DNA from: Rhizobium sp. R635
Lineage (GTDB): Bacteria; Pseudomonadota; Alphaproteobacteria; Rhizobiales; Rhizobiaceae
DNA: 64,000 nucleotides
Assembly (NCBI RefSeq): GCF_002211285.1
Contig: NZ_LOKX01000008.1
Coordinates: 62,001 to 126,000 of the forward strand
Reading direction: 5' to 3'
Under the pieces are notes generated by a model that had not been told where the DNA came from, searched no databases, and saw nothing but the letters and a program-made list of their open reading frames with translations. Positions 1-64,000 of this stretch are shown one piece after another. Both the position numbers and the translations under genes were made by a program. Each line of letters starts with the position of its first letter. The stretch's first letter is position 1.

Positions 1-1028
1 GCATCGCGCTCTTCGTCGTCTCTGGCCTGTCGATCTGGTTCTGGCTGAACGGGGCGATCTCGGTCGGCGCGATCGCTATCGCCATCGGTCTTGCCATGCG
101 CGTCAACGGCATGTCGCAATGGATCATGTGGGAAGTCTCGGCGCTGTTCGAGAATATCGGCACGGTTTATGACGGCATGGAGATGATGAGCAAGCAGCAC
201 GACATCGTCGACAAGCCGGGAGCACCGGTCCTGACGGCGAAGAAGGGCGCGATCCACTACGACCGCATCCGCTTCCACTACGGCAAGGGCAAAGGCGTCA
301 TCGACAACCTGTCGCTCGACATCAAGGCGGGCGAAAAGGTGGGTCTGGTCGGCCGTTCCGGCGCCGGCAAGACGACGCTGATGAACCTGCTCTTGCGCTT
401 CTACGACCTGGAGGCCGGCCGGATCACCATCGACGGGCAGGATATTTCAGGCGTCTCGCAGGAGAGCCTGCGTTCGCTGATCGGCGTGGTGACGCAGGAT
501 ACCTCGCTGCTGCACCGCTCGATCCGCGACAACATCGCCTATGGCCGTCCCGATGCCTCGGATGCCGAGATCATCGAGGCTGCCAAGCGTGCGAATGCCT
601 GGGAGTTCGTCGAAGGGCTCGTCGACATGCAGGGCCGCCAGGGGCTCGATGCGCAGGTCGGCGAACGCGGCGTCAAGCTGTCAGGCGGCCAGCGCCAGCG
701 CATCGCGATCGCCCGCGTCTTCCTGAAGGACGCGCCGATCCTGGTGCTCGACGAGGCGACCTCGGCGCTCGATTCCGAAGTCGAGGCGGCGATCCAGGAA
801 AACCTCTTCGCCCTGATGGAAGGCAAGACGGTGATCGCGATCGCCCACCGGCTTTCGACGCTGACGGAGATGGACCGGCTGATCGTGCTCGACAAGGGCC
901 GGATCATCGAAGCCGGCTCGCACGGCGAACTGATCGAAAATGGCGGCATCTATGCCGACCTCTGGAACCGCCAGTCCGGCGGCTTCCTCTCCGATCACGC
1001 CGAGGAGGCGGAAGAGGCAGCGGAATGA
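1..1028 (+). CDS. ABC transporter, fused permease-ATPase, 3' part only
   Basis: C-terminal part of an MsbA/LmrA-type exporter that couples ATP hydrolysis to export across the inner membrane. The reading frame is open from base 3 at the window edge, so the start lies outside. It shows the last membrane segment of the transmembrane domain, then a complete nucleotide-binding domain: Walker A GRSGAGKTT, signature LSGGQRQR, Walker B ILVLDEA, D-loop SALD and the switch histidine in AHRLS. The nucleotide-binding domain is nearly the same as that of the full-length gene at 3944-5857, so the two are tandem paralogues or a heterodimer pair, now separated by an accessory island. The substrate cannot be read from the sequence. 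A hairpin terminator follows six bases after the stop codon. Confidence 0.93.
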   Translation, partial: IALFVVSGLSIWFWLNGAISVGAIAIAIGLAMRVNGMSQWIMWEVSALFENIGTVYDGMEMMSKQHDIVDKPGAPVLTAKKGAIHYDRIRFHYGKGKGVIDNLSLDIKAGEKVGLVGRSGAGKTTLMNLLLRFYDLEAGRITIDGQDISGVSQESLRSLIGVVTQDTSLLHRSIRDNIAYGRPDASDAEIIEAAKRANAWEFVEGLVDMQGRQGLDAQVGERGVKLSGGQRQRIAIARVFLKDAPILVLDEATSALDSEVEAAIQENLFALMEGKTVIAIAHRLSTLTEMDRLIVLDKGRIIEAGSHGELIENGGIYADLWNRQSGGFLSDHAEEAEEAAE

Positions 1029-1033
1029 GAGAA

Positions 1034-1064
1034 GCCCTCCCGGTGGAAACGGGGAGGGCCTTTT
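1034..1064 (+). terminator. Rho-independent terminator of the first ABC gene
   Basis: Perfect 8-bp stem GCCCTCCC / GGGAGGGC (1034-1041 with 1052-1059) with a 10-base loop, followed by CTTTT. It lies just after the ABC gene stop, so that gene is not co-transcribed with the island genes. Confidence 0.75.
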
Positions 1065-1097
1065 ACAGTTGAGGGCATTCAAATAGGGATACCGTCC

Positions 1098-1277
1098 GTG
1101 GCTACAGTGCCGATCGCATTGCCAGAACGCCAAACCCAAGCGCGACTCGAGGCTTTGCTGCGTGAGGGCCTTGCCTCTGGCAAGGCCGCGGAGGCAACGC
1201 GCGCATTTTGGGACGATCTGAGGCACGAAGCTACGCGGCTGCTGGCGGTACAGAGTAAAAAGAATTCGGCGGCTTAG
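1098..1277 (+). pseudogene. ParD-type antitoxin remnant with internal deletion
   Basis: An open frame of 59 codons from a GTG at 1098. It begins VATVPIALPE, which looks like the first strand of a ParD ribbon-helix-helix domain, and then jumps to RQTQARLEALLREGLASG and AFWDDLRHEA, which match the C-terminal toxin-binding tail of the ParD subgroup. The roughly 35 residues that should form the helices of the DNA-binding domain are missing, so the product should not bind DNA. The frame continues past the stop into a ParE-like fragment. The assignment is by motif memory, not by a search. It could still be expressed as a small protein, but decay is the simpler reading. Confidence 0.5.
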
Positions 1278-1397
1278 CGTCAAGCCGACGGCTAGGGAGA
1301 TATTCTGTGGCAACTTGCCTATCTTTTGGAGCGTGGCGGTGCATCACTCGGTCAGCGCTTTCTGCATCCGGCTTTTACGCTTGCAACACCAGTTTAA
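1278..1397 (+). pseudogene. ParE-type toxin remnant
   Basis: In the same frame as the ParD remnant, after its stop, the translation runs RQADG, a stop, then GDILWQLAYLLERGGASLG and QRFLHPAF, and ends at a stop at 1395-1397. The pattern 'acidic residue, aliphatic, Q-L-x-Y-L-x-E-R-G-A' is the first helix pair of ParE/RelE-type toxins paired with this ParD subgroup. There is no start codon, there is one internal stop, and the catalytic C-terminal sheet is absent, so it is non-functional. Confidence 0.42.
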
Positions 1398-1525
1398 GAT
1401 CTGACCAAAATCGAGATTGTTGAGGCAACCTTCTAGAATTTGACAAGCTAAATTCTATTGGGGTCGCATTGTTGTATATCGCCCGAATCTATGCTTAACA
1501 GTGGTTGTAATCGCCCGGTGGTTGA

Positions 1526-2077
1526 ATGACCTTATTAACACTCGATACAGATTTCGGCTTGGCTGTAGAGCCGAGGTATATACACCCTGGGGAAACCGTG
1601 GCAAAACCGCGCAGCCTTCACAAACTGGATGGGCATTCGGCCAGTCTCCTGAGGGAATACTTCCAGACCGCCAAGCGTGGCTTAGGCGTTACAAAACTCA
1701 ATCATCTTTGTTTGATTATCCTTTGGTTGATGGATGAGAGCGGCACAATTTGGTTCGCGCTCGAGGAAGCGTATTCGGCTGATCACTCAGGCAGCCACAT
1801 TCACCATCCAGTTTCAAGGGTGTGGTCGCTTCCTTCAAAGTATTTAAAGTTAGGACATCCAGCGCTTTTGTCTGGCGATCCGAAGAAAGCCCGCATTGGT
1901 GGTGAGATAGTCTATGATCCGGATTTTGGAGAGCACGAATGGGTGATCTCCAACAAGTCAGGAAGGTTTGGACCAAACTCCAAGAAGCAGCCCCGCGAAC
2001 ACCTCGAAAAAGCCGCGGAAGTATGGAAACAGTTTGGTATTGATTTAGATGTACATTATCTAAAGCCTGCGGACTGA
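1526..2077 (+). CDS. hypothetical protein, first gene of the accessory cassette
   Basis: Not recognised: 183 residues, no signal peptide and no clear membrane segment. The C-terminal half has a pattern resembling a small domain seen in some toxin- and effector-like proteins: HPALLSG, then ARIGGEI, then WVISNKSGRFG, then a helix HLEKAAEVWKQFG. The resemblance to the 'HSS/HP..GEI...I.NxSGHY' pattern of ADP-ribosyltransferase-like domains is suggestive only. Base use is AT-richer than the flanking genes (many ATT, TTT, AAA codons), which suggests transfer. The start at 1526 lacks a strong ribosome site and could be another codon. Two more cassette genes follow, the first after 34 bases. Confidence 0.6.
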   Translation: MTLLTLDTDFGLAVEPRYIHPGETVAKPRSLHKLDGHSASLLREYFQTAKRGLGVTKLNHLCLIILWLMDESGTIWFALEEAYSADHSGSHIHHPVSRVWSLPSKYLKLGHPALLSGDPKKARIGGEIVYDPDFGEHEWVISNKSGRFGPNSKKQPREHLEKAAEVWKQFGIDLDVHYLKPAD

Positions 2078-2111
2078 ATGCCAACAACCGTCAAAATGCT
2101 AGATTTGGGCT

Positions 2112-2828
2112 ATGAGAATTTTTGAGCTAACGTCTCGGCCGTCGCAAGTTCGCAAACTTGTAGATCGTTTGGCGAACGGTGAATTTTCCGAACTATTGAT
2201 CGACGCTCTAGTCGAGTTTCTCTCGACAACGCCGCCGGATGGCGGTGCCTGCGACGATCTAATTGAAGCTACAGGGCTTGAACTAGGATCGGCGGGTGTA
2301 TGGGATCATCTTCCCGCTGAACGCCTTGCCGACGCTCTCGTCAAATGTCCTTCAACCCCTGTGGCGGTATTTGTCTCATCGTTGCCCAGCGCATACAAAG
2401 AACGTGTTAGAGCGCTTCTGAACCAGGTCCCTTCGGAGGAGATTGGCCCATCTCAGTTGAGTGGGCAGAGTAAAATTGCGCCCCCGTTGGTGGAAGTACT
2501 ACGCAGAGCGCGACATCGAGCCTTTGACCCGCTATCAAGCGAGTATTCCTTCGCTACGTTTCACCATTATCTTCGAGTTGACCACAGCTACGAAATGGTA
2601 GTTAAGAAGGAGGCGGAGTTGTTGCATAAGCATTTGTCAGGCGAGTACGCACCCGTATTCCTCGTGGTGAAAGCTCAGTTACCTGGGCACAAGTCAGCTA
2701 GTGGGTCTGGGCGGTCGGCTCAATCGGTTGGTGTTGCAAAGGCTTCCAGCCCTTGGGCAATCGGACAGCAACTTGATATTAATATCGTTGATGCCGCTCT
2801 TAATTCCTCTACCCGTAGGTCAATCTAA
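2112..2828 (+). CDS. hypothetical protein, second gene of the accessory cassette
   Basis: Not recognised: 238 residues, soluble in appearance, with no signal peptide. Residues 1-110 look helical and leucine/alanine-rich. A region around 135-185 carries RRARHRAFDPLSSEYSFATF and then HHYLRVDHSYEMVVKKEAEL, followed by a serine/glycine-rich linker and a short C-terminal segment. The stop TAA overlaps the ATG of the next gene by one base (taATG), so the two are probably translationally coupled. AT-rich codon use sets it apart from neighbouring core genes. I give no function. Confidence 0.7.
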   Translation: MRIFELTSRPSQVRKLVDRLANGEFSELLIDALVEFLSTTPPDGGACDDLIEATGLELGSAGVWDHLPAERLADALVKCPSTPVAVFVSSLPSAYKERVRALLNQVPSEEIGPSQLSGQSKIAPPLVEVLRRARHRAFDPLSSEYSFATFHHYLRVDHSYEMVVKKEAELLHKHLSGEYAPVFLVVKAQLPGHKSASGSGRSAQSVGVAKASSPWAIGQQLDINIVDAALNSSTRRSI

Positions 2829-3271
2829 TGATGGAACAAGAGAATCGGTCGAGCTCCTCGTCAGATGAAGCAATCGTGCCCCATCCCGATGGGGATTGGC
2901 TGCTAGAAGGGCTAGTGGATTTCGCTAATAATACCAGTTTTCGAATAGGTATTATATTGAATGTTAAGGGAATAATGGTGTCTGGAGTTTTAATAGGAGG
3001 TAAGCAATATTTCGAGCTATTTGCGGATCGCTTTGCATCGGGGTTTGCCGACAAGGATACCGCTGATCATCTGAGAGAACATTATCGATCGCTCGGGGAA
3101 ATCTATGACGAGCCTCAGGCCAATGTATCTCGCCCTTCCTTTATCCATCTTGTCGATGCGCAGGTTTATGATCCGAGTGGGAGCAAGCTCCCGAGTGAAA
3201 ACGGCGAGCTGTGGCGTGGGCGCGTTTCTAGCGTGGACGGCTTCTTTCTGGGGTTGTTTCAGCGAAAATAA
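2828..3271 (+). CDS. GvpU-like domain protein
   Basis: 147 residues. The core reads LVDFANNTSFRIGIILNVKG, then SGVLIGGKQYFELFADRFASGF, then FIHLVDAQVYDPSG and WRGRVSSVDGFFLGLF. This is the pattern I associate with proteins annotated as gas vesicle accessory GvpU: a small beta-rich domain with S-G-x-L-I-G and W-R-G-R-x-S-x-V-D-G-F-x-L-G. No gas vesicle structural gene (gvpA) is nearby, so a role in gas vesicles is unlikely here; the domain is widespread in genomes without vesicles and its function is not known to me. The start could be 2828 or the next codon at 2831. It is coupled to the upstream gene. Base composition is very AT-rich around 2925-3010. Confidence 0.6.
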   Translation: MMEQENRSSSSSDEAIVPHPDGDWLLEGLVDFANNTSFRIGIILNVKGIMVSGVLIGGKQYFELFADRFASGFADKDTADHLREHYRSLGEIYDEPQANVSRPSFIHLVDAQVYDPSGSKLPSENGELWRGRVSSVDGFFLGLFQRK

Positions 3272-3550
3272 GGCTTATGCTTCTACATTCAGTTCTCATG
3301 CTTCAAAGTCCGCACGATATACATCCGAATAATCTGCGGTAATCTAGTCTTAGCATGCGGAAAATCCGGCAGTGCACATTTGACGGGCATTGGATCGTCA
3401 CGTGTTCTAGGTTTCGAGGATATTTGCGCCTATTATCTCATTGAGAGTGACGTCGTTGCGATCTTGTGTGTTATGCCGGCCGCCGGACGTTGCTGCGATA
3501 CTTGGCGAGAATTGACGCCTGCCGGCAATGATGCCGCGCCATCCGTTATT

Positions 3551-3781
3551 TCAAAGACTATCGGCCCAGTCGATCACGCGGTCATGTTCGACGACGACGA
3601 TGGTGTTGGCGGCGGCGATCGTGCGCAGCGCCACGATGCGGCGGCGTTCCTCGCTGTCGAGCCAGGCGGCGATGGCTTCGGTGACGATCACGTCGCGCGG
3701 CAGCGCCAGGTCGAGCGACAGGGCATCCAGCCTTTCCGCGAGCGGAAGCGGAATATGCGCATCGAGCATTTTCGTTTCCAT
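3551..3781 (-). CDS. ribbon-helix-helix (CopG/RelB-like) antitoxin, unpaired
   Basis: 76 residues with a classic ribbon-helix-helix N-terminus: a short strand (AHIPLPLAE), helix RLDALSLDL, a turn with the conserved proline and arginine (ALPRDVIVTEAI), helix AAWLDSEE, and a C-terminal tail VVEHDRVIDWADSL that in this family contacts the toxin. It probably binds DNA as a dimer and represses its own promoter. A GAGGG ribosome site lies about five bases before the ATG. No RelE/ParE reading frame follows on the same strand (3272-3550 is empty), so it appears to be an orphan antitoxin. It sits at the right edge of the island, next to the second ABC gene. Confidence 0.72.
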   Translation of the reverse strand: METKMLDAHIPLPLAERLDALSLDLALPRDVIVTEAIAAWLDSEERRRIVALRTIAAANTIVVVEHDRVIDWADSL

Positions 3782-3943
3782 GGACCCTCTCTCCGATGAA
3801 GCGCGATCGTATCGTCAGATTGTGACGGGTTCGGGGGCAATCAATGGCGATGCCGCCGATGTTATCGTTTATTACCAAAATATTAGGTTGCGTCCGCTTT
3901 TCATTCCCTTTGCCGCTCCCCGCAATCCGCCTATATCGCTTCC

Positions 3944-5857
3944 ATGTTCCTGCGCCCCATCCTTCGCCTGTTCGAAACCTGGATCGATCCGTTCCGCCCG
4001 CGCGCCAATCTCCAGCCGCCGCGCGCAACGTTCGGTTTCATCTGGTTCTATATCGGCCAGGCGAAGATGCCGTTCATCGCCATGCTCATTCTCGGCGGCA
4101 TATCGGCGGCCATCGAGGCCGCGCTCTTCTGGTTCGTCGGGCGCCTGGTCGATATCCTCGCCAGTACCACGCCCGGGACCGGCTGGAGCGGCCTTCTGGC
4201 GGCCCATGGCGGCGAGCTGTTCGGCATGCTCGCCCTCATCGGCGTCGCGCGCTTCGTCGTTGTCTTCCTGATCGCGCTCGTCGACCAGCAGGTGATCACG
4301 CCCGGCTTCTATAATCTAGCACGCTGGCAATCCTATCTCCATGTCTCCCGGCAATCATTGTCGTTCTTTCAGAGCGATTTCTCCGGACGCATCGTCACCA
4401 AGGTCTGGTCGGCCGGGCAGGCGACGGGCGATCTCGTCACGTCGCTGATGGAGAGCGTCTGGTTCGTCGGCATTTATGCGGTCACGACGCTCGCGCTCGT
4501 CGCCCGGCTCGACTTTTCGCTTGCCGCCGTCGTGCTGTTCTGGCTCGTCGCCTTCGGCCTGCTTGCCCGCCATTTCGTTCCGCGCATCCGCTATCACTCG
4601 CGCGAAACGGCGGAAGCCGGATCGATGCTGAACGGCAGGATGGTCGATTCCTACAGCAACATGCAGACATTGAAGCTCTTTGCCCGCGACGAGGAGAGCG
4701 ATCGCTACATGCGCCAAGGCTTCGACATCTACCAGGATACGGTGCTGCGCTTCACGCGGTTCATCACCGGGGTGAGAGCTTCCATGGCGCTGCTCTCGGG
4801 CCTGATGATCGTGACGATGGCCGGCTTGAGCGTCGATCTCTGGCTGCGCGGCCTCGTCAGCTCGGGCGCGGTGGCCTTCTCTCTGGCGCTGGTGCTCAGG
4901 CTGAATTTCCTGCTCGGACGGCTGATGACGCAGTTCAACGGCATCATGCGCAATCTCGGCACCATCCAGAACGCCGCCGAGTTGATCTCCCAGCCGCTTG
5001 GGCTCGTCGATCGGCCCGATGTCAAGAGCCTGGTGATCCGGCAGCCCGGCATCCGTTTCGATAATGTTTCCTTCCATTACGGCAAGGGCCACCAGCCGGT
5101 CGTCGAGAATTTCTCGCTGATCATCCACCCGGGCGAGAAGGTCGGCATCGTCGGCCGTTCGGGCGCCGGCAAATCGACGCTGATGAACCTTTTGCTGCGC
5201 CTTTACGACATTCAGGACGGACGCATCCTCGTCGACGGGCAGGATATATCGGCCGTCACGCAGGAATCGCTCCGGATGCAGATCGGCGTCGTCAGCCAGG
5301 ACACTTCGCTGCTGCATCGTTCGGTGCGCGACAATATTCTGTTCGGGCGGCCGGATGCCGGCGAGGAGCGGCTGGTGGAAGCGGCCCGGCGCGCCGAGGC
5401 CATCGATTTCATCTCCCGTCTGCAGGATCAGCAGGGGCGCCGGGGTTTCGATGCGCATGTCGGTGAGCGCGGCGTCAAACTGTCGGGCGGGCAGCGGCAG
5501 CGGATCGCCATTGCGCGCGTCATGCTGAAGGACGCGCCGATCCTGGTTCTCGACGAAGCGACGTCGGCGCTCGATTCGGAAGTGGAAGAAGCGATCCAGT
5601 CCAATCTTCATCGGATCATGGAAGGCAAGACGGTGCTTGCGATCGCCCATCGGCTGTCGACCATCGCCGCGCTCGACCGGCTGATCGTCGTCGACCTCGG
5701 CCGGATCATCGAGGAGGGCAGCCACGACGAGCTGCTTCGCCGCGGCGGGCTCTATGCCGAGCTTTGGGCGCGCCAGTCCGGCGGCTTCCTCGCGGCCGAC
5801 GAGGACCAGGGTTTAAGGGTCGACGACGAATTCCGCCATGAGGCCAAAATGATTTGA
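3944..5857 (+). CDS. ABC transporter, fused permease-ATPase
   Basis: 637-residue half-transporter exporter in the inner membrane. Residues about 1-330 form a six-helix transmembrane domain; the nucleotide-binding domain follows, with Walker A GRSGAGKST near residue 403, signature LSGGQRQR near 513, Walker B ILVLDEA near 533 and the switch histidine in AHRLS. Length is normal for the MsbA/lipid-exporter-like group. It is closely similar to the gene ending at 1028, suggesting a tandem duplication or heterodimer whose partners have been pushed 2.9 kb apart. Its last 45 bases overlap the 3' end of the convergent hydrolase gene. The substrate is unknown. Confidence 0.94.
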   Translation: MFLRPILRLFETWIDPFRPRANLQPPRATFGFIWFYIGQAKMPFIAMLILGGISAAIEAALFWFVGRLVDILASTTPGTGWSGLLAAHGGELFGMLALIGVARFVVVFLIALVDQQVITPGFYNLARWQSYLHVSRQSLSFFQSDFSGRIVTKVWSAGQATGDLVTSLMESVWFVGIYAVTTLALVARLDFSLAAVVLFWLVAFGLLARHFVPRIRYHSRETAEAGSMLNGRMVDSYSNMQTLKLFARDEESDRYMRQGFDIYQDTVLRFTRFITGVRASMALLSGLMIVTMAGLSVDLWLRGLVSSGAVAFSLALVLRLNFLLGRLMTQFNGIMRNLGTIQNAAELISQPLGLVDRPDVKSLVIRQPGIRFDNVSFHYGKGHQPVVENFSLIIHPGEKVGIVGRSGAGKSTLMNLLLRLYDIQDGRILVDGQDISAVTQESLRMQIGVVSQDTSLLHRSVRDNILFGRPDAGEERLVEAARRAEAIDFISRLQDQQGRRGFDAHVGERGVKLSGGQRQRIAIARVMLKDAPILVLDEATSALDSEVEEAIQSNLHRIMEGKTVLAIAHRLSTIAALDRLIVVDLGRIIEEGSHDELLRRGGLYAELWARQSGGFLAADEDQGLRVDDEFRHEAKMI

Positions 5858-6745
5858 TCCGAAGCTGTCCTCGATGCGGCGGACCGATTTCAGCCGCAGG
5901 GGCGCCTTGCTGAAGATGTGATCGATCGGAATGCCGAAGGGGCCGGCGACGATCGGCCATGTCGCAGGTTCCAGCGACACCGTGCCCAAGCCCTGGCTGC
6001 GCATGAGATACTGCATGTCGGGCGCCAGAATCGAGGTGTTGAAATCACCGGCAAGCACCAGCGGTCCCGGCAGGGAAGGGATGACCTCGGCGAGATCTTC
6101 GATTTCCAGGCCGTGGAATTCGTCGTAGTAGGGCTTGGTCAGGTGCGCGGCGAGAAAATTGACCTTCCGGCCGTCGAAATCGATCGTCGAGATCGTCAGC
6201 CGGTTGCGCCAGAGGAGCCCGAGGTTGCGGATCCGGGGCTCGATGAGCGGGCGCTTCGACAGGACGAGCGTATCGCATTGCTCCATGCCGATGCCGCAGC
6301 CGACGTAATAGGGATAGGTCTTCAGGAGCCGCGGCAGTTCGGACAGCAGCGGTTCGGCCTCCAGGATGTTGACGACATCGGCGCCCGAGCCGATGACCAT
6401 ATCGGCGATGGCGGGGCCGTTTGCGAAATTATCGTTCTCGATATTGAAGGACAGCAGCCGGAAGAGAGCAGCTTGGCTCTCCTCGACGGCGGGCTCTACG
6501 AATTCGCGCGCCATCACGGCGCCATGGACGGTAAGGATGGCCGATAGGCCAAGCGTCAGCATCGCGTACCAATGCCGCTTGACGAGAAGGGCCGCGACGG
6601 AAGCGGCGGCGGCGGCCACCGCCAGGTGGATCTGGAAGCTGTAAAAAAAGGAAAGCAGATAGAAGTCTTTGACGTAGCGCAGCGAGATGACGGCGAGGAC
6701 GAGGGTCGTGAGGACGCTGAATACGCAAAAAATCGTGTCTCTCAT
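5813..6745 (-). CDS. endonuclease/exonuclease/phosphatase family protein, membrane-anchored
   Basis: 310 residues. Three hydrophobic segments within residues about 5-80 anchor it in the membrane, and the catalytic EEP domain follows. Metal and phosphate motifs are visible: LSFNIENDN (Asn ligand), DVVNILEAEP (catalytic Glu), LAAHLTKPY (His), LAGDFNTS (Asp/Asn) and IDHIFSK plus GSNHFGL (catalytic Asp-His). The domain is therefore complete and likely active as a phosphodiesterase or phosphatase, probably facing the periplasm. The exact substrate is unknown. It converges on the ABC exporter gene with a 45-base overlap of coding sequence. Confidence 0.88.
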   Translation of the reverse strand: MRDTIFCVFSVLTTLVLAVISLRYVKDFYLLSFFYSFQIHLAVAAAAASVAALLVKRHWYAMLTLGLSAILTVHGAVMAREFVEPAVEESQAALFRLLSFNIENDNFANGPAIADMVIGSGADVVNILEAEPLLSELPRLLKTYPYYVGCGIGMEQCDTLVLSKRPLIEPRIRNLGLLWRNRLTISTIDFDGRKVNFLAAHLTKPYYDEFHGLEIEDLAEVIPSLPGPLVLAGDFNTSILAPDMQYLMRSQGLGTVSLEPATWPIVAGPFGIPIDHIFSKAPLRLKSVRRIEDSFGSNHFGLMAEFVVDP

Positions 6746-7031
6746 CCGCTTCGGTCCGGCTTGCTGGCTTGGCTGCGACTGCGCCTATCATGCCGGCTTT
6801 TTTGTTGCAATGCAGCATAATGGCAAGCGGGTGTTTGCCGTAAAAAATTCATCGGAAATTTCCCGCGACATTGTGCCCTCATCCCCTTGTCAAGGCTGGA
6901 CATAATTTGCGATCAAGCTTAGAACGCGCCGGATTGCCGGGGAATCTATGGCCGAATTGTGTCCAGAGAGATTCGTTGGTAGAGGGGGCAGGGCGGAATT
7001 CCGCGATAATTGCGCAGAGGATGGTTAAGCC

Positions 7032-7610
7032 GTGAGCGAACACGAAACGACAAGCGAGGCTTCGACAGAGCCCACTCGCCGTGATTTCCTTTATCTCACC
7101 ACTGGTATGGCCGGCGCCGTCGGCGCAGCAGCGGTCGCATGGCCGTTCATCGACCAGATGCGCCCGGATGCGTCGACGCTGGCGCTGGCTTCCATCGAAG
7201 TCGATGTCGCGAGCCTCGAGCCCGGCATGTCTTTGACGGTGAAGTGGCGCGGTAAGCCGATCTTCATCCGCAACCGCACGGCTGAGGAAGTCAAGGCCGC
7301 CGCCGACGTTCCGATGTCGGATCTCAAGGACCCGGTGGCCCGCAATGCAAACCTTCCTGCCGACGCTCAGGCAACGGGCGTCGACCGCTCGGGCGGCGAA
7401 GGCAAGGAAAACTGGATCGTCATGATCGGCACCTGCACCCATCTCGGCTGCGTTCCGCTCGGCCAGGCCGGCGAATACAATGGTTGGTTCTGTCCCTGCC
7501 ATGGCTCGGTCTACGACACGGCCGGCCGCATTCGGAAGGGTCCCGCGCCTCAGAATCTGGCGATCCCGACCTTTTCATTTGTGTCCGATACCAAAATCAA
7601 GATCGGTTGA
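7032..7610 (+). CDS. petA: ubiquinol-cytochrome c reductase, Rieske iron-sulfur subunit
   Basis: First gene of the cytochrome bc1 operon; passes electrons from ubiquinol to cytochrome c1 at the periplasmic face. 192 residues. The N-terminus carries TRRDFLYLTTG, a twin-arginine-like signal anchor that stays attached as one membrane helix. The [2Fe-2S] cluster motifs CTHLGC (135-140) and CPCHGS (154-159) are intact, with two Cys and two His ligands. The start is GTG at 7032 behind a GAGGATGG ribosome site. petB begins 14 bases after the stop. Confidence 0.98.
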   Translation: MSEHETTSEASTEPTRRDFLYLTTGMAGAVGAAAVAWPFIDQMRPDASTLALASIEVDVASLEPGMSLTVKWRGKPIFIRNRTAEEVKAAADVPMSDLKDPVARNANLPADAQATGVDRSGGEGKENWIVMIGTCTHLGCVPLGQAGEYNGWFCPCHGSVYDTAGRIRKGPAPQNLAIPTFSFVSDTKIKIG

Positions 7611-7624
7611 GGGGAGACTGATTC

Positions 7625-8905
7625 ATGAGTGGCCATTCCAGCTACGAACCATCAACCGGCTTCGAGAAATGGGTCGACGCGCGCCTGCCGCTGCCGCGCA
7701 TGATCTATGACAGCTTCGTGGCATATCCGGTTCCGAGAAACCTGAACTATGCCTATACTTTCGGCGCCATGCTCTCTGTGATGCTGGTCGTGCAGATCCT
7801 GACGGGTATCGTGCTCGCCATGCATTACGCCGCAGACACGATGATCGCCTTCAACTCCGTTGAAAAGATCATGCGCGACGTCAATCACGGCTGGCTGCTG
7901 CGCTACATGCACGCCAACGGCGCATCCTTCTTCTTCGTCGCCGTCTACCTGCACATCGCCCGCGGCCTCTATTACGGCTCCTACAAGGCGCCGCGCGAAA
8001 TCCTCTGGATCCTCGGCGTCGTCATCTACCTCCTGATGATGGCGACCGGCTTCATGGGCTACGTTCTGCCCTGGGGGCAGATGTCCTTCTGGGGCGCGAC
8101 CGTCATCACCGGCTTCTTCTCGGCCTTCCCGATGATCGGCGAATCGCTCCAGCAGTTCCTGCTCGGCGGCTTTGCCGTCGAACAGCCGACGCTGAACCGC
8201 TTCTTCTCGCTGCACTACCTGCTGCCCTTCATGATCGCCGGCGTCGTCGTGCTGCACATCTGGGCGCTGCACGTCACCGGCCAGACGAACCCGACGGGCG
8301 TCGAGGTCAAGACGAAGACGGACACGGTGCGCTTCACGCCCTATGCGACGATGAAGGATGCGCTCGGCGTCTCGGTCTTCCTGCTGGTCTATGCCTATTT
8401 CGTCTTCTACATGCCGAACTTCCTCGGCCATGCCGACAACTACATCCCGGCCGACCCGTTGAAGACGCCGGCCCACATCGTTCCGGAATGGTACTTCCTG
8501 CCGTTCTACGCGATGCTGCGTTCGATCACCTTCAACATCGGCCCGATCGACTCCAAGCTCGGCGGCGTGCTCGTCATGTTCGGCGCGATCATCGTGCTGT
8601 TCTTCCTGCCCTGGCTCGATACTTCCAAGGTTCGCTCCGCGGTCTACCGTCCCTGGTACAAGCTGTTCTATTGGCTGTTCGTGATCAACGCGATCATCCT
8701 CGGCTGGCTCGGCTCTCAGCCGGCGGAAGGGAGCTTCGTCATCATCTCGCAGATCTGCACGCTCCTCTACTTCGCCTTCTTCCTGGTTGCCATGCCGGTG
8801 CTCGGCCTCGTAGAGACGCCGCGCCGCATCCCGAACTCGATCACCGAAGCGGTGCTCGAGAAGCGCACCAAGACAGCTGCCGCCAGTGCAGCGGCCAATG
8901 CGTAA
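7625..8905 (+). CDS. petB: cytochrome b of the bc1 complex
   Basis: 426-residue eight-helix membrane subunit that holds both b hemes and the two quinone sites. The bis-histidine ligands are visible as His96/His110 (YMHANG, YLHIARG) and His197/His211 ([14 protein letters not shown]), with the usual 13-residue gaps. The Qo-site PEWY motif is present in [12 protein letters not shown]. Length and helix count fit the alphaproteobacterial family. It lies between petA (14-base gap) and petC (25-base gap) in one operon. Confidence 0.98.
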
Positions 8906-8930
8906 GCGCGCGACGGAAGGGAACAGAAAC

Positions 8931-9812
8931 ATGAAAACGCTTGTTGCAAGCATTCTCTCGCTCGCTCTCGTGGCCGGTCTCAGCAGCGCTGTCCTGGCCG
9001 AGGAGGCGCCCGCCGAAGGTGCGGCTCCGGCTCATCACGCGGAAGGCGAGACGCCGCATTATCCGCTGAAGCATCCGAAGGAGGAGGAGTGGTCTTTCGC
9101 CGGTCCGTTCGGCCATTACGACAAGGGCCAGCTCCAGCGCGGCCTCAAGGTCTACACGGAGGTCTGTGCGGCCTGTCACTCGATGAAGCTCGTGCCTTTC
9201 CGCATGCTCGGCGAACTCGGCTATTCCGACGCGCAGGTGAAGGCCTTCGCTGCGAATTACGAGGTCCAAGACGGTCCCAACGCCAGCGGCGAGATGTTTA
9301 CCCGCAAGGCGGTGCCTTCCGATTACTTCCCGTCGCCTTTCCCGAATGCCGAAGCCGCGGCTGCGTCCAACAATGGCGCGGCTCCGCCCGATTTCTCGCT
9401 GATCGCCAAGGCTCGCGCCGTCACCCGCGGCTTCCCGCAATTCGTTTTCGACATCTTCACCCAGTATCAGGAAGGCGGCCCGGATTATATCCATGCACTG
9501 CTGACCGGGTATGAAGAGCCGCCGGCGGGTTTCCAGGTGCCGCAGGGTGGACATTATAACCCTTATTTCAATGCTGCCGCCGTCCTCGCCATGCCGAAGC
9601 CGCTCTCCGATGGTCAGGTGACCTATGACGATGGCGCGCCGGCGACCGTCGACCAGTATTCCAGGGATGTTTCCGCCTTCCTGATGTGGGCTGCCGAGCC
9701 GCATCTCGAAGAGCGCAAGCGCACCGGCTTCATGGTCATGGTCTTCCTGGCGATCTTCAGCATTCTGATCTATCTGACGAAGCGCTCGGTCTACGCCAAC
9801 AAGGAACATTGA
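8931..9812 (+). CDS. petC: cytochrome c1 of the bc1 complex
   Basis: 293 residues; covalent c-type heme subunit that reduces soluble cytochrome c in the periplasm. An N-terminal signal peptide (MKTLVASILSLALVAGL) ends near an Ala-Glu cleavage region, followed by an Ala/Glu/His-rich linker. The heme site CAACH is at residues 79-83, and the methionine ligand is probably in AVLAMPKPL. A C-terminal anchor helix (TGFMVMVFLAIFSILIYLT) precedes KRS. The chosen ATG at 8931 has a GGAAGGG ribosome site; an upstream in-frame ATG lies inside petB and would spoil the signal peptide. Confidence 0.97.
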   Translation: MKTLVASILSLALVAGLSSAVLAEEAPAEGAAPAHHAEGETPHYPLKHPKEEEWSFAGPFGHYDKGQLQRGLKVYTEVCAACHSMKLVPFRMLGELGYSDAQVKAFAANYEVQDGPNASGEMFTRKAVPSDYFPSPFPNAEAAAASNNGAAPPDFSLIAKARAVTRGFPQFVFDIFTQYQEGGPDYIHALLTGYEEPPAGFQVPQGGHYNPYFNAAAVLAMPKPLSDGQVTYDDGAPATVDQYSRDVSAFLMWAAEPHLEERKRTGFMVMVFLAIFSILIYLTKRSVYANKEH

Positions 9813-9835
9813 GCGTTTCTTGCCTGAATTCGAAA

Positions 9836-9859
9836 GGCGGCTTGCGAGCCGCCTTTTTT
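9836..9859 (+). terminator. terminator of the petABC operon
   Basis: Perfect 7-bp stem GGCGGCT / AGCCGCC with loop TGCG, followed by six T residues. It lies 24 bases after the petC stop. Confidence 0.9.
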
Positions 9860-9896
9860 GTGCCTGCCGCTCTGCATTGATGCCAGCCGGCAATCC

Positions 9897-9936
9897 CTTC
9901 GGAAAACCGCTTACACTTTTCGGCTTCATGATCTAG
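9897..9936. repeat. half copy of the rhizobial AGAGCATGATG palindromic repeat
   Basis: CCTTCGGAAAACCGCTTAC followed by ACTTTTCGGCTTCATGATCTAG matches the right part of the palindromic element found complete at 11579-11630 and 12758-12809. The left arm is missing. It sits between the petC terminator and apt. Confidence 0.6.
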
Positions 9937-9977
9937 GGTGCGGGCCGTTTCTTGCCCTCGCAGAATATGGACTTTCC

Positions 9978-10520
9978 ATGAACAATACGCTTTCGGAGCT
10001 CGCCGCCAGCATCCGCTCCATTCCCGACTATCCCAAGCCCGGCATCATTTTCCGCGACATCACCACGCTGCTCGGCAACCCCCGCGCTTTCCGCCGGGCG
10101 GTCGACGAACTCGTGCAGCCCTATGCGGGCACGAAGATCGACAAAATCGCCGGCATGGAGGCCCGCGGCTTCATTCTCGGCGGTGCGGTGGCGCACCAGC
10201 TTTCCTCGGGCTTCGTTCCGATCCGCAAGAAAGGCAAGCTGCCGCATGACACCGTGCGTATCGCCTACAGCCTGGAATATGGCGTCGACGAGATGGAGAT
10301 GCACCGCGATGCGGTCGAGCCCGGCGAGAAGGTGATCCTGGTCGACGATCTGATCGCCACCGGCGGCACGGCCGTGGGGGCGACGCAGCTTCTGCGCCAG
10401 ATGGGCGCGGAGGTTGTCGGCGCCTGCTTCGTCATCGACCTGCCTGACCTTGGCGGCCGCAGGAAGCTGGAAGAACTCGGCGTCAACGTGCACACGCTGG
10501 TCGAATTCTCCGGGCACTGA
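9978..10520 (+). CDS. apt: adenine phosphoribosyltransferase
   Basis: 180 residues; purine salvage in the cytoplasm, converting adenine and PRPP to AMP and pyrophosphate. The signature [16 protein letters not shown] near the N-terminus and the PRPP-binding loop [14 protein letters not shown] are both intact; [10 protein letters not shown] contacts the base. Length is standard for the family. The ATG at 9978 gives the normal N-terminus; the frame is open further upstream only by chance and runs into the repeat element. Confidence 0.97.
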
Positions 10521-10538
10521 GCCTGTATTCCGACGGCG

Positions 10539-11006
10539 TCAGTCGAATTCCAGCACACCGCTTTCGAAGCGCATGACGGGATCGCCGTTCTGATTGACGC
10601 CTTCGCAGAGAATGGTGTTGAGGTGCCAGCCCGGCCGCGACGTGAGCGGCCGGCTGGAGAGAAGGGTGACGGAATAGGTCACGACGTCGCCTGCAAAGAC
10701 CGGCCGCAGCCATTGCAGCTTCTGAAAGCCGGGCGAGGGGCCGAGGTTCGGCGCCGTCAGGCCTCTTTCCCCAAGCGCGATGCTTTGCTTTTTCCAGAAG
10801 GCGAGGAAGGTCCGCATCCAGGCGGCCGTGGTGTGCCAGCCCGAGGCGCAGAGGCCGCCGAAAAGGGTGTCTTTCGCGGCTTCCTTGTCGATATGAAAAC
10901 GCTGCGGATCGTAGCGTCTGGCAAAGCGGATGATGTCTTCCTCGGTAAAGGCATAGCTGCCGATCTCGGCCTTCTCGCCGAAAGGGTACAGTTCGGACAT
11001 TCTCAT
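10539..11006 (-). CDS. MaoC/hot-dog fold dehydratase-like protein
   Basis: 155 residues of the MaoC (R-specific enoyl-CoA hydratase-like) family. It shows the hot-dog fold pattern: an N-terminal FTEEDIIRFARRYDPQRFHID hydratase-type motif with catalytic Asp/His candidates, then GLCASGWHTTAAWMR, and a core sheet ending in ESGVLEFD. It starts at the ATG overlapping the stop of the upstream MaoC gene (ATGA at 11003-11006), so the two are translationally coupled and probably work as a pair or heterodimer. The acyl-CoA substrate is unknown. Confidence 0.88.
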   Translation of the reverse strand: MRMSELYPFGEKAEIGSYAFTEEDIIRFARRYDPQRFHIDKEAAKDTLFGGLCASGWHTTAAWMRTFLAFWKKQSIALGERGLTAPNLGPSPGFQKLQWLRPVFAGDVVTYSVTLLSSRPLTSRPGWHLNTILCEGVNQNGDPVMRFESGVLEFD

Positions 11007-11506
11007 GCCGGCAGCTCCGAGCTCATGCTGGTGTCCTGCTGAGGGCGCATGCGGATCATGATCGAGTTCTCCGAGAGGCAGATGAGTTCGCCGCGCTGGT
11101 TTTCCACCGCATGGCGGAACTTGACGATGCCCATGCCCTGGCGCGAGCGCATCGGCCGGGCTTCGAGAACGCTCGAATGGCCCTGCAGCGTATCGCCTGC
11201 GAGCACCGGCTTTCGCCATTCCATCAGATCGATGCCCGGCGCGCCCTCGCAGAGCGCATTCAGCACGTAGCTGTCGGCCATCATGCGCATGAGCATCGCT
11301 GAGGTATGCCAGCCGGAGGCGGCGAGTCCGCCGAGAATGCTGGCGCGGCCGGCAGCCTCGTCGAGATGCATCGGCTGCGGATCGAACTCGCTGGCGAATT
11401 CGATGATTTCTTCGGCGAGCACCAGCTTGGGGCCGAGGAGGAAACGGCGTCCGGGCTCGAAATCCTCGAAAGACAGCTTTTCTGCCGACATTTTCTCCTC
11501 CGCCAT
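11003..11506 (-). CDS. MaoC/hot-dog fold dehydratase-like protein
   Basis: 167 residues, first of two tandem MaoC-like genes. Visible motifs are EEIIEFASEFDPQPMHLDE (catalytic Asp/His region), GGLAASGWHTSAMLMR and a C-terminal beta-strand NQRGELICLSENSIMI. The closely matching GLxASGWHT segment in both genes points to duplication. The start could be residue 1 (MAEEK) or the nearby MSAEKL. Upstream is a composite palindromic repeat (11519-11630), leaving little room for a promoter beyond it. Confidence 0.88.
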   Translation of the reverse strand: MAEEKMSAEKLSFEDFEPGRRFLLGPKLVLAEEIIEFASEFDPQPMHLDEAAGRASILGGLAASGWHTSAMLMRMMADSYVLNALCEGAPGIDLMEWRKPVLAGDTLQGHSSVLEARPMRSRQGMGIVKFRHAVENQRGELICLSENSIMIRMRPQQDTSMSSELPA

Positions 11507-11518
11507 ATGCAGCGCCTG

Positions 11519-11630
11519 GAACAGGATGTTCTCAGGCCGCTCGGCCTAAAATCTAAATCCTGTTCTACATTAAAGAGTTAGAGCATGATGTTATCCGAAA
11601 ACCGCTTACGCTTTTCGGCATCATGCTCTA
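11519..11630. repeat. composite rhizobial palindromic repeat, left copy
   Basis: Two adjoining palindromes. The first is bounded by GAACAGGAT (11519-11527) and ATCCTGTTC (11557-11565) with an inner GGCCGCTCGGCC hairpin. The second is bounded by TAGAGCATGATG (11579) and CATCATGCTCTA (to 11630) with CCGAAAACCGC in the middle. The same pair occurs in inverted order and orientation at 12758-12870, on the other side of one gene. I relate it to rhizobial intergenic mosaic elements (RIME-like) from memory of such repeats. Confidence 0.8.
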
Positions 11631-11683
11631 GTGCTTACAATAGCATTCGCGCGGGCTCAATGATTCCGGGGAGATAAACCGGC

Positions 11684-12760
11684 ATGACGGAACTGAGGTC
11701 GATACTTGACGAGGCGGCGCGCCAGGGGCTGATTTCGCCGGAAGCGGGCGGGCGGCTTCTGCCGTTCCTTGCAGAGCGCGGCGTGGCCGTCGTCGCCGGG
11801 GCGGCGCCGGCAGCCGCCGCCGCGGGGCAGGCATGGTCGGATACGGAGACGCCGCGTTTCGTGCGGGGCTTCCATGACGTGCTGATCACCATCGGCGTCA
11901 TCGTCGCGCTCGTCGGCCTCTGGGGGCTTGCGCCTCTTTACGCCGTGCCGGTGGCCATCATCGTGCTTTCGGAAATTCTGGTACGCCGCCAGCGGCTCGC
12001 CCTGCCGGCGGTCAGCCTGGCGATCGCGCTGTTCTGCTGGATATTTTTCCTGATGTCCCGCGTCTTTACGCCTTGGACCTCCGAAATCGGAGCGGATTTG
12101 ACACAGTTCGTCGCCGGCTTTCCGATCATTCTCGGCGTCTACTATGCCCGCTATCGCGTGCCGTTGTCGCTGGCGCTCACTATTATGTCGACGCTTGCTT
12201 TGGTGCTCACCCTGCTTTTGCGCCTGGTGCAATGGCTAAGCGGCAATCCCGCGTTTTTCGTCGATCATCTCGGCGTGCTGGCCGCGGTCGCTTTCGTCTG
12301 CGCGCTCGGCCTCTTCGCGACGGCGCTTTATTTCGACCTCGGCGACCGGCTACGGCGGACGACGCGTTCGGATATCGCGTTCTGGCTGCATCTCGGTGCG
12401 GCGCCGGCGCTGCTCTACAGCACCGTCTCCCTGCTGTCGTTCGGGGAAGGCGGTCGTATCTTCGACTTGGCGAACATGTCGGCCCGGACGCCCGTGGTCG
12501 TCGCGACCGTGGCGGCGCTGATGCTGATCGGCCTCGTCATCGATCGCCGCGCCTTCGTCACTTCGGGGCTGCTGTCGCTCGGCGTTGCGATCTTCAGCGT
12601 CGTCCGGAAGGGAAATGCGACTGTCGATACCTACATCTTCACGACGCTGATCGTCGTCGGCGCGATCGTGCTCATTATCGGAACGGGCTGGATGCCGCTG
12701 CGCCGGCTGGTGCTCAGGGCACTGCCGCCTGCAATCGCGAACAGGCTGCCGCCCGGCTAG
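11684..12760 (+). CDS. multi-spanning membrane protein of unknown function
   Basis: 358 residues. The first 60 form a cytoplasmic N-terminus with a short helical motif (ELRSILDEAARQGLISPEAGGRLLPFL, the kind of linker helix seen in DUF2157-like membrane proteins) and an alanine-rich stretch; about ten hydrophobic helices follow. No transporter or enzyme motif is recognised. The stop codon TAG at 12758-12760 is also the first three bases of the right-hand palindromic repeat, so the repeat insertion may have set the C-terminus. The gene is bracketed by inverted copies of that composite repeat. Function is unknown. Confidence 0.85.
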   Translation: MTELRSILDEAARQGLISPEAGGRLLPFLAERGVAVVAGAAPAAAAAGQAWSDTETPRFVRGFHDVLITIGVIVALVGLWGLAPLYAVPVAIIVLSEILVRRQRLALPAVSLAIALFCWIFFLMSRVFTPWTSEIGADLTQFVAGFPIILGVYYARYRVPLSLALTIMSTLALVLTLLLRLVQWLSGNPAFFVDHLGVLAAVAFVCALGLFATALYFDLGDRLRRTTRSDIAFWLHLGAAPALLYSTVSLLSFGEGGRIFDLANMSARTPVVVATVAALMLIGLVIDRRAFVTSGLLSLGVAIFSVVRKGNATVDTYIFTTLIVVGAIVLIIGTGWMPLRRLVLRALPPAIANRLPPG

Positions 12761-12870
12761 AGCATGATGCCGAAAAGTGTGAGCGGTTTTCGGGCGACAT
12801 CATGCTCTAACTTATTAATTTAGAACAGGATTCAGATTTTAGGCCGCTTCGGCCTAAAATCATCCTGTTC
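12758..12870. repeat. composite rhizobial palindromic repeat, right copy (inverted)
   Basis: TAGAGCATGATG (12758) to CATCATGCTCTA (12809) forms the first palindrome; GAACAGGAT (12823-12831) to ATCCTGTTC (12862-12870), with inner TTTTAGGCCGCTTCGGCC and TAAAA, forms the second. It is the reverse-oriented counterpart of 11519-11630. The inner hairpin with flanking A/T runs may also stop transcription of the convergent membrane-protein and ychF genes. Confidence 0.82.
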
Positions 12871-12891
12871 TTAGGCGGCAGCCAACTCCGA

Positions 12892-13995
12892 TCAGGTGTT
12901 GAAGCGGAAGTGGATGACGTCTCCGTCCTGGACGACGTATTCCTTGCCTTCGTCGCGCGCCTTGCCGGCATCTTTCGCGCCGACTTCGCCGTTGAATTTG
13001 ATGTAATCGTCATAGGCGATGGTGTTGGCGCGGATGAAGCCCCGCTCGAAATCCGAATGGATGACGCCGGCGGCCTGTGGGGCCTTGGTGCCGCGCTCGA
13101 TCGTCCAGGCGCGCGTTTCCTTCGGACCGACGGTGAAATAGGTGATGAGGTGCAGCAGCTTGTAGCCGGCGCGGATCAGCCGGTCGAGACCGGCCTCATC
13201 GAGATCGAGGGCGGAGAGGAATTCCTTGGCTTCCTCTTCAGCAAGCTGGGCGACCTCAGCTTCGATCGCCGCCGAGATGATGACGGTTTCGGCACCCTGT
13301 TCCTTTGCCATGGCGGCGACGGCGGCGGTGAATTCGTTGCCGGTCGAGGCATCGCCTTCGGCGACGTTGCAGACGTAGAGCACCGGATGCGAGGTAAGCA
13401 GGTTGAGGCCCTTGAGGATGGCAATCTCCTCGGCATCGAGCGTCGACAGCAGCGTGCGCACCGGCTTGCCTTCGTTGAGCAGCTTCAGCGAGGCTTCCAT
13501 GATCGGCAGCATTGCCATGGAATCCTTGTCTTTGCTGGTGGCACGCTTGCGCGTCTGCTCGGTGCGGCGTTCCAGGCTCTCGAGATCGGCGAGCATCAAC
13601 TCGGTCTCGATCGTTTCGGCGTCGGCGACCGGGTTGATGCGGCCCTCGACGTGGGTGATGTCGCTGTCTTCGAAGCAGCGCAGCACATGCACGATGGCAT
13701 CGACTTCGCGGATATTGGCGAGGAACTGGTTGCCGAGGCCTTCACCCTTCGAGGCGCCGCGCACCAGGCCGGCAATGTCGACGAAGGAGATGCGGGTCGG
13801 GATCAGTTCCTTGGACTTGGCGATGTCGGCCAGCTTGCGCATGCGCGGATCGGGCACGGCGACTTCGCCGGTGTTCGGCTCGATGGTGCAGAAGGGGTAG
13901 TTCGCCGCCTGTGCAGCCGCCGTTTTGGTGAGCGCGTTGAAGAGGGTCGATTTGCCGACGTTCGGCAGACCGACGATGCCGCATTTGAAGCCCAT
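12892..13995 (-). CDS. ychF: redox-regulated ATPase/GTPase YchF (OBG family)
   Basis: 367 residues; ribosome-associated P-loop NTPase of the Obg-like family, cytoplasmic. G1 is GLPNVGKST near residue 8, G3 is DIAG in [16 protein letters not shown], and a C-terminal TGS domain ends in [13 protein letters not shown]. The start MGFKCGIVG at 13995 is the conserved N-terminus; the open frame continues upstream but that extension is not family-like. Length fits the usual 363-367. Expressed away from the toxin-antitoxin pair at 14135. Confidence 0.97.
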
Positions 13996-14080
13996 GGCTT
14001 GATGTCCGTGTTTGTGAAAACTTTGCCCCTGCCTATGGGGGAACACCTTTCCCCGGTCAAGGGTCCATGAAATTAAAGCG

Positions 14081-14118
14081 CCATTGAAAGTAAGGCAAAA
14101 CTGCCTTACTTTCAATGG
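14081..14118. promoter_or_regulatory. perfect 17-bp inverted repeat before the AbrB/PIN pair
   Basis: Arms CCATTGAAAGTAAGGCA (14081-14097) and TGCCTTACTTTCAATGG (14102-14118) are perfectly complementary around loop AAAC. It ends 16 bases before the antitoxin ATG. The best reading is an operator bound by the AbrB-type antitoxin, or a hairpin acting on the transcript. It is not followed by a T run. Confidence 0.6.
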
Positions 14119-14134
14119 AGGCAGGAGTGGTGTG

Positions 14135-14392
14135 ATGGTCAGGCTCAAGGTTACGGCGAAAGGTCAGGTGACCCTCAAGAAAGAGGTTCTCGACCATCTC
14201 GGGATAGCGCCCGGTGATGAGATCGAGATCGATCTCCTGCCGAGGGCCAGTGGAAATATCCATGCGATCAAATCGACGGTGCCTATCGAGCGTCTGTTCG
14301 GCATGTTTTCTCATAAGGCCGACAGAGCCTATTCCATCGACGAGATAAATGAAGTGATCGAGGCTGGATGGGCTGGCGAGGATAAGGTTTGA
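14135..14392 (+). CDS. AbrB/MazE-type antitoxin
   Basis: 85 residues. The N-terminal swapped-hairpin AbrB domain is clear: VRLKVTAKGQVTLKKEVLDHL, then GIAPGDEIEIDLLPRG-like strands. The C-terminal tail (DRAYSIDEINEVIEAGWAGE) is the part expected to bind the toxin. An AGGAG-type ribosome site (GCAGGAGTGG) precedes the ATG at 14135; upstream in-frame codons fall in the palindrome. The stop TGA overlaps the TTG start of the PIN toxin. It probably represses its own promoter through the inverted repeat just upstream. Confidence 0.88.
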   Translation: MVRLKVTAKGQVTLKKEVLDHLGIAPGDEIEIDLLPRASGNIHAIKSTVPIERLFGMFSHKADRAYSIDEINEVIEAGWAGEDKV

Positions 14393-14790
14393 AGGTCGTC
14401 GTCGATACGAACATTCTCGTGCGGATGTTCACGCGCGACCATCCTGTCGAAAGTCCGAAGGCAGAAGAGTTCCTCCGGTCCTACCGGATCGTTGTGCCGA
14501 ACCAAACGCTTTGTGAATTGGCCTGGGTTCTTCGACGGCTCTATAAATTCGACGCAGCTGAGGTGAAGCAGGCGCTGACGTATCTCGCAGAGGCGGAGAC
14601 GGTTACGCTCGATCGTGCCGCTGTTGCGAGCGGTCTTTTATTCCTGGAGGCCGGCGGCGATTTCGCGGATGGCATCATTGCGCTCGAAGGCGAAAGACTC
14701 GGCGGAGAAAGTTTTGCGACATTCGACAGGAAAGCCGCTGCCATTCTTCGAAAAGCCGGCCAGAATTGCCTCCTGCTCTCCGTTGACTGA
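14389..14790 (+). CDS. vapC: PIN-domain ribonuclease toxin (VapC family)
   Basis: 133 residues; metal-dependent RNase of the VapC class, neutralised by the AbrB-type protein encoded in front. Acidic active-site residues are in place: Asp6 in VVDTNI, Glu in LCELAW, Asp in GGDFADGI and Asp in FATFDRKA. It starts with TTG at 14389, overlapping the antitoxin stop (TTGA). The AbrB-PIN pairing is a common variant of the type II VapBC systems. All four acidic positions are present, so it should be active. Confidence 0.9.
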   Translation: MKVVVDTNILVRMFTRDHPVESPKAEEFLRSYRIVVPNQTLCELAWVLRRLYKFDAAEVKQALTYLAEAETVTLDRAAVASGLLFLEAGGDFADGIIALEGERLGGESFATFDRKAAAILRKAGQNCLLLSVD

Positions 14791-14883
14791 TATTTACGTC
14801 ATTGAACTGCCGTGCTGACGGTGCAATATAGTCCGGCGGATGTTTCTTCCGCCTTTTCATGTCATCAACGGGTGGATTTTCCG

Positions 14884-15195
14884 ATGAGTGACAATGACGT
14901 TGCCCTGAAACCGAAGACCAAGGGAAAGCCGAAGCTGGACAGGCCGAAGCTCTACAAAGTCATTCTCGTCAACGACGATTATACGCCGCGCGAATTCGTC
15001 ATCGTGATCCTGAAGGTCGTTTTCCGCATGAGCGAGGAGACCGGCTATCGGGTGATGATGACGGCGCATAAGCTCGGCTCCTGCGTGGTCATCGTCTGCG
15101 CCAGGGATATTGCCGAGACCAAGGCCAAGGAGGGCATCGACCTTGCCAAGGAGATGGGCTTTCCGCTGATGTTCACCACCGAGCCTGAGGAATAG
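14884..15195 (+). CDS. clpS: ATP-dependent Clp protease adaptor, ClpS2-like
   Basis: 103 residues; cytoplasmic adaptor that hands N-degron substrates to ClpAP. The N-degron pocket motif is visible in LYKVILVNDDYTPREFVIVIL, and HKLGSCVVIVCARDIAETKA forms the ClpA-binding face. The residue pattern (VFRMSEETG, C-terminal FPLMFTTEPEE) is like the second ClpS copy of Agrobacterium/Rhizobium rather than the one encoded beside clpA, and no clpA gene is next to it. The ATG at 14884 gives the family N-terminus. Not clearly tied to the toxin-antitoxin pair upstream. Confidence 0.93.
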   Translation: MSDNDVALKPKTKGKPKLDRPKLYKVILVNDDYTPREFVIVILKVVFRMSEETGYRVMMTAHKLGSCVVIVCARDIAETKAKEGIDLAKEMGFPLMFTTEPEE

Positions 15196-15201
15196 CTGGG
15201 T

Positions 15202-15663
15202 TCAGGGCCGGCGGATCTGATAACCCGTCTTGTCCTGCAGGAAGCCGCAATTCTCGTAGAAGCGCAGCGTCGCCGGGTTCTTGGAGCCGGTCAGCAGCAT
15301 CACCTTGTAGCAGCCGGCCTTCCAGGCCTCGGTCACGGCATGGTCGATGACCGCGCCGGCGTAGCCATGCCGGCGATGATCGGCATGGGTGACGACGTTT
15401 TCGATGAGCGCGTAGGAGGCGCCATTCCGCGTCAGATTTGGGACGACGATCAGCGTGGCGGTCGCAGCCGCGAAACCGTCCGCAAAGCCGATGAACAGGG
15501 TCATGCCGGGCTGAGCGAGAATGGCGGAGAAGCGCTCCTCGGCCACGGTCTTGTCAAGGACCGGATCGGCCGGGTTCAGATGTTCGTAGAGGGTGGCCAA
15601 TCCCGGGAAATCGCCGGCGGCGGCCGGACGGATGGTAAAATCCTGGTCCGGCATCCGGCTCAT
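15202..15663 (-). CDS. GNAT family N-acetyltransferase
   Basis: 153 residues of the GCN5-related acetyltransferase fold, using acetyl-CoA. The acetyl-CoA loop is [15 protein letters not shown] (R-x-x-G-x-A pattern), preceded by [12 protein letters not shown] and followed by the C-terminal [16 protein letters not shown] motif. Substrate unknown. The first codon overlaps the pth stop (15660-15663), so it is translated from the pth message. Confidence 0.9.
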
Positions 15664-16391
15664 TCTCCCTTGTTGCCGAACATCTTCTTCAGCATCTCGG
15701 CCATCGGGCCGGTGGTTGGCAGCTTCGGCTGATTGCTGTTGCGGGCCTGGCGGATATGCGACTGGCCTGCCGGCTTCTTATCGCTATCCTTGCTTTCCTT
15801 TCGCGGCTTTTCTTCCTCGGCCTTGCCGCCGAGCGCCAGGGCGATCTTGTTCATCAGCTGCGAATCCTCGTTTCGCACCAGCATATCGGCATTGTCGGCG
15901 AGCGTATCGAGAAGCGGCTCCACCCAGGCCCTGTCGGCCTTGGCGAAATCGCCGAGCACGTGGTTCTGCACCATTTCCTTGACGCCGGGATGGCCGATGC
16001 CGAGGCGCAGCCGCCGGTATTCCTTGCCGCAATGGGCGTCCAGCGATTTGATGCCGTTGTGGCCGCCATGGCCGCCGCCGGTCTTCAAGCGCGCCTTGCC
16101 CTGGGGAAGGTCGAGTTCGTCGTAGATCGCGACGAGGTCGGCGGGCTGGAGTTTGTAGAAGCGCATTGCCTCGCCGACGGCTTCGCCCGAGAGGTTCATA
16201 TAGGTCTGCGGCTTAATCAGCAGCACCTTTTCGCCACCAAGTTCGCCCTCGGCGATCTCGGCCTTGAACTTCTTCGACCAGGGCGAGAAGCTGTGACGGC
16301 GATGAATGGCGTCGACGGCCATGAAGCCGATATTGTGGCGGTTGCCGGCGTATTTGCCGCCGGGATTGCCGAGACCCGCGATGATCAGCAT
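15660..16391 (-). CDS. pth: peptidyl-tRNA hydrolase
   Basis: 243 residues; frees tRNA from peptidyl-tRNA dropped by ribosomes. Active-site elements are present: [18 protein letters not shown] with the catalytic His20-type residue, [10 protein letters not shown], and YDELDLPQG with the Asp; [12 protein letters not shown] forms the tRNA loop. The last ~50 residues are a lysine-rich extension typical of rhizobial Pth. In many bacteria pth follows rplY directly; here a c-di-GMP receptor gene and a binding-protein gene lie between them on the same strand. Confidence 0.96.
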
Positions 16392-16483
16392 GGCCTGTCG
16401 TCCTCGCTTAAGCTTTTCCGACGTTCACCACCCGGAAACGGGAGCAAAGTCAAGCGGAAAGGGCAATGACGTACCGAGCGGCA

Positions 16484-17197
16484 TCAATCCGACAGGTTCA
16501 TGCCGTATTTCTGGAAGATCTGCTTCTGGTCGCCGTCGGCAATCAGTTTGTTGAGCGCCGCCTGCATCTTGGCGAGCAGATCGTCCGGAAAACTTTTCTC
16601 GCAGGCGATCCCCATCGGCTGGGCGGAGAGCACGGTCACCAACTCCACCGGCTGGTCGGCCTTCAGCTTGTCGAAATAGAGTTCGGAGATCGGCATCATG
16701 TCGATGCGCCCGCTCAGGAGCTTGCGCAGCGTCGCGTTGAAGTCGCTGGCGACATCGAGCTTGGGGAAGCCCTTCTCCTTCAGGATCGTCTCGGTATAGT
16801 CCTCGCGCTGCGTGCCGACCGTATATTTCTTCGCCTCTTCCAGATTGGCGGCGGTGACGCCGGAGCCCTTGCGGGTGATCAGGATGTTGCGGTCGATGAG
16901 CAGCGGCTCGACCCATTTGAACAGCGGGTCGCGCGCGCTGTTGTGAGCGGTGGCGAAGACGCAGGTCATCGGCACCGTGCGGGCAAGGCTGAAAGCGCGC
17001 GCCCAGGGCATGACCTCGATCGTGTAGTCGACGCCGATTGCGGCCATGACCTTTTCGACCTGTTCGACCGTCGCGCCCTTGATCTCCTTGCCTTCACGAT
17101 AGTTGAAGGGGGCGTAGTCCTCGGTGGTGAAAGCCACGGTTTGCGCATGGGCGGCGCAGGGCAGCGCCAGGCAGGCGAGAAGCAGGAGCTTTTTCAT
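16484..17197 (-). CDS. periplasmic solute-binding protein (SBP_bac_3-like), no transporter partner
   Basis: 237 residues with a cleavable signal peptide (MKKLLLLACLALPCAAHA) and the family 3 bilobed binding-protein pattern: TVAFTTEDYAPFNYREGKEI at the N-terminus, KGATVEQVEKVMAAIG, then a C-terminal lobe ending QIFQKYGM. No permease or ATPase gene is adjacent. It starts 24 bases after the GGDEF-EAL receptor gene on the same strand, so the pair probably form one operon. I infer that it senses a small ligand for that receptor, as NspS does for MbaA in Vibrio cholerae. The ligand cannot be predicted. Confidence 0.85.
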   Translation of the reverse strand: MKKLLLLACLALPCAAHAQTVAFTTEDYAPFNYREGKEIKGATVEQVEKVMAAIGVDYTIEVMPWARAFSLARTVPMTCVFATAHNSARDPLFKWVEPLLIDRNILITRKGSGVTAANLEEAKKYTVGTQREDYTETILKEKGFPKLDVASDFNATLRKLLSGRIDMMPISELYFDKLKADQPVELVTVLSAQPMGIACEKSFPDDLLAKMQAALNKLIADGDQKQIFQKYGMNLSD

Positions 17198-17221
17198 CGG
17201 ATCATCTCCTTGGTTCTTCGA

Positions 17222-19573
17222 TCACGAGGCGCGGGCGACGTCGGACTGCGACCCCACCAGTTCCTCGATGAGCTTGGCTGCATGCTGCGGGCGATGGAAG
17301 AGGTAGCCCTGGCCGTAGTCAAGCCCCATCTGGTGGAGCGTGCGGCATTCCTCTTCGGTCTCGATGCCCTCGGCGATGACGGTGCAGTTCATCTTGTGCG
17401 AGAGCGTGGTGATGCCTTCGATCAGCATGCGGCTCTTCTGGCGCACATCGTCGTCGCCGTCGTTGATCGCACGGGTGAAGGACTGGTCGATCTTGATGAT
17501 GTCGACCGGGAAACGGTTGAGGTAGCTGAGCGACGAGTAGCCGGTGCCGAAATCGTCGAGCGCGATGCGGCAGCCGAAGCGGCGCAGTTCGGTGACGATC
17601 ATGCGGATCTGCGGATTGTCGTGCATCAGCACCGCTTCGGTGATTTCGACGACGATGCGTTCGGCGCGGATGCCGTGGCGGCCGACGATGGCGGCAAGGC
17701 GGGCCGGCAGCGCCGGCTCGAACTGCAGCGGCGAGAAATTGATGGCGAGATAGGTATCCTGCATCCCCGGTATGCGGGAAATCTTCGCCAGGTTGGCGAT
17801 CGCCTTTTCCATGATGACGTTGCCGACGCGGACGATCTTTGCCGTCTCCTCGGCGACGTTGATGATCTCGGCCGGCGGCATCAGGCCTTTTTGCGGATGG
17901 TTGAGGCGCATCAGCGCCTCGAAGCCGGCAATGCCGCGGCCGTTCAGGTTGACGATCGGCTGCAGGAAGGCCTCGAACCAGTTCTCGGCGAGGCCGGCTT
18001 CGATATTGGCCTCGATCTCGGCGCGGCTGCGGGCGCGGTCGAGCATGGCGTTGTCGAAGAGCTGCGAGCCGTTCTTGCCGTCGCGTTTCTTGGCGTACAT
18101 CGCCATGTCGGATTTCTGCAGCAGCTCGGCGGCTGTCGTGGCGTGGCTGGGATAGACGGCGATGCCGATCGAAGCGCTCAGGTGCATGTCGGGGCCGAAG
18201 GGCGTGTCGAAGATCGAGGCGATCTGCTCGCACATCATCCTGGCGCGCTTCTCGGCGTCCTTGGCCGGCAGCAGGATGGCGAATTCGTCGCCGCCGAGGC
18301 GGGCGGCCTCGTCGGAGGGCGCAAGATGCGTCTTAAGGCGCTCGACGAGCTCGATCAGCGCCATGTCGCCGGCGGCATGGCCCATATTGTCGTTGATCCA
18401 CTTGAAGCGGTCGAGATCGACGAAGAGGCAGGCGAGCTCATGTCCGGCGGCGTCGGCGGCGGCAATCTTGCTGTCGAGGACGGCTTCGAAGCCCTGGCGG
18501 TTGAGCAGCCCGGTCAGGTGGTCGGTGATCGCCTGGCGATGATTGCGGTCCTCGGAGGCCTTGAGCTCGGTCACATCGGTCATGACGGACAGCGAGAGAC
18601 GGTCTTGAGCGCCGGCTTCCGCTTCCGATTCCATGATGAGCACGTCCATGATGCGGCCGTCCATGCAGACGAACTTGACGGTGACGGCCATGCCGTTTTC
18701 CGCCTCGCGGCGCTTGACGAACCTGTCGCGGGTGTTGGGGGTGACGAGGTTGGCGAAGTTGCGGCCGATGACGGAGGCGCGGTGATATCCCGTGGCGAAA
18801 AGCCAGTAGTCGCTGACGGCGGTGATGCGGTCTTCCTCGTCGAGCGAGAAGAGCATGGCAGGCGTCAGATTGTAGATGTCGGTGGCGCGGCGATGGGCGA
18901 ACTTCAGCTCCTTCTCCTCGCTTTCGAGCTTGGTCTGCATCTCGTTGAAGCTGCGGGCGAGTCGTCCCATCTCATCGTTCGACTGCCAATCGACGTGATG
19001 ACGGGAGCCGAGCTGGCGGGTGGCCTCGATTGCGGCCGTCAGCCGCATCAGCGGCTGGATGACGAAGATGCGGTTGCCGATCAGCGCCGTGCCGAAAACG
19101 GTCAATACCGCGAAGATGAAGATCGAGATGAAGACGACCTCTTCCTGCTTCAGGCCGGAAAACAAGCCGAGGGCGGGATAGTAGACGCTGATGCTGCCGA
19201 GGTTCTTCGGGCCGTCGACGGTATTGTAGATGATGGCGCGCGAGACCTGCACGAGCTTGCCGTCGAAGGAGCGCGGAATGGTGGATTGGCTGACGTCGAG
19301 CTGGCCCGACTGGTCGCGCACTTCAACCTTGACGATTGCGCCCTGGGAAACGACCGTCGCGCTGATCTGGGTCACGCTGTCCTCATCGAGGTCCCAGAGG
19401 GGCTTGGCCAGCGCCTGGGCATTGGCGACAAGAAGAACGGAGATATGGTCTCGTATTTCCTTGTCGGCCCGTTCGGAGGAAAGAAACAGGAAGAGAACAA
19501 AGAGGGGGGCGACGAAGACGAGCAGCGCTCCGCACACTATCGCAAAAAATCTGTTCTCAACGGAATTGTTCAT
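17222..19573 (-). CDS. membrane GGDEF-EAL protein with HAMP and PAS domains
   Basis: 783-residue cyclic-di-GMP enzyme. Layout: TM1 about 9-32, a small periplasmic domain 33-146, TM2 147-170, HAMP 170-222, PAS 230-350, GGDEF with RLGGDEF (GGDEF at 427-431), then EAL with FEALMRLNHP (EAL at 552-554) and DDFGTGYSSL. Both catalytic motifs are intact, so it may make or break c-di-GMP depending on input. The periplasmic domain is only about 115 residues. A periplasmic binding protein gene follows after 24 bases and is the likely ligand sensor. Pathway output (motility, biofilm or exopolysaccharide) is not shown by the sequence. Confidence 0.94.
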   Translation of the reverse strand: MNNSVENRFFAIVCGALLVFVAPLFVLFLFLSSERADKEIRDHISVLLVANAQALAKPLWDLDEDSVTQISATVVSQGAIVKVEVRDQSGQLDVSQSTIPRSFDGKLVQVSRAIIYNTVDGPKNLGSISVYYPALGLFSGLKQEEVVFISIFIFAVLTVFGTALIGNRIFVIQPLMRLTAAIEATRQLGSRHHVDWQSNDEMGRLARSFNEMQTKLESEEKELKFAHRRATDIYNLTPAMLFSLDEEDRITAVSDYWLFATGYHRASVIGRNFANLVTPNTRDRFVKRREAENGMAVTVKFVCMDGRIMDVLIMESEAEAGAQDRLSLSVMTDVTELKASEDRNHRQAITDHLTGLLNRQGFEAVLDSKIAAADAAGHELACLFVDLDRFKWINDNMGHAAGDMALIELVERLKTHLAPSDEAARLGGDEFAILLPAKDAEKRARMMCEQIASIFDTPFGPDMHLSASIGIAVYPSHATTAAELLQKSDMAMYAKKRDGKNGSQLFDNAMLDRARSRAEIEANIEAGLAENWFEAFLQPIVNLNGRGIAGFEALMRLNHPQKGLMPPAEIINVAEETAKIVRVGNVIMEKAIANLAKISRIPGMQDTYLAINFSPLQFEPALPARLAAIVGRHGIRAERIVVEITEAVLMHDNPQIRMIVTELRRFGCRIALDDFGTGYSSLSYLNRFPVDIIKIDQSFTRAINDGDDDVRQKSRMLIEGITTLSHKMNCTVIAEGIETEEECRTLHQMGLDYGQGYLFHRPQHAAKLIEELVGSQSDVARAS

Positions 19574-19705
19574 GGTTCCGTCTACTCCCCCTGGACCGGC
19601 CCTGTTTGCTGTCGCGCTTCAGGACGGGCTTCTTCTCAGCTGACGGAGCATGCTTTCACGAATGTGTTAAATTTGCTGAAACGGCAACCATTCCGGGCAA
19701 TGAAA

Positions 19706-19750
19706 AGCCCGCTTTCCCCGTGAACTAGGGCTAGTTCAGGGGGAAGCGGG
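19706..19750 (-). terminator. strong hairpin terminator after rplY
   Basis: GCCCGCTTTCCCC and TGAACTAG on one side pair with CTAGTTCA and GGGGGAAGCGGGC on the other, giving a stem of about 20 bp with one bulge or mismatch; on the minus strand it ends in TTTTC. It isolates rplY from the GGDEF-EAL gene. Confidence 0.85.
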
Positions 19751-19779
19751 CCATATGCTTTACAAATTGGTCGAAGCGA

Positions 19780-20388
19780 TCAGGCTTCGGATTCGCCTTC
19801 CGCGGCGCTCTCGTCGATGCCGGCAGCCGGAGCGACGATGGTCGCGATCGTGAAGTCACGGTCGATGACCGGGGTGACGCCCTTCGGCAGAGCGACTTCC
19901 GAAATGTGGATGCTGTCGCCGATCTTCTTGCCGCTGAGGTCGATGTTGAAGAATTCCGGGATCGCATCGGCCGGGCAGTGAACTTCGACTTCGTGGCGGA
20001 CGATGTTCAGGACGCCGCCGACCTTGAGGCCCGGGGACTTCGCTTCGTTGACGAAGTGAACCGGGATTTCGACGGTCACCTGGGTGTTGCCGGAGACGCG
20101 CAGGAAATCGACATGCAGCGTGAAGTCGCGGACCGGATCGAGCTGATAGTCCTTCGGCAGAACCTTGTACTTCTTGCCGTCGACTTCGATGGTCGCTACG
20201 GTGGTCATGAAGCCACCGGCGTGAATGCGCTTCGTCACCTCATTGGTGTTGATAGCGATGGCAATGGGGGCCTGCTTGTCACCATAGATGACAGCGGGAA
20301 TCAAACCGTTGCGGCGAAGTTCACGGGCGGACCCCTTACCAACCCGTTCGCGCGCCTCGGCCTTGAGCTCGTAAGTTTCCTGGCTCAT
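19780..20388 (-). CDS. rplY: 50S ribosomal protein L25/general stress protein Ctc
   Basis: 202 residues; binds 5S rRNA in the large subunit. The N-terminal L25 domain (about 1-90) is followed by the C-terminal Ctc/TL5 domain (about 95-190) and an acidic tail. Motifs [13 protein letters not shown] and [12 protein letters not shown] are family features. It has its own terminator at 19706-19750 and a long leader with a TATAAT on the minus strand at 20519-20524. Confidence 0.95.
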
Positions 20389-20788
20389 GGCTTTTCCTTT
20401 CGAGGTTATTTGGAGAGTTCGGCGGCGGGCAAAAGCCTTATGCCATCGAACCGGAGGCGGGTTTCCCCATCCTCATCCGCGTTGCCTCCAAGGGTGTCTA
20501 CGCGGACCGGTGGCCTATATTATAAGTCGGTCGGAAACGCAAGTTGCCGATTGCGGCGCTTTTTCGGCGATATACAGCCTTTCGCCAAGGCGCTCGATCA
20601 TGCGGACCGGTCAACCTGGCGAGATCGCATTCGCCTGCCGCCTCAATGAGAAAACCTTGAAATCACGCGCGATCTGCGCCTGTTCAAAGGCAAAATTGCC
20701 AGTGCTTATCGCCACTTGGCTTGACATCCGCGCGCTTCGCATCTTTGGATGGCCGCAATCAAAAAGCGGCTGAGGAGAAAACCAGACT
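20389..20788. other. intergenic region between rplY and the next gene, with possible promoters
   Basis: 400 bases without a gene. On the minus strand a TATAAT at 20524-20519 may be the rplY -10 box, but its -35 box is weak. On the plus strand TTGACA at 20721-20726, preceded by C (the rhizobial CTTGACA form), may be the -35 box for the downstream gene; the -10 box is poor. GCGGACCGGT occurs twice (about 20502 and 20598). No RNA gene recognised. Confidence 0.4.
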
Positions 20789-22333
20789 ATGCGTCTCAAA
20801 CTTGTCACGGCAACGAGCATGCTTGCCCTTTGCCTTTTCACCGCGGCCGAGGGCGCGGAGATCAATCAGGACGGCGCCAAAACGGTCAAGGAGACCTTGA
20901 CGAAGCTGCTTCCGGAGGACTGGGCGAAGAGCGGCTTCATTACCGTCAACCCGGCCGGCACGCGCTATGAGGTCATCTACGATCTGGCGAAGCTGATTGC
21001 CAAGACCGATCCGGCGACCTTCACCATCAAAGGGCTGACACCGTTCTCGATGTTCGCCACGCCGCTCGACAGCGGGCTCTGGAACGTCGAAGGCGACAAC
21101 AAGTTCAACGTCTCCGGCCATTTCAAAGGCCCGGATCAGAAGCCGACGGATTTCACCTATTCCATCGCTTCGCTTGTTTATACCGGCGTCTTCGACCCGG
21201 CGATCAGCTATCTGCGTTCCGGCACCTTCGCGGCCAAGGACATTAAGATGTCCAGCAAGTCCGAAACCGAGGAGGTTCATGCCACCATCGCCAGCATGGA
21301 CCAGAAGCTGAGTTCGGCGGATAGTGCCGGCGGCAACGGACGTGTCGATTTTGCCGGCACCGGTTCGATGTCCGATTTCGTCGAGCAGGTTTCCGGCCTG
21401 CAGATGCCGCCCGTCGAATTCCGTGCCGGTTCGATCGATTTCGAGGCGAAGGTGAACGGCCTGCCGGCAAAGCAGCTTCGCGACATGGTCTTCTTCGTGC
21501 TCGACCATCTCGACGAGAAGGAATTGAGCCCGGAAGACAGCGCCAAGATAAAGGGAATAGTGAAGGAAGCCTTCCCGCTTCTGACCTTGTTCAGCGAGAC
21601 GATCGGGGTCCACGATCTGACGATCAGCAGCGAGATGGGCAAGGGCGGCGCCAAGGCATTCGGCTATAACCTCGCCATCGACGGGCCGAGCGACGCCATG
21701 CGTTTCGGCTTCGGCTTGAACGCGCAGGAGATCAGCCTCGACACGCCGCTGATGCCGGCAAATTATGCGAGCTTCATGCCGACCAACTTCGATTTCCAGC
21801 TCGCCGTTCCGAATCTGGATTTCGCAAGCCTGGGCGACGCCCTCATGGCGGTGGATTTCAACGCCGAGGCGCCGGAAAAGAGCGGCGAGGAGATGGCGAA
21901 AAAACTCTTCCGCGACGGCCGGCTTGCCGTCGAGTTTCCCAAGATCAGCGCCAAGTCCGATGTCTATGACATCGACATGTCGGGCAAGATCGAGGGCCGG
22001 GTCGACACCGAGAAGGACTATTCGATGGAGGCGACGATCCTTGCCCGCGATCTCGACAAGACGATCGCGTCGATTCAGGAGCTTGCCAAGACGGATCCCG
22101 ATCTCAACCAGGTCTCCTTCGGCATCATGATGGTGAAAGGCTTCGCCAAGACCGATCCCGACGGCCGTTCGCGCTGGGACATCAGCATCAGCCGCGATGG
22201 CGCGATTGCCGTCAACGGCCAGGTGGTCAAGGGACCGGATGGTCCGGATCAGGATCAGGGGCTGGAGTCGGACCAGGAGCAGGAACGGGATCAAGATCAG
22301 GATGCTGTCCCTGCGCCGCCGCAGCAGCCTTGA
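20789..22333 (+). CDS. secreted periplasmic protein of unknown function (DUF2125-like)
   Basis: 514 residues with a signal peptide ending near LFTAAEGAE. The body is a mixed beta-rich fold with repeated strands of the kind seen in outer-membrane-linked 'DUF' proteins of Rhizobiales (LNAQEISLDTPL, FDFQLAVPNLDF, YDIDMSGKIEGRVD). The resemblance to DUF2125 is my impression only. The last 40 residues are low-complexity and acidic (PDQDQGLESDQEQERDQDQD). A GAGGAGA ribosome site precedes the ATG. It is followed by a short hairpin terminator and stands alone as a single-gene unit. Confidence 0.82.
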   Translation: MRLKLVTATSMLALCLFTAAEGAEINQDGAKTVKETLTKLLPEDWAKSGFITVNPAGTRYEVIYDLAKLIAKTDPATFTIKGLTPFSMFATPLDSGLWNVEGDNKFNVSGHFKGPDQKPTDFTYSIASLVYTGVFDPAISYLRSGTFAAKDIKMSSKSETEEVHATIASMDQKLSSADSAGGNGRVDFAGTGSMSDFVEQVSGLQMPPVEFRAGSIDFEAKVNGLPAKQLRDMVFFVLDHLDEKELSPEDSAKIKGIVKEAFPLLTLFSETIGVHDLTISSEMGKGGAKAFGYNLAIDGPSDAMRFGFGLNAQEISLDTPLMPANYASFMPTNFDFQLAVPNLDFASLGDALMAVDFNAEAPEKSGEEMAKKLFRDGRLAVEFPKISAKSDVYDIDMSGKIEGRVDTEKDYSMEATILARDLDKTIASIQELAKTDPDLNQVSFGIMMVKGFAKTDPDGRSRWDISISRDGAIAVNGQVVKGPDGPDQDQGLESDQEQERDQDQDAVPAPPQQP

Positions 22334-22362
22334 ACGTTCTCAATTGGAATCAGAGATGAGGA

Positions 22363-22384
22363 GGCCGGCCCTGTGCCGGCCTTC
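22363..22384 (+). terminator. hairpin after the 20789-22333 gene
   Basis: 7-bp stem GGCCGGC / GCCGGCC (22363-22369, 22375-22381) with a 5-base loop, followed only by TTC. A weak terminator or simple hairpin. Confidence 0.5.
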
Positions 22385-22417
22385 AGGCTGCTGACAAACC
22401 GCTGCAAAACCCGCGAC

Positions 22418-22533
22418 GTCATCCTCGGCCAGTGCCGAGGATCTGCTTCGGTCGATTAAGTGGCTGAAAACAAACGCTTTTCCGTCAAATAATTGCAGTG
22501 GTCAGGTGCTCGGCACGAGGCCGAGCATGACGG
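22418..22533. repeat. pair of inverted REP-like hairpins
   Basis: CGTCATCCTCGGCCAGTGCC to GAGGATCTGC (from 22418) and, on the opposite strand, CGTCATGCTCGGCCTCGTGC to CGAGCACCTGAC (22503-22533) are related elements in head-to-head orientation about 85 bases apart. Each forms a 7-9-bp hairpin. This motif is common between rhizobial genes. Confidence 0.6.
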
Positions 22534-22544
22534 AGAAGACGGTT

Positions 22545-23477
22545 TTAATCGAAGAGGCTGGATACGGACTCTTCCTGGGCGGTTCGGCTGATGGCTTCGC
22601 CGATCAGCGGCGCCGTCGTCACGACGCGGATATTGTGCGCTGAGAGCACGGCCGTCGTCGGCTGGATCGAGTCGGTAATCACGAGTTCGCGCAGCTTCGA
22701 GGAGGTGACGCGAGTGACCGCGCCGCCGGAAAGAACGCCGTGCGTGATATAGGCGGTGACGCTGGCGGCGCCCTGGGCGAGCAGTGCATCGGCCGCGTTG
22801 CAGAGCGTGCCGCCGGAATCGACGATGTCGTCGATCAGCAGGCAGTCCTTGCCGGTGACGTCGCCGATGATGTTCATGACTTCGGATTCACCCGGCCGAT
22901 CGCGACGCTTGTCGACGATGGCCAGCAGACAGTCCAGCCGTTTGGCGAGCGCGCGGGCGCGCACCACGCCGCCGACGTCGGGCGAGACGACCATGACGTT
23001 GCTGAGGTCATAATGGCTCTTGATGTCGCGCGTCAGCACGGGCAGGGCGAAGAGGTTGTCCGTGGGGATATCGAAGAAGCCCTGGATCTGCCCGGCATGG
23101 AGATCGAGCGTCATGACGCGGTCGGCCCCGGCTTCGGTAATCAGGTTTGCGACCAGCTTGGCGGAGATCGGCGTGCGGCCGGATGCGCGGCGGTCCTGAC
23201 GGGCGTAGCCGAAATAGGGAAGAACGGCGGTGATGCGGCGTGCCGACGAACGACGCATGGCGTCGATCATGATCAGCAGCTCCATCAGATGGTCGTTGGC
23301 GGGAAAGGCCGTCGGCTGCACGAGGAAAACGTCCTCGCCGCGCACGTTCTCCTGGATTTCCACGAAGATTTCCTGGTCGGCAAACCTTCGAACACTGGCT
23401 CTCCCCAAGGGAACATTGAGATAGTTGCAGATCGCTTCGGCGAGTTGCCGGTTCGAATTGCCTGCGAAAACCTTCAT
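22545..23477 (-). CDS. prs: ribose-phosphate pyrophosphokinase
   Basis: 310 residues; makes PRPP from ribose 5-phosphate and ATP for purine, pyrimidine, histidine and tryptophan synthesis. Signatures are complete: [20 protein letters not shown], the flexible loop [21 protein letters not shown] and the PRPP loop [13 protein letters not shown]. Length matches bacterial class I enzymes. The 105-base gap to the upstream lipoprotein gene leaves room for its own promoter. Confidence 0.98.
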
Positions 23478-23582
23478 TTTGGTCCGCCTGTTATGCGCTG
23501 ATAGCCGCGCTTTTTAGTCAGCTTCCCTGTGAATGCAAGGGCAAAGGCGTCACAGGCTTTGATATTTGCAAAAAGTTTGTGA

Positions 23583-24395
23583 CTAACCGCCCTGCGACTG
23601 CCGCCAGGAGGTGAATTCCGCGATGGTTTTCGAGCCGATCTGCTGCATCACCGAGGCCGGAACGCCCGCCCAGGGATCGGCCGCGGCCGTCGGCACGCTT
23701 TCCTGGCCCTGGATGCGGTGCAGGCGCCCCCCGCCATTGTCGAGGATGTCCCAGACATAGACGACCGTGACCTTGCCGTCGTCGCTGAAGGCGGAGAGAT
23801 AGCCTTTGAGGATGTAGTCGCTGCTCGCGTCGTTCGAACTCTTGATGGAGAGGCCGTGCGCGCGAGCCTCGGAGCCGAGCTGGCGCGAAAGCGGCGTCAC
23901 CGCCTGAACCGGCGCGCCGATGATCGGCAGGAAGCGGACAGTATTGCCGCGGGCGGACGAGGGGCCGGGGTTGAGGGCGGCAGTCTGCCGAGGCTGTTGC
24001 GTCTCGGCCGCCGGAGCGGCAGGTTCTTCGCCGCTTGACGGCGGCGGCAGCGATTGCCCCTCGATCGGGGCGGAGGCGGCGGGCGAGGAATCGTTGCGCG
24101 ACAAAGCGTCGGCCTGCTCCTGCATCGTCGTCGGGGGTGCGCCGGAACCGGGCCGATAGGCGCGCTGCGTTTGGTCGTAGGCCGGGTGATAGCCGCCCTG
24201 CCGCGTATTTGCGGCGAAGGCCGGCTGGCGGGTGCCTGCCAGGCTCTCGGCCTCGCTCTGCGTGACCGGGCTCGATGGCGCACTCGCCGAGGAATCGCCG
24301 ATGTCGACCATCGGCGTCAGCGCATCGGTGGTGTTGCAGGCGGTCAGCTGAGCCATGACGAAGAGGAGCGTGGGCACAATCGCAGCTCGCGTCAT
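23583..24395 (-). CDS. lipoprotein with disordered linker
   Basis: 270 residues from the chosen ATG at 24395, which gives signal MTRAAIVPTLLFVMAQLTAC with lipobox LTAC; a longer start nine codons upstream is possible. Residues about 25-145 are rich in Ser, Pro, Ala and Gln and probably unstructured. The C-terminal ~110 residues form a globular domain (VRFLPIIGAPVQAVTPLSRQ, SDYILKGYLSAFSDDGKVTV, VVYVWDILDNGG). That domain looks like the family that predicts an outer-membrane-lipoprotein fold similar to LptE/CsgG-like sheets, but I do not assign a function. Confidence 0.82.
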   Translation of the reverse strand: MTRAAIVPTLLFVMAQLTACNTTDALTPMVDIGDSSASAPSSPVTQSEAESLAGTRQPAFAANTRQGGYHPAYDQTQRAYRPGSGAPPTTMQEQADALSRNDSSPAASAPIEGQSLPPPSSGEEPAAPAAETQQPRQTAALNPGPSSARGNTVRFLPIIGAPVQAVTPLSRQLGSEARAHGLSIKSSNDASSDYILKGYLSAFSDDGKVTVVYVWDILDNGGGRLHRIQGQESVPTAAADPWAGVPASVMQQIGSKTIAEFTSWRQSQGG

Positions 24396-24500
24396 CCCTT
24401 GATCCGTCCTTCCCACATTCACGTCAGCCCCGCCTGGATTTATGCGGGCGGGGATGGTCCTCTGTCAATTCCCGGATTCTCACCGGTCGATTCCAGCCGG

Positions 24501-25652
24501 TCAGAGGCCGATGAAATCGAGCGGGTGGCGGGAAAGCGTGCGCGGCGCATCCGCCGTCGTCAGATAGGTCTGGCCGAGCGTCATTGCCGTGCCCGTGTCG
24601 GAATCGGCGATGATCATGTGCACGAAGAGCGACATGTTCGGCTCGATCGGCTGCGGATTGCCGACATGGAACATCTGATGCTCCATCCAGGAAGGCGAGA
24701 AGCGGGCGCCGAGCGAATAACCGCAGGCGTTCAGCCGGTGGCGGGCAAGGCCGCGCTCGTCCATGATGCGGGCATGCATGTCGAAGACGTCGCCGAAGGT
24801 GTGGCCGGGCTTCAGCACCGTCTCGATCGCCTCGATGGTTTCGCGGCAGGCATTGTAGAGTTCGCGATGGCGCTGCATCGGCTCGCCGATGACGATCGTG
24901 CGCATCATGGCGGCATGATAATGCGCGTAAGTGCCGGCCCATTCGAGCGTCAGTTGGTCGTTGGCGTCGAGCTTGCGGCGGCCGGCCTTGTAGCGGCAGA
25001 GCAGGGCATCGGCGCCGGAGCCGATGATGAACTCGTTGGCGGGATAGTCGCCGCCGCCGGAAAAGATCGCGCCCTGCATGGCGGCGAGGATATCGGCCTC
25101 GTCGGCGCCGGGCTTGGTCAGCCGGATGGCGGCATCGAGCGCATCGTCGGCGAGAAGGGCGGCGCGCTCGACATAGGCGACCTCAGTCGGGCTCTTGACG
25201 AGGCGCAGGCGGCTGACGAGGTAGGAGGCGTCGACGATCTGGCCGAAGGTGGTCAACTGCGCGTCGAGCAGGCGGGCGACGCGGCCAGTCATGCCGTGCG
25301 TGTCGTATTCGACGCCGATGCGGGCGCCGAGCAGGTCCATCTCGACCATGAGGTTCTTCAGGTCGAGCGTCGGATCGGCATTGACCCTGTCGACCCAGAT
25401 GTGGACGTCGTCGAGAATCGAAGTGTGCTTGGCCTGGCGAAGATCTGCCGAGCGGGTGAGCAGCGCCATGGTGCCGTCGCTCTTGACGATCAGCGTCTGG
25501 AAGAAGCAGTAGCCGAAGGTGTCGTAGCCGGTCAGCCAATACATGCTTTCCTGGGCGAAGAGCAGCAGGGCGTCGAGCTTTTCTTCCTTCATCTTCTCGG
25601 TGAGGCGCGCAAGCCGGCTTGCGAACTCGGCCTTTTCGAAGTGCAATGCCAT
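24501..25652 (-). CDS. M24-family creatinase/ectoine hydrolase-like protein
   Basis: 383 residues with the two-domain pita-bread architecture of Xaa-Pro peptidases: an N-terminal creatinase-N domain (LDALLLFAQESMYWLTGYDT) and a C-terminal M24 domain. The five metal ligands of true peptidases are not conserved: the first Asp pair is E and H (LEWAGTYAHYHAAMMRT), the GHGxG histidine is Tyr in CGYSLGARF, and the last Glu positions are replaced (FVHMIIAD). This matches metal-free creatinase- or DoeA-type hydrolases rather than aminopeptidases. ATG at 25652 is preferred to the TTG three codons earlier because of ribosome-site spacing. It follows pgeF closely on the same strand. Confidence 0.85.
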   Translation of the reverse strand: MALHFEKAEFASRLARLTEKMKEEKLDALLLFAQESMYWLTGYDTFGYCFFQTLIVKSDGTMALLTRSADLRQAKHTSILDDVHIWVDRVNADPTLDLKNLMVEMDLLGARIGVEYDTHGMTGRVARLLDAQLTTFGQIVDASYLVSRLRLVKSPTEVAYVERAALLADDALDAAIRLTKPGADEADILAAMQGAIFSGGGDYPANEFIIGSGADALLCRYKAGRRKLDANDQLTLEWAGTYAHYHAAMMRTIVIGEPMQRHRELYNACRETIEAIETVLKPGHTFGDVFDMHARIMDERGLARHRLNACGYSLGARFSPSWMEHQMFHVGNPQPIEPNMSLFVHMIIADSDTGTAMTLGQTYLTTADAPRTLSRHPLDFIGL

Positions 25653-25657
25653 TCTGC

Positions 25658-26452
25658 TCAAGTCTCCCTGATTGATATCGCTGAAATCTGGCGGCCGTAA
25701 TCCGGCTCTTTGCGATGCGTCGTCCGGCGATAGGAAAAGAAGCGTTCGCTATCCGGATAGGTGCAGAGGCCGAGGCTCTCGGCGCGCACGCCCGCCCGCG
25801 TCAGCCGCTCGACGGTCAGTGCCGGCAGATCGAACATGGCGTGGCCCGGTGTTGCCGAAGGCACGAAGAAGCGCTGGTAAGCCGGGTTTTCGGCGAGGAA
25901 GCGCTCGACGAATTCCGGGCCGACCTCATAACTTTTCTGGCTGATCGAGGGGCCGAGGCAGGCGACGATGCTGTCTCGTTCCGCGCCCAGCGCCTCCATG
26001 GCGGCGACGGTGTTTTCGAGCACGCCGGTCAGCGCGCCCTTCCAGCCGGCATGGGCGGCGCCGATGACGCGGTTGTCGGGATCGGCAAAAAGGATCGGGC
26101 CGCAATCGGCGGCGAGCACGCCGAGCACGATCCCCGGCGCTGCCGTCACCAACGCATCCGCCTCGGGGCGGGCGCCGTCGTAATCGGCGCCGATCGTCAC
26201 GACGTCGGGGGAGTGGACCTGATGCACCGTTGCCAGCCGTTCGAGCGGCAGGCCGAACCATGCGGCGACGCGGCGGCGGTTTTCGATGACATCGTCACGC
26301 GCGTCGCTGGAGCCGAGGCCGACATTGAGGCCACGATAGATTCCTTCGGAAACGCCGCCGGCCCGGGTGAAGTAACCGTGGCGGATGGTGCTGCCCGTCG
26401 CTTCGTTCAGCAGCGCGCTTTCGATCGGTGCGGGAGAGGCCGCGTCCTGCAT
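25658..26452 (-). CDS. pgeF: peptidoglycan editing factor PgeF (YfiH, laccase-like fold)
   Basis: 264 residues of the multicopper-oxidase-like YfiH/PgeF family, which removes wrongly incorporated amino acids from muropeptide precursors and also has nucleoside-related activities in homologues. The metal-binding residues are seen in VHQVHSPDV (His), LAADCGPILFAD (Cys) and GAAHAGWKGAL (His). The C-terminal SYRRTTHRKEPDYGRQ is the family ending. Gene order lgt-midA-pgeF is conserved in rhizobia. Confidence 0.93.
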   Translation of the reverse strand: MQDAASPAPIESALLNEATGSTIRHGYFTRAGGVSEGIYRGLNVGLGSSDARDDVIENRRRVAAWFGLPLERLATVHQVHSPDVVTIGADYDGARPEADALVTAAPGIVLGVLAADCGPILFADPDNRVIGAAHAGWKGALTGVLENTVAAMEALGAERDSIVACLGPSISQKSYEVGPEFVERFLAENPAYQRFFVPSATPGHAMFDLPALTVERLTRAGVRAESLGLCTYPDSERFFSYRRTTHRKEPDYGRQISAISIRET

Positions 26453-26565
26453 CTGTGATTCCGGGGTTTTAAAAAGGGGTTTGTATCATCCCGAGCGCAT
26501 CGCACAGGCGGCGCGCGTCAAGTTTCTGCTTCGCTGGGGATGTTGGCCCAGCCGCGTGCGCCCTG

Positions 26566-27666
26566 TCAATCCACCGGGCGAAAGGGCATGAGATCGATCG
26601 CGGGGTGGGAGACCGCCATGACCTTGAAGAGTTCGCCCATCCGGCCTTCACCGGCGCCGGCGAGCCTGTCGACCGCCGTCTGGATGACCTGCTGGGTCTG
26701 CGGCTCGCGATCTTTGCCGAGTGCGGCGGCGCGTTCGAGGATGCCGAGGCCTGTCAGGAAATCGCCCTGGTGCAAGGCGCCGTTCAGATGGAGGCCGGCC
26801 GCGAGCGCCGTTTCGGCGAGCTGTTGAAAGTCGACATGGCTCGTCAGATCGGCTTCGCCGGGATGGGCGAGCGGCGGGTCGAATTCATGCATGCGCACGG
26901 CCTGCAGCGTATCGCCGAAGCCGGTGACGAGATGGCCGTAATCGATCGCGAGCGCCGTGCCGCCGAAAGCGCGCAGCCGCTCGCAGATCGCGATCATCAC
27001 GGCCTGGCGGGCGGGCGAAATCTCGAAGAGCGTGCCGAGCGGCAGGTTTTGCACCGGTTCGGGGAGAAGTGCTGGATCGAGGCCGGCGACGCCGGCGGCA
27101 AAGGTCAGCTCGCCATCGGCATCGAGGCCGACCATGCGCTCGCGGAAACCGGTCTGCGTGCGGATGAACTGGCGGATCGGGATCGCGTCGAACAGCTCGT
27201 TGGCGGCAATCAGGGTGAAGCCTGCCGGCACCTCGTCGAAGCCGTCGTGCCAGGCGATCTTTTCGCCGTAGGACTCGAGCGTCTGGCTCTGGACGTCGCG
27301 CAGGCGCTCGCTGGTTTCGACGAGATGCACGCTCATCGTGTCGAAAAGCGGCGGGGCGATGCGGGCGATGACCCGCAGCATATCCGCCATCATCGTGCCG
27401 CGGCCGGGGCCGATCTCGACCAGGCGGACACCCGCCGGCGTGCCGTGGCGCTGCCAGGCATGGACGATGAAGACGCCGATCATCTCGCCGAAGATCTGGC
27501 TGACCTCGGGCGCGGTGACGAAATCGCCGGAGCGGCCGAAGGGCTCGCGGGTGCGGTAATATCCGTGTTCGGGATCGGCAAGGCAGAGCGAGAAATAATC
27601 GGTGACGCTGATCGGGCCGTTGGCCTGGATGATCGCCTTGATCTTTTCGCCTAGAGCGGTGGTCAT
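26566..27666 (-). CDS. class I SAM-dependent methyltransferase, MidA/NDUFAF7 family
   Basis: 366 residues. Homologue of the mitochondrial complex I assembly factor NDUFAF7 (MidA), which dimethylates an arginine of an NADH dehydrogenase subunit. SAM motifs VRLVEIGPGRGTMMADMLR and the DUF185 segment EHGYYRTREPFGRSGDFVTA are intact. ATG at 27666 is preferred over 27675 because an AGGA site then sits at normal distance. It begins 18 bases after the lgt stop on the same strand, so it is part of the lgt message. In a rhizobium it probably helps respiratory complex I assembly. Confidence 0.9.
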   Translation of the reverse strand: MTTALGEKIKAIIQANGPISVTDYFSLCLADPEHGYYRTREPFGRSGDFVTAPEVSQIFGEMIGVFIVHAWQRHGTPAGVRLVEIGPGRGTMMADMLRVIARIAPPLFDTMSVHLVETSERLRDVQSQTLESYGEKIAWHDGFDEVPAGFTLIAANELFDAIPIRQFIRTQTGFRERMVGLDADGELTFAAGVAGLDPALLPEPVQNLPLGTLFEISPARQAVMIAICERLRAFGGTALAIDYGHLVTGFGDTLQAVRMHEFDPPLAHPGEADLTSHVDFQQLAETALAAGLHLNGALHQGDFLTGLGILERAAALGKDREPQTQQVIQTAVDRLAGAGEGRMGELFKVMAVSHPAIDLMPFRPVD

Positions 27667-27684
27667 GTCGTGCATCCTGCCGGT

Positions 27685-28533
27685 TTAGAGCTGGAGGGCA
27701 GCCTGGCGGCGGGCCCGCAGCATTGCCCAGACGCCGAGCAGGATCATCGGGGAAGAGAGCACCATGCCCATGGTCAGCCAGTTCGTGCCGAGGAGGTAGC
27801 CGAGCTGGGCATCCGGCTCGCGGAAGAACTCGACGAAGATGCGCGACAGCGCATAACCGCAGACGAAGACGCCGGTGATGAAGCCGGGGCTTTTCAGCGC
27901 GCGCATGCCATAGACGAGGGCGGCCAGCACCAGAAGCAGAACGATGCCTTCGAGGCCGGCCTCGTAAAGCTGGCTCGGATGGCGGGCGAAGGGACCGCCG
28001 GTCGGGAAAACCACGGCCCAGGGCACGTCGGTCAGCCGGCCCCAGAGCTCGCCATTGATGAAATTGGCAATGCGGCCGAAGAACAGGCCGAAGGGAACGA
28101 CGGCGGCGACCATATCGAACAGGCTCCAGATCGGAATGGCATTGCGGCGGGCAAAGATGATCATGGCGATCGTCGTGCCGGTCAGGCCGCCGTGGAAGGA
28201 CATGCCGCCGTTCCAGATCTGGACCGCGCGGATGGGATCGCGCAGGACGGCGGAGAGGTCGTAGAAGAAGATGTAGCCGAGACGGCCGCCGAGCACGACG
28301 CCGAGGGCTGCCCAGACGATGAAATCGTCGAGCTGCGTCTTCGTCATCGGCGATGTATTGCCCGGCCAGAGACTGTCATTGGCGGCGAGGCGGCGCGCAT
28401 AGGCCCAGCCGAGCAGGATGCCGGCGACATAGGCCAGGCCGTACCAGTGAATCGCTACAGGACCGAGCGAAAAGGCGATCGGATCGATGTCAGGGAAAGG
28501 CATGATGGCAAGGAGATTGGCGGCTGTCGGCAA
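27685..28533 (-). CDS. lgt: prolipoprotein diacylglyceryl transferase
   Basis: 282-residue, seven-helix inner-membrane enzyme that attaches diacylglycerol to the lipobox cysteine of lipoproteins. Signature [10 protein letters not shown] and [14 protein letters not shown] are intact, together with the essential HWYGLAY and [13 protein letters not shown]. Translation from TTG at 28533 (GGGA site six bases away) gives [21 protein letters not shown]; a second start is the ATG at 28503. It leads the operon lgt-midA-pgeF. Confidence 0.95.
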
Positions 28534-28735
28534 GGTTTTCCCATCCGTTAAGATCGGCGGAACATGCCGCCGCGATCCCGGACGGTCAAGTGCATTGTTC
28601 GTGATCGCACTTCCACTGCCCGCTCCAGCGAGACTATCCCGCGCAAAGCGCTTGCATCGCGGGTGGCGAAGCCCTACCTCAATCTTCGAGGCCCCGAAGG
28701 GCTGAATTCACCTTATATGAAGGGAGAAAAACGCC

Positions 28736-28996
28736 ATGACGACCGGAACGAACCGCATCATGGACGAGTTCGCCAAGCTGATGACCGATGCGGCGGGTGC
28801 TGCCCAGGGCGTTCGCAAGGAGATCGAGACCGCTTTCAACGCCCAGGCCGAGCGTTGGCTGAACAGCATGGACATCGTCAAGCGCGAGGAATTCGAGGCC
28901 GTGCGCGAGATGGCGATCAAGGCGCGCGACGAGAACGAGGCGCTTGCTGCCCGCATCGCCGCGCTCGAAGCGAAACTTGCCGGCGAAGGCCGCTGA
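28736..28996 (+). CDS. UbiK/BMFP-family accessory factor
   Basis: 86 residues, coiled-coil at the C-terminus (REEFEAVREMAIKARDENE to ALAARIAALEAKLAGEG). It matches the BMFP family, whose Escherichia coli member UbiK supports ubiquinone biosynthesis at the membrane. Domain layout is a short amphipathic N-terminus with Asp-Glu-Phe-Ala-Lys-Leu pattern, then the coiled coil. A single-gene unit, divergent from lgt, followed by a GC-rich hairpin. Confidence 0.9.
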   Translation: MTTGTNRIMDEFAKLMTDAAGAAQGVRKEIETAFNAQAERWLNSMDIVKREEFEAVREMAIKARDENEALAARIAALEAKLAGEGR

Positions 28997-29388
28997 GTCC
29001 CGATAGAATACAAGACGCGGCATGGCCTCTTTGCTCCCATGCCGCGTCCGTCACAAAAAATTCAGGTGAGTTTTCCACCTGTGGACACTGCCAAAAAAGC
29101 CAATACGCAGAGTCGTTTAATCTCCCTTCTGAATTGAGTTTCGAAGTGCTTTCCACAGCAGGTCCGCCCTATTTTCCCTTCTGGGGGCTGGCAGGTGGCA
29201 AGGGTCATTATACACTGATTTTAAATGATGATTCGAAGCGACTTGGTAAGCTCCGGGCAGGTTATCTGCGTTAAGTCTGGCAGCGGTTCAACGATCATCC
29301 GAGTGGTGGTTCCGGTATTTGCGTGTGTCTTTTCTTGTGTCTGTAACAGCAAGTTAGGTCGCATTCGTTCCGGTCAAGAAGGTGCTGC
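28997..29388. other. intergenic region after the UbiK-like gene, with one hairpin
   Basis: 392 bases without a recognisable gene. It begins with a perfect 11-bp inverted repeat, ACGCGGCATGG (29015-29025) and CCATGCCGCGT (29037-29047), which has no T run but may stop transcription or stabilise the mRNA. The rest (29050-29388) is AT-richer; a short promoter for the YbjN gene should lie near 29330, but I see no strong box. No RNA structure recognised. Confidence 0.5.
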
Positions 29389-29889
29389 ATGAACCTGATG
29401 GAATTGGAAGTCGAGCGTCAGTCGAACCCGGTCGATATGATCGAGTACGTGGCCTCCAACAATGACTGGTCGTTCGAACGGTCCGGCGAGGACGAGATCG
29501 CAATGACGGTCGAAGGCCGCTGGGCGGACTACCATGTCTCCTTCTCCTGGATGGAGGAATTCGAGGCGCTGCATCTCGGCTGCGCCTTCGACATCAAAGT
29601 TCCCGACATCAGGGTCAACGAGGTGGTCAAGCTGCTCTCGGCGATCAATGGGCAGGTGCTGATGGGGCATTTCGACCTATGGCGCCAGGAAGATGTCGTC
29701 ATCTTCCGCCAGTCGCTGCTGCTTGCCGGCGGCGCCGAGCCCACCAACCGGCAGGTGGAAGTGCTGCTTTCCAGCGCGCTCGACACCTGCGAAGCCTATT
29801 TCCAGGCATTCCAGTTCGTCGTCTGGTCCGGCATGGACGCGATGAAGGCGATGGAAGCCGTGCTCTTCGAAACGGTCGGCGAGGCATAA
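29389..29889 (+). CDS. YbjN-domain protein
   Basis: 166 residues of the YbjN family (small alpha/beta fold related to type III chaperones). Pattern: IEYVASNNDWSFERSGEDEI, SFSWMEEFEALHLGCAFDI and the C-terminal QFVVWSGMDAMKAMEAVLFE. In E. coli YbjN influences motility and stress; the molecular role is unknown. It ends one base before proC, so the two genes are probably co-transcribed. Confidence 0.88.
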   Translation: MNLMELEVERQSNPVDMIEYVASNNDWSFERSGEDEIAMTVEGRWADYHVSFSWMEEFEALHLGCAFDIKVPDIRVNEVVKLLSAINGQVLMGHFDLWRQEDVVIFRQSLLLAGGAEPTNRQVEVLLSSALDTCEAYFQAFQFVVWSGMDAMKAMEAVLFETVGEA

Positions 29890-29890
29890 G

Positions 29891-30718
29891 ATGCCGGCGA
29901 ACGCTTTCTCCTCCAAAAATCCTGTGGTTCTGATCGGCGCCGGAAACATGGGCGGGGCGATGCTCTCCGGCTGGCTGAAAAGCGGCGTTCCCGGCTCGGC
30001 CGTCATCGTCGTCGATCCCGGCCCGTCGCAGGCGATGCTGACGACGATCGGCGAGGCGGGCGCGACGCATCTCACCGCTCTGCCGGCGAAGCTGAAGGCG
30101 GGCGTGCTGTTCCTTGCGGTCAAGCCGCAGGTCATGGAGACGGTGCTGCCGCCGTTGAAGAGCGCCGTCGGGCCGGAAACGGTCGTCGTCTCGGTCGCCG
30201 CCGGCAAGACGCTCGGTTTCCTCGAAAAACATCTGGGCCAAGCCGCCATGGTGCGCGCCATGCCGAACACGCCTGCCATGGTCGGACGCGGCGTCACCGG
30301 CGCCTTCGCCAATGCTGCGGTCAGCGGCGAGCAGCGCGAGCGCGTCCATGCGCTTCTGAAGGTCTCGGGCCCGGTCGAATGGGTGCCCGAGGAGGCCGAT
30401 ATCGATGCCGTGACGGCGCTTTCGGGCAGCGGTCCGGCCTATGTGTTTTATCTCGTGGAATGTATGGCAGAAGCAGGCCGTAAACTCGGCCTGCAGGCGG
30501 ACCTCGCCATGCGTCTTGCGCGGGAAACGGTCGCGGGGGCTGGTGAACTTTTGCACCAGTCCCCCGACGAAGCTTCGCGGCTGCGGCAGAACGTGACGTC
30601 TCCCGGCGGCACGACGGCGGCAGCGCTCGCCGTGCTGATGGCCGACGACGGCATGCAGCCTCTGTTCGACGCGGCCCTTGCGGCGGCGCGCAAGCGGGCC
30701 GAGGAACTGGCCGGCTGA
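29891..30718 (+). CDS. proC: pyrroline-5-carboxylate reductase
   Basis: 275 residues; last step of proline synthesis, reducing P5C with NAD(P)H. The Rossmann motif VVLIGAGNMGGAMLSGW is at the N-terminus, AMPNTPAMVGRGVTG in the middle, and the family signature ALSGSGPAYVFYLVECM with the C-terminal SPGGTTAAAL. Full length. Forms an operon with the upstream YbjN gene and the downstream CsaA-like gene. Confidence 0.97.
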   Translation: MPANAFSSKNPVVLIGAGNMGGAMLSGWLKSGVPGSAVIVVDPGPSQAMLTTIGEAGATHLTALPAKLKAGVLFLAVKPQVMETVLPPLKSAVGPETVVVSVAAGKTLGFLEKHLGQAAMVRAMPNTPAMVGRGVTGAFANAAVSGEQRERVHALLKVSGPVEWVPEEADIDAVTALSGSGPAYVFYLVECMAEAGRKLGLQADLAMRLARETVAGAGELLHQSPDEASRLRQNVTSPGGTTAAALAVLMADDGMQPLFDAALAAARKRAEELAG

Positions 30719-30729
30719 GGGAGATCCGC

Positions 30730-31071
30730 ATGGCCGAAGAGATCACCTACGCCGATTTCGAGCGTGTCGACATCCGCGTCGGCACGATCATCGAGGCCAG
30801 TCCCTTTCCGGAAGCGCGCAAGCCGGCATACAAGCTGGTCATCGATTTCGGCCCCGAGATCGGCATCAAGAAATCCTCGGCGCAGATCACCGTGCACTAC
30901 ACGCTCGAAAGCCTGATCGGCCGCCAGGTGCTCGGCGTCGTCAACTTCCCGCCGCGGCAGATCGGGCCGGTCCGCTCGGAAGTGCTGACGCTGGGATTCG
31001 AGGACGAAAACGGCGCGATCGTGCTTGCGGCGGTCGAACAGCCGGTGCCGAACGGCAGGAAGATGATGTGA
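30730..31071 (+). CDS. csaA: tRNA-binding domain protein, CsaA family
   Basis: 113 residues, one OB-fold tRNA-binding domain as in CsaA, Arc1p and the C-terminus of MetRS. Motifs FERVDIRVGTIIEASPFPEA, KLVIDFG and VLGVVNFPPRQIGP are clear. CsaA is described as a chaperone or secretion-related protein in Bacillus; its role in rhizobia is not established. It starts 12 bases after proC on the same strand, a likely member of that operon. Confidence 0.9.
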   Translation: MAEEITYADFERVDIRVGTIIEASPFPEARKPAYKLVIDFGPEIGIKKSSAQITVHYTLESLIGRQVLGVVNFPPRQIGPVRSEVLTLGFEDENGAIVLAAVEQPVPNGRKMM

Positions 31072-31079
31072 GCGTGCGC

Positions 31080-31781
31080 TCACACCTTTTTATCGGCCGT
31101 TACGCCTGATTTGCCCGCGCCGGATGTTCCTCCGGCTCTGATTTCCTGCAAAAACGGATTGTTCCGTCGTTCATCGCCGATGCGGCTGCCGGGGCCGTGG
31201 CCGCAGATGAAGCCGACATCGTCGCCGAGCGGCAGCACCTTGTCGCGGATCGAATCGAGAAGCTGCTGATGATTGCCGCCGGGCAGGTCGGTGCGGCCGA
31301 TCGAGCCGTTGAAGAGCACGTCGCCGAGATGGGCGAAATTCTGCGCGCGGTTGAAATAGATGACGTGGCCGGGTGCATGGCCGGGGGCGTGGTAGACCTC
31401 GAATTCGTGGGCGCCGAAGGAGACCTTGTCGCCATCCTTCAGCCAGCGATCGGGCAAAACGTTGCGCAATCCCGTTATGCCGTAGTTTGCCGCCTGGGCT
31501 TCGATCCGCTGCAAGAGCGGCAGGTCGTCCTGGTGCGGGCCGACCACATCAACGCCCAAGGCTTCTTTCAATTCGCTGGCGCCGCCGGCATGGTCGAGAT
31601 GGCCGTGCGTCAGCCAGATTTCCTTGATGGTCAGGCCGCTTTTCTCGATCGCCTGAAGAATGAGCGGCACATCGCCGCCCGGATCGACGACGACGCCTTC
31701 CTGGGTATCGGGATCGAAGAAGACCGTGCAGTTCTGCTGGAAGGGTGTCACCGGAATGATGCCGGCCTGGAGCATGCCCAT
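31080..31781 (-). CDS. metallo-beta-lactamase fold hydrolase, glyoxalase II-like
   Basis: 233 residues with the MBL-fold zinc motifs: LTHGHLDHAGG (HxHxDH), PGHAPGHVIYF, HLGDVLFNGSIGRTDLPGG (Asp ligand) and a terminal His in FICGHGPGS. This subgroup is annotated as hydroxyacylglutathione hydrolase-like. It may hydrolyse a thioester such as S-lactoylglutathione, which would help detoxify methylglyoxal, but the substrate is not certain. The gene converges with csaA with a gap of only eight bases. Confidence 0.9.
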   Translation of the reverse strand: MGMLQAGIIPVTPFQQNCTVFFDPDTQEGVVVDPGGDVPLILQAIEKSGLTIKEIWLTHGHLDHAGGASELKEALGVDVVGPHQDDLPLLQRIEAQAANYGITGLRNVLPDRWLKDGDKVSFGAHEFEVYHAPGHAPGHVIYFNRAQNFAHLGDVLFNGSIGRTDLPGGNHQQLLDSIRDKVLPLGDDVGFICGHGPGSRIGDERRNNPFLQEIRAGGTSGAGKSGVTADKKV

Positions 31782-32012
31782 AAGTGCCTCGCTTGGTGTC
31801 TCTGATGCTCAGGGTATAGTCCGAAACCGCGGCGAGGACAGCCGGAATCTTCCTCATTCCGGGCGTGGTTCACGGCAAAAAGACGCAGTGCAACAAGAGT
31901 TTATGGATCTCTCCATCGCTGGGATCGCCGGAGGGAGTCCGGTTTTATTCAGCTTCTTCAAATGCTTGCATGACGTGCCTCATGAGCGCCGGTTCCCTGC
32001 GGACGGCGCGAG

Positions 32013-32037
32013 GGAACATCGTGGAGGCCCAGGCGTT
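32013..32037 (+). promoter_or_regulatory. EcfG (RpoE2) general stress response promoter
   Basis: GGAAC at 32013-32017, 16-base spacer, CGTT at 32034-32037. This is the consensus for the alphaproteobacterial stress sigma factor (GGAAC-N16/17-CGTT). Transcription would start about 32044, roughly 25 bases before the ATG at 32069. It suggests that the downstream SH3/DUF1236 gene is induced in stationary phase or stress. Confidence 0.65.
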
Positions 32038-32068
32038 GTCCGGCCATCGAAACCAAGGAGACGCTCAC

Positions 32069-32686
32069 ATGACCCTCAAGAGAAACATTCTATTGGCTGG
32101 AGCCGTGCTCCTGGCGAGCGGTGGCCTTGCGCAGGCGGAGATGGTCGCGACGACGGTCAATGATCTCAACGTCCGCTCCGGTCCCGGCCCGCAATATCCG
32201 GCCGTCGGTCTTGCCACGCGTGGCTCGACCGCCGTGCTCGACGGCTGCATCGAAGGCAGCCGCTGGTGCCGTGTCGATGTCAACGGCATGCGTGGCTGGG
32301 TCTATGCCGACTATCTGCAGGTCGACCGCGGCGGCACTCCTGTCATCGTCGAACAGCACCGCGCCGAGATCGGCGTTCCCGTCGTCACCTACGAGTCGAC
32401 CGCCAGCGTCGTCCCTGTTGATCCGCAGCCGGCGCCTGGCGATGAGTTGATCGGCCCCGTCGGGGCTGTCGAGACGATCACGCCACCTGAGACGGTGCGG
32501 ACCTATATCGAGACCAATCCGGCTGAGACGGTGCAGCTCGGCGGCGATGTCGTCGTCGGCGCGGAAGTGCCTGCCGACGTCACTTTCCAGACGATTCCCG
32601 ATTACGAGTATCGCTATACGAGGATCAACGACCGGCCTGTCCTGGTCGATCCCGGTACGCGCCGGATCGTCTACGTCTATCAATGA
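32069..32686 (+). CDS. SH3 domain and DUF1236 secreted protein
   Basis: 205 residues. Signal peptide MTLKRNILLAGAVLLASG followed by a bacterial SH3 domain (VNDLNVRSGPGPQYPAVG, WCRVDVNGMRGWVYADYL) at about 25-90, a proline/valine-rich linker, and C-terminal DUF1236 (DRPVLVDPGTRRIVYVYQ), a combination common in rhizobia. It probably binds the cell wall from the periplasm. The ATG at 32069 has an AAGGAG site; the open frame continues upstream but the extension has no signal peptide. The GGAAC-N16-CGTT promoter lies just in front. Confidence 0.93.
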   Translation: MTLKRNILLAGAVLLASGGLAQAEMVATTVNDLNVRSGPGPQYPAVGLATRGSTAVLDGCIEGSRWCRVDVNGMRGWVYADYLQVDRGGTPVIVEQHRAEIGVPVVTYESTASVVPVDPQPAPGDELIGPVGAVETITPPETVRTYIETNPAETVQLGGDVVVGAEVPADVTFQTIPDYEYRYTRINDRPVLVDPGTRRIVYVYQ

Positions 32687-32809
32687 CGTAATCGGCAGCA
32701 TCAGAAGCGAGGCGGCGTCGGGCCGCCTCGTTCCCGGCCACCTCCACGCGCCTTAATCCCGCATCGGTTGATTTTTCTTCGCGCTTTCCTCTTGAATATG
32801 ATAAAATAC

Positions 32810-32854
32810 TAATATGCCGGAGGTTCGGCATATTAGGCGATCGGGGAGATCGCC
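32810..32854 (+). promoter_or_regulatory. two tandem hairpins in the leader of a small membrane protein gene
   Basis: First: TAATATGCCG / CGGCATATTA (32810-32819, 32826-32835), perfect 10 bp, six-base loop. Second: GGCGATC / GATCGCC (32836-32842, 32848-32854), perfect 7 bp, five-base loop. They abut each other and end six bases before the AGGAGGA ribosome site. They could be an operator pair or a structured 5' leader. Confidence 0.55.
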
Positions 32855-32867
32855 ATAGGAGGAAATC

Positions 32868-33137
32868 ATGGAAGCGCTACTTCCGCTTGTCGTACAACTG
32901 ATTGCAGGCGCCATCGGCGGCAACGCCGCAAGCGCCGCCTTGAAGCAGCACTCGATCAACGTCGTCGCCCGCACGATCGCAGGTGCGATCGGCGGTGTCG
33001 GCGGCGGAATGCTGCTCGGCATGGTCGGCGGGGAAGCGGCTATGGCAGGCCTGATCGCCGACGGCATCGGCGGCCTGATCGGCGGCGGCGTTCTCTCGAC
33101 GCTCGCCGGCCTGGTCATGGCGCGGGCGCATAGGTAA
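32868..33137 (+). CDS. small glycine-zipper membrane protein
   Basis: 89 residues, nearly all hydrophobic and Gly/Ala-rich: two or three hairpin-forming segments with GAIGG, GGVGGGMLLGMVGG, GIGGLIGGGV repeats. The glycine-zipper pattern favours tight helix packing in the inner membrane. It ends in a charged tail (ARAHR). No function is known to me. A strong AGGAGGA ribosome site and a structured leader precede it. Confidence 0.8.
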   Translation: MEALLPLVVQLIAGAIGGNAASAALKQHSINVVARTIAGAIGGVGGGMLLGMVGGEAAMAGLIADGIGGLIGGGVLSTLAGLVMARAHR

Positions 33138-33458
33138 AAGGCCCGACGGGCGTCAGCCCGCCGGACCGATCGTATGAAAAGTCTTATCCGGCGGCGACCG
33201 CCGCCGGATGGACTTCCTTCATATAGTCTCATCTCCTCCGGCGCCCGCGCGCCATGCCTGTTGATTGTTATCCCCATTACGTTTTATCCACAGACGCAGG
33301 GGGAAATCGCATATTGCGTCGGAGTGCCGGGCGGGCTTTGGTTTATCCTGCATAATTCAAAGTGCTACAGCGTCCTTTGCGCAGTCGAAGACGTGCGGCG
33401 CCCAAGGAAATTATCGTCCGGGCTCCCGCAATGCGGGGAAAGAGAAAGGAAATGCCGA
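33138..33458. other. intergenic region before the MarR gene, with a hairpin and a degenerate repeat
   Basis: 321 bases. Perfect 9-bp hairpin TCCGGCGGC / GCCGCCGGA at 33187-33208, probably ending the small membrane protein transcript. A degenerate copy of a common rhizobial element (CAAAGTGCTACAGCGTCCTT from 33357) lies about 100 bases before the MarR start. The promoter of the MarR-RR-HK operon should be here, but I see no clear box. Confidence 0.45.
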
Positions 33459-33950
33459 GTGCCACGACAGACCGGAGCGAAAGCAGGCAAGCCGGAGCCG
33501 CTGGCCACGCCGATGGAAGATACCGACATTATCGATTTCGAGATCATCGAGCTGTTCTTCTTCGCCTATCGCGACTTCGTCTCCGATCCTGACGCCATCC
33601 TCGAAAAGAGCGGCTTCGGCCGGGCCCATCACCGTGTCGTGCATTTCGTCAACCGCAACCCCGGCATGACGGTGGCCGATCTTCTCGATACGCTGAAGAT
33701 CACCAAACAGAGCCTTGCAAGGGTGCTGAAACAACTGATCGATTCAGGCTATATTCGCCAGGTCGCCGGCCCCGAAGACCGGCGGCAGCGCAAGCTCTAT
33801 CCGACGAAAACGGGGCGCGAGCTGGCGCTTGCCCTTGCGGAGCCGCAATCGCGCCGCATTGAACGGGCATTCGATGGTGCTTCTGCGGAGGCGCGAGAGG
33901 GCATAAAGGCTTTCCTCAGAGGCATGCGGGACAGACAAAAGGCGGATTGA
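33459..33950 (+). CDS. MarR-family regulator, PetP-like
   Basis: 163 residues; winged-helix DNA-binding protein. The recognition region is MTVADLLDTLKITKQSLARV and the wing DSGYIRQVAGPEDRRQRKLY. I chose the GTG at 33459 with AGAAAGGA site; ATG at 33513 would shorten the N-terminus by 18 residues. It directly abuts the response regulator gene (stop to start zero bases). A MarR protein next to an OmpR-type regulator is the PetP-PetR pair of Rhodobacter capsulatus, needed for cytochrome bc1 expression there. The same target in this organism is only inferred. Confidence 0.88.
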   Translation: MPRQTGAKAGKPEPLATPMEDTDIIDFEIIELFFFAYRDFVSDPDAILEKSGFGRAHHRVVHFVNRNPGMTVADLLDTLKITKQSLARVLKQLIDSGYIRQVAGPEDRRQRKLYPTKTGRELALALAEPQSRRIERAFDGASAEAREGIKAFLRGMRDRQKAD

Positions 33951-34652
33951 ATGGCGGTCAAGACAGGAATTTCCGACGATGCGGCGCATCTGCTGGTGGT
34001 CGACGACGACTCCCGCATCCGTGCCCTGCTCAATCGTTATCTCGCCGAGAACGGCTTCCGCGTCACCGTCGCCGCCGATGGCGCCGAGGCGCAGCGCAAG
34101 CTCACGGGTCTCGATTTCGACCTCATCATCATGGATGTGATGATGCCCGGCGAATCCGGCATCGAGGTCACGCGCGGGCTTCGCGCCATCAAGAACGTGC
34201 CGATCATCATGCTGACGGCGCTGGCGGAATCGGGCAACCGGATCGAGGGCCTCGAGGCGGGCGCCGACGACTACCTTTCCAAGCCTTTCGACCCGCGCGA
34301 GCTGGTGCTGCGCATCAACAACATCCTGCGCCGCAATGCCGGCGGCGAGGGGCCGAAGATCGAGCAGGTCATGTTCGGCCCCTACACCTTCTCGCTCACC
34401 CGCAAGGAGTTGAAGAGGGCGAGCGAGGTAATCCGGCTGACCGACCGCGAGCAGGAGATCATGCTGCTCTTTGCGCGCCGCGCCGGCGATACGATCCCCC
34501 GCCACGAGCTGATCGGCGACGACGCCGAAGTCGGCGAGAGGACGATCGATGTGCAGATCAACCGGCTGAGGCGCAAGATCGAAGACGATCCGGCCAATCC
34601 GGTCTGGCTGCAGACGGTGCGCGGCATCGGATACAGGCTGAGCATCGACTAG
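33951..34652 (+). CDS. OmpR-family response regulator, PetR-like
   Basis: 233 residues. Receiver domain 1-125 with acidic pair in LLVVDDD, phosphorylation site Asp62 (LIIMDVMMPG), Thr in MLTAL and Lys in LSKPF. C-terminal winged helix ends with VWLQTVRGIGYRLSID. It follows the MarR gene with no gap, and the sensor kinase starts 50 bases downstream, so all three are one operon. The upstream frame of the kinase gene overlaps in a different frame and is not real. Confidence 0.95.
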   Translation: MAVKTGISDDAAHLLVVDDDSRIRALLNRYLAENGFRVTVAADGAEAQRKLTGLDFDLIIMDVMMPGESGIEVTRGLRAIKNVPIIMLTALAESGNRIEGLEAGADDYLSKPFDPRELVLRINNILRRNAGGEGPKIEQVMFGPYTFSLTRKELKRASEVIRLTDREQEIMLLFARRAGDTIPRHELIGDDAEVGERTIDVQINRLRRKIEDDPANPVWLQTVRGIGYRLSID

Positions 34653-34702
34653 AGAGATGGACGCGGCGTGACACAGAGAGATTGCGGCCAGGACCGGCGC
34701 TG

Positions 34703-36079
34703 ATGGTGACAGTGGACAGCTTGCGGCGGGAAGACCGCACTCCCGTGCCGGGCTGGCGCTCGGTCGTCCGCTGGCTGCGCCGCCGGCTGCCCACCGGCCT
34801 CTATGCACGCTCGCTGCTGATCATCATCATTCCGATGGTGCTCCTGCAATCCGTCGTCGCCACCGTCTTCATGGAGCGCCACTGGCAGATGGTGACGGAG
34901 CGGCTGTCGCTCGCCGTCACCCGCGACATCGCGGCGATCATCGAGATCATCGAGACCTATCCGCAGAATTCGGACTACGGCGAGATCACCCGCATCGCCC
35001 GCGATCAGCTCAATCTGCAGATCTCGATCGAGCCGGACGGCGACCTGCCGCCGCCGCGCGTCAAGCCGTTCTTCTCGATCCTCGACAGTATCCTCAGCGA
35101 CGAGATCACCGATGAGATCCACCGGCCGTTCTGGATCGATACCGTGGGCAACTCGAACCTCGTCGAGATCCGCATCAAGCTCGAGAACAAGATCCTCCGG
35201 GTGCTGGCCAAGCGCAGCCAGACCTATGCTTCGAACACCCATATCTTCATCGTCTGGATGGTCGGCACCTCGCTGGTGCTGATCGGCATTTCGATCCTCT
35301 TCCTGCGCGGGCAGATCCGGCCGATCCTGATGCTGGCGCGGGCTGCCGAAAGCTTCGGCAAGGGGCAGAAGCCCGATAATTTCTATCCGCGCGGGGCCGA
35401 CGAGGTCAGGCGCGCGGGCCTTGCCTTCATTCTGATGCGCGAGCGCATCGAGCGGCAGATCGAGCAGCGCACCGCGATGCTCTCCGGCGTCAGCCACGAT
35501 CTGCGCACCATCCTCACCCGCTTCAAGCTGCAACTGGCGCTGGCTGGCGACAATCCCGACCTGCACGGTCTCAACGACGACGTCAACGACATGCAGACGA
35601 TGCTGGAGGCCTATATGGCCTTCGCGCGCGGCGAGGTCGAAGAGGATGTCGGCGAGCTGAAACTCAGCGAAATCTTCGCGAAGCTGGAATCCGATTTCGC
35701 CCTGCACGGCAAGCGGTTCAACTATTCGATCGAAGGTGACGACGACATACAAGTCAGGCCGAATGCCTTCATGCGTCTCGTCACCAACCTCGCGTCGAAT
35801 GCGCAGCGTTATGCCGGCAGGCTGGAGATCGAGGCCAAGCACAATGCCAAATGGCTGACCGTCATTTTCGACGATGACGGGCCGGGCATTCCGGAAAAGA
35901 ACCGTGAGGATGTGTTCAAGCCGTTCTTCCGGCTGGATGCGGCGCGCAATCTCGATGCGTCGGGCACTGGGCTCGGCCTTGCGATCGCCCGCGACATCGC
36001 CCGCAGCCATGGCGGCAACGTCACGCTCGGCGACAGCCCGCTCGGGGGCTTGAGGGCGACGATCCGTATCCCGGCTTAA
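34703..36079 (+). CDS. sensor histidine kinase, EnvZ-like
   Basis: 458 residues. TM1 about 37-55, periplasmic domain 56-180, TM2 181-200, HAMP about 200-250, then DHp with catalytic His265 (SGVSHDLRTIL), N box RLVTNLASNAQRYAG, G1 DDDGPGIP, G2 GTGLGLAIARDIA. Catalytic motifs are complete. It should phosphorylate the response regulator encoded just upstream. The periplasmic domain of about 125 residues has no recognised ligand motif. Confidence 0.95.
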   Translation: MVTVDSLRREDRTPVPGWRSVVRWLRRRLPTGLYARSLLIIIIPMVLLQSVVATVFMERHWQMVTERLSLAVTRDIAAIIEIIETYPQNSDYGEITRIARDQLNLQISIEPDGDLPPPRVKPFFSILDSILSDEITDEIHRPFWIDTVGNSNLVEIRIKLENKILRVLAKRSQTYASNTHIFIVWMVGTSLVLIGISILFLRGQIRPILMLARAAESFGKGQKPDNFYPRGADEVRRAGLAFILMRERIERQIEQRTAMLSGVSHDLRTILTRFKLQLALAGDNPDLHGLNDDVNDMQTMLEAYMAFARGEVEEDVGELKLSEIFAKLESDFALHGKRFNYSIEGDDDIQVRPNAFMRLVTNLASNAQRYAGRLEIEAKHNAKWLTVIFDDDGPGIPEKNREDVFKPFFRLDAARNLDASGTGLGLAIARDIARSHGGNVTLGDSPLGGLRATIRIPA

Positions 36080-36080
36080 A

Positions 36081-36187
36081 CTAAAGCGCGTCGCGATCTT
36101 TCAGATTCGCTCCTTGCGCTTTAGTTCTTTATTTTTAAGCATGTCGTTGTCGCAAAACCGCCGCACACTTTTACGCGACATGCTCTA
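36081..36187. repeat. composite rhizobial palindromic repeat
   Basis: CTAAAGCGC (36081-36089) pairs with GCGCTTTAG (36116-36124); AGCATGTCG (36138-36146) pairs with CGACATGCT (36176-36184), with GCAAAACCGCCGCACACTTT inside. The second part is a variant of the AGAGCATGATG family elsewhere in the window. Placed right after the histidine kinase stop. Confidence 0.7.
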
Positions 36188-36191
36188 AAGA

Positions 36192-36217
36192 CAAAAGCGC
36201 CGCTGGGGAGCGGCGCT
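36192..36217 (-). terminator. terminator of the BA14K gene
   Basis: Perfect 9-bp stem AGCGCCGCT / AGCGGCGCT (36196-36204, 36209-36217) with loop GGGG; on the minus strand it is followed by TTTTGT. Confidence 0.85.
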
Positions 36218-36240
36218 TCGTATCAGGGATCGTCGAACGA

Positions 36241-36708
36241 TCAGCCGGCGTTGCAGAAGTGGCTGCGGCCGTCATTGCCGATATAGGTGCCGCTACGCGG
36301 GTCGAAGGAGCGGTAGCGGTAGGAGCAGTAACGTTCCCATTGCGGCGTCCAGGGTTCGACGGAGGCGCGGGCAGGCGCATAATATCTAGGCTGCTCAACA
36401 TATTGCGGCTGCTCGACATAAACACGGCGCGGGGCGCGATAGACCGGAGCGGGCTCGTAATAATCCGGCTCATAGGCAGGGTCGATGTAGCGCCGCTCTT
36501 CGTAAACGGGGCCGTTATTGGCATTGGCGATAGCCGAGCCGACGATCAGGCCGGTGGCGAGACCGACAGCGCCGCCGACGAGGGCGTCGTTGTTGTTATG
36601 ATGGCGCCAGTGGCGGTCGCGGGCCGAGGCCTCGCCGATGACGGAGAGAGTAAGCGCAGCAGCCGTTGCCGTCAGCAGAAGAGTTTTGGCGAGCGTGTTC
36701 ATAACCAT
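36241..36708 (-). CDS. BA14K-family secreted protein
   Basis: 155 residues. Signal peptide MVMNTLAKTLLLTATAAALT then a glycine-zipper-like helix (ALVGGAVGLATGLIVGSAIA), a Tyr/Pro-rich segment, and the C-terminal BA14K motif W-x-Y-C-x-x-R-Y-R-S-F-D-P-x-S-G-T-Y-x-G (YRSFDPRSGTYIGNDG). The Brucella relative is an immunoreactive protein with lectin-like activity. The exact start is uncertain (TTG 36711, ATG 36708 or ATG 36702). Function in Rhizobium is unknown; envelope-associated. Confidence 0.9.
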   Translation of the reverse strand: MVMNTLAKTLLLTATAAALTLSVIGEASARDRHWRHHNNNDALVGGAVGLATGLIVGSAIANANNGPVYEERRYIDPAYEPDYYEPAPVYRAPRRVYVEQPQYVEQPRYYAPARASVEPWTPQWERYCSYRYRSFDPRSGTYIGNDGRSHFCNAG

Positions 36709-36794
36709 CAAGTCCTAATCCCGGAAACCGAACGCCGGCTCCTTCTCGATGGTGTTAGTCCTAAGGAGTTATAGCTGAACGAAGGCTGAACGAC

Positions 36795-36819
36795 AAAACC
36801 CGGCATTGCTGCCGGGCTT
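36795..36819 (-). terminator. terminator of the cold shock gene
   Basis: 7-bp perfect stem CCCGGCA / TGCCGGG (36799-36805, 36810-36816) with loop TTGC; followed on the minus strand by TTTTG. Confidence 0.85.
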
Positions 36820-36848
36820 CAACTCGAATTGACAGCCTTGTTAAGGGC

Positions 36849-37064
36849 TCAGCCCGCAATCTGCAGATTGACGGCCTTGGGGCCCTTGCCGCGGCGATCC
36901 GGCTCCGTGTCGAAGCTTACCTTCTGGTTTTCCGTCAAACCGGCCAGCCCAGAGGCCTGAACGGCAGAAATGTGAACGAAGATATCGGCGCCGCCCCGGT
37001 CCGGCTTGATGAAGCCGAAGCCTTTGTCGGTATTGAAGAATTTTACAGTGCCAGTCTCGGCCAT
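36849..37064 (-). CDS. cspA: cold shock protein, CspA family
   Basis: 71 residues; single-stranded RNA/DNA chaperone with an OB fold. RNA-binding motifs GFGFIKPDRGG (RNP1-type) and DIFVHIS (RNP2) are intact. Length is normal. It has its own terminator (36795-36819) and a long upstream region (37065-37550) that may include a structured 5' leader, typical of csp genes. Confidence 0.95.
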   Translation of the reverse strand: MAETGTVKFFNTDKGFGFIKPDRGGADIFVHISAVQASGLAGLTENQKVSFDTEPDRRGKGPKAVNLQIAG

Positions 37065-37550
37065 GCGTCAGGTCCTTTTCTCTCTGCCCGCCATCCACAC
37101 GGGCAGCATCATAGCATTGCCTCCTTGCGGGAGGTGTTGGCAGGCAAGTCTTGAAATGTGAGAAAAAGGTCCCCTCTACCTCGGCCTGTTCCAAGCAGAA
37201 CTTTCGCCTGCCTTATTTGGAACCGGCTGACCGGAATATTAGCGTTCCCGGCGCGCAAATACTTAAGGACTTCCCATGCTCGCAAAATGCCCGAACGCGC
37301 CGAGAGTGCTGCGTTTAAAGGATTTTGGCAAGCAAAAGTTTTTTAACGTGTCCTTCCGGGCACACCCTCGCCGATATCCAATTTGCGCAAAAACGCAAAA
37401 TTTCCTTCGTCAATGGGGAATGATTAACGTTTTATATCGTCTGCAATGTAAGTTCCGAGCAGATTTTCCCAAAAATGCAACGTAAACGGGCTTTGCAGGT
37501 TCCTTAAAATTTTTTTCGAATCCGGCATCCACCCATATTTGGACGCGTGT
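37065..37550. other. long intergenic region upstream of cspA
   Basis: 486 bases, AT-rich from about 37290 to 37540, with runs such as AAAATTTTTTTCG near 37508. No convincing ORF in either strand. It should contain the cspA promoter and leader on the minus strand. GGAAC...CGTT-like pairs at 37219-37246 have a 19-base gap, too long for an EcfG promoter. A small RNA cannot be excluded from sequence alone. Confidence 0.5.
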
Positions 37551-38441
37551 TCAGGCGGCTGGCAGGCGGCGGCGGGCCAATCCGGGTACGAGCTCGACTA
37601 CAAGCATAGCGGTAAACATTAGCGCACAACCTGTATATCCCGTCGCCGGCATCGACTCACCGAGGAGGAGGGCTGCGAGCGATGCGCCGAAGAGCGCTTC
37701 TGACGAAAGGAAGATCGCCGCCTGCGACGGCGTCGTGTAGCGCTGGGCGATCACCTGCAGCACGAAGGCCAGACCGGACGAGAAGATGCCGACATAGAGG
37801 ATCTCGGGTCCTGCGGCCCAAATCGCCGAAAGGCTGATCGGTTCGACCGCTGCGGCAACGGCCAGCGCGCAGACCGTGGTGACGGCAAATTGCGTCGCCG
37901 CCAGCGCGAGCGGCCTTCCGCTCTCGGAGACGGTCGTGCCGGCAAGAGTGATCTGGATTGCCCAGAAGGCGGCGCAGACCACGGTCAGGAGATCGCCTGA
38001 GGTGAGCGCCGAGAGATGGCCGCCGGACAGGAGATAGATGCCGGCGAGCGCCATCAGCGCGCCCGGCCAGATGATCCAATGCGGGGCACGGCGCAGGAAG
38101 AACACGGCAATGAGCGGCACGAAGACGACATAGAGGCCGGTGATGAAGCTTGAATTCGTCACCGTCGTCGTCTGCAGGCCGACCTGCTGGGTGGCGGCGC
38201 CGCTGAAAAGGGCAAGGCCGGTGAGAACGTAGAGCTTGGCATGGCGCGCGCTGGTCTTCGCCTCTGCCTTGCGTGCTTCCAGAAGAACGAAGGGCAGGAC
38301 GGCCAATGTGGCGACGGCAAAACGCAGGGTGATGAACCAGAAGGGGCCGATCGCCTTCATCGCCGTCGACTGCGCGACGAAGCCGCCGCCCCAGATGGCG
38401 GCTGCAAGCAACAGGAGGAGGTTCGCCTGAATGCGCGTCAT
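37551..38441 (-). CDS. DMT/EamA-family exporter
   Basis: 296 residues, ten transmembrane helices in two EamA repeats (LLLLLAAAIWGGGFVAQSTA; SGDLLTVVCAAFWAIQITLA). Drug/metabolite transporter superfamily, probably exports an amino acid or metabolite; substrate unknown. Two-fold repeat and length match the 10-TM group. A single-gene unit. Confidence 0.92.
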   Translation of the reverse strand: MTRIQANLLLLLAAAIWGGGFVAQSTAMKAIGPFWFITLRFAVATLAVLPFVLLEARKAEAKTSARHAKLYVLTGLALFSGAATQQVGLQTTTVTNSSFITGLYVVFVPLIAVFFLRRAPHWIIWPGALMALAGIYLLSGGHLSALTSGDLLTVVCAAFWAIQITLAGTTVSESGRPLALAATQFAVTTVCALAVAAAVEPISLSAIWAAGPEILYVGIFSSGLAFVLQVIAQRYTTPSQAAIFLSSEALFGASLAALLLGESMPATGYTGCALMFTAMLVVELVPGLARRRLPAA

Positions 38442-38572
38442 GTCGTCCTCGAGGGGAAGGGGGATGGTGCCCGAGCGGTAGCAGTTGCGTTCCAGCTAGG
38501 CAAGGGCGAAGACTTCGACGGGTCGATCGACGGCGATTGGCTGTAAGTAAACGCCTCAAGCCTGGCGAGATC

Positions 38573-39715
38573 TCAACCGTTGTTGGCTTGCGCTCGCGAG
38601 ACCCTGAGCAGCGCGCCGTCATCCTCGTCCGTCACCATCAGCAGCGCGCCGTCCGGCGCCACGACGACGTCGCGGATGCGGCCGTAATCGCCCTCGAACA
38701 AACGTTCTTCGGCGACGAAGGCGCCGCTCTCGTCACGCTGCATGCGCGAGAGCAGCTGGAATTTCAGCGCCGCGACGAGGAAGTCGCCGTCCCATTCCGG
38801 AAACATGGCACCGCGATAGACGGCGAGCGCGCCGGGCGCGATCGAAGGGTCCCAATAGTGCAGCGGCTGTTCCAGCCCTTCCTTGGCGGTGCCTTCGCCG
38901 ATCTCGGCGCCCGAATAATCGCGGCCGTAGGTGATGATCGGCCAGCCGTAATTCTTGCCGGCTTCGGGCTGATTGATCTCGTCGCCGCCGCGCGCGCCGT
39001 GTTCGACGGTGTAGAGCCGGCCATCCCTAGCGTCGAAGGTAATTCCCTGCGGGTTGCGATGGCCTTTCGACCAGATCTCCGGCAGCGCCTTGCCGCCGTC
39101 CCTGAACGGATTGTCGGCGGGAATGCTGCCGTCGGCATTGATATGGACGATCGAGCCGGCGTCATCCTTCCAGTCCTGAGAGCGGTCGCGGTCGCCGCGG
39201 TCGCCGACGCTGATGAACAGCGTGCCGTCAGGGGCGATCGCGATACGCGAGCCATACTGGATGTTGCCCGAGGTGAAGCGCCGCATGGTGAAGACGGGCG
39301 TCACGGCTTGGAGCGTCTTTTCATCTGCGGACAGCGTCGCGCTGAAGGCCTCGGTGCCGGAGCCCTGACTATTGGCGATGGCGGCGGTGAAATAGAGCTT
39401 TCTGCTCGTGGCAAAGTCCGGGGCGAGCGCCACGTCCATCAGGCCGCCCTGGCCGCGGGCGCTGACCTTGGGCACGTTGCCGATCGGGTCGGAGAGCTTG
39501 CCGTCGCGGATGATGCGCATGCGGCCCGGCCGCTCGGTGACGAGATAGGCGCCGTCGGGCAACACCTCGACCGCCCAGGGATGTTCGAGCCCATCGGCCA
39601 GCTTTTCGACGCGAAGCGTAGGTCCCTGGGTGTTGACGGTATCGGCCGCGTTGGCCGACATGGCGCCCGCGAAGACCAGCGCTGTGGCGAAATGGATGGC
39701 GGATATTCTCTTCAT
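38573..39715 (-). CDS. soluble aldose sugar dehydrogenase-like, PQQ type
   Basis: 380 residues; periplasmic six-bladed beta-propeller of the YliI/soluble glucose dehydrogenase family, usually using PQQ and oxidising aldoses. Signal peptide at residues 1-23 (MKRISAIHFATALVFAGAMS). Visible blade and active-site motifs: GLEHPWAVEVLPDGAYLVTE, GGLMDVALAPDF, WSKGHRNPQGITFDA and EHGARGGDEIN. The start was set at ATG 39715, which gives a signal peptide. Precedes no obvious partner; a sortase gene lies upstream. Confidence 0.93.
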   Translation of the reverse strand: MKRISAIHFATALVFAGAMSANAADTVNTQGPTLRVEKLADGLEHPWAVEVLPDGAYLVTERPGRMRIIRDGKLSDPIGNVPKVSARGQGGLMDVALAPDFATSRKLYFTAAIANSQGSGTEAFSATLSADEKTLQAVTPVFTMRRFTSGNIQYGSRIAIAPDGTLFISVGDRGDRDRSQDWKDDAGSIVHINADGSIPADNPFRDGGKALPEIWSKGHRNPQGITFDARDGRLYTVEHGARGGDEINQPEAGKNYGWPIITYGRDYSGAEIGEGTAKEGLEQPLHYWDPSIAPGALAVYRGAMFPEWDGDFLVAALKFQLLSRMQRDESGAFVAEERLFEGDYGRIRDVVVAPDGALLMVTDEDDGALLRVSRAQANNG

Positions 39716-39774
39716 CGTTGCTCCCCGTCGTCTCTCATGCGGAACGTGGAGCGGGCAGGGGATGGGTTCAACCC

Positions 39775-40548
39775 TCACTCGGCCTGCAATAACGGCTTTG
39801 TGTTTACTGGTTGAACGGAGCCGGTCGCCTGATCGTCGACCAGTTCGGCTTCGAGGATGTAGCGCAGCGGCCCGCGTTCGGTCGCATCGAAGGGCCAGCA
39901 CGTGGTCAGCACCAGGCGGCGGCCGTCGGAGGAGGGGTCGATGCCGCTCGCATCCCAGGGGGCGATGCGGCCTTCGCCGGCCTTGAAGGTCAAGAGCTTG
40001 CCATCGCGGCGGGTGACTTCGATCGTATCGCCCGGCTTTATATATTGCAGCCAGCGGAAATGGGTGTCGCGATGGGCGGCGATGACGGAGGTGCCTTCTT
40101 CACCCGGCTGCGGTGTGTTGGCGAGCCAGGCCGGGCCGAAGGCGAGCGCCTCTCCGGAGGCGCCGGAGAGCACGATCGCCTCCTTGCCGAGGCGCGGCGC
40201 GCGCACCTTCGCCTCCGTGGTGAAATCGGCCCACGGCCAGGGCTTCGTCTCCTCGCCCCGCAGCTCGGCGGCGAAAGCGCGTTTCAGCAGGACCTGCGAG
40301 AGCTCCGCCTTGCCCTTCAGCAGGAAGCCGTCGCCGATCAGCGCCAGGCCGTAGAGGGCAAGGCCTGATATGGCAAAGGCGATCGCCTTTTCGATCGGCG
40401 AAAGACGCCAGAGGAAGAAGCCCTTTTTCTTCCGCGCCCTCGGTGCGTCATGGGCCGTGGCGGCGGCCATGGCGAGTTCCAGATAGGTCGGAAGCGGCTC
40501 GAATTCAGCCGCCTCCTCGTTGCTGTTGCCGGCGAGGCTAGAGGCCAT
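39775..40548 (-). CDS. class GN sortase
   Basis: 257 residues. Cysteine transpeptidase of the type found in Gram-negative bacteria. One membrane helix at about 53-75 and a catalytic domain with His159 (IAAHRDTHF), Cys217 (VLTTCWPF) and Arg229 (RGPLRY), the complete triad. It overlaps the end of the VIT/VWA gene by 11 bases, so the two are translationally coupled. That partner carries an LPQTA sequence near its C-terminus, the expected sorting signal. Function in envelope is not established. Confidence 0.93.
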   Translation of the reverse strand: MASSLAGNSNEEAAEFEPLPTYLELAMAAATAHDAPRARKKKGFFLWRLSPIEKAIAFAISGLALYGLALIGDGFLLKGKAELSQVLLKRAFAAELRGEETKPWPWADFTTEAKVRAPRLGKEAIVLSGASGEALAFGPAWLANTPQPGEEGTSVIAAHRDTHFRWLQYIKPGDTIEVTRRDGKLLTFKAGEGRIAPWDASGIDPSSDGRRLVLTTCWPFDATERGPLRYILEAELVDDQATGSVQPVNTKPLLQAE

Positions 40549-42904
40549 TGCGCTTGGCTCCTACCGTGACGATACTCTTGATGCGGCGGCGCCAGACGGC
40601 GAGCCCGCTTGCACCCGCCAGCGCCAGGAGCAGCATGGTGAGACCGCGCATGATCTGCTCGTCGGCGCGTGTCGCCGTCTGCGGCAGGTTCACGGTCGAG
40701 CTCTTCTGCGCGATCAGCGTGGCGGCTTTGGCCGTCGGCGCCGCCGCCATCATGCTGGCGATCCCGGGCGATGCGGCCGCGGTCTGTTGCTGTTCAGCGC
40801 TTCCAGCAGGCGTGACCGCGCCGTGGCGCTCTACACCGTCGGGCGAGACAGCATTTTCGCCGAAGACCTTTCCGAAGTCCCAACCCTCGGGCAGGTTGAG
40901 CGGGAGCCTCGCCGAGCCGAGCGGCTCGTTTGCCGGCCGCGACGGGGTGACGTCGACGGCGACGAGACTGGTGACGCGCGAGACGAGGTGGTGGGCAAGC
41001 GCTACCGTCTCGATGTCCTTGTCGCGCGCGGCGGGGTCCTGGCGCTCGTAGGCGCGGGCTTCGAAATCGTCGATCTTGCGCCGCGCCCAAAGCTTGGAAA
41101 TGCCATTGCCATCGGCGGCATTGGCGATATCCATCTCGACCCGCCAGGGCTGATCGCCCGTCTTGCCGACGATTTCAAGCTTGCCGGCGGGCTTATCCTG
41201 CGGCAGTTCCGCCGTCAGCACGACGGGCTCGCCGCTATAGAGGTCGGGCATCGGATTCGGCGTGATATCCTCGGCTTCGATGCCCTCGAAGGTCGCGGCG
41301 ATATCGGTCATGGCGGGGTTCTGCAGCTTGGCGAAGAGTTCGCCCATGCGGCTTGCCACCTGGTCGGTCGAGCCGATCTGGGTGAATGTGCCACGGCCGA
41401 TTTCGGCGGCCTTGGTCATGAAATAGGTATTCGGCGCCGAGCCGATGCCGACGGTGAAGACGCGGGCATCGCCGCGGTTCGCGGTAATTTCCTGGAAGAG
41501 CTGCTGTTCGTTGCCGATTGCACCATCCGTCAGGAAGACGACCTGGCGCAGCGCTCCGCTTGCGACCGGCCCCTGGTTGCGCAGCGCATCCTCAAGGGCA
41601 GGCAGCATTTCAGTGCCGCCATCGGCGGTGAGGCCTCTGACGTAAGCGATGGCCTTTTCGCGATTATCGGGCGTGGCGGCGACGAGACCGTTGAAATAAT
41701 CGGTCATCGTGTCGTCGAAACGGATGACGTTGAAGCGGTCGCCGGGGTTCAGCCTGGAGATGGCGAGCGCCAGGCTCTGCCTTGCCTGCTCGATCGACTG
41801 GCCGGACATGGAGCCGGAATTGTCGATGACGAAGACCACTTCGCGTTTTGCCGGCGGCGCTGCCGTATCCGGCGCCGTGGGCGGGGTGACGAAGGCGAGC
41901 AGATAAGTCTTGCCATCGATGACTTCGCGGAAGAGGCCGGCGCTCGGCATCTTGCCGGGAACTGCCTTCCAGGTGAGCTCGAAATCCTTGTCGGCGGGAA
42001 CGGCATCGCCCTTCAGGCTGATCGTCCTCGCCTGGTCGCCATCCTGCCGGATATCGACCGCGTGGAAGGACGACTTCACGTCACCGAGCGGGAAGCCGGC
42101 CTTGAGATTGACGGTCAGCGAGATCGGATTGATTTTGGCATTCTCGCTGGGATCGAGCACCGGGGCTTCGATCTTCTCACGATTTTCCACCGGGTCGGAC
42201 GGTGTCGCGAAGCCGGCGCCATTGTTGAATTCGACGGTCTGGACGATCGGCGCCGGATTGTAGCGCGGGGCGACGACCATCGGGAAACGCAGCGAGAATT
42301 CGCCGCCGGACTGGTGGATGGTCTGCTGATATTCGATCTGCACGACGATCTCTTCGCCGGGGCCGATATTGGCGACCTGGTTGGTGAAGATGTTCGGCCG
42401 CTGCTGTTCGAGCAGCGCCGTCTTCTTGCCCTCGGCCTTGGCCTGTTCATAGATCTCGCGGGCCTCCTGGCGCGGCTTGATCTGGCCTTCGATGAAGCGC
42501 TCGCCGATCTGCATCTTCAGCGCGTCGACGGCGGAATTGTCCGGCAGCGGGAAGACATAGGTGCCCTCGACCCAGCCCTGGCTCGGGTTTTGGAAGCGTT
42601 GCGTTACCTTCACCCTGGCGATCGGGCCGGAAACATCGATTGCGACGTCGGTCTTCAGCCGCGGCGCCTCGACATAGAAGCCCGGCTCCTTCGACGGGAA
42701 GAGCAGCGAACCGCTGTTGACGTCGTTCGGCCGGACGATGGCCGCGAGCTGGCCGGATGCCTGCCGCGTCTCGGCGCGGACGGCGGAGGCGAGCCCCAGC
42801 ATCGCCGTGATGCAGGCGACAAAGGCGGTGACGGCGACAAGACATGACATGGAGATCCGGCGCATGCGCATGCGCCCGATGGCGAACTCATCTTCCAGAA
42901 ACAT
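40538..42904 (-). CDS. VIT/VWA-domain sortase target protein
   Basis: 788 residues. TM helix at the N-terminus (SCLVAVTAFVACITAMLGLA), then a VIT domain (about 60-190), then VWA domain with MIDAS motif VFVIDNSGSMSG near the middle. Sorting region near the C-terminus: LPQTA, a hydrophobic helix (GLTMLLLALAGASGLAVW) and RRR basic tail. This fits the 'marine proteobacterial sortase target' family always paired with class GN sortases. The start at ATG 42904 has a GAGGG site; a GTG-like extension upstream is less likely. It probably anchors in the membrane or is cleaved by the adjacent sortase. Confidence 0.93.
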   Translation of the reverse strand: MFLEDEFAIGRMRMRRISMSCLVAVTAFVACITAMLGLASAVRAETRQASGQLAAIVRPNDVNSGSLLFPSKEPGFYVEAPRLKTDVAIDVSGPIARVKVTQRFQNPSQGWVEGTYVFPLPDNSAVDALKMQIGERFIEGQIKPRQEAREIYEQAKAEGKKTALLEQQRPNIFTNQVANIGPGEEIVVQIEYQQTIHQSGGEFSLRFPMVVAPRYNPAPIVQTVEFNNGAGFATPSDPVENREKIEAPVLDPSENAKINPISLTVNLKAGFPLGDVKSSFHAVDIRQDGDQARTISLKGDAVPADKDFELTWKAVPGKMPSAGLFREVIDGKTYLLAFVTPPTAPDTAAPPAKREVVFVIDNSGSMSGQSIEQARQSLALAISRLNPGDRFNVIRFDDTMTDYFNGLVAATPDNREKAIAYVRGLTADGGTEMLPALEDALRNQGPVASGALRQVVFLTDGAIGNEQQLFQEITANRGDARVFTVGIGSAPNTYFMTKAAEIGRGTFTQIGSTDQVASRMGELFAKLQNPAMTDIAATFEGIEAEDITPNPMPDLYSGEPVVLTAELPQDKPAGKLEIVGKTGDQPWRVEMDIANAADGNGISKLWARRKIDDFEARAYERQDPAARDKDIETVALAHHLVSRVTSLVAVDVTPSRPANEPLGSARLPLNLPEGWDFGKVFGENAVSPDGVERHGAVTPAGSAEQQQTAAASPGIASMMAAAPTAKAATLIAQKSSTVNLPQTATRADEQIMRGLTMLLLALAGASGLAVWRRRIKSIVTVGAKRNGL

Positions 42905-43107
42905 TGGCCTACCCTCAATAACCAATTTTGGATGAGGGAATGATGCGGCTTCGATCTCGGCACGCTCGCGACCGAATTAAGGCGGCGTGCGGCATTTGTT
43001 GCGGCTTATTCGTGGCGATGACGAAATCCGACGATCTCTCTGATTTCAAAAGACGAAAAACGTGATCGCCGTCATTGTGAAAGTGCCGGGCGTGATGCTG
43101 TCGGCTC

Positions 43108-44850
43108 TCAGGGGCGGGTGATCCTGTAGACGAGCAGATCATCCGAATCAACGAGCTTCGTTGCAGTCTTGTCGAGATGGCCGATGACACCATCGTGATG
43201 CTCGACGAACCGCAGGTCCTGCTTGTCGGTGGCGTTCTTGGCCACGCCGAACAGATCCGCGCCTTGGGCGCGCAGGTCCTCGAGCTGCGCGATCGCGGTG
43301 GCGTCATCGGCGACGAATTTCGACCATTCGGCATCGCCTCCGCCGGGCGGGAACACCCATCCGCGCGCCCTGCTGTAATAGACCGAGACGGGATCGCCGA
43401 CCTCGGGGGCGATGGTGACGACGAGGTCTCCCGGTTGCGCCAACCGCGCCAGTTCCTCGCCAAGCAGCTTGCCCTTCATGGCGATCGGCTTCTTCATCGT
43501 CCTGACGAGGGGAAGGCTCGACCAGGAAAGCGCGATGGCCGCGATGCAGATCGCGCGGAGCACCACCGCCGGCGTCAGAACGGTTCTCGATGAAAGCGTT
43601 GCAAGAAGGAGCGCGCCGTGGCCGCAAAACATGGCGGCCGGCACATGGAAGATGTGGAAGTTCCACACATTGCCGGTGATCTCGCCCGCCGCCGCCAGAT
43701 AGAGCACCACGGCCGCAGCCAGCCACACGTAGGGAATGGCCGAAAGGATGCGTTGCCTGGGGTTTTCGGCGGGCCTCAGCGGTATCCACAAGCCGACCGC
43801 GAACAGTATCATGAACGGATAGCCGTAGAACCACAGGACCGAGGTGTTCCATGCGGATTGGACGTAAAACCTGTCCTTGACGTATGTCCAGAAGCCGTAA
43901 TCCCAGATATAGCCGCCGGTGCCGGCGATATGAAACGGCGGATAGCTGCTGCCGAGATAAATCGCCCAGCCGAAGTAAGCTCCGATGATGGCCAGACTCA
44001 AAAGCCCCCACAGGAAGACCCCGGTCGCCTGCTTTCGCTTATTTTCCTGAATCCAGCAGACCATCAGATAGAAGATGACCGCGCCGGCCGCGAGGCCTGG
44101 CGGCTTCGACAGCGCGCCGAGCGTGAAGCTGGCCGTGGCGAGCGGCAAGAGCCAGCCGCTGCCGCCGGCCCAATATTTGGTGAACAGCCAGACGCCGAGC
44201 GTCACCAGGGCCAGCATCGCCGGATCGGGAAGAAACGAGCTGTCGATCATGATCGCCGCCGGCATCAGCGCGTAGGCCAGTGCCGCCGCATGGGCATGTA
44301 TCTCGCCCCAGCACAGCGCCGTCAGCCTGTGCAGCGAAAACACCGTCACCAGACCGAAAAAGGCCGCAACCACGCGGCCGAACCAGTCGTGCCAGCCGAA
44401 CAGCTGGTAGAGCAGGGCGGTGAGATAGCTGACGATCTGGAACTCACGGCCCTGATAGCTTGGGCCTGGGCCGGTCCAGCTGACCTCCGGAAAGAAGATG
44501 TTCCAGCTGCGCTGCTGGAAATTGTCGGCCATCATCGCGGTGCTTATCTCGCGCCAGCTGAAGCCGTCGACCAGCGGCAAGGTGATCCTGTGGAACCTGA
44601 AGACGATCGCAATGACCAGGATCCCCAGCAGAATCGCCGTGTCGAGGTTCAGGTAGCTGCGGCGAGCCATGTCGCGGCCGGTCGTCTGCTGCTGATATTG
44701 CCGGCCTTCGATCTGGTTCAATTCGGGGAGTGATGCCCGACGCGGCGCGAGGCTGAGCGGGCTCTCGCCTTCGGTGCGGCCGGCTGCAGAGAGCGGTGCT
44801 TCGGTATTCCTGAGCAGCGGCTGGGAAGACTTGCGAGGCGGCTTTGTCAT
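43108..44850 (-). CDS. membrane glycosyltransferase, GT39/ArnT-like
   Basis: 580 residues, about 12 membrane helices. N-terminal region with DGFSWREISTAMMADNF and QGREFQIVSYLTALLYQLFG fits the dolichyl-phosphate-mannose or ArnT-type protein/lipid glycosyltransferases (catalytic Asp/Glu in the first loop). Substrate is unknown; probably decorates a polymer or lipid in the periplasmic face using an isoprenyl-phosphate sugar. The N-terminal 60 residues are a charged, disordered extension, and the start could be later. Stand-alone. Confidence 0.88.
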   Translation of the reverse strand: MTKPPRKSSQPLLRNTEAPLSAAGRTEGESPLSLAPRRASLPELNQIEGRQYQQQTTGRDMARRSYLNLDTAILLGILVIAIVFRFHRITLPLVDGFSWREISTAMMADNFQQRSWNIFFPEVSWTGPGPSYQGREFQIVSYLTALLYQLFGWHDWFGRVVAAFFGLVTVFSLHRLTALCWGEIHAHAAALAYALMPAAIMIDSSFLPDPAMLALVTLGVWLFTKYWAGGSGWLLPLATASFTLGALSKPPGLAAGAVIFYLMVCWIQENKRKQATGVFLWGLLSLAIIGAYFGWAIYLGSSYPPFHIAGTGGYIWDYGFWTYVKDRFYVQSAWNTSVLWFYGYPFMILFAVGLWIPLRPAENPRQRILSAIPYVWLAAAVVLYLAAAGEITGNVWNFHIFHVPAAMFCGHGALLLATLSSRTVLTPAVVLRAICIAAIALSWSSLPLVRTMKKPIAMKGKLLGEELARLAQPGDLVVTIAPEVGDPVSVYYSRARGWVFPPGGGDAEWSKFVADDATAIAQLEDLRAQGADLFGVAKNATDKQDLRFVEHHDGVIGHLDKTATKLVDSDDLLVYRITRP

Positions 44851-45034
44851 GACGGCAGTTCATCAACAACGCCTTGAAAAGCAATTCGCCCAGATTGGTT
44901 AGTGACCTAATCCCTCGAGTCGTGCGGAGCGTCTGGACTGTGCGCCGCAAGCCTTGGCGGAAGGGATGGCGGGCCGGCTCGCCGGTGCGGCGAAACGATC
45001 AATAAGAATCATTGCCCCCATCACGCCTTTGCCC

Positions 45035-45063
45035 TTGAAATGCCGTCATACATTGGACATAGA
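45035..45063 (+). promoter_or_regulatory. possible promoter of the aspartate aminotransferase gene
   Basis: TTGAAA (45035-45040) and CATAGA (45058-45063) with a 17-base spacer, 60 bases before the ATG. The -35 box is good, the -10 box poor. Tentative. Confidence 0.35.
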
Positions 45064-45068
45064 GCTAA

Positions 45069-46325
<1,257 letters not shown>

Positions 46326-46348
46326 GTCGATTGCTGCAATGTCGATTG

Positions 46349-46379
46349 AAGGCCTGCCGGCGACGGCGGGCCTTTTTTC
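46349..46379 (+). terminator. terminator of aatA
   Basis: Stem AAGGCCTGCCG / CGGCGGGCCTT with one G-T pair, loop of four, then TTTTC. Confidence 0.88.
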
Positions 46380-46390
46380 TTGCGGCGGCG

Positions 46391-46419
46391 TTGACGATGT
46401 AGCTGCATGTGGCTACATT
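46391..46419 (+). promoter_or_regulatory. promoter and inverted repeat of the Phd/PIN pair
   Basis: TTGACG (46391-46396), 17-base spacer, TACATT (46414-46419). Between and over the -10 lies TGTAGC (46399-46404) / GCTACA (46412-46417), a 6-bp inverted repeat that may be the antitoxin operator. The predicted start at about 46426 falls next to the ATG 46427, so a leaderless mRNA is possible. Confidence 0.55.
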
Positions 46420-46426
46420 TGATCTC

Positions 46427-46687
46427 ATGAAGACCGTTTCGATCCGCGATGCGAAGAACCGCCTGACCGAGCTTGCCCGCGAGGTCGAGGCAGGGGAAAC
46501 CGTTGTCGTGACGAGGAACGGCCGGCCGGTATTCGACCTCGTGCCGCATCGGAAGCGTGGCGGTTTGGATCTGGAGGCCGGTGAGGCCTATCTTCGCTCC
46601 AGGGGTATTACGAGGACGGAGATGTATATCGCCGACGACTTCGACGACCCCTTGCCGGAGGATTTCCTGCTGAAGCCGCTGCCGTGA
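46427..46687 (+). CDS. Phd/YefM-type antitoxin
   Basis: 86 residues. Phd-fold N-terminus KTVSIRDAKNRLTELAREVE and AGETVVVTRNGRPVFDLVPH; the C-terminal tail DDFDDPLPEDF is the toxin-binding part. It starts at ATG 46427; a GTG at 46409 is in frame but sits inside the predicted operator. The stop overlaps the toxin start by four bases (GTGA). It most likely represses its own promoter together with the toxin. Confidence 0.9.
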   Translation: MKTVSIRDAKNRLTELAREVEAGETVVVTRNGRPVFDLVPHRKRGGLDLEAGEAYLRSRGITRTEMYIADDFDDPLPEDFLLKPLP

Positions 46688-47076
46688 CCATGCGCGTGCT
46701 GCTTGATACGCACATGGTCATTGCCATTGCCCAACGAAAGCTGACGGAACGGTTTCCGCGTGTCGAGCAACTGCTTTCTGATGATGCGACCAGCGGTTTC
46801 GTCAGTGTCGCCAGTCTCTGGGAAATTGCCATCAAGATGAGGCTTGGTAAATTGCAGCCGGGCTTGCCCCTGGAGGCCATCCCCGCCTATCTCAGGGAGA
46901 CGGGGCTCACGATTTTGCCCGTCGACGTCCCTCACGTCATCACTGCCGCCGACCCCGAGCCGGAGACGCGCGATCCCTTTGATCGGCTGCTGCTGGCGCA
47001 GTGCAAGGTCGAAGGCTTGCAGCTTGCCACGGTCGACCGGCTGCTCATCGATCATCCGCTGGCGCTGCGACTATAG
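46684..47076 (+). CDS. PIN-domain ribonuclease toxin
   Basis: 130 residues. PIN-domain RNase with acidic residues in VLLDTHM, SLWEIAIK, TRDPFDRLLLAQ and ATVDRLL, four positions that bind the metal ion. Starts with GTG at 46684, overlapping the antitoxin stop. Phd with a PIN toxin is a common type II combination. All acidic residues are present, so it should be active. Located as a 0.67-kb cassette between aatA and a glycosyltransferase cluster. Confidence 0.9.
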   Translation: MTMRVLLDTHMVIAIAQRKLTERFPRVEQLLSDDATSGFVSVASLWEIAIKMRLGKLQPGLPLEAIPAYLRETGLTILPVDVPHVITAADPEPETRDPFDRLLLAQCKVEGLQLATVDRLLIDHPLALRL

Positions 47077-47255
47077 CTCACATCCCGATTCAACGCGTTG
47101 CCGCATTGAATCCGCTTCGCCTCGCAAGTCGTTGAATTCCGATTCAAAACGTGAGGGCGAGTGCCGCTGGGAAGGGTGGTCAGCGGTTGCGGGCGGACGC
47201 CAAACCAACTAGATATCCGGCATCAAGTTCAATTGCCGCTTCGGGGGGCCGGATT

Positions 47256-48161
47256 TTGCAGCAGAGTGCCGTCATCGTATGTTCTGACGTTAACATGCTG
47301 CCGGCCGCCTGCTGCACCCTGCTTTCCGTCAAGCGCAATCTTACGAATGCCGGTGTCGAGTTCCTGCTTCTCGGCATCGACCTCAAGCCGAACGAGGTCG
47401 CCGAGGTCGATCATTTTGGGCGGCTTCACGGTATGGCGATCAGGGTGCTGCCCTATAAGACGCCCGATAGCGGCCTCCAGGCGCGGGGCCGCTGGTCCGC
47501 CGCCACGCTGGCGCGGCTCTATATGGATCGGGATATACCCGACAATATCGAGCGCCTGCTTTATCTCGATGCCGACGTGCTGGCGGTTGCGCCCGTCGAC
47601 GAGCTCTTCACCCTTGATTTTCAGGGCAAGGCGCTTGCCGCCGTCGACGACTATGTCATGGCCTTTCCCGAGAAATCTGGCGCGCGGCAGCGCAAGATCG
47701 GCATGGGCGAGGGCGGCCGCTACTTCAATGCCGGCGTGCTGCTGTTCGATTGGTCGGTCTGCCGGGCGAAGGGGCTTTTCGCCAGGACCCGGGACATCTT
47801 CGAGGAGCGGTCGCATCTGTTCGAGAACAACGACCAGGATGCGCTGAACGTCACGTTCGACCGCGACTGGCTGGTGCTCGATCCGCGCTGGAATACGCAG
47901 ACGGGCCTGCTGCCCTTCATCGACGGGCCGGCCATCTTCCATTTCACCGGCCGCAAGAAGCCGTGGCAGGCGACCGTTCCCTGGGTACACCGGCGGATGG
48001 CCAAACGTTATGCCGAGGATCTCCGCGACACGCCTTGGGCCTCCTTCTGCAGGCAGCCGTCGATGACGGGCCGGGTGGCGGGCTTCCTCTCGCATGTGGG
48101 AAAGCAGATCGGCGGGCTGACGCGGCTTGCACGGATGCGCGCCTATTTCAGCAACAGCTAG
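47256..48161 (+). CDS. glycosyltransferase, GT8-like
   Basis: 301 residues from TTG at 47256. Pattern of retaining GT8 enzymes: AVIVCSDVNMLPAACCTLLS, nucleotide-sugar DxD motif in LLYLDADVLAV, GGRYFNAGVLLFDW and NDQDALNVTF, with a C-terminal HFTGRKKPWQ. A GGGGGG-type site precedes the TTG; the open frame extends upstream but the extension is not family-like. Probably adds hexose to a lipopolysaccharide or exopolysaccharide. Followed by two more sugar-related genes. Confidence 0.85.
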   Translation: MQQSAVIVCSDVNMLPAACCTLLSVKRNLTNAGVEFLLLGIDLKPNEVAEVDHFGRLHGMAIRVLPYKTPDSGLQARGRWSAATLARLYMDRDIPDNIERLLYLDADVLAVAPVDELFTLDFQGKALAAVDDYVMAFPEKSGARQRKIGMGEGGRYFNAGVLLFDWSVCRAKGLFARTRDIFEERSHLFENNDQDALNVTFDRDWLVLDPRWNTQTGLLPFIDGPAIFHFTGRKKPWQATVPWVHRRMAKRYAEDLRDTPWASFCRQPSMTGRVAGFLSHVGKQIGGLTRLARMRAYFSNS

Positions 48162-48208
48162 TGAGGCGGGCCGAGCGCATCGTCCTTGGAAAGTGCATGT
48201 GAGGCGAT

Positions 48209-49078
48209 ATGGAAGCAATTCCCAGCGATAACAAGGCTATAACCGCTTCGGACGGCCGCTTCGATTTCCTGACGCCGGAAGCGTGGAAGGCGCTGTTGTC
48301 GGGCTATTCCCACATCGTACTGGTAGCAAACAGCGAGGCGGTCGATCTCGAACGGCTGCGGAGCGAATTGCCGGAGACGGCGCTCTACGTCTTCTTCAAC
48401 AAGGTCTACAAGGTGCTCGACGAACCCTTCGTCGGCCATTGCATTCTTGTTGCCCGCAGCGACGTGATGGGCGCCCATATCGTCCACCGGCGCGAGGCGG
48501 CGGATGTCTTGCGCTTCTTTGGCGGCGATGATTTCCTCGGCGTCGTCAACATCCGGGTCTCCGTCGAGGAAAATCTCAGTGAGAAGAGCTGCTTCGAAGG
48601 CGCCAAGGCCCGTCACCTCGATCTGACGCAAATGCTCGCCGATCTCTATCCGATCGGCAAGATCGCGACGAGCGGCTTTGCGGTAGCTTTGTGGCTTGCC
48701 GATTTGCAATTGCCGGGCAAGATCCTGCTTGCCGGCTTTTCGGCGAAGCGGAGCGAGAAGTGGAAGGTGTTCGACGTGCACGATTGGACGTTCGAGCAGA
48801 TTTTCCTGCGTCTTTTTGCGCGTATGGGTTCGATCTCGATGATGGGCGGGGTCGATGCCAGCCCCTATTCGGCACTCGCCAAACGGTTTCCTGAGGTGCC
48901 GCCGATCGAGATCGCGATGACGGCGGCAGAGGTCTTGTCGGAGCGGCTCGACAATACGAACAGCCAGATCGACAGGCTGATGTCCGTCACCAAATTCATC
49001 CGCGCCGTCGATAATTTCTTTCGGCGGTTCAAACCGAAAACCCGCAAGCAGCGTTTTCTCGAAAAGTCGAAGGGATGA
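48209..49078 (+). CDS. putative glycosyltransferase, GT29-like pattern
   Basis: 289 residues. I recognise no certain family. A segment YPIGKIATSGFAVALWLADL and ILLAGFSAK, then HDWTFEQ, resembles the sialyl-motif region of bacterial GT29-like glycosyltransferases. The flanking genes (GT8-like enzymes) support a role in surface polysaccharide. A coiled or basic C-terminus (FFRRFKPKTRKQRFLEKSKG) may bind the membrane. No DxD motif. The gene is on the same strand, 47 bases after the previous one. Confidence 0.6.
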   Translation: MEAIPSDNKAITASDGRFDFLTPEAWKALLSGYSHIVLVANSEAVDLERLRSELPETALYVFFNKVYKVLDEPFVGHCILVARSDVMGAHIVHRREAADVLRFFGGDDFLGVVNIRVSVEENLSEKSCFEGAKARHLDLTQMLADLYPIGKIATSGFAVALWLADLQLPGKILLAGFSAKRSEKWKVFDVHDWTFEQIFLRLFARMGSISMMGGVDASPYSALAKRFPEVPPIEIAMTAAEVLSERLDNTNSQIDRLMSVTKFIRAVDNFFRRFKPKTRKQRFLEKSKG

Positions 49079-49163
49079 CTGTCGCAGGCCGTTGCCAACA
49101 GACGTGGGTGGCCAAGAAAGCTGTTTCCGATACCAATCAATATACTGGCGATCAAGGTGGACA

Positions 49164-49853
49164 ATGGAGCAACAGAACGTGCGAATTTTCGTGGGATTCG
49201 ATTCCAGGGAAGTGGTCGCCTACCACGTTCTTGTGCAGAGCATCATCGAGAAGTCGTCGATCCCGATCGAGTTCTCACCCATTGCGCTTTCCAATCTTGG
49301 CGGGATTTTCACCCGCCAGCGCAACGCGCTGCAATCCACGGAGTTCTCCTTCTCGCGTTTCCTGACGCCCTATCTCAGCGGTTACGAGGGGTGGAGCATC
49401 TTCATGGATTGCGACATGCTGATGCGTGCCGATATCGCCGAGCTTTGGGCATTGCGCGACGACCGTTACGCCGTCATGTGCGTCAAACACGATTACCAGC
49501 CGAAGATCGACACCAAGTTCCTCGGCCAGACACAGACCAAGTACGAAAAGAAGAACTGGTCGAGCTTCATCCTCTTCAACAATGAGGAATGTCGCGCGCT
49601 GACGCCCGACTACGTCAATACCGCGACCGGGCTGCAACTGCATCAGTTCAAATGGCTGGAGAATGAAGACCTCATCGGCGAATTGCCGGTGACGTGGAAT
49701 TACCTCGTCAATGAATACGATTACCGCGAAGACGCCAAGAACGTCCATTTCACCGATGGCGGGCCGTATTTCGAGGAATACAAGAACGACGATTACGCCG
49801 AGGAATGGTTCGCAGCCCGCGAACGCCTGCTCTTCGCGCAGCAGCCCGCCTAA
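49164..49853 (+). CDS. glycosyltransferase, GT8/GT-A-like
   Basis: 229 residues. VRIFVGFDSREVVAYHVLVQ at the N-terminus, DxD motif in IFMDCDMLMRADI, and SSFILFNNEECRAL, consistent with a GT-A glycosyltransferase, similar to those that modify lipopolysaccharide in rhizobia. ATG at 49164 has an AAGGTGG site; ATG/TTG codons upstream in the frame are not family-like. Third gene of a small glycosyltransferase cluster; the donor and acceptor are unknown. Confidence 0.82.
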   Translation: MEQQNVRIFVGFDSREVVAYHVLVQSIIEKSSIPIEFSPIALSNLGGIFTRQRNALQSTEFSFSRFLTPYLSGYEGWSIFMDCDMLMRADIAELWALRDDRYAVMCVKHDYQPKIDTKFLGQTQTKYEKKNWSSFILFNNEECRALTPDYVNTATGLQLHQFKWLENEDLIGELPVTWNYLVNEYDYREDAKNVHFTDGGPYFEEYKNDDYAEEWFAARERLLFAQQPA

Positions 49854-49893
49854 ACAGCTTGTTCTTTCCGTTTCTCCGCGGGGAAGGGAGCGC

Positions 49894-50991
49894 TCAGAGC
49901 CCCAGCGCCGTCAGCATGACGAAAGTGGCGAAAAGGATGAAATGCGTCATGCCCTCGATGGCGTTGGTCTCGCCGTCGTTGAGGTTGATTGCGGCGGCAA
50001 TCAAGGTGATCGTCACCATTACCGTCTGCACCGGGGTCATCGCCATGATGAGGGGCTGGCCGGTATAGAGCGCGATCGCCTCCATGACGGGCACCGTCAG
50101 GATGACGGTGGAAAGCGAGGCGCCCATGGCGATGTTGACGGTCGCCTGCATCCGGTTCTTGAGCGCCGCCCGCAAGGCGGTCAAGATCTCGGGCGCGGCC
50201 GAAATCGCCGCGACGACGACGGCCGTCACCGCGATCGGCGCGCCGCTGTCGCGCAGGCCCTCGGTCATGAAGGCCGACATGAACTCGGCCAGCAGGCCGA
50301 TGATGACGACGCCGGCGAGAATGGTGGCGATCGAGACAGCGGCTGACTCATTGGCTGCGTGTTCGCCGTGGCCTTCCGTCTTCCGCTCGGAGCGCGGATA
50401 GCTGTAGCTGAAGAAATAGCTGTGCTGGCCGACCTGCATGCGCAGGAAGAGGCCGTAGAGAGCGATCATCGCGACGATGGTGAAAACAGAATAATAGTGC
50501 CACTTATCGCTCGGCACGAATTCCGGTACGACCATCGAAATGCCCATGGCGGTGAGGATCATCACGCCGTAGGTCTTGCCCGAATTGTCGTTGTAGGGCT
50601 GCTCTCCGTGCTTGAGGCCGCCGAGGAGGGCTGCAAGGCCTAGGATGCCGTTGATATCGAGCATCAGGGCCGAATAGATCGTATCGCGCACGAGCGTCGG
50701 AGAACTCTCGCCGCTCATCATGATGGCGAGAATCATGGCTTCGACGGCGACGGCCGAAAGTGTCAGGATCATCGTGCCGTAGGGATCGCCGACTTTCACG
50801 GCCAGCAGTTCGGCATGATGGGCCACGCGGATCGAGGCGAGTACGATGGTGGCGACCAAGGCGGCGGCGGCGATGAGCGCCAAGCCGCGCCCCATCTCGA
50901 TAACCGTGTGTTCCAGAAGATAGGCGATCACCGCGACGACGAGCGCGGTGACCAGAAACTTCTCCTCTTTGAGGCGTGACGCGATGCCCAA
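49894..50991 (-). CDS. cation/proton antiporter, ChaA/CaCA family
   Basis: 365 residues, 11 transmembrane helices. Two inverted alpha-repeats with acidic residues: VGDPYGTMILTLSAVAVEAMIL and SAAPEILTALRAALKNRMQATVNIAMG. This is the ChaA-like sodium or calcium/proton antiporter group. It probably extrudes Na+ or Ca2+ in alkaline or salt stress. A histidine/glycine-rich cytoplasmic loop (TEGHGEHAANES) divides the two halves. Confidence 0.9.
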   Translation of the reverse strand: MGIASRLKEEKFLVTALVVAVIAYLLEHTVIEMGRGLALIAAAALVATIVLASIRVAHHAELLAVKVGDPYGTMILTLSAVAVEAMILAIMMSGESSPTLVRDTIYSALMLDINGILGLAALLGGLKHGEQPYNDNSGKTYGVMILTAMGISMVVPEFVPSDKWHYYSVFTIVAMIALYGLFLRMQVGQHSYFFSYSYPRSERKTEGHGEHAANESAAVSIATILAGVVIIGLLAEFMSAFMTEGLRDSGAPIAVTAVVVAAISAAPEILTALRAALKNRMQATVNIAMGASLSTVILTVPVMEAIALYTGQPLIMAMTPVQTVMVTITLIAAAINLNDGETNAIEGMTHFILFATFVMLTALGL

Positions 50992-51222
50992 GTCTCAACT
51001 CCCGTTCCGATTCACGCCTTTTAACTAAGTCACTGATTTCGGATGGGAAGCGCACAGTGGCGCTCTGCTATTTGCAGTCTTCCGCGTTTAATGGAATACT
51101 GAACGCCATCGGGGCCGGAAAGCAGATCGCGGCGTCCTCGAATTCTCGTCACGCGGCCGCGATGATCCGGACCCAGTCCGGAAATGTGCGAATGCGCAAC
51201 AAGAAGATGAGGAGACGGATGC

Positions 51223-51516
51223 ATGATCAAGGTGGTCTATGAAGTCGTGCCGCATGACGGCGGCTGGGCCTACAGGCTGGGAGGCGTCTACTCCGAGGCA
51301 TTCCCGAGCCATGCCGAGGCGCTCGAAGCTGCGCGCATCGTCGCGGCCGAACAGCAGGTCGGCGGCGATTCCGCCGAGATCAGCTGGCAGGACGAAAACG
51401 GCAAATGGCATGAGGAATATGCCGAGGGCGGCGATCGGCCGGAAACCGAGGTGGTCGACGGCTTATGGCAGGAGCGTGCGGCCGGAGCCTCGCACAGCGC
51501 TGGACGTCAATCCTAG
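51223..51516 (+). CDS. DUF2188-like small protein
   Basis: 97 residues: VYEVVPHDGGWAYRLGGVYS, SHAEALEAARIVAAEQQ, then a polar tail. The W-A-x-R-x-G-G pattern and alpha-beta length fit the DUF2188 group (small proteins with unknown function often near stress genes). GAGGAG site before the ATG. The stop overlaps the GrpB gene on the other strand by four bases. Confidence 0.78.
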   Translation: MIKVVYEVVPHDGGWAYRLGGVYSEAFPSHAEALEAARIVAAEQQVGGDSAEISWQDENGKWHEEYAEGGDRPETEVVDGLWQERAAGASHSAGRQS

Positions 51517-52016
51517 CTTCTCAATGCCCGTGTGACGATCGTGTCGACGAATTCGCGTTTCTCAGCGGTATAGCGATCGCCGTCCATTCTGAATTCGGCC
51601 GCCAGCCTGTGTTTGAGCGCGGCATAATCGGCCGCCGCCTCCGGATGCGCGATGAGATAATCCCGGAAAGCCAGCCTGTTTCGATGCGTGCCGTTGCCGG
51701 CCGGGCAGAGGTAGACTCGTTCCGCCGGCACCCTATCTCTCGACAGGAACGCCCAAACCTCGTCATCGTAGCGGTTGCCGCGCGGCTCGTAGTTTTCCGA
51801 GAGGAGCACCTGCGTCGCAGGCTCGATATGCTCGAGACCGGGAAGAACGATGTCGATATCGACGAGCGGCTTGGCGGTCATTCCTGGTATGGCGGTGCTG
51901 CCGACGTGATCGATGGAGAGCGCCTGCGGCAGCAAGGCGAGCAGCCTGCCGCGGATGCGCTGGAAAGCCTCCGGCCATTCCCTGTCATAGCTCACGAGTT
52001 CAACCGGCTTGTGCAT
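51513..52016 (-). CDS. GrpB-family nucleotidyltransferase-like protein
   Basis: 167 residues; GrpB/UPF0157 fold related to minimal nucleotidyltransferases. Motifs VELVSYDREWPEAFQRI, IDHVGSTAIPGMTAKPLVDIDI and RNRLAFRDYLIAHPE are typical. Substrate unknown. ATG at 52016 is chosen for its GGGAG spacing; ATG 52022 is also possible. It converges with the DUF2188-like gene. Confidence 0.9.
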   Translation of the reverse strand: MHKPVELVSYDREWPEAFQRIRGRLLALLPQALSIDHVGSTAIPGMTAKPLVDIDIVLPGLEHIEPATQVLLSENYEPRGNRYDDEVWAFLSRDRVPAERVYLCPAGNGTHRNRLAFRDYLIAHPEAAADYAALKHRLAAEFRMDGDRYTAEKREFVDTIVTRALRS

Positions 52017-52080
52017 CGTCATCTCCCTGCGATGCGAGATTGCCCATGATTCTCGCTGAAAATCGATCTCGTTTTTCTGC

Positions 52081-52983
52081 TTACGTGCCGGTGGAATAAC
52101 GATGGTACGCCCGGAGGCCCTTGACCAGCGCGTCAAACGTGGCGCGGCAGCGCGGCGAGGTCTTCAGGCTCTCATGCATGACCACCCATGTACCGAGCGG
52201 AATCTCGAACGCATCGGGCAGGACATGCACGAGGTCGGGATTTTCCCGTGCCAGTCCGATCTGGCAGAGACCGATGCCGACGCCGGCGCGGATTGCGGAG
52301 AGTTGAGCGAGATTGCTGTCGGTCCTGTAGGAGAATTTGATGCCTTCAGGCGCCGGATAGCGTTTCATCACCATCCGGACATAGGCCGTCTGCCGGTCGA
52401 AGCCGATGAGCCGGTGGTTGGCGAGGTCCGCCATGGTTTGCGGAATGCCGTGCCGTTCGAGATAGCGGCGGTGGGCGTGGAAGCCGATCGCGATGTCGCC
52501 GATGCGGCGCACGACGAGCGCATCCTGCTGCGGTTCGGCCATGCGCACGGCGATATCGGCCTCGCGGTTCACCAAATCCTCGATCATATCCGATGCCGAG
52601 AGCTCGATTTGGAGTTCCGGATAGGTTTCCTGCAGCGGGCCGAGAATGCCCGGCAGGATCTCGACGGCGACGACTTCACTAGCGCTGACCCTGACCGTTC
52701 CCGCCACCCTCTCGCGCTCGCCGGATGCGGTGCGTAAAAGCGCGGCGGCGGTTGCCGCCAGCGTTTCTGCATAGGGTTTCAGCGCGTGGGCGGCGTCGGT
52801 CGGCACGAGGCCGTTCGGCGACCGGATGAAAAGCTCGGCGCCGATCGCCTGTTCCAGAGCGTCGACGTGGCGGCCGATCGTCGGCTGGGTCAGCCCCAAT
52901 TCGCGCGCGGCGGCCGAAAGCGACCCTTGCTGGAGCACGGTCAGGAAACTGCGGTAGAAATCCCAGCTTGGTTCGATCATCAT
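52081..52983 (-). CDS. LysR-family transcriptional regulator
   Basis: 300 residues. N-terminal winged helix with helix-turn-helix FLTVLQQGSLSAAARELGLTQPTIGRHVDALE, and a C-terminal type 2 binding domain. It is divergent from the neighbouring NAD(P)-binding gene with only 94 bases between starts, the classical LysR arrangement, so it probably controls that gene. The effector is unknown. Confidence 0.94.
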   Translation of the reverse strand: MMIEPSWDFYRSFLTVLQQGSLSAAARELGLTQPTIGRHVDALEQAIGAELFIRSPNGLVPTDAAHALKPYAETLAATAAALLRTASGERERVAGTVRVSASEVVAVEILPGILGPLQETYPELQIELSASDMIEDLVNREADIAVRMAEPQQDALVVRRIGDIAIGFHAHRRYLERHGIPQTMADLANHRLIGFDRQTAYVRMVMKRYPAPEGIKFSYRTDSNLAQLSAIRAGVGIGLCQIGLARENPDLVHVLPDAFEIPLGTWVVMHESLKTSPRCRATFDALVKGLRAYHRYSTGT

Positions 52984-53077
52984 ATATTTTTGTATAGCTG
53001 ATGCAATTATTTCGTCAATTTCGTTTATCTGAAGTCAGGGGCATAGTCATCTCATGCAATCGAAGGAGATGATTGTG

Positions 53078-54100
53078 ATGAATGGAGAGATGAAGACGAC
53101 GGCACTGGTGCTCGGTGCGACGGGCGGTATCGGCGGCGCGGTCGCGCGCAAGCTTCTGGTGCGCGGCTGGCGCATCCGGGCGCTCAACCGTGATGCCGCC
53201 AAGGCATCACGGAACGAGCCGGCATTCGAATGGGTGCAGGGCGACGCGATGAATGCCGGCGACGTGCTGAGGGCTGCCGAAGGTGTCGGCCTGATCGTCC
53301 ACGCCGTCAATCCGCCCGGCTATCGCGACTGGGAAAGGCTGGTCCTGCCGATGCTCGACAATACGATCGCCGCTGCTCGTGTCGTCGGTGCGCGCATCGC
53401 ACTGCCGGGCAACGTCTATAATTTCGGTCCCGATGCCCTGCCGGCGCCGACTGAGGAAAGCCCGCAGCATCCGGTGACCAGGAAGGGAGCAATCCGCGTC
53501 GAGATGGAGAAGCGGCTGAAGGCTGCATCGCAATTCGGCATCGGCGCCATTATCGTCCGGGCCGGTGATTTCTTCGGTCCGGGCGCAACGGCCAATAGCT
53601 GGTTCTCATCGGGCTTGGTGACGCCGGGCGAGCCGGTCGGCACGATCAAGAATCCGGGACGGCGCGGCGTCGGCCATCAGTGGACCTACCTGCCCGACAT
53701 GGCGGAAACCATCGCCCAGCTCATCGAGCGGGCCGATCGGCTGCCGCCCTTTGCCGTCTATCATATGGATGGCTTCTGGGATGCGGATGGCATGCAGATG
53801 GCGGAAGCGATCAAGCGCGTTTCCGGCGGCAAGGCGAAGATCGGCGGCTTCCCGTGGTGGATCGTACCGCTTGCTGCGCCCTTTATGCCCATCATGCGGG
53901 AGATCAAGGAGATGCGCTATCTCTGGAAGGTGCCGCTCAGGATGAGCAACGCCAAGCTTGTGGCCGAACTCGGCAAGGAGCCGCGCACACCGATCGATGA
54001 GGCGGTGAGAGCCTCACTCGTGGCGCTCGGCTGCCTGCCCGAAGCGCATCGCGATGCGGCGGCCGCTTTCATTGCGCAGTCGCCGGTTTCTCCTCGTTAA
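53078..54100 (+). CDS. NAD(P)-binding epimerase/dehydratase-like protein
   Basis: 340 residues of the extended SDR fold. N-terminal cofactor motif LVLGATGGIGGAVARKLLVRG. The body lacks a clear YxxxK site; the RVEMEKRLKAASQ segment is near the usual position. I cannot say which reaction it catalyses. ATG at 53078 is preferred because the AAGGAG site is then 9 bases away; two in-frame ATGs lie upstream. Divergent from the LysR gene, probably controlled by it. Confidence 0.88.
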   Translation: MNGEMKTTALVLGATGGIGGAVARKLLVRGWRIRALNRDAAKASRNEPAFEWVQGDAMNAGDVLRAAEGVGLIVHAVNPPGYRDWERLVLPMLDNTIAAARVVGARIALPGNVYNFGPDALPAPTEESPQHPVTRKGAIRVEMEKRLKAASQFGIGAIIVRAGDFFGPGATANSWFSSGLVTPGEPVGTIKNPGRRGVGHQWTYLPDMAETIAQLIERADRLPPFAVYHMDGFWDADGMQMAEAIKRVSGGKAKIGGFPWWIVPLAAPFMPIMREIKEMRYLWKVPLRMSNAKLVAELGKEPRTPIDEAVRASLVALGCLPEAHRDAAAAFIAQSPVSPR

Positions 54101-54144
54101 GGTTAGTAGCGCTTCATATCGATCGCCGAGATCATTATCGACAT

Positions 54145-55806
54145 TCAGCCCGTGACGCGCCTGCCGGTCTCTCCCGCTTCATCGCGGCGGAGAGCCAGGT
54201 ATTCGAAGAGCCGCGCGACAGCTTCCGCACCGGGATCGGTATGGCCTTCGAGTTGCTTGGCGTTGATGTAGGCAGCGCGTCCGGCTTTTGCGTGAACGAG
54301 CGTGGCGGTGAGGTCCGCGCCGGCGCGCGCCGCTTCTGCAGCCGCGGCAAAGCCTACGTCGAGGGCGTCGAGCGCCGGCGAGAGAGCATCGACCATCGTC
54401 CGATCGCCCAGACGCGCGCCGCCGATCTCCTGCATTCGGGAGAGGCCCGCCTTCAGGGCTTCGCGAATGCTGAGCCCGCTCGATGCGCCATCTCCGGCTG
54501 CGGCAAAGAAGATCGCGAGAAGCACACCCGAGGAGCCGCCCATGGTCTGGCTGAGTTCCTGCCCCATGGCCCGGAAAAGCTGGGTGTGGTCGGAGAGGGG
54601 GAGGCGATCGAGCGCCTCGATGAGTGCGCGGGCGGCACCGGCCAAGGTCGAACCGGTATCGCCGTCGCCTGACTTCGCGTCGAGTGCATTCAAATCCTTC
54701 TCGGCGCCTATGAGAAGCGTGCAGCAATCCGTCAGGAACTGGCGGGTGGGTTCGTGTCTTGATGCAAGCGGGGCGATCGGCGTCAGCCCGTCCGGCAGCG
54801 AAAGCACGGCAACGGGTTTGACGGCGGTCACGCCCGGCCATGCCGCAAGTTCAACGGGCTTGGAAAGAAGTTCCAGTTCCGCCTTGCCGGCCGGGAAGGC
54901 CGAGATCGAAAATCCCTGCATGTCGAGCGATGTCATCATCGGCGCCGGTCCGACGATGTGCGAAATCCTGCCCGCGATGGCGGATTGGAGGAGTTCGTGA
55001 ACGACGACCGACATTTCCAGGACGGACGTGCCGCCGAGGTTGTTCACGAGGACGACGTGCGATCGATCGTCCATCGACGGCGCAAGACGCTCGACCATCG
55101 CGGCGACCGCGCCCTTCGCACCTGAATATTCGACCTGTTCGGCACCGGCTTCACCGTGAATGCCGAGCCCGAGCTCGGCGTGACCGTCCGGAATTCGGCT
55201 TTCCTTCGGTGAGCCCGGCACCGTGCACGTATCGAGCGACATGCCGATCGAGCTGGTGTTTTCGATCACCCGGCGCGCGGCTTTGGTCACCGCCTCGAGA
55301 TCGGCGCCGCTCTCGGCGAGCGCACCCGCGATCTTGTGAACGAACAGGGTTCCTGCCACGCCGCGGGACTGCGGAAGATCCGGCAATGCGATGTCATCGT
55401 CCACGATGACCATGCTGACGTTCAGGCCAAAGGCGCGTGCGCGTTCGGCGGCGAGACCGAAATTAAGGCGGTCGCCGGTATAGTTCTTGACGATCAGCAG
55501 GCAGCCGGCCGGTCCGGTGACGGCCAGGATGCCGGCGAGGATCGCGTCCACGCTCGGGGAGGCAAAGACGTCGCCGCAGACGGCGGCGGTCAGCATTCCC
55601 TTGCCGACGAAACCGGCATGCGCCGGCTCGTGGCCCGAGCCGCCGCCGGAGACGATCGCCACCTTGCTCCTGTCCCAATCCGAACGGACGACGACGCGGA
55701 TATGCGGATATCCGTCGAGGCGGCTGAGCGCGCCGCCGGATGCGGCCAGAAGGCCGTCGATTGCTTCGGTGACCGCGTTTTCCTTACTGTTGAGGAACTG
55801 TGACAT
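54145..55806 (-). CDS. dihydroxyacetone kinase, fused DhaK-DhaL
   Basis: 553 residues; phosphorylates dihydroxyacetone (or related ketoses such as erythrulose) with ATP. DhaK half: GGGSGHEPAHAGFVGKGML and covalent substrate His217 (LGLGIHGEAG). DhaL half from about 355: DAKSGDGDTGSTLAGAARA with the Asp triad that binds Mg-ADP, and TMGGSSGVL. Both halves are intact, so it uses ATP directly, unlike PTS-dependent DhaKLM. It is the last gene of the ABC transporter operon, 11 bases after the second ATPase, which suggests that the imported compound is its substrate. Confidence 0.95.
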   Translation of the reverse strand: MSQFLNSKENAVTEAIDGLLAASGGALSRLDGYPHIRVVVRSDWDRSKVAIVSGGGSGHEPAHAGFVGKGMLTAAVCGDVFASPSVDAILAGILAVTGPAGCLLIVKNYTGDRLNFGLAAERARAFGLNVSMVIVDDDIALPDLPQSRGVAGTLFVHKIAGALAESGADLEAVTKAARRVIENTSSIGMSLDTCTVPGSPKESRIPDGHAELGLGIHGEAGAEQVEYSGAKGAVAAMVERLAPSMDDRSHVVLVNNLGGTSVLEMSVVVHELLQSAIAGRISHIVGPAPMMTSLDMQGFSISAFPAGKAELELLSKPVELAAWPGVTAVKPVAVLSLPDGLTPIAPLASRHEPTRQFLTDCCTLLIGAEKDLNALDAKSGDGDTGSTLAGAARALIEALDRLPLSDHTQLFRAMGQELSQTMGGSSGVLLAIFFAAAGDGASSGLSIREALKAGLSRMQEIGGARLGDRTMVDALSPALDALDVGFAAAAEAARAGADLTATLVHAKAGRAAYINAKQLEGHTDPGAEAVARLFEYLALRRDEAGETGRRVTG

Positions 55807-55817
55807 TCTCGCCTCCC

Positions 55818-56813
55818 TTAAACTAAGCGCATGCCGGCCGCGTCGAAATAGAGCGGCTTGTTCGGCTGGATCTTGATGGTTTCTCCGCCCTTGAGCTCGG
55901 TGTGAGCATCGGTGACGGTGATCAGATTATGTGTCTTGAATGTGATATGCAGCCGCGTCTGATCGCCGAGATGTTCGACGCGTTTAACCGTCGCATCCTG
56001 ACCGTCGCCCTGATTGATATGCTCCGGCCGCAGGCCGATCGATTTGGCCTTCGCCGGCGCGCCTGGGAAGAGCTCCGCGGGAACGACATTGATGCGGGGC
56101 TGCCCGAGACGCGTCGCGGCATAGATGCTGACCGGATGTTCATAGATCTCACGCGGCGAGCCGAACTGGACGAGCTTGCCCTCATGGAGAACGCCGACAT
56201 GAGTTGCCATCGTCATCGCCTCCACCTGGTCGTGGGTGACATAGAGCAGCGTCGCGCCGGATTTGGCCTGGATGTTCTTGAGCTCGATCCGCAGATCGGC
56301 GCGAAGCTTGGCGTCGAGTGAGCTCAGCGGCTCATCCATCAGATAGATCTGAGGGGTCCTGACCAGTGCGCGCCCGATGGACACACGCTGCATTTCCCCG
56401 CCCGACAGCGCGGTCGCCTTGTTGTCGAGCTTGTGAGAGATCTGGAGGATTTCCGCGATCGCGTTCACCTTCTCGTCGATCACGTGCTGCGGCGTCTTCA
56501 GCAGCGGCGACTTCAGGGGAAATTCCAGATTCTCACGCACCGACAGATGCGGATAGAGCGAATATTGCTGGAAGACCATCGCAACGTTGCGCTGCGCGGG
56601 CGTCAGGCCGCGCATGGACTGTCCGCCGATCATGACTTCGCCGATATCGGGGTTATCGAGACCCGACACCATGCGCAACGTCGTCGTCTTGCCCGCACCC
56701 GTCGGTCCGAGAAGGACCACGAACGAGCCGTCTGGGACGATCATCGAGACGTCGTCGAGCGCCTTGTGGCCGGCGAAGGATTTCGTGATGTTTTTCAGGA
56801 TGACCTCAGCCAC
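55818..56813 (-). CDS. ABC transporter ATP-binding protein (second ATPase)
   Basis: 331 residues from GTG at 56813 (GGAG site nine bases away). MalK/UgpC-like ATPase: Walker A GPTGAGKTT, Q loop, signature LSGGEMQR, Walker B IYLMDEP and a C-terminal TOBE domain (ADLF-type regulatory domain). It overlaps the end of the first ATPase gene by eight bases. Two different ATPases in one uptake operon is also the pattern of rhizobial glycerol-type (GlpST) transporters. Confidence 0.94.
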   Translation of the reverse strand: MAEVILKNITKSFAGHKALDDVSMIVPDGSFVVLLGPTGAGKTTTLRMVSGLDNPDIGEVMIGGQSMRGLTPAQRNVAMVFQQYSLYPHLSVRENLEFPLKSPLLKTPQHVIDEKVNAIAEILQISHKLDNKATALSGGEMQRVSIGRALVRTPQIYLMDEPLSSLDAKLRADLRIELKNIQAKSGATLLYVTHDQVEAMTMATHVGVLHEGKLVQFGSPREIYEHPVSIYAATRLGQPRINVVPAELFPGAPAKAKSIGLRPEHINQGDGQDATVKRVEHLGDQTRLHITFKTHNLITVTDAHTELKGGETIKIQPNKPLYFDAAGMRLV

Positions 56814-57903
56814 GGCGCAACACTCCTTCGTTGGCCTCGGAAACAAGCGCGTTTCCGGTCGCAGAGTCAAAGATCGTCAGGTTCCTGGAATCGAAATCCA
56901 GACCGATCAGTTCCTCGACACGTGCGGATTGATTGGATGGCGTTCGGGCCTTGATCTCGCCGTGGGCGGTACCGATCGTGACGATCTGCGTCGTACCGAG
57001 ATATTCGACGGCAATGACCCGCCCGCGATAGGCTGAATCGTCCCTGAACCTGATATGTTCGGGTCTTACGCCCAAGGCGAGTTTGCCGAAGCGTTCGTCC
57101 CGAGAGACGGGAACTTTCACCACGTTTCCGGAGAGGCTGACCTGGTCGCCGCCGGCTTTGATCGAGCCTTCGAATTCGAGAAAATTCATTGGCGGCGAGC
57201 CGATGAACTTTGCGACGAACTTCGTCGCCGGCCAGTCGTAGATCTGCTGGGGCTTGCCGAACTGCTCCACGACCCCATGGTTCATCACCACGATCTTGTC
57301 GCCCATCTGCATGGCTTCCATCTGGTCATGGGTCACATAGACGGTGGTGGCGCCCATGCGGTCATGCAGCGCCCGCAATTCTTCCGCCATATGTTCGCGG
57401 AACTCGGCGTCGAGAGCGCCGAGCGGCTCGTCCATGAGGAAGGCCTTCGGATTGCGCACGATGGCGCGACCGAGCGCGACGCGCTGCCGGTCGCCGCCGG
57501 AGAGGCCGCCGACCGGTTTATCGAGGATGTTCTCGATCTTAAGGATTTTCGCGACTTCCGCGACACGCTCCCGGACTTCGGTCTTTCTCATGCCCTGGCT
57601 CACCAAGGGATAGGAAATGTTCTTGCGGACGTTCATGTGAGGATAGAGGGCGAACATCTGGAAGACGAAGGCGATGTCGCGCTCGCTCGCCCGCTTCATG
57701 CCCACCTCTTCGCCCCCGATGTAGATTTCGCCGCTGGTCGGAAGCTCCAAGCCGGCCATCATCCGCAAGGTCGTCGTCTTGCCGCATCCGGACGGGCCGA
57801 GAAGCATGAAGAACTCGCCGTCCTCGACGGTGAAGGTGGACGATTTCACCGCGTTGAACGCCCCGAAATCCTTGCGCACATTCTGAATTCTGATCTGTGC
57901 CAT
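56806..57903 (-). CDS. ABC transporter ATP-binding protein (first ATPase)
   Basis: 365 residues of the MalK/UgpC group. Walker A GPSGCGKTT, signature LSGGDRQR, Walker B AFLMDEPLGALDAEF, H-loop in VYVTHDQMEAM, and a C-terminal TOBE domain. The signature carries D instead of the usual Q in the third position (SGGDRQR), a tolerated variant. It starts three bases after the small membrane protein gene stop. Probably pairs with the other ATPase. Confidence 0.95.
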   Translation of the reverse strand: MAQIRIQNVRKDFGAFNAVKSSTFTVEDGEFFMLLGPSGCGKTTTLRMMAGLELPTSGEIYIGGEEVGMKRASERDIAFVFQMFALYPHMNVRKNISYPLVSQGMRKTEVRERVAEVAKILKIENILDKPVGGLSGGDRQRVALGRAIVRNPKAFLMDEPLGALDAEFREHMAEELRALHDRMGATTVYVTHDQMEAMQMGDKIVVMNHGVVEQFGKPQQIYDWPATKFVAKFIGSPPMNFLEFEGSIKAGGDQVSLSGNVVKVPVSRDERFGKLALGVRPEHIRFRDDSAYRGRVIAVEYLGTTQIVTIGTAHGEIKARTPSNQSARVEELIGLDFDSRNLTIFDSATGNALVSEANEGVLRRG

Positions 57904-57906
57904 GGT

Positions 57907-58095
57907 TCACTCCGGGAAATGGCTGACGATGATGAACATCACTGTGCCCACCAGCGTTACGAGGAAAGAATAGGAGTAGAGCGACAGCGACAAGGGCTGC
58001 ATCAGCATGACGACGCCGAGCGCGATCAGGACCGATGCCAGCATTTCCCATGCGTCGCGGCGCAGGCGGAACAGGCGATTGAGAAAGGTCGTCAT
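57907..58095 (-). CDS. small two-helix membrane protein within the ABC operon
   Basis: 62 residues: basic N-terminus FLNRLFRLRRDAWEM, then two hydrophobic helices (ASVLIALGVVMLMQPLSL; YSYSFLVTLVGTVMFIIVSH). It overlaps the preceding permease gene by ATGA. Glycerol-type transporters of Rhizobium also carry a small membrane protein of unknown role in this place; this one is shorter. It may stabilise the permease or be an accessory subunit. Confidence 0.82.
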   Translation of the reverse strand: MTTFLNRLFRLRRDAWEMLASVLIALGVVMLMQPLSLSLYSYSFLVTLVGTVMFIIVSHFPE

Positions 58096-59033
58096 TTGCG
58101 AACCGCTCCGAAGGTAATGCCGCGCAGGAGATGTTTGCGAAGCAGGATCGTGAAGACCATGACCGGCACCAGGAAGATGGTGGCGCCGGCAGCGACCGCC
58201 GGCCAATCCTGACCGCTGACGCCGATGATGGTCGGGATGAACGGCGGCGCCGTCTGGGCATTGCCCGACGTGAGCAGCACAGCGAAGGCGTATTCGTTCC
58301 ATGCGAAGATCAGGCAGAAGATCGCCGTCGACGCGATGCCGGTGACGGCCTGGGGCAACACGACCTTGTAGAAGGCCTGGAAGCGCGTGTAGCCGTCGAT
58401 CAGCGCCGCCTCTTCGTATTCGATCGGAATTTCGTCGATGAAGCCCTTGAGCAGCCAGACCGAGAGGGACAGGTTGACGGCGGTGTAGAGCAGGATCATG
58501 CCGGCATGCGTATCGCTGAGACCGAGCGACCGGAACATCAGGAAGATCGGGATCGCGACCGCGATCGGCGGCATCATGCGCGTCGAAAGAATGAAGAAGA
58601 GAAGATCGTCCTTCAACGGCACTTTGAACCGCGAGAAGGCATAGGCGGCGACCGTGCCGAGCGTGATGCACAGGACGGTCGAGCCAAATCCGATGATGAC
58701 CGAATTGGTGAACCGCTCGGCAAAGCGCGAAGCACCGGTAATGACGACGCCCTCTTTGCGGACAAGTTTATCATACCAGGTCGTCGGTTCGCCGAGCGCC
58801 TTGAGTTGATCCTCGGGCACGCGGGTCCGGGTCGTGAAGAGGTTGACATATCCCTCGACCGTCGGCTCGAACACCATCTTAGGCGGATAGGCGATCGCGT
58901 CCTCAGGCGATTTGAAGCCGGTCCCGATGATCCACAGCAGCGGAAGAAGGGTGACGACGGCGTAGAAGACAACCAGAATGCCGGCAAACCACTTCTGACG
59001 CCCGGACGGCTCGGTTACGGAATAGCTGCTCAT
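58092..59033 (-). CDS. ABC transporter permease
   Basis: 313 residues, six transmembrane helices, MalG-like. Contains the cytoplasmic EAA motif with EEAALIDGYTRFQAFYKVVLP that contacts the ATPase. Overlaps the first permease gene by ATGA at its start. Carbohydrate uptake 2 type (CUT1-like). Confidence 0.95.
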   Translation of the reverse strand: MSSYSVTEPSGRQKWFAGILVVFYAVVTLLPLLWIIGTGFKSPEDAIAYPPKMVFEPTVEGYVNLFTTRTRVPEDQLKALGEPTTWYDKLVRKEGVVITGASRFAERFTNSVIIGFGSTVLCITLGTVAAYAFSRFKVPLKDDLLFFILSTRMMPPIAVAIPIFLMFRSLGLSDTHAGMILLYTAVNLSLSVWLLKGFIDEIPIEYEEAALIDGYTRFQAFYKVVLPQAVTGIASTAIFCLIFAWNEYAFAVLLTSGNAQTAPPFIPTIIGVSGQDWPAVAAGATIFLVPVMVFTILLRKHLLRGITFGAVRK

Positions 59034-59977
59034 CTCTGTTTCACCTTGTTCAGAGCTTTGACGTAGATCGACGCAAGGCCGAAGACGGTGACGAAAAGAA
59101 TGACGGCATAGGCGGATGCGTAGCCGGTTCGCCATTGCTCGAAAGCGGCGCGCTTCAGGTTGATGGAGGTGAGTTCGGTGATCGATCCGGGACCGCCGCC
59201 GGTCAGCTGGACGACGAGGTCGAACATCTTGAAATTCTCGATGCCGCGGAAGAGCACGGCCAGCATCAGGAACGGCAGCACCATCGGGATGGTAATGGTC
59301 CAGAACTGACGCCATTTACTGGCGCGGTCGCATTCGGCCGCCTCATAGATGCTGTTGGGAATGGAGCGCAGTCCCGCAAGGCAGATCAGCATGACGAAGG
59401 GTGTCCACATCCAGGTGTCGACGATGACGATGGCCCATGGCGCCAGCGACGTGCTGGCGATCATCGAGAAGCTGGAAGGGTCGTTCCCCGTGAGGAAGCC
59501 GACCACGTAGTTGAACAGGCCGATTTGCGGCTGGTAGAGGAAGGTCCAGAAGTTGCCGACGACAGCCGGGCTCAGCATCATCGGAAGCACGATGATCGTC
59601 GTCCAAAGATCGTTGCCGCGGAACTTCTTGTTGATCAGATAGGCGAGCGAAAAGCCGATCAGCACCTGCAGGACGATCGTCCAGATCAGGAAGTGGGCCG
59701 TCGCCTGCATGCTCTGCCAGATATCGCTGTCCGTCAGGATGTTGATGTAGTTCCTCAAGCCGACGAACTCGATCGGCGCGTTGGGTCGGTTCACCCGGTA
59801 GTTCGTGAAGCTGAGCCTTATCGTCCAGATCAATGGAAAGATGTTGATGGCGAGCAGCAACACGATCGATGGTGCCACGAACAGCCAGGCTAGGGCGCGA
59901 TCGGATAAGCCCCGGACGCGGGCCGCGATTGCCGGCGGAGTCGCGCTGGCGACCCGCTCGATCGGTGAGTGGAGCAT
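59030..59977 (-). CDS. ABC transporter permease
   Basis: 315 residues, six transmembrane helices, MalF-like. EAA motif YEAAECDRASKWRQFWTITIP. Starts at ATG 59977 with an AAGGAGACG site, which is also the point where the hairpin upstream (60010-60041) ends. The upstream frame continues but holds no extra helix. Confidence 0.95.
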   Translation of the reverse strand: MLHSPIERVASATPPAIAARVRGLSDRALAWLFVAPSIVLLLAINIFPLIWTIRLSFTNYRVNRPNAPIEFVGLRNYINILTDSDIWQSMQATAHFLIWTIVLQVLIGFSLAYLINKKFRGNDLWTTIIVLPMMLSPAVVGNFWTFLYQPQIGLFNYVVGFLTGNDPSSFSMIASTSLAPWAIVIVDTWMWTPFVMLICLAGLRSIPNSIYEAAECDRASKWRQFWTITIPMVLPFLMLAVLFRGIENFKMFDLVVQLTGGGPGSITELTSINLKRAAFEQWRTGYASAYAVILFVTVFGLASIYVKALNKVKQR

Positions 59978-60009
59978 GTTCGTCTCCTTGGCATGAAAAT
60001 AGTGATATG

Positions 60010-60041
60010 CGGGGCCGGCTCGATCCACATGGCCGGCCCCG
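60010..60041 (-). terminator. intercistronic hairpin between binding protein and permease genes
   Basis: CGGGGCCGGC (60010-60019) pairs with GCCGGCCCCG (60032-60041), perfect 10-bp stem, 12-base loop, no T run. Such hairpins commonly reduce read-through or protect the upstream part, giving more binding protein than permease. Confidence 0.65.
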
Positions 60042-60078
60042 CGCGACGCTCACTGCTCGGAGGAGGCAGGCATAAGCG

Positions 60079-61413
60079 TCAGTATTTTCCGTCGTCCTCG
60101 AAGATGTCCTGCCAATCCTTTACGAGACCATCGAGAGCATCTTTTGCCGTACCCTGGTTTGCGACCACATAATCGTGGAAACGCTTCTGCGAGGCCTGGA
60201 GGAGAGAGGCGTAGGAAGGCTCGGCCCAGAAGTCCTTCACGATCGCCATCGAATCGAGGAACGGCTTGGCGTAGGGCTGGCTGGAAGCGAAGCTCGGATC
60301 TTCCACGACCGCCCGCAATGCGGAATAGCCGCCGAGCTTCCACCACTTCTGCTGGATTTCAGGCTGCCCGAACCACCTGATATAGTCGAGCGCCTCGTCC
60401 TGCTTGTCGGAGGCAGCCACGACGGAAATGCCCTGGCCGCCGAGCTGGGCGAACTGTACGCCCTTCGGGCCGGCCGGATTCGGGAAATAGCCCGACTTGT
60501 CGCCACCGACATTGGCGTCGGCGTTGATCCCCGGCCAGGTGAAGGTAAAGTTCATCTGCAGTGCGACCTGGCCCGACTTGTAGGCGTCGACGTCCTGGGT
60601 CATATAGGCGTCCGAGTGGCCGGGCGGCGTGCAGCACTCGTAGAGCTTCTTGTATTGTTCAAGCCCTGCAACCGCATCCGCAGAGTTTACGAAACCTTCG
60701 AGTTCATAGGGCTTCTGCGGATTCTGATATTCGAACCCATAGCTGTAAAGCGCATTCATGGCGCCCATGGTGATGCCTTCGGAGCCACGCTCCGTATAGA
60801 TCGCCGCGCCGTAGACCTTCTTGCCGTCGATCTCACGCCCCTGGAAGAACTCAGCGATGTCGGTCAGCTCGTCCCAGTTCTTCGGAACAGCAAGATCCCG
60901 GCCGTATTTCTTCTTGAATTCGGCCTGCAGCTCGGGGCGTGAGAACCAGTCCTTGCGGTAGGTCCACCCGACCACGTCGCCGAAGGCCGGCAATGCCCAG
61001 TAGTTCGGCGAGTTCTTCGGCCACTCGGCATAGCCGACCACGGTCGCTGGGATGAAATCCTCCATCTTGATTCCTTCCTTGTCGAAGAAATCGTTGAGCT
61101 TGACGTACTGGCCGTTCTCGGCCGCGCCGCCGATCCATTGGCTGTCGCCGATCAGAAGGTCGCAGAGCTTTCCGCCGGAATTCAGCTCATTGAGCATGCG
61201 GTCGGCGAAGTTCGGCCAAGGCACGAATTCGTAATGCATCTTGTTGCCGCTCTTGGCTTCGAAATCCTTGCTGAGCTCAACAAGCGCGTTGGCAGGATCC
61301 CATGCCGCCCAGCAGAGCGTCAGGTCCGCGGCCTGGGCATGCGAAGCCGTTCCTGCGGACACGGCAATATAAACTCCGGCAGCCAGCGCCGGGTTCGTCA
61401 AAAAAGACTTCAT
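60079..61413 (-). CDS. ABC transporter substrate-binding protein, family 1
   Basis: 444 residues. Signal peptide at 1-28 (MKSFLTNPALAAGVYIAVSA, cleavage near ASHAQA). Family 1 extracellular binding protein with DFEAKSGNKMHYEFVPWPNF and the C-terminal lobes. Imports an oligo- or monosaccharide or polyol; by context (dhaKL) a short ketose or similar. The ATG at 61413 has a GGGAGGA site. Confidence 0.95.
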   Translation of the reverse strand: MKSFLTNPALAAGVYIAVSAGTASHAQAADLTLCWAAWDPANALVELSKDFEAKSGNKMHYEFVPWPNFADRMLNELNSGGKLCDLLIGDSQWIGGAAENGQYVKLNDFFDKEGIKMEDFIPATVVGYAEWPKNSPNYWALPAFGDVVGWTYRKDWFSRPELQAEFKKKYGRDLAVPKNWDELTDIAEFFQGREIDGKKVYGAAIYTERGSEGITMGAMNALYSYGFEYQNPQKPYELEGFVNSADAVAGLEQYKKLYECCTPPGHSDAYMTQDVDAYKSGQVALQMNFTFTWPGINADANVGGDKSGYFPNPAGPKGVQFAQLGGQGISVVAASDKQDEALDYIRWFGQPEIQQKWWKLGGYSALRAVVEDPSFASSQPYAKPFLDSMAIVKDFWAEPSYASLLQASQKRFHDYVVANQGTAKDALDGLVKDWQDIFEDDGKY

Positions 61414-61567
61414 GAATAGATCCTCCCGTTGAGCCTCCCGACCTCCATCGAGAGGGGCAAGTGAAAAACTGTTGCGGCGAGGGCGCATATGCAGGGCGCG
61501 CCGCGACCTGAGTTTTGTCGACTGTCCTTCCGGCCAGGCCGTAAAGGCCGCCGTAGATAATTCATAA

Positions 61568-61615
61568 CTGAGGTGCGCACCTCAGTGCAAGCAAATTTTG
61601 AGGTGCGCACTTCAA
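61568..61615. promoter_or_regulatory. two LacI-type operators upstream of the transport operon and regulator
   Basis: CTGAGGTGCGCACCTCAG (61568-61585), a perfect 18-bp palindrome with central CG, and TTGAGGTGCGCACTTCAA (61598-61615), one mismatch. The centres are 30 bases apart. Both lie between the binding-protein start (61413) and the regulator start (61678). A third copy is at 62728-62745 after the regulator gene. Confidence 0.85.
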
Positions 61616-61677
61616 TTCTTGCATTTTTCGCGTTTTTGAGGGAAACGTGGATCGTCCAAATCGCATCAGGAGCCCTT

Positions 61678-62700
61678 ATGCGGCCAACAGCAAAAGACCT
61701 TGCGGAAGCCGCCGGCGTCAGCCTCGCGACCGTCGATCGCGTCTTGAACGATCGCCCGAACGTGAGCAGAAAGGCGGTTCGCAGCGTCCATGAAGCCATT
61801 GAACGGATTGGTTTTATCCGCAACCCGGCAGCCGTGAGCCTGGCGCGCAACAAGAGCTATCGCTTCAGATTCGTCCTGCCGAAGTCAGGCGATCTTTATC
61901 TTCGCGAGCTTTTGCGGCGGGTGGCGGAGTTGGGGCAAGCCCTCAAGGGCGATCTTACCGATATCGATTATGTTCAAATTCCCACCGACGACGCGCATGG
62001 GGTGGCGAAGTATCTTGCCGGGATAGGCGAGGAAGAGCTCGACGGAGTGGCTCTGATGGCGCCGGAATCGCCGCAGGTGCGCGATGCCGTGGCGCGGCTG
62101 CTCGAACGAAACATCAAGGTCGTGCAGTTTCTGTCCGGCCAGGAAAAGCTTCCCGCGGCCGATTTCGTCGGCGTGGACAATTTCGCGGCCGGGGCGACTG
62201 CCGGAAAGCTGATCGGCACATTTGCCTGCCGGGCGCCGGGCAAGGTGATGGTGGTCGCCGAGACGATGCAATCGCTTGACAGCATTCAGCGCCGGCACGG
62301 TTTCGATACTATAATTAATGAACGATTCCCGTTTCTTAGGTCTCTTCCTTCGATAGAGACGCATGCCGACGAGCGGCGTGCCAACGAGATCATCGGGCGC
62401 GTGCTCGAAAACAACAAGGATATCATTGCCGTTTATGTCCTAAGTTCGGAGGCGCGCATTCCGCTTTCGGCAATCGCTGGGAAAGTCGACCTCGTCAACC
62501 TCGCGGTGGTTGTCCATGAGCGTACGCCGTTCAGTGAGGAAGCCTTGCGCGACGACCGGATCGACGCCGTCATCGCACAGGACCCTGGTCATGCGGTGCG
62601 AAGCGCAATCCGCATCATGCGGGCTCGCTCGGACGCCCGGGAGCCGCTGGCCGAACAGGAGAGGATAAGGATCGAGGTCCTTCTCAAGGAAAATCTTTAA
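61678..62700 (+). CDS. LacI-family transcriptional regulator of the transport operon
   Basis: 340 residues. N-terminal helix-turn-helix TAKDLAEAAGVSLATVDRVL (4-23) with hinge helix PAAVSLARNKSYRF, and a periplasmic-binding-like effector domain. A CAGGAG site precedes ATG 61678. It probably represses itself and the divergent ABC-dhaKL operon by binding the palindromes at 61568-61615 and 62728-62745. The effector is likely the imported sugar or its phosphate. Confidence 0.95.
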   Translation: MRPTAKDLAEAAGVSLATVDRVLNDRPNVSRKAVRSVHEAIERIGFIRNPAAVSLARNKSYRFRFVLPKSGDLYLRELLRRVAELGQALKGDLTDIDYVQIPTDDAHGVAKYLAGIGEEELDGVALMAPESPQVRDAVARLLERNIKVVQFLSGQEKLPAADFVGVDNFAAGATAGKLIGTFACRAPGKVMVVAETMQSLDSIQRRHGFDTIINERFPFLRSLPSIETHADERRANEIIGRVLENNKDIIAVYVLSSEARIPLSAIAGKVDLVNLAVVVHERTPFSEEALRDDRIDAVIAQDPGHAVRSAIRIMRARSDAREPLAEQERIRIEVLLKENL

Positions 62701-62727
62701 GGGAATCAGGCGGCGGCCCAAAGTCAA

Positions 62728-62745
62728 TTGAGGTGCGAACCTCAT
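62728..62745. promoter_or_regulatory. third LacI-type operator, downstream of the regulator gene
   Basis: TTGAGGTGCGAACCTCAT, matching the same half-site TGAGGTGC as the two upstream operators. It lies 28 bases after the regulator stop and 1.12 kb from the upstream operators. Confidence 0.7.
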
Positions 62746-62763
62746 CGTGCTTTTGCTGCTGCT

Positions 62764-63564
62764 TCAGGTCTGAAGCTCTGACAGTGCGATCCGCGCGACC
62801 GTCAAGGCCGTCTCGGCCTGCTCGATATTGGGGTCGCCAAGGAACCATGCGGCGGAGAGGCCGGAATAGGCGGCGATCCATTGCAGCAGCCGCTTCGGCT
62901 CCAGCCCCGCCTCCGCAGAGACGATGGCGAGCTGGCGGCGGAAGCGGGCGGGGTCGGTAATCGTCGGCAGTTCCTCGTTGGCGAAGATATTGGCGAAATC
63001 GAAGCCGCGCTCGCCGTGGAGCCGTTTCGGATCGATCGCCAGCCAGCCGCGTGCCTCGAAGTCGAGGATGTTCTGGTGATGGATGTCGCCATGGAGGACG
63101 GAGAGATCGCGCGGATCGGCAAGGAGGGCGTTGGCGATCGCCGAGCAATCGGCAAGCGTGCCGCCATGTTTGGCGGCGGCCGGTTCAAGATCGCGGAACC
63201 AGCGGGTGAGGGGAATAGGATCGGGGAGCGGTCTTTCGCGCGGCGCATGCAGCCGCGCGGCGGTGCGGCAGAGAATGCGGCTCGCCTCGTCGTCTTCTCC
63301 GTCCATCGCCATGGCTAGCAGCGAGCGTTTCCCGGTTGCCCTTTCCAGCAATACGGCGTCGCCTTCGTGGGCATAGACATGAGCCGCGCCGTCGCCGCCC
63401 CACCATTGCATCAGCAGCGCGCCGTATCGTTCGTCGATATCGGTCGCGACTTTCAGCATGGCGGGCCTCTCCCGCCAGAGGACCGGCAGCAGGCGGCTCG
63501 AATGGGTGATGATGGGCTCGCCGTCCGATAGGAGCGACCAGCGATCGAGGTAGGGAGCAAACAT
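62764..63564 (-). CDS. aminoglycoside phosphotransferase-fold protein, APH(6)-like
   Basis: 266 residues of the protein-kinase-like fold. Catalytic motif LSVLHGDIHHQNIL with the catalytic Asp, and metal DPK in LAIDPKRLHGERGFD. It resembles streptomycin 6-phosphotransferases, but resistance is not proven; such genes in rhizobia often have other substrates. The upstream CCCTATATAGGG palindrome (63568-63579) overlaps a possible -10 box. Confidence 0.9.
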   Translation of the reverse strand: MFAPYLDRWSLLSDGEPIITHSSRLLPVLWRERPAMLKVATDIDERYGALLMQWWGGDGAAHVYAHEGDAVLLERATGKRSLLAMAMDGEDDEASRILCRTAARLHAPRERPLPDPIPLTRWFRDLEPAAAKHGGTLADCSAIANALLADPRDLSVLHGDIHHQNILDFEARGWLAIDPKRLHGERGFDFANIFANEELPTITDPARFRRQLAIVSAEAGLEPKRLLQWIAAYSGLSAAWFLGDPNIEQAETALTVARIALSELQT

Positions 63565-63592
63565 GCACCCTATATAGGGATATCAAATGCGG

Positions 63593-63616
63593 AAATCCCG
63601 CCTTTCAGCGGGATTT
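63593..63616. terminator. bidirectional terminator candidate upstream of the APH-like gene
   Basis: AAATCCCGC (63593-63601) pairs with GCGGGATTT (63608-63616), 9-bp perfect stem, loop CTTTCA, with T residues on the right and A residues on the left. It stops the old yellow enzyme gene on the minus strand side only if that gene is transcribed toward it; it lies 20 bases after that gene's stop codon region. Confidence 0.6.
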
Positions 63617-63636
63617 CTTGTCACGGAGCAGAAACG

Positions 63637-64000
63637 TCAGGCGACCTTTTCGAGGGTGGGATAGTCGAGGTAGCCCCTGGCGGAGCCGCCGTAGAAGGTC
63701 GACTGGTCGGGTGTGTTGAGCGGCAGGTTCTTTGCCAGCCGTTCGACGAGATCGGGATTGGCGATGAAGGGCTTGCCGAAGGCGACGAGATCGGCGCGGC
63801 CGCTTTCGGCGGCGTCGATCGCGAGATCGTGGTCATAGCCGTTGTTGACCATCCAGCTCGCCTTGCCGTCGGCCTTTTCATAGGCCTGGCGCAGCGCCTT
63901 GTAATCGAAGGAGGGGTTGTCGCCCTGCTTGTAGTCGCGCTCGCCGCCGGTCTGGCCTTCGATGACGTGGATATAGGCGAGGCCGTATCTGGCCAGCCCC
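63637..64000 (-). CDS. nemA: old yellow enzyme, N-ethylmaleimide reductase-like, C-terminal part
   Basis: The frame is open from the window end (64000) to the stop at 63637, giving the last 120 residues. Motifs DYKQGDNPSFDYKALRQAY, MVNNGYDHDLAIDAAESGRAD and LVAFGKPFIANPDLVERLAK belong to the FMN-binding C-terminal barrel of NemA/OYE enzymes, which reduce electrophilic alkenes and nitro compounds with NAD(P)H. The 5' part lies outside the window. Confidence 0.93.
   Translation of the reverse strand, partial: GLARYGLAYIHVIEGQTGGERDYKQGDNPSFDYKALRQAYEKADGKASWMVNNGYDHDLAIDAAESGRADLVAFGKPFIANPDLVERLAKNLPLNTPDQSTFYGGSARGYLDYPTLEKVA

Follow-up and report, generated by a model that had tools for sequence, protein, structure and literature searches.

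Within the window, a stretch of 64,000 nucleotides from Rhizobium sp. R635, two minus-strand genes exactly fill positions 16484-19573 (ORF list of the window; all features below are on the minus strand). The upstream gene (17222..19573) encodes a GGDEF-EAL receptor of 783 aa, identified from its ORF, translation and Pfam matches. The gene downstream of it (16484..17197) encodes an orphan periplasmic binding protein of 237 aa, assigned to SBP_bac_3 by ORF and Pfam. They are separated by an intergenic gap of 24 nt (17198..17221), as a sequence-only reading of this DNA had stated. An AGGAG inside this gap (17206-17210) precedes the binding-protein ATG. The conserved flanking genes, rplY (ribosomal L25; 19780..20388) upstream and pth (peptidyl-tRNA hydrolase; 15660..16391) downstream, lie outside the system. 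A promoter and terminator scan found none, with chance expectations of 0.6 and 3.2, and positions 12000-24000 gave no Rfam match at gathering scores.

The receptor is laid out as TM-periplasmic-TM-HAMP-PAS-GGDEF-EAL, with domains taken from Pfam and helices from a reading of the sequence together with a structure model. Its start, of an M-x-x-S-V type, is common to 62 loci (L030-L091). The first TM helix covers approximately residues 11-31 (19481..19543; inside a predicted helix at 2-55), the periplasmic domain as modelled about residues 32-147 (19133..19480; with a conserved KPLWDxD) and the second TM helix approximately residues 148-168 (19070..19132; predicted helix 143-191). These are followed by HAMP at residues 172-217 (18923..19060), PAS_9 at 240-336 (18566..18856; E 2.1e-06), GGDEF at 348-501 (18071..18532; RLGGDEF) and an intact EAL domain at 524-762 (17288..18004; Pfam and alignment). 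The sequence-only reading had placed HAMP and PAS in between, called the periplasmic domain small and both catalytic motifs intact, and each of these points holds. The periplasmic domain, at ~115 aa, is half the size of that of MbaA. GGDEF residues 427-431 and EAL residues E552 and L554 are identical in 113 rows of an alignment of 114 receptors, and the one row left over has a gap there. Position A553 is A in 110 of the 114, and N612, E643, E646, D673, D674, K694 and E735, which we take to be residues with catalytic roles, show 0.99 conservation across the same alignment. By its aligned sequence, the receptor has the catalytic residues of both domains, as in bifunctional GGDEF-EAL enzymes. Its inhibitory RxxD site reads APSD, with the R absent, and the active-cyclase motif given in the available text of PMC8546604 is found at residue 386.

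In the periplasmic domain, W60 and D63 are invariant (114/114 aligned receptors), and the domain diverges fast, with a mean distance of 1.40 vs 0.42-0.77 for the other receptor domains. The structure model of the receptor N-terminus (pLDDT 72.8, pTM 0.48) yielded a periplasmic domain that aligns with TlpA at Z 11.8 (rmsd 3.7, 123 aligned) and with 3li8 at Z 10.9 (rmsd 2.1, 94 aligned). Many Cache-type sensor domains match it at Z of about 9-12, a range to be read against a ribosomal chain that already reaches 8.4, and several ligand complexes are among the structure matches. On this modelling, the domain is probably PDC/Cache-like. When the N-terminal receptor profile was compared with solved structures, matches were at chance level or confined to the TM2-HAMP region. 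The match to CHASE5 (PF17149) is weak, at 12.8 bits for the window protein vs a cut-off of 27; 12 of 25 members reach E<=1, the best of them with E 0.00072.

The binding protein carries a signal peptide at about residues 1-19, as read from the sequence, and matches SBP_bac_3 (PF00497) with E 9.7e-14 (51.7 bits vs a cut-off of 26.4). Neither SBP_bac_8 nor SBP_bac_1, the models to which PotD belongs, matched it at E<=0.01. For its structure model (pLDDT 90.9), the best PDB match is 6fxg_B (Z 25.9, rmsd 2.4, 217 aligned), and the solved relatives are mostly amino-acid binders. PW-x-R, R89 and F-x-W are invariant among 115 close relatives aligned. Its C79 and C199 are predicted to form a disulfide. 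The position of the ArtJ Asp, presumably the alpha-amino binder of amino-acid importers, is Ser in 105 of these 115. No relative of the binding protein was found in phage records. Of the 20 SBP_bac_3 genes in the genome, 16 lie no more than 3 kb from a permease (PF00528). For the window binding protein the nearest permease listed is at a distance of 41 kb, in line with the earlier description of a locus without transporter genes; the list scores 150 of 201 permease candidates, and 33 of the 150 places entered the comparison.

In 24 of 25 Rhizobium genomes the two genes are neighbours; the one exception is a fragmented assembly. They are also adjacent in 62 of 66 loci from a scan that is biased to close relatives because it was queried with short peptides of the window protein. 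In a sample of 218 genomes of the family, which are not independent of one another, the receptor N-terminus occurs in 43 and the binding protein in 41, all of them within the 43; the other two (L148 and L158) have the receptor without the binding protein. The pair is spread over 20 genera of this sample. The binding protein lies immediately downstream at 44 of 46 receptor places (44 loci inspected together, the window and L009 covered separately). Added to these 44, three second copies in tandem account for all 47 binding-protein places. The pair is present twice in three genomes of one genus, presumed to be Sinorhizobium, with one copy between rplY and pth and the other elsewhere. It is also plasmid-borne in S. 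fredii, S. americanum and S. sojae. The adjacency of the two genes is beyond chance. In distance matrices for 39 loci, the partial r with the binding protein was 0.59 for GGDEF, 0.52 for the periplasmic domain, 0.46 for rplY, 0.32 for pth, 0.23 for PAS, 0.18 for EAL, 0.14 for HAMP and 0.05 for ychF. These values show no special tie of the binding protein to the periplasmic domain, and we rejected the correlation as a contact signal and read it as co-inheritance of the locus.

Across 297 genomes of the order there are 20 receptor-module places, of which 16 adjoin a binding-protein gene of some family: thirteen adjoin the same family as in the window, two lie behind a Peripla_BP_4 gene and one is opposite another SBP_bac_3 gene. 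The remaining four are without a visible binding protein, on weak inspection. Behind related N-terminal modules we found GGDEF-EAL outputs (L192, L193, L197, L198), a class III nucleotide cyclase (L194) and a hybrid histidine kinase (L190). A further case, linked to an MCP, is only a weak match to the module (sequence E 0.0018). Such swapped outputs suggest a general bacterial route by which one ligand detector serves different signalling systems. Outside the family, no recognised receptor adjoins the binding-protein gene at eight of 16 loci examined; one of the eight is at a contig end and four come from one genome. Among remote relatives of the binding protein (23-36%), L092 adjoins an MCP, L094 adjoins a PAS-histidine kinase, L095 is convergent with a dCache MCP and L093 is without an adjoining receptor; the module profile did not match the receptors of L094 and L095. 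A relative on a Klebsiella plasmid (29%) and two neighbouring relative genes on a Pseudoalteromonas plasmid have no receptor alongside. The Pseudoalteromonas plasmid encodes a response regulator and an ATP-binding protein ~2.4 kb upstream of the relatives. The corresponding stretch of an Aeromonas record is unannotated. We would give even odds to a portable sensory cassette, made of a largely receptor-dedicated SBP_bac_3 branch and a docking Cache module with HAMP. Its outputs would be c-di-GMP enzymes, nucleotide cyclases, histidine kinases and perhaps chemoreceptors, and the module would also have been adopted by unrelated Peripla_BP_4 proteins.

Our main reading of the window pair, with a probability of about 0.77, is a two-protein ligand sensor: once loaded, the SBP_bac_3 protein would engage the Cache-like domain and tilt the receptor between cyclase and phosphodiesterase activity. 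The orphan protein would be secreted and would bind a small molecule, probably one bearing a carboxylate. It would then dock on the periplasmic domain of the adjoining receptor, and the change would travel from TM2 through HAMP and PAS to GGDEF and EAL, where c-di-GMP synthesis vs breakdown would be rebalanced. The basis in the data is the architecture, the conservation of catalytic residues, the nearly strict pairing of the two genes across the family, in both presence and position, their joint duplication and output-domain swapping; co-occurrence, duplication and swapping lend good support to the earlier idea that the orphan binding protein controls the receptor. Counting against the reading are the two receptor-only genomes, the receptor-less loci outside the family, the four module places with no visible binding protein and the distance matrices. 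Very probably, a secreted nutrient-type binding protein controls a membrane c-di-GMP enzyme in Rhizobium and its relatives, a group that includes legume-root colonisers. The signals governing c-di-GMP are unknown for many receptors, and a soluble binding protein beside the receptor in 20 genera offers a direct handle for finding one.

Importers are the usual partners of SBP_bac_3 proteins, ArtI is an importer component, and orphan binding proteins sharing one importer are known. The window protein could work for a distant amino-acid ABC importer, its operon sharing with the receptor being incidental; the permeases beside most SBP_bac_3 genes of the genome and the eight receptor-less loci outside the family fit that account. 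It is nevertheless very unlikely given the adjacency at 44 of 46 family places, the duplication as a unit, the partner receptors with other outputs and the Ser at the ArtJ Asp position. A receptor that senses the ligand itself, through its Cache-like domain, would leave the binding protein as an optional helper that buffers or presents the ligand and not as the switch. Cache-like domains of many receptors do bind ligands directly, as the complexes among the structure matches illustrate, and L148 and L158 keep the receptor alone. Set against this are the small, fast-diverging periplasmic domain and the binding-protein genes at 16 of 20 receptor-module places, and we consider direct sensing unlikely.

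Within the two-protein sensor, the direction of the switch can be guessed by analogy. The receptor alone may lean towards cyclase activity and the loaded binding protein may turn it to phosphodiesterase, a tentative proposal that we place a little short of an even chance; this is the direction reported for ScrB-ScrC and PruR-DcpA and the reverse of that in NspS-MbaA. The direction reported for NspS-MbaA in V. cholerae (available text of PMC8967002), in which the loaded binding protein favours the cyclase and the receptor alone is a phosphodiesterase, is possible, if on the improbable side; the intact EAL domain agrees with it, but probable orthologues of the window receptor gave net cyclase activity in E. 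coli, where the partner was apparently absent (PMC8546604, in the part available). Plasmid pSF45436b has seven GGDEF matches, at 111, 127, 635, 852, 1362, 1513 and 1515 kb. If SFb52570 is the match at 635 kb and SFb59510 that at 1362 kb, tag 47640 falls near 119 kb, and of the two candidates there only the 127-kb gene, which adjoins the binding-protein gene, has HAMP-PAS. According to the same portion of PMC8546604, SFb47640 has HAMP-PAS, and E. coli showed more c-di-GMP and stronger Congo red binding with SFb47640 and with SFc23720. Judged by architecture and gene numbering instead of a locus tag, these two are probable S. fredii orthologues of the window receptor, and their activity as cyclases in E. 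coli hints that the partner switches the receptor to degradation.

The principle is known already, and the window pair is built of parts other than those of described systems. By title and abstract opening, we found no paper on the pair among the open-access matches listed. The sequence-only reading had likened it to NspS-MbaA, and the working principle of that likeness stands: a periplasmic binding protein adjoins a membrane HAMP-GGDEF-EAL receptor, RxxD is missing in both receptors, and the TM-periplasmic-TM-HAMP-GGDEF-EAL layout recurs in the window. The likeness does not extend to the half-size periplasmic domain, the added PAS, the binding-protein family (NspS is PotD-like, whereas the window protein is SBP_bac_3 and showed no PotD/PotF membership) or the gene order, since nspS lies upstream of mbaA and overlaps it and the window gene lies downstream after its 24-nt gap. 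The same reading knew of no rhizobial case, which is superseded by S. meliloti NspS-MbaA (smc00991/smc00992; PMC9993111) and Agrobacterium tumefaciens PruR-DcpA (PMC13259868), as described in the available parts of these papers. In S. meliloti MbaA the periplasmic part spans residues 24-256 and the motif reads SGDEF, compared with about 32-147 and GGDEF here, and the accessible text of PMC9993111 gives it HAMP, cyclase and PDE domains only, whereas the window receptor adds PAS.

For direction, ScrB-ScrC or PruR-DcpA may be better analogues than NspS-MbaA. In the Vibrio parahaemolyticus scrABC system the switch of the GGDEF-EAL receptor is a periplasmic binding protein, and ScrC without signal is a cyclase (PMC11315295, PMC10269520; available excerpts). 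Compared by description, scrABC encodes the signal-making ScrA, whereas the window pair has no scrA aminotransferase gene, its next genes being rplY and pth. PruR-DcpA and PruR-DTB resemble the window pair and its relatives in joining a binding protein to GGDEF-EAL or kinase outputs, with output swapping. PruR, however, resembles sulfite oxidases, binds pterins and has its gene upstream, unlike the downstream SBP_bac_3 protein with its matches to amino-acid binding proteins, and DcpA has a periplasmic region of about 190 aa with WX7E, compared with about 115 aa here (PMC13259868, part available). WX7E was not found in the window receptor: W60 is invariant, and position 68 is T, with E in 12 of 114 aligned receptors. 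Much as proposed for the window pair, a binding protein, one for arginine, feeds a c-di-GMP enzyme in Salmonella ArtI-STM1987, although STM1987 has dCACHE_1 and uses ArtI; in Pseudomonas RmcA the SBP_bac_3 domain is fused to the c-di-GMP enzyme, whereas here it is unfused and beside the receptor (both from the available text of PMC8846402). AruS and PA4985 of Pseudomonas aeruginosa likewise place a CHASE5-type receptor near a binding-protein gene, and the window domain matches CHASE5 weakly; that pair combines SBP_bac_8 with a histidine kinase, unlike SBP_bac_3 with GGDEF-EAL, and the AruS domain was insoluble (PMC11113362, in the portion available).

The interval 16484-19573 is filled exactly by two minus-strand genes. 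The receptor gene (17222-19573, a 783-aa ORF on translation) is followed, after 24 nt containing an AGGAG box, by the downstream binding-protein gene (16484-17197, a 237-aa ORF on translation), which is the interval and order given by the sequence-only reading. Pfam searches identified HAMP, PAS_9, GGDEF and EAL domains in the receptor, in agreement with that reading's HAMP and PAS beside GGDEF-EAL, and SBP_bac_3 in the partner. The adjacency of receptor and binding-protein genes is thus confirmed. A Pfam search of the window placed rplY and pth on the two sides of the pair, and the closest named matches are from R. phaseoli and Rhizobium sp. J15 (95%).

The binding protein was also said to have no transporter genes, and this holds. 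We identified 20 SBP_bac_3 genes in the window's genome at the search threshold, 16 of which have a permease within 3 kb; the nearest listed permease to the pair's binding-protein gene is 41 kb away, and the nearest GGDEF domain only 0.9 kb. These distances come from 150 of 201 permease candidates scored, with 33 of those 150 and 14 of 41 GGDEF places, picked for nearness, entered for comparison. A GGDEF domain is also found within 3 kb of one further SBP_bac_3 gene (L163:4562-7857, contig C7 of the same genome). That gene is divergent from one encoding a CHASE4-GGDEF-EAL protein, the frames as listed lying 113 nt apart, and its nearest permease among the places entered is 13 kb away. A further SBP_bac_3 gene, on contig C1 (L164:2788-6163), is divergent near a HAMP-MCP chemoreceptor gene and has none of the entered permease places within 14 kb.

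The pair is conserved within Rhizobium. All 25 Rhizobium genomes, including the window's own, have the receptor N-terminus; 24 also match the binding protein strongly, and in each of these the two match lists place both genes on one contig. The 25th is a fragmented assembly with a contig end inside the receptor gene. A scan of named genomes, run with peptides taken from the window protein, recovered both genes at 62 of 66 loci, with gaps of 13-105 nt. In a family sample of 218 genomes, 41 carry the binding protein (E<=1e-25) and 43 the receptor N-terminus (E<=1e-20), or 20 and 22 of 109 genera. The 41 all fall within the 43.

At 44 of 46 receptor places in this sample the binding protein is next downstream, with gaps from -4 to 146 nt (leaving out L144, where the receptor frame is broken). 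At the other two (L148 and L158) the receptor is kept between rplY and pth and the partner gene is missing there; a profile search of these two genomes at E<=0.001 gave no match in G200 and, elsewhere in G131, a single weak one (1e-7). In three genomes of one genus (L151, L153, L155), each receptor is accompanied by two binding-protein genes in tandem. Three of another genus, taken to be Sinorhizobium, carry the pair twice, with one copy at rplY-pth and the other elsewhere without these flanks, and both genes are found on plasmids of S. sojae, S. fredii and S. americanum. That the pair was duplicated and moved as a unit argues for a functional bond, to which we attach no probability because related genomes are not independent. 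L144 is itself a second copy of the pair, with the binding-protein frame open. About 16 kb from the copy of the pair on S. fredii pSF45436b, a frame with an SBP_bac_1 match comes after a GGDEF-EAL frame of the same strand (L215:2-2748).

We then searched 297 genomes of the order at E<=1e-12 with profiles for the binding protein (A1) and the receptor N-terminus (A2); the resulting counts are lower bounds because at most nine candidates were scored per genome. A1 matched at least 23 places in at least 16 genomes, at least 18 of the places outside Rhizobiaceae. A receptor adjoins the binding protein at eight of the 16 outside loci examined (out of these 18). Four are HAMP-PAS-GGDEF-EAL receptors (L192, L193, L197, L198), one a HAMP-class III nucleotide cyclase (L194) and one a HAMP-hybrid histidine kinase (L190). 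In L191 the contig ends after CHASE5-like and HAMP parts, and in L101 (the same locus as L092) the neighbor is an MCP with weak likeness to the receptor module. No recognised receptor lies beside the other eight (L195, at a contig end; L196; L199-L202, all from G488; L203; L204).

A2 matched at least 20 places in at least 20 genomes. Thirteen of the 20 adjoin a binding protein of the same protein family as the pair's, five of them within Rhizobiaceae; for one of the 13 (G033) the partner is remote and divergent. Two HAMP-GGDEF-EAL receptors of the same N-terminal type (L207:2670-5905 and L210:2656-5879) lie directly behind a Peripla_BP_4 gene, with an overlap of a few bases at most, and one module (L211) lies opposite another SBP_bac_3 gene. 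At the remaining four (L205, L206, L208, L209), a weak inspection of the starts of a few neighboring ORFs showed no binding protein, and for L206 and L209 it was weakened by frames chosen from the wrong strand.

The model of the receptor N-terminus is middling (pLDDT 72.8, pTM 0.48) and runs as long helix, short helix, four strands and long helix. Its fold matches are chiefly Cache-type sensor domains, including TlpA (Z 11.8, rmsd 3.7, 123 aligned), 3li8 (Z 10.9, rmsd 2.1, 94 aligned), WalK 4ywz (Z 9.9, rmsd 2.3, 99 aligned) and the LapD orthologue CdgS9 (Z 9.3, rmsd 4.2, 116 aligned), yet a ribosomal chain appears in the same list at Z 8.4. Matches of the window receptor to CHASE5 fell under the cut-off. 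Both catalytic motifs are intact, as had been read: the positions examined in GGDEF and EAL are conserved in 113 of 114 aligned rows (the A of EAL in 110), making cyclase and phosphodiesterase activities both plausible. The window receptor fits the cyclase consensus in the accessible text of PMC8546604. Its inhibitory RxxD lacks the Arg, which is present at the aligned position in 27 of 114.

The binding protein is modeled confidently (pLDDT 90.9); its structural matches are to amino-acid binding proteins, the best with Z 25.9 and rmsd 2.4 (217 aligned). Among the positions listed, E26, Y28, P64, W65, R67, C79, R89, F93, W95, P98, D133, R164, A198 and C199 are invariant in 115 of 115 sequences. 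R89 aligns with an ArtJ Arg that we take to be part of the carboxylate-binding site, and in 105 of 115 sequences Ser takes the aligned position of an ArtJ Asp, presumably the alpha-amino binder. Together these residues suggest that the ligand carries a carboxylate, without having to be a standard amino acid. Beyond residue 25, 114 of 115 proteins have exactly two cysteines, and C79 and C199 are present in all 115. In 21 of 22 remoter proteins both or neither position is Cys (the second is a gap in two of the 21), the exception being the unrelated SBP_bac_3 protein of L163. A C79-C199 disulfide is likely from this pattern.

Evidence on the direction of the switch comes from S. fredii. According to the accessible part of PMC8546604, expressing SFb47640 or SFc23720 in E. 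coli increases c-di-GMP and Congo red binding; both proteins have HAMP-PAS ahead of GGDEF. The S. fredii plasmid receptor beside the binding protein is HAMP-PAS-GGDEF-EAL, 54% identical to the window receptor and, by map position and architecture, very probably SFb47640; that SFc23720 is the chromosomal copy is a guess. As the same part of that paper describes individual proteins being expressed, we read the binding-protein partner as absent. The effect of this probable orthologue suggests that the receptor alone would lean to cyclase, like ScrC, which acts as a cyclase without signal (excerpt of PMC11315295). Loaded binding protein might then push the receptor towards c-di-GMP breakdown, as in ScrB-ScrC and in PruR-DcpA, where it favors breakdown (excerpt of PMC13259868). 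The direction in V. cholerae is the opposite (excerpt of PMC8967002).

In its mode of working the pair is like NspS-MbaA, ScrB-ScrC and PruR-DcpA, but the pair lacks at least one of the defining features tested for each of them. The proposed likeness to NspS-MbaA thus stands in part, for the way of working; at least one defining feature fails, and the remark that no described rhizobial case was known does not survive, since one is published (PMC9993111, in its accessible text). It is established that, for many kinases which binding proteins activate, the kinase gene lies next to that of the binding protein (excerpt of PMC11113362). What seems new, among the literature matches listed, is this particular pairing of SBP_bac_3 with Cache-HAMP, how far it extends through the family and the several outputs behind it.

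Elsewhere in the window, a 514-aa protein without a Pfam match is encoded between prs and rplY (20789-22333). Another genome of the same genus has an MHYT-PAS-GGDEF-EAL gene at this place (L107:10224-13001), and several further loci have GGDEF-EAL-like frames there. Between ychF and clpS (14084-14790), a 102-aa frame and the start of a PIN-domain frame share 4 nt, an arrangement resembling a toxin-antitoxin pair.
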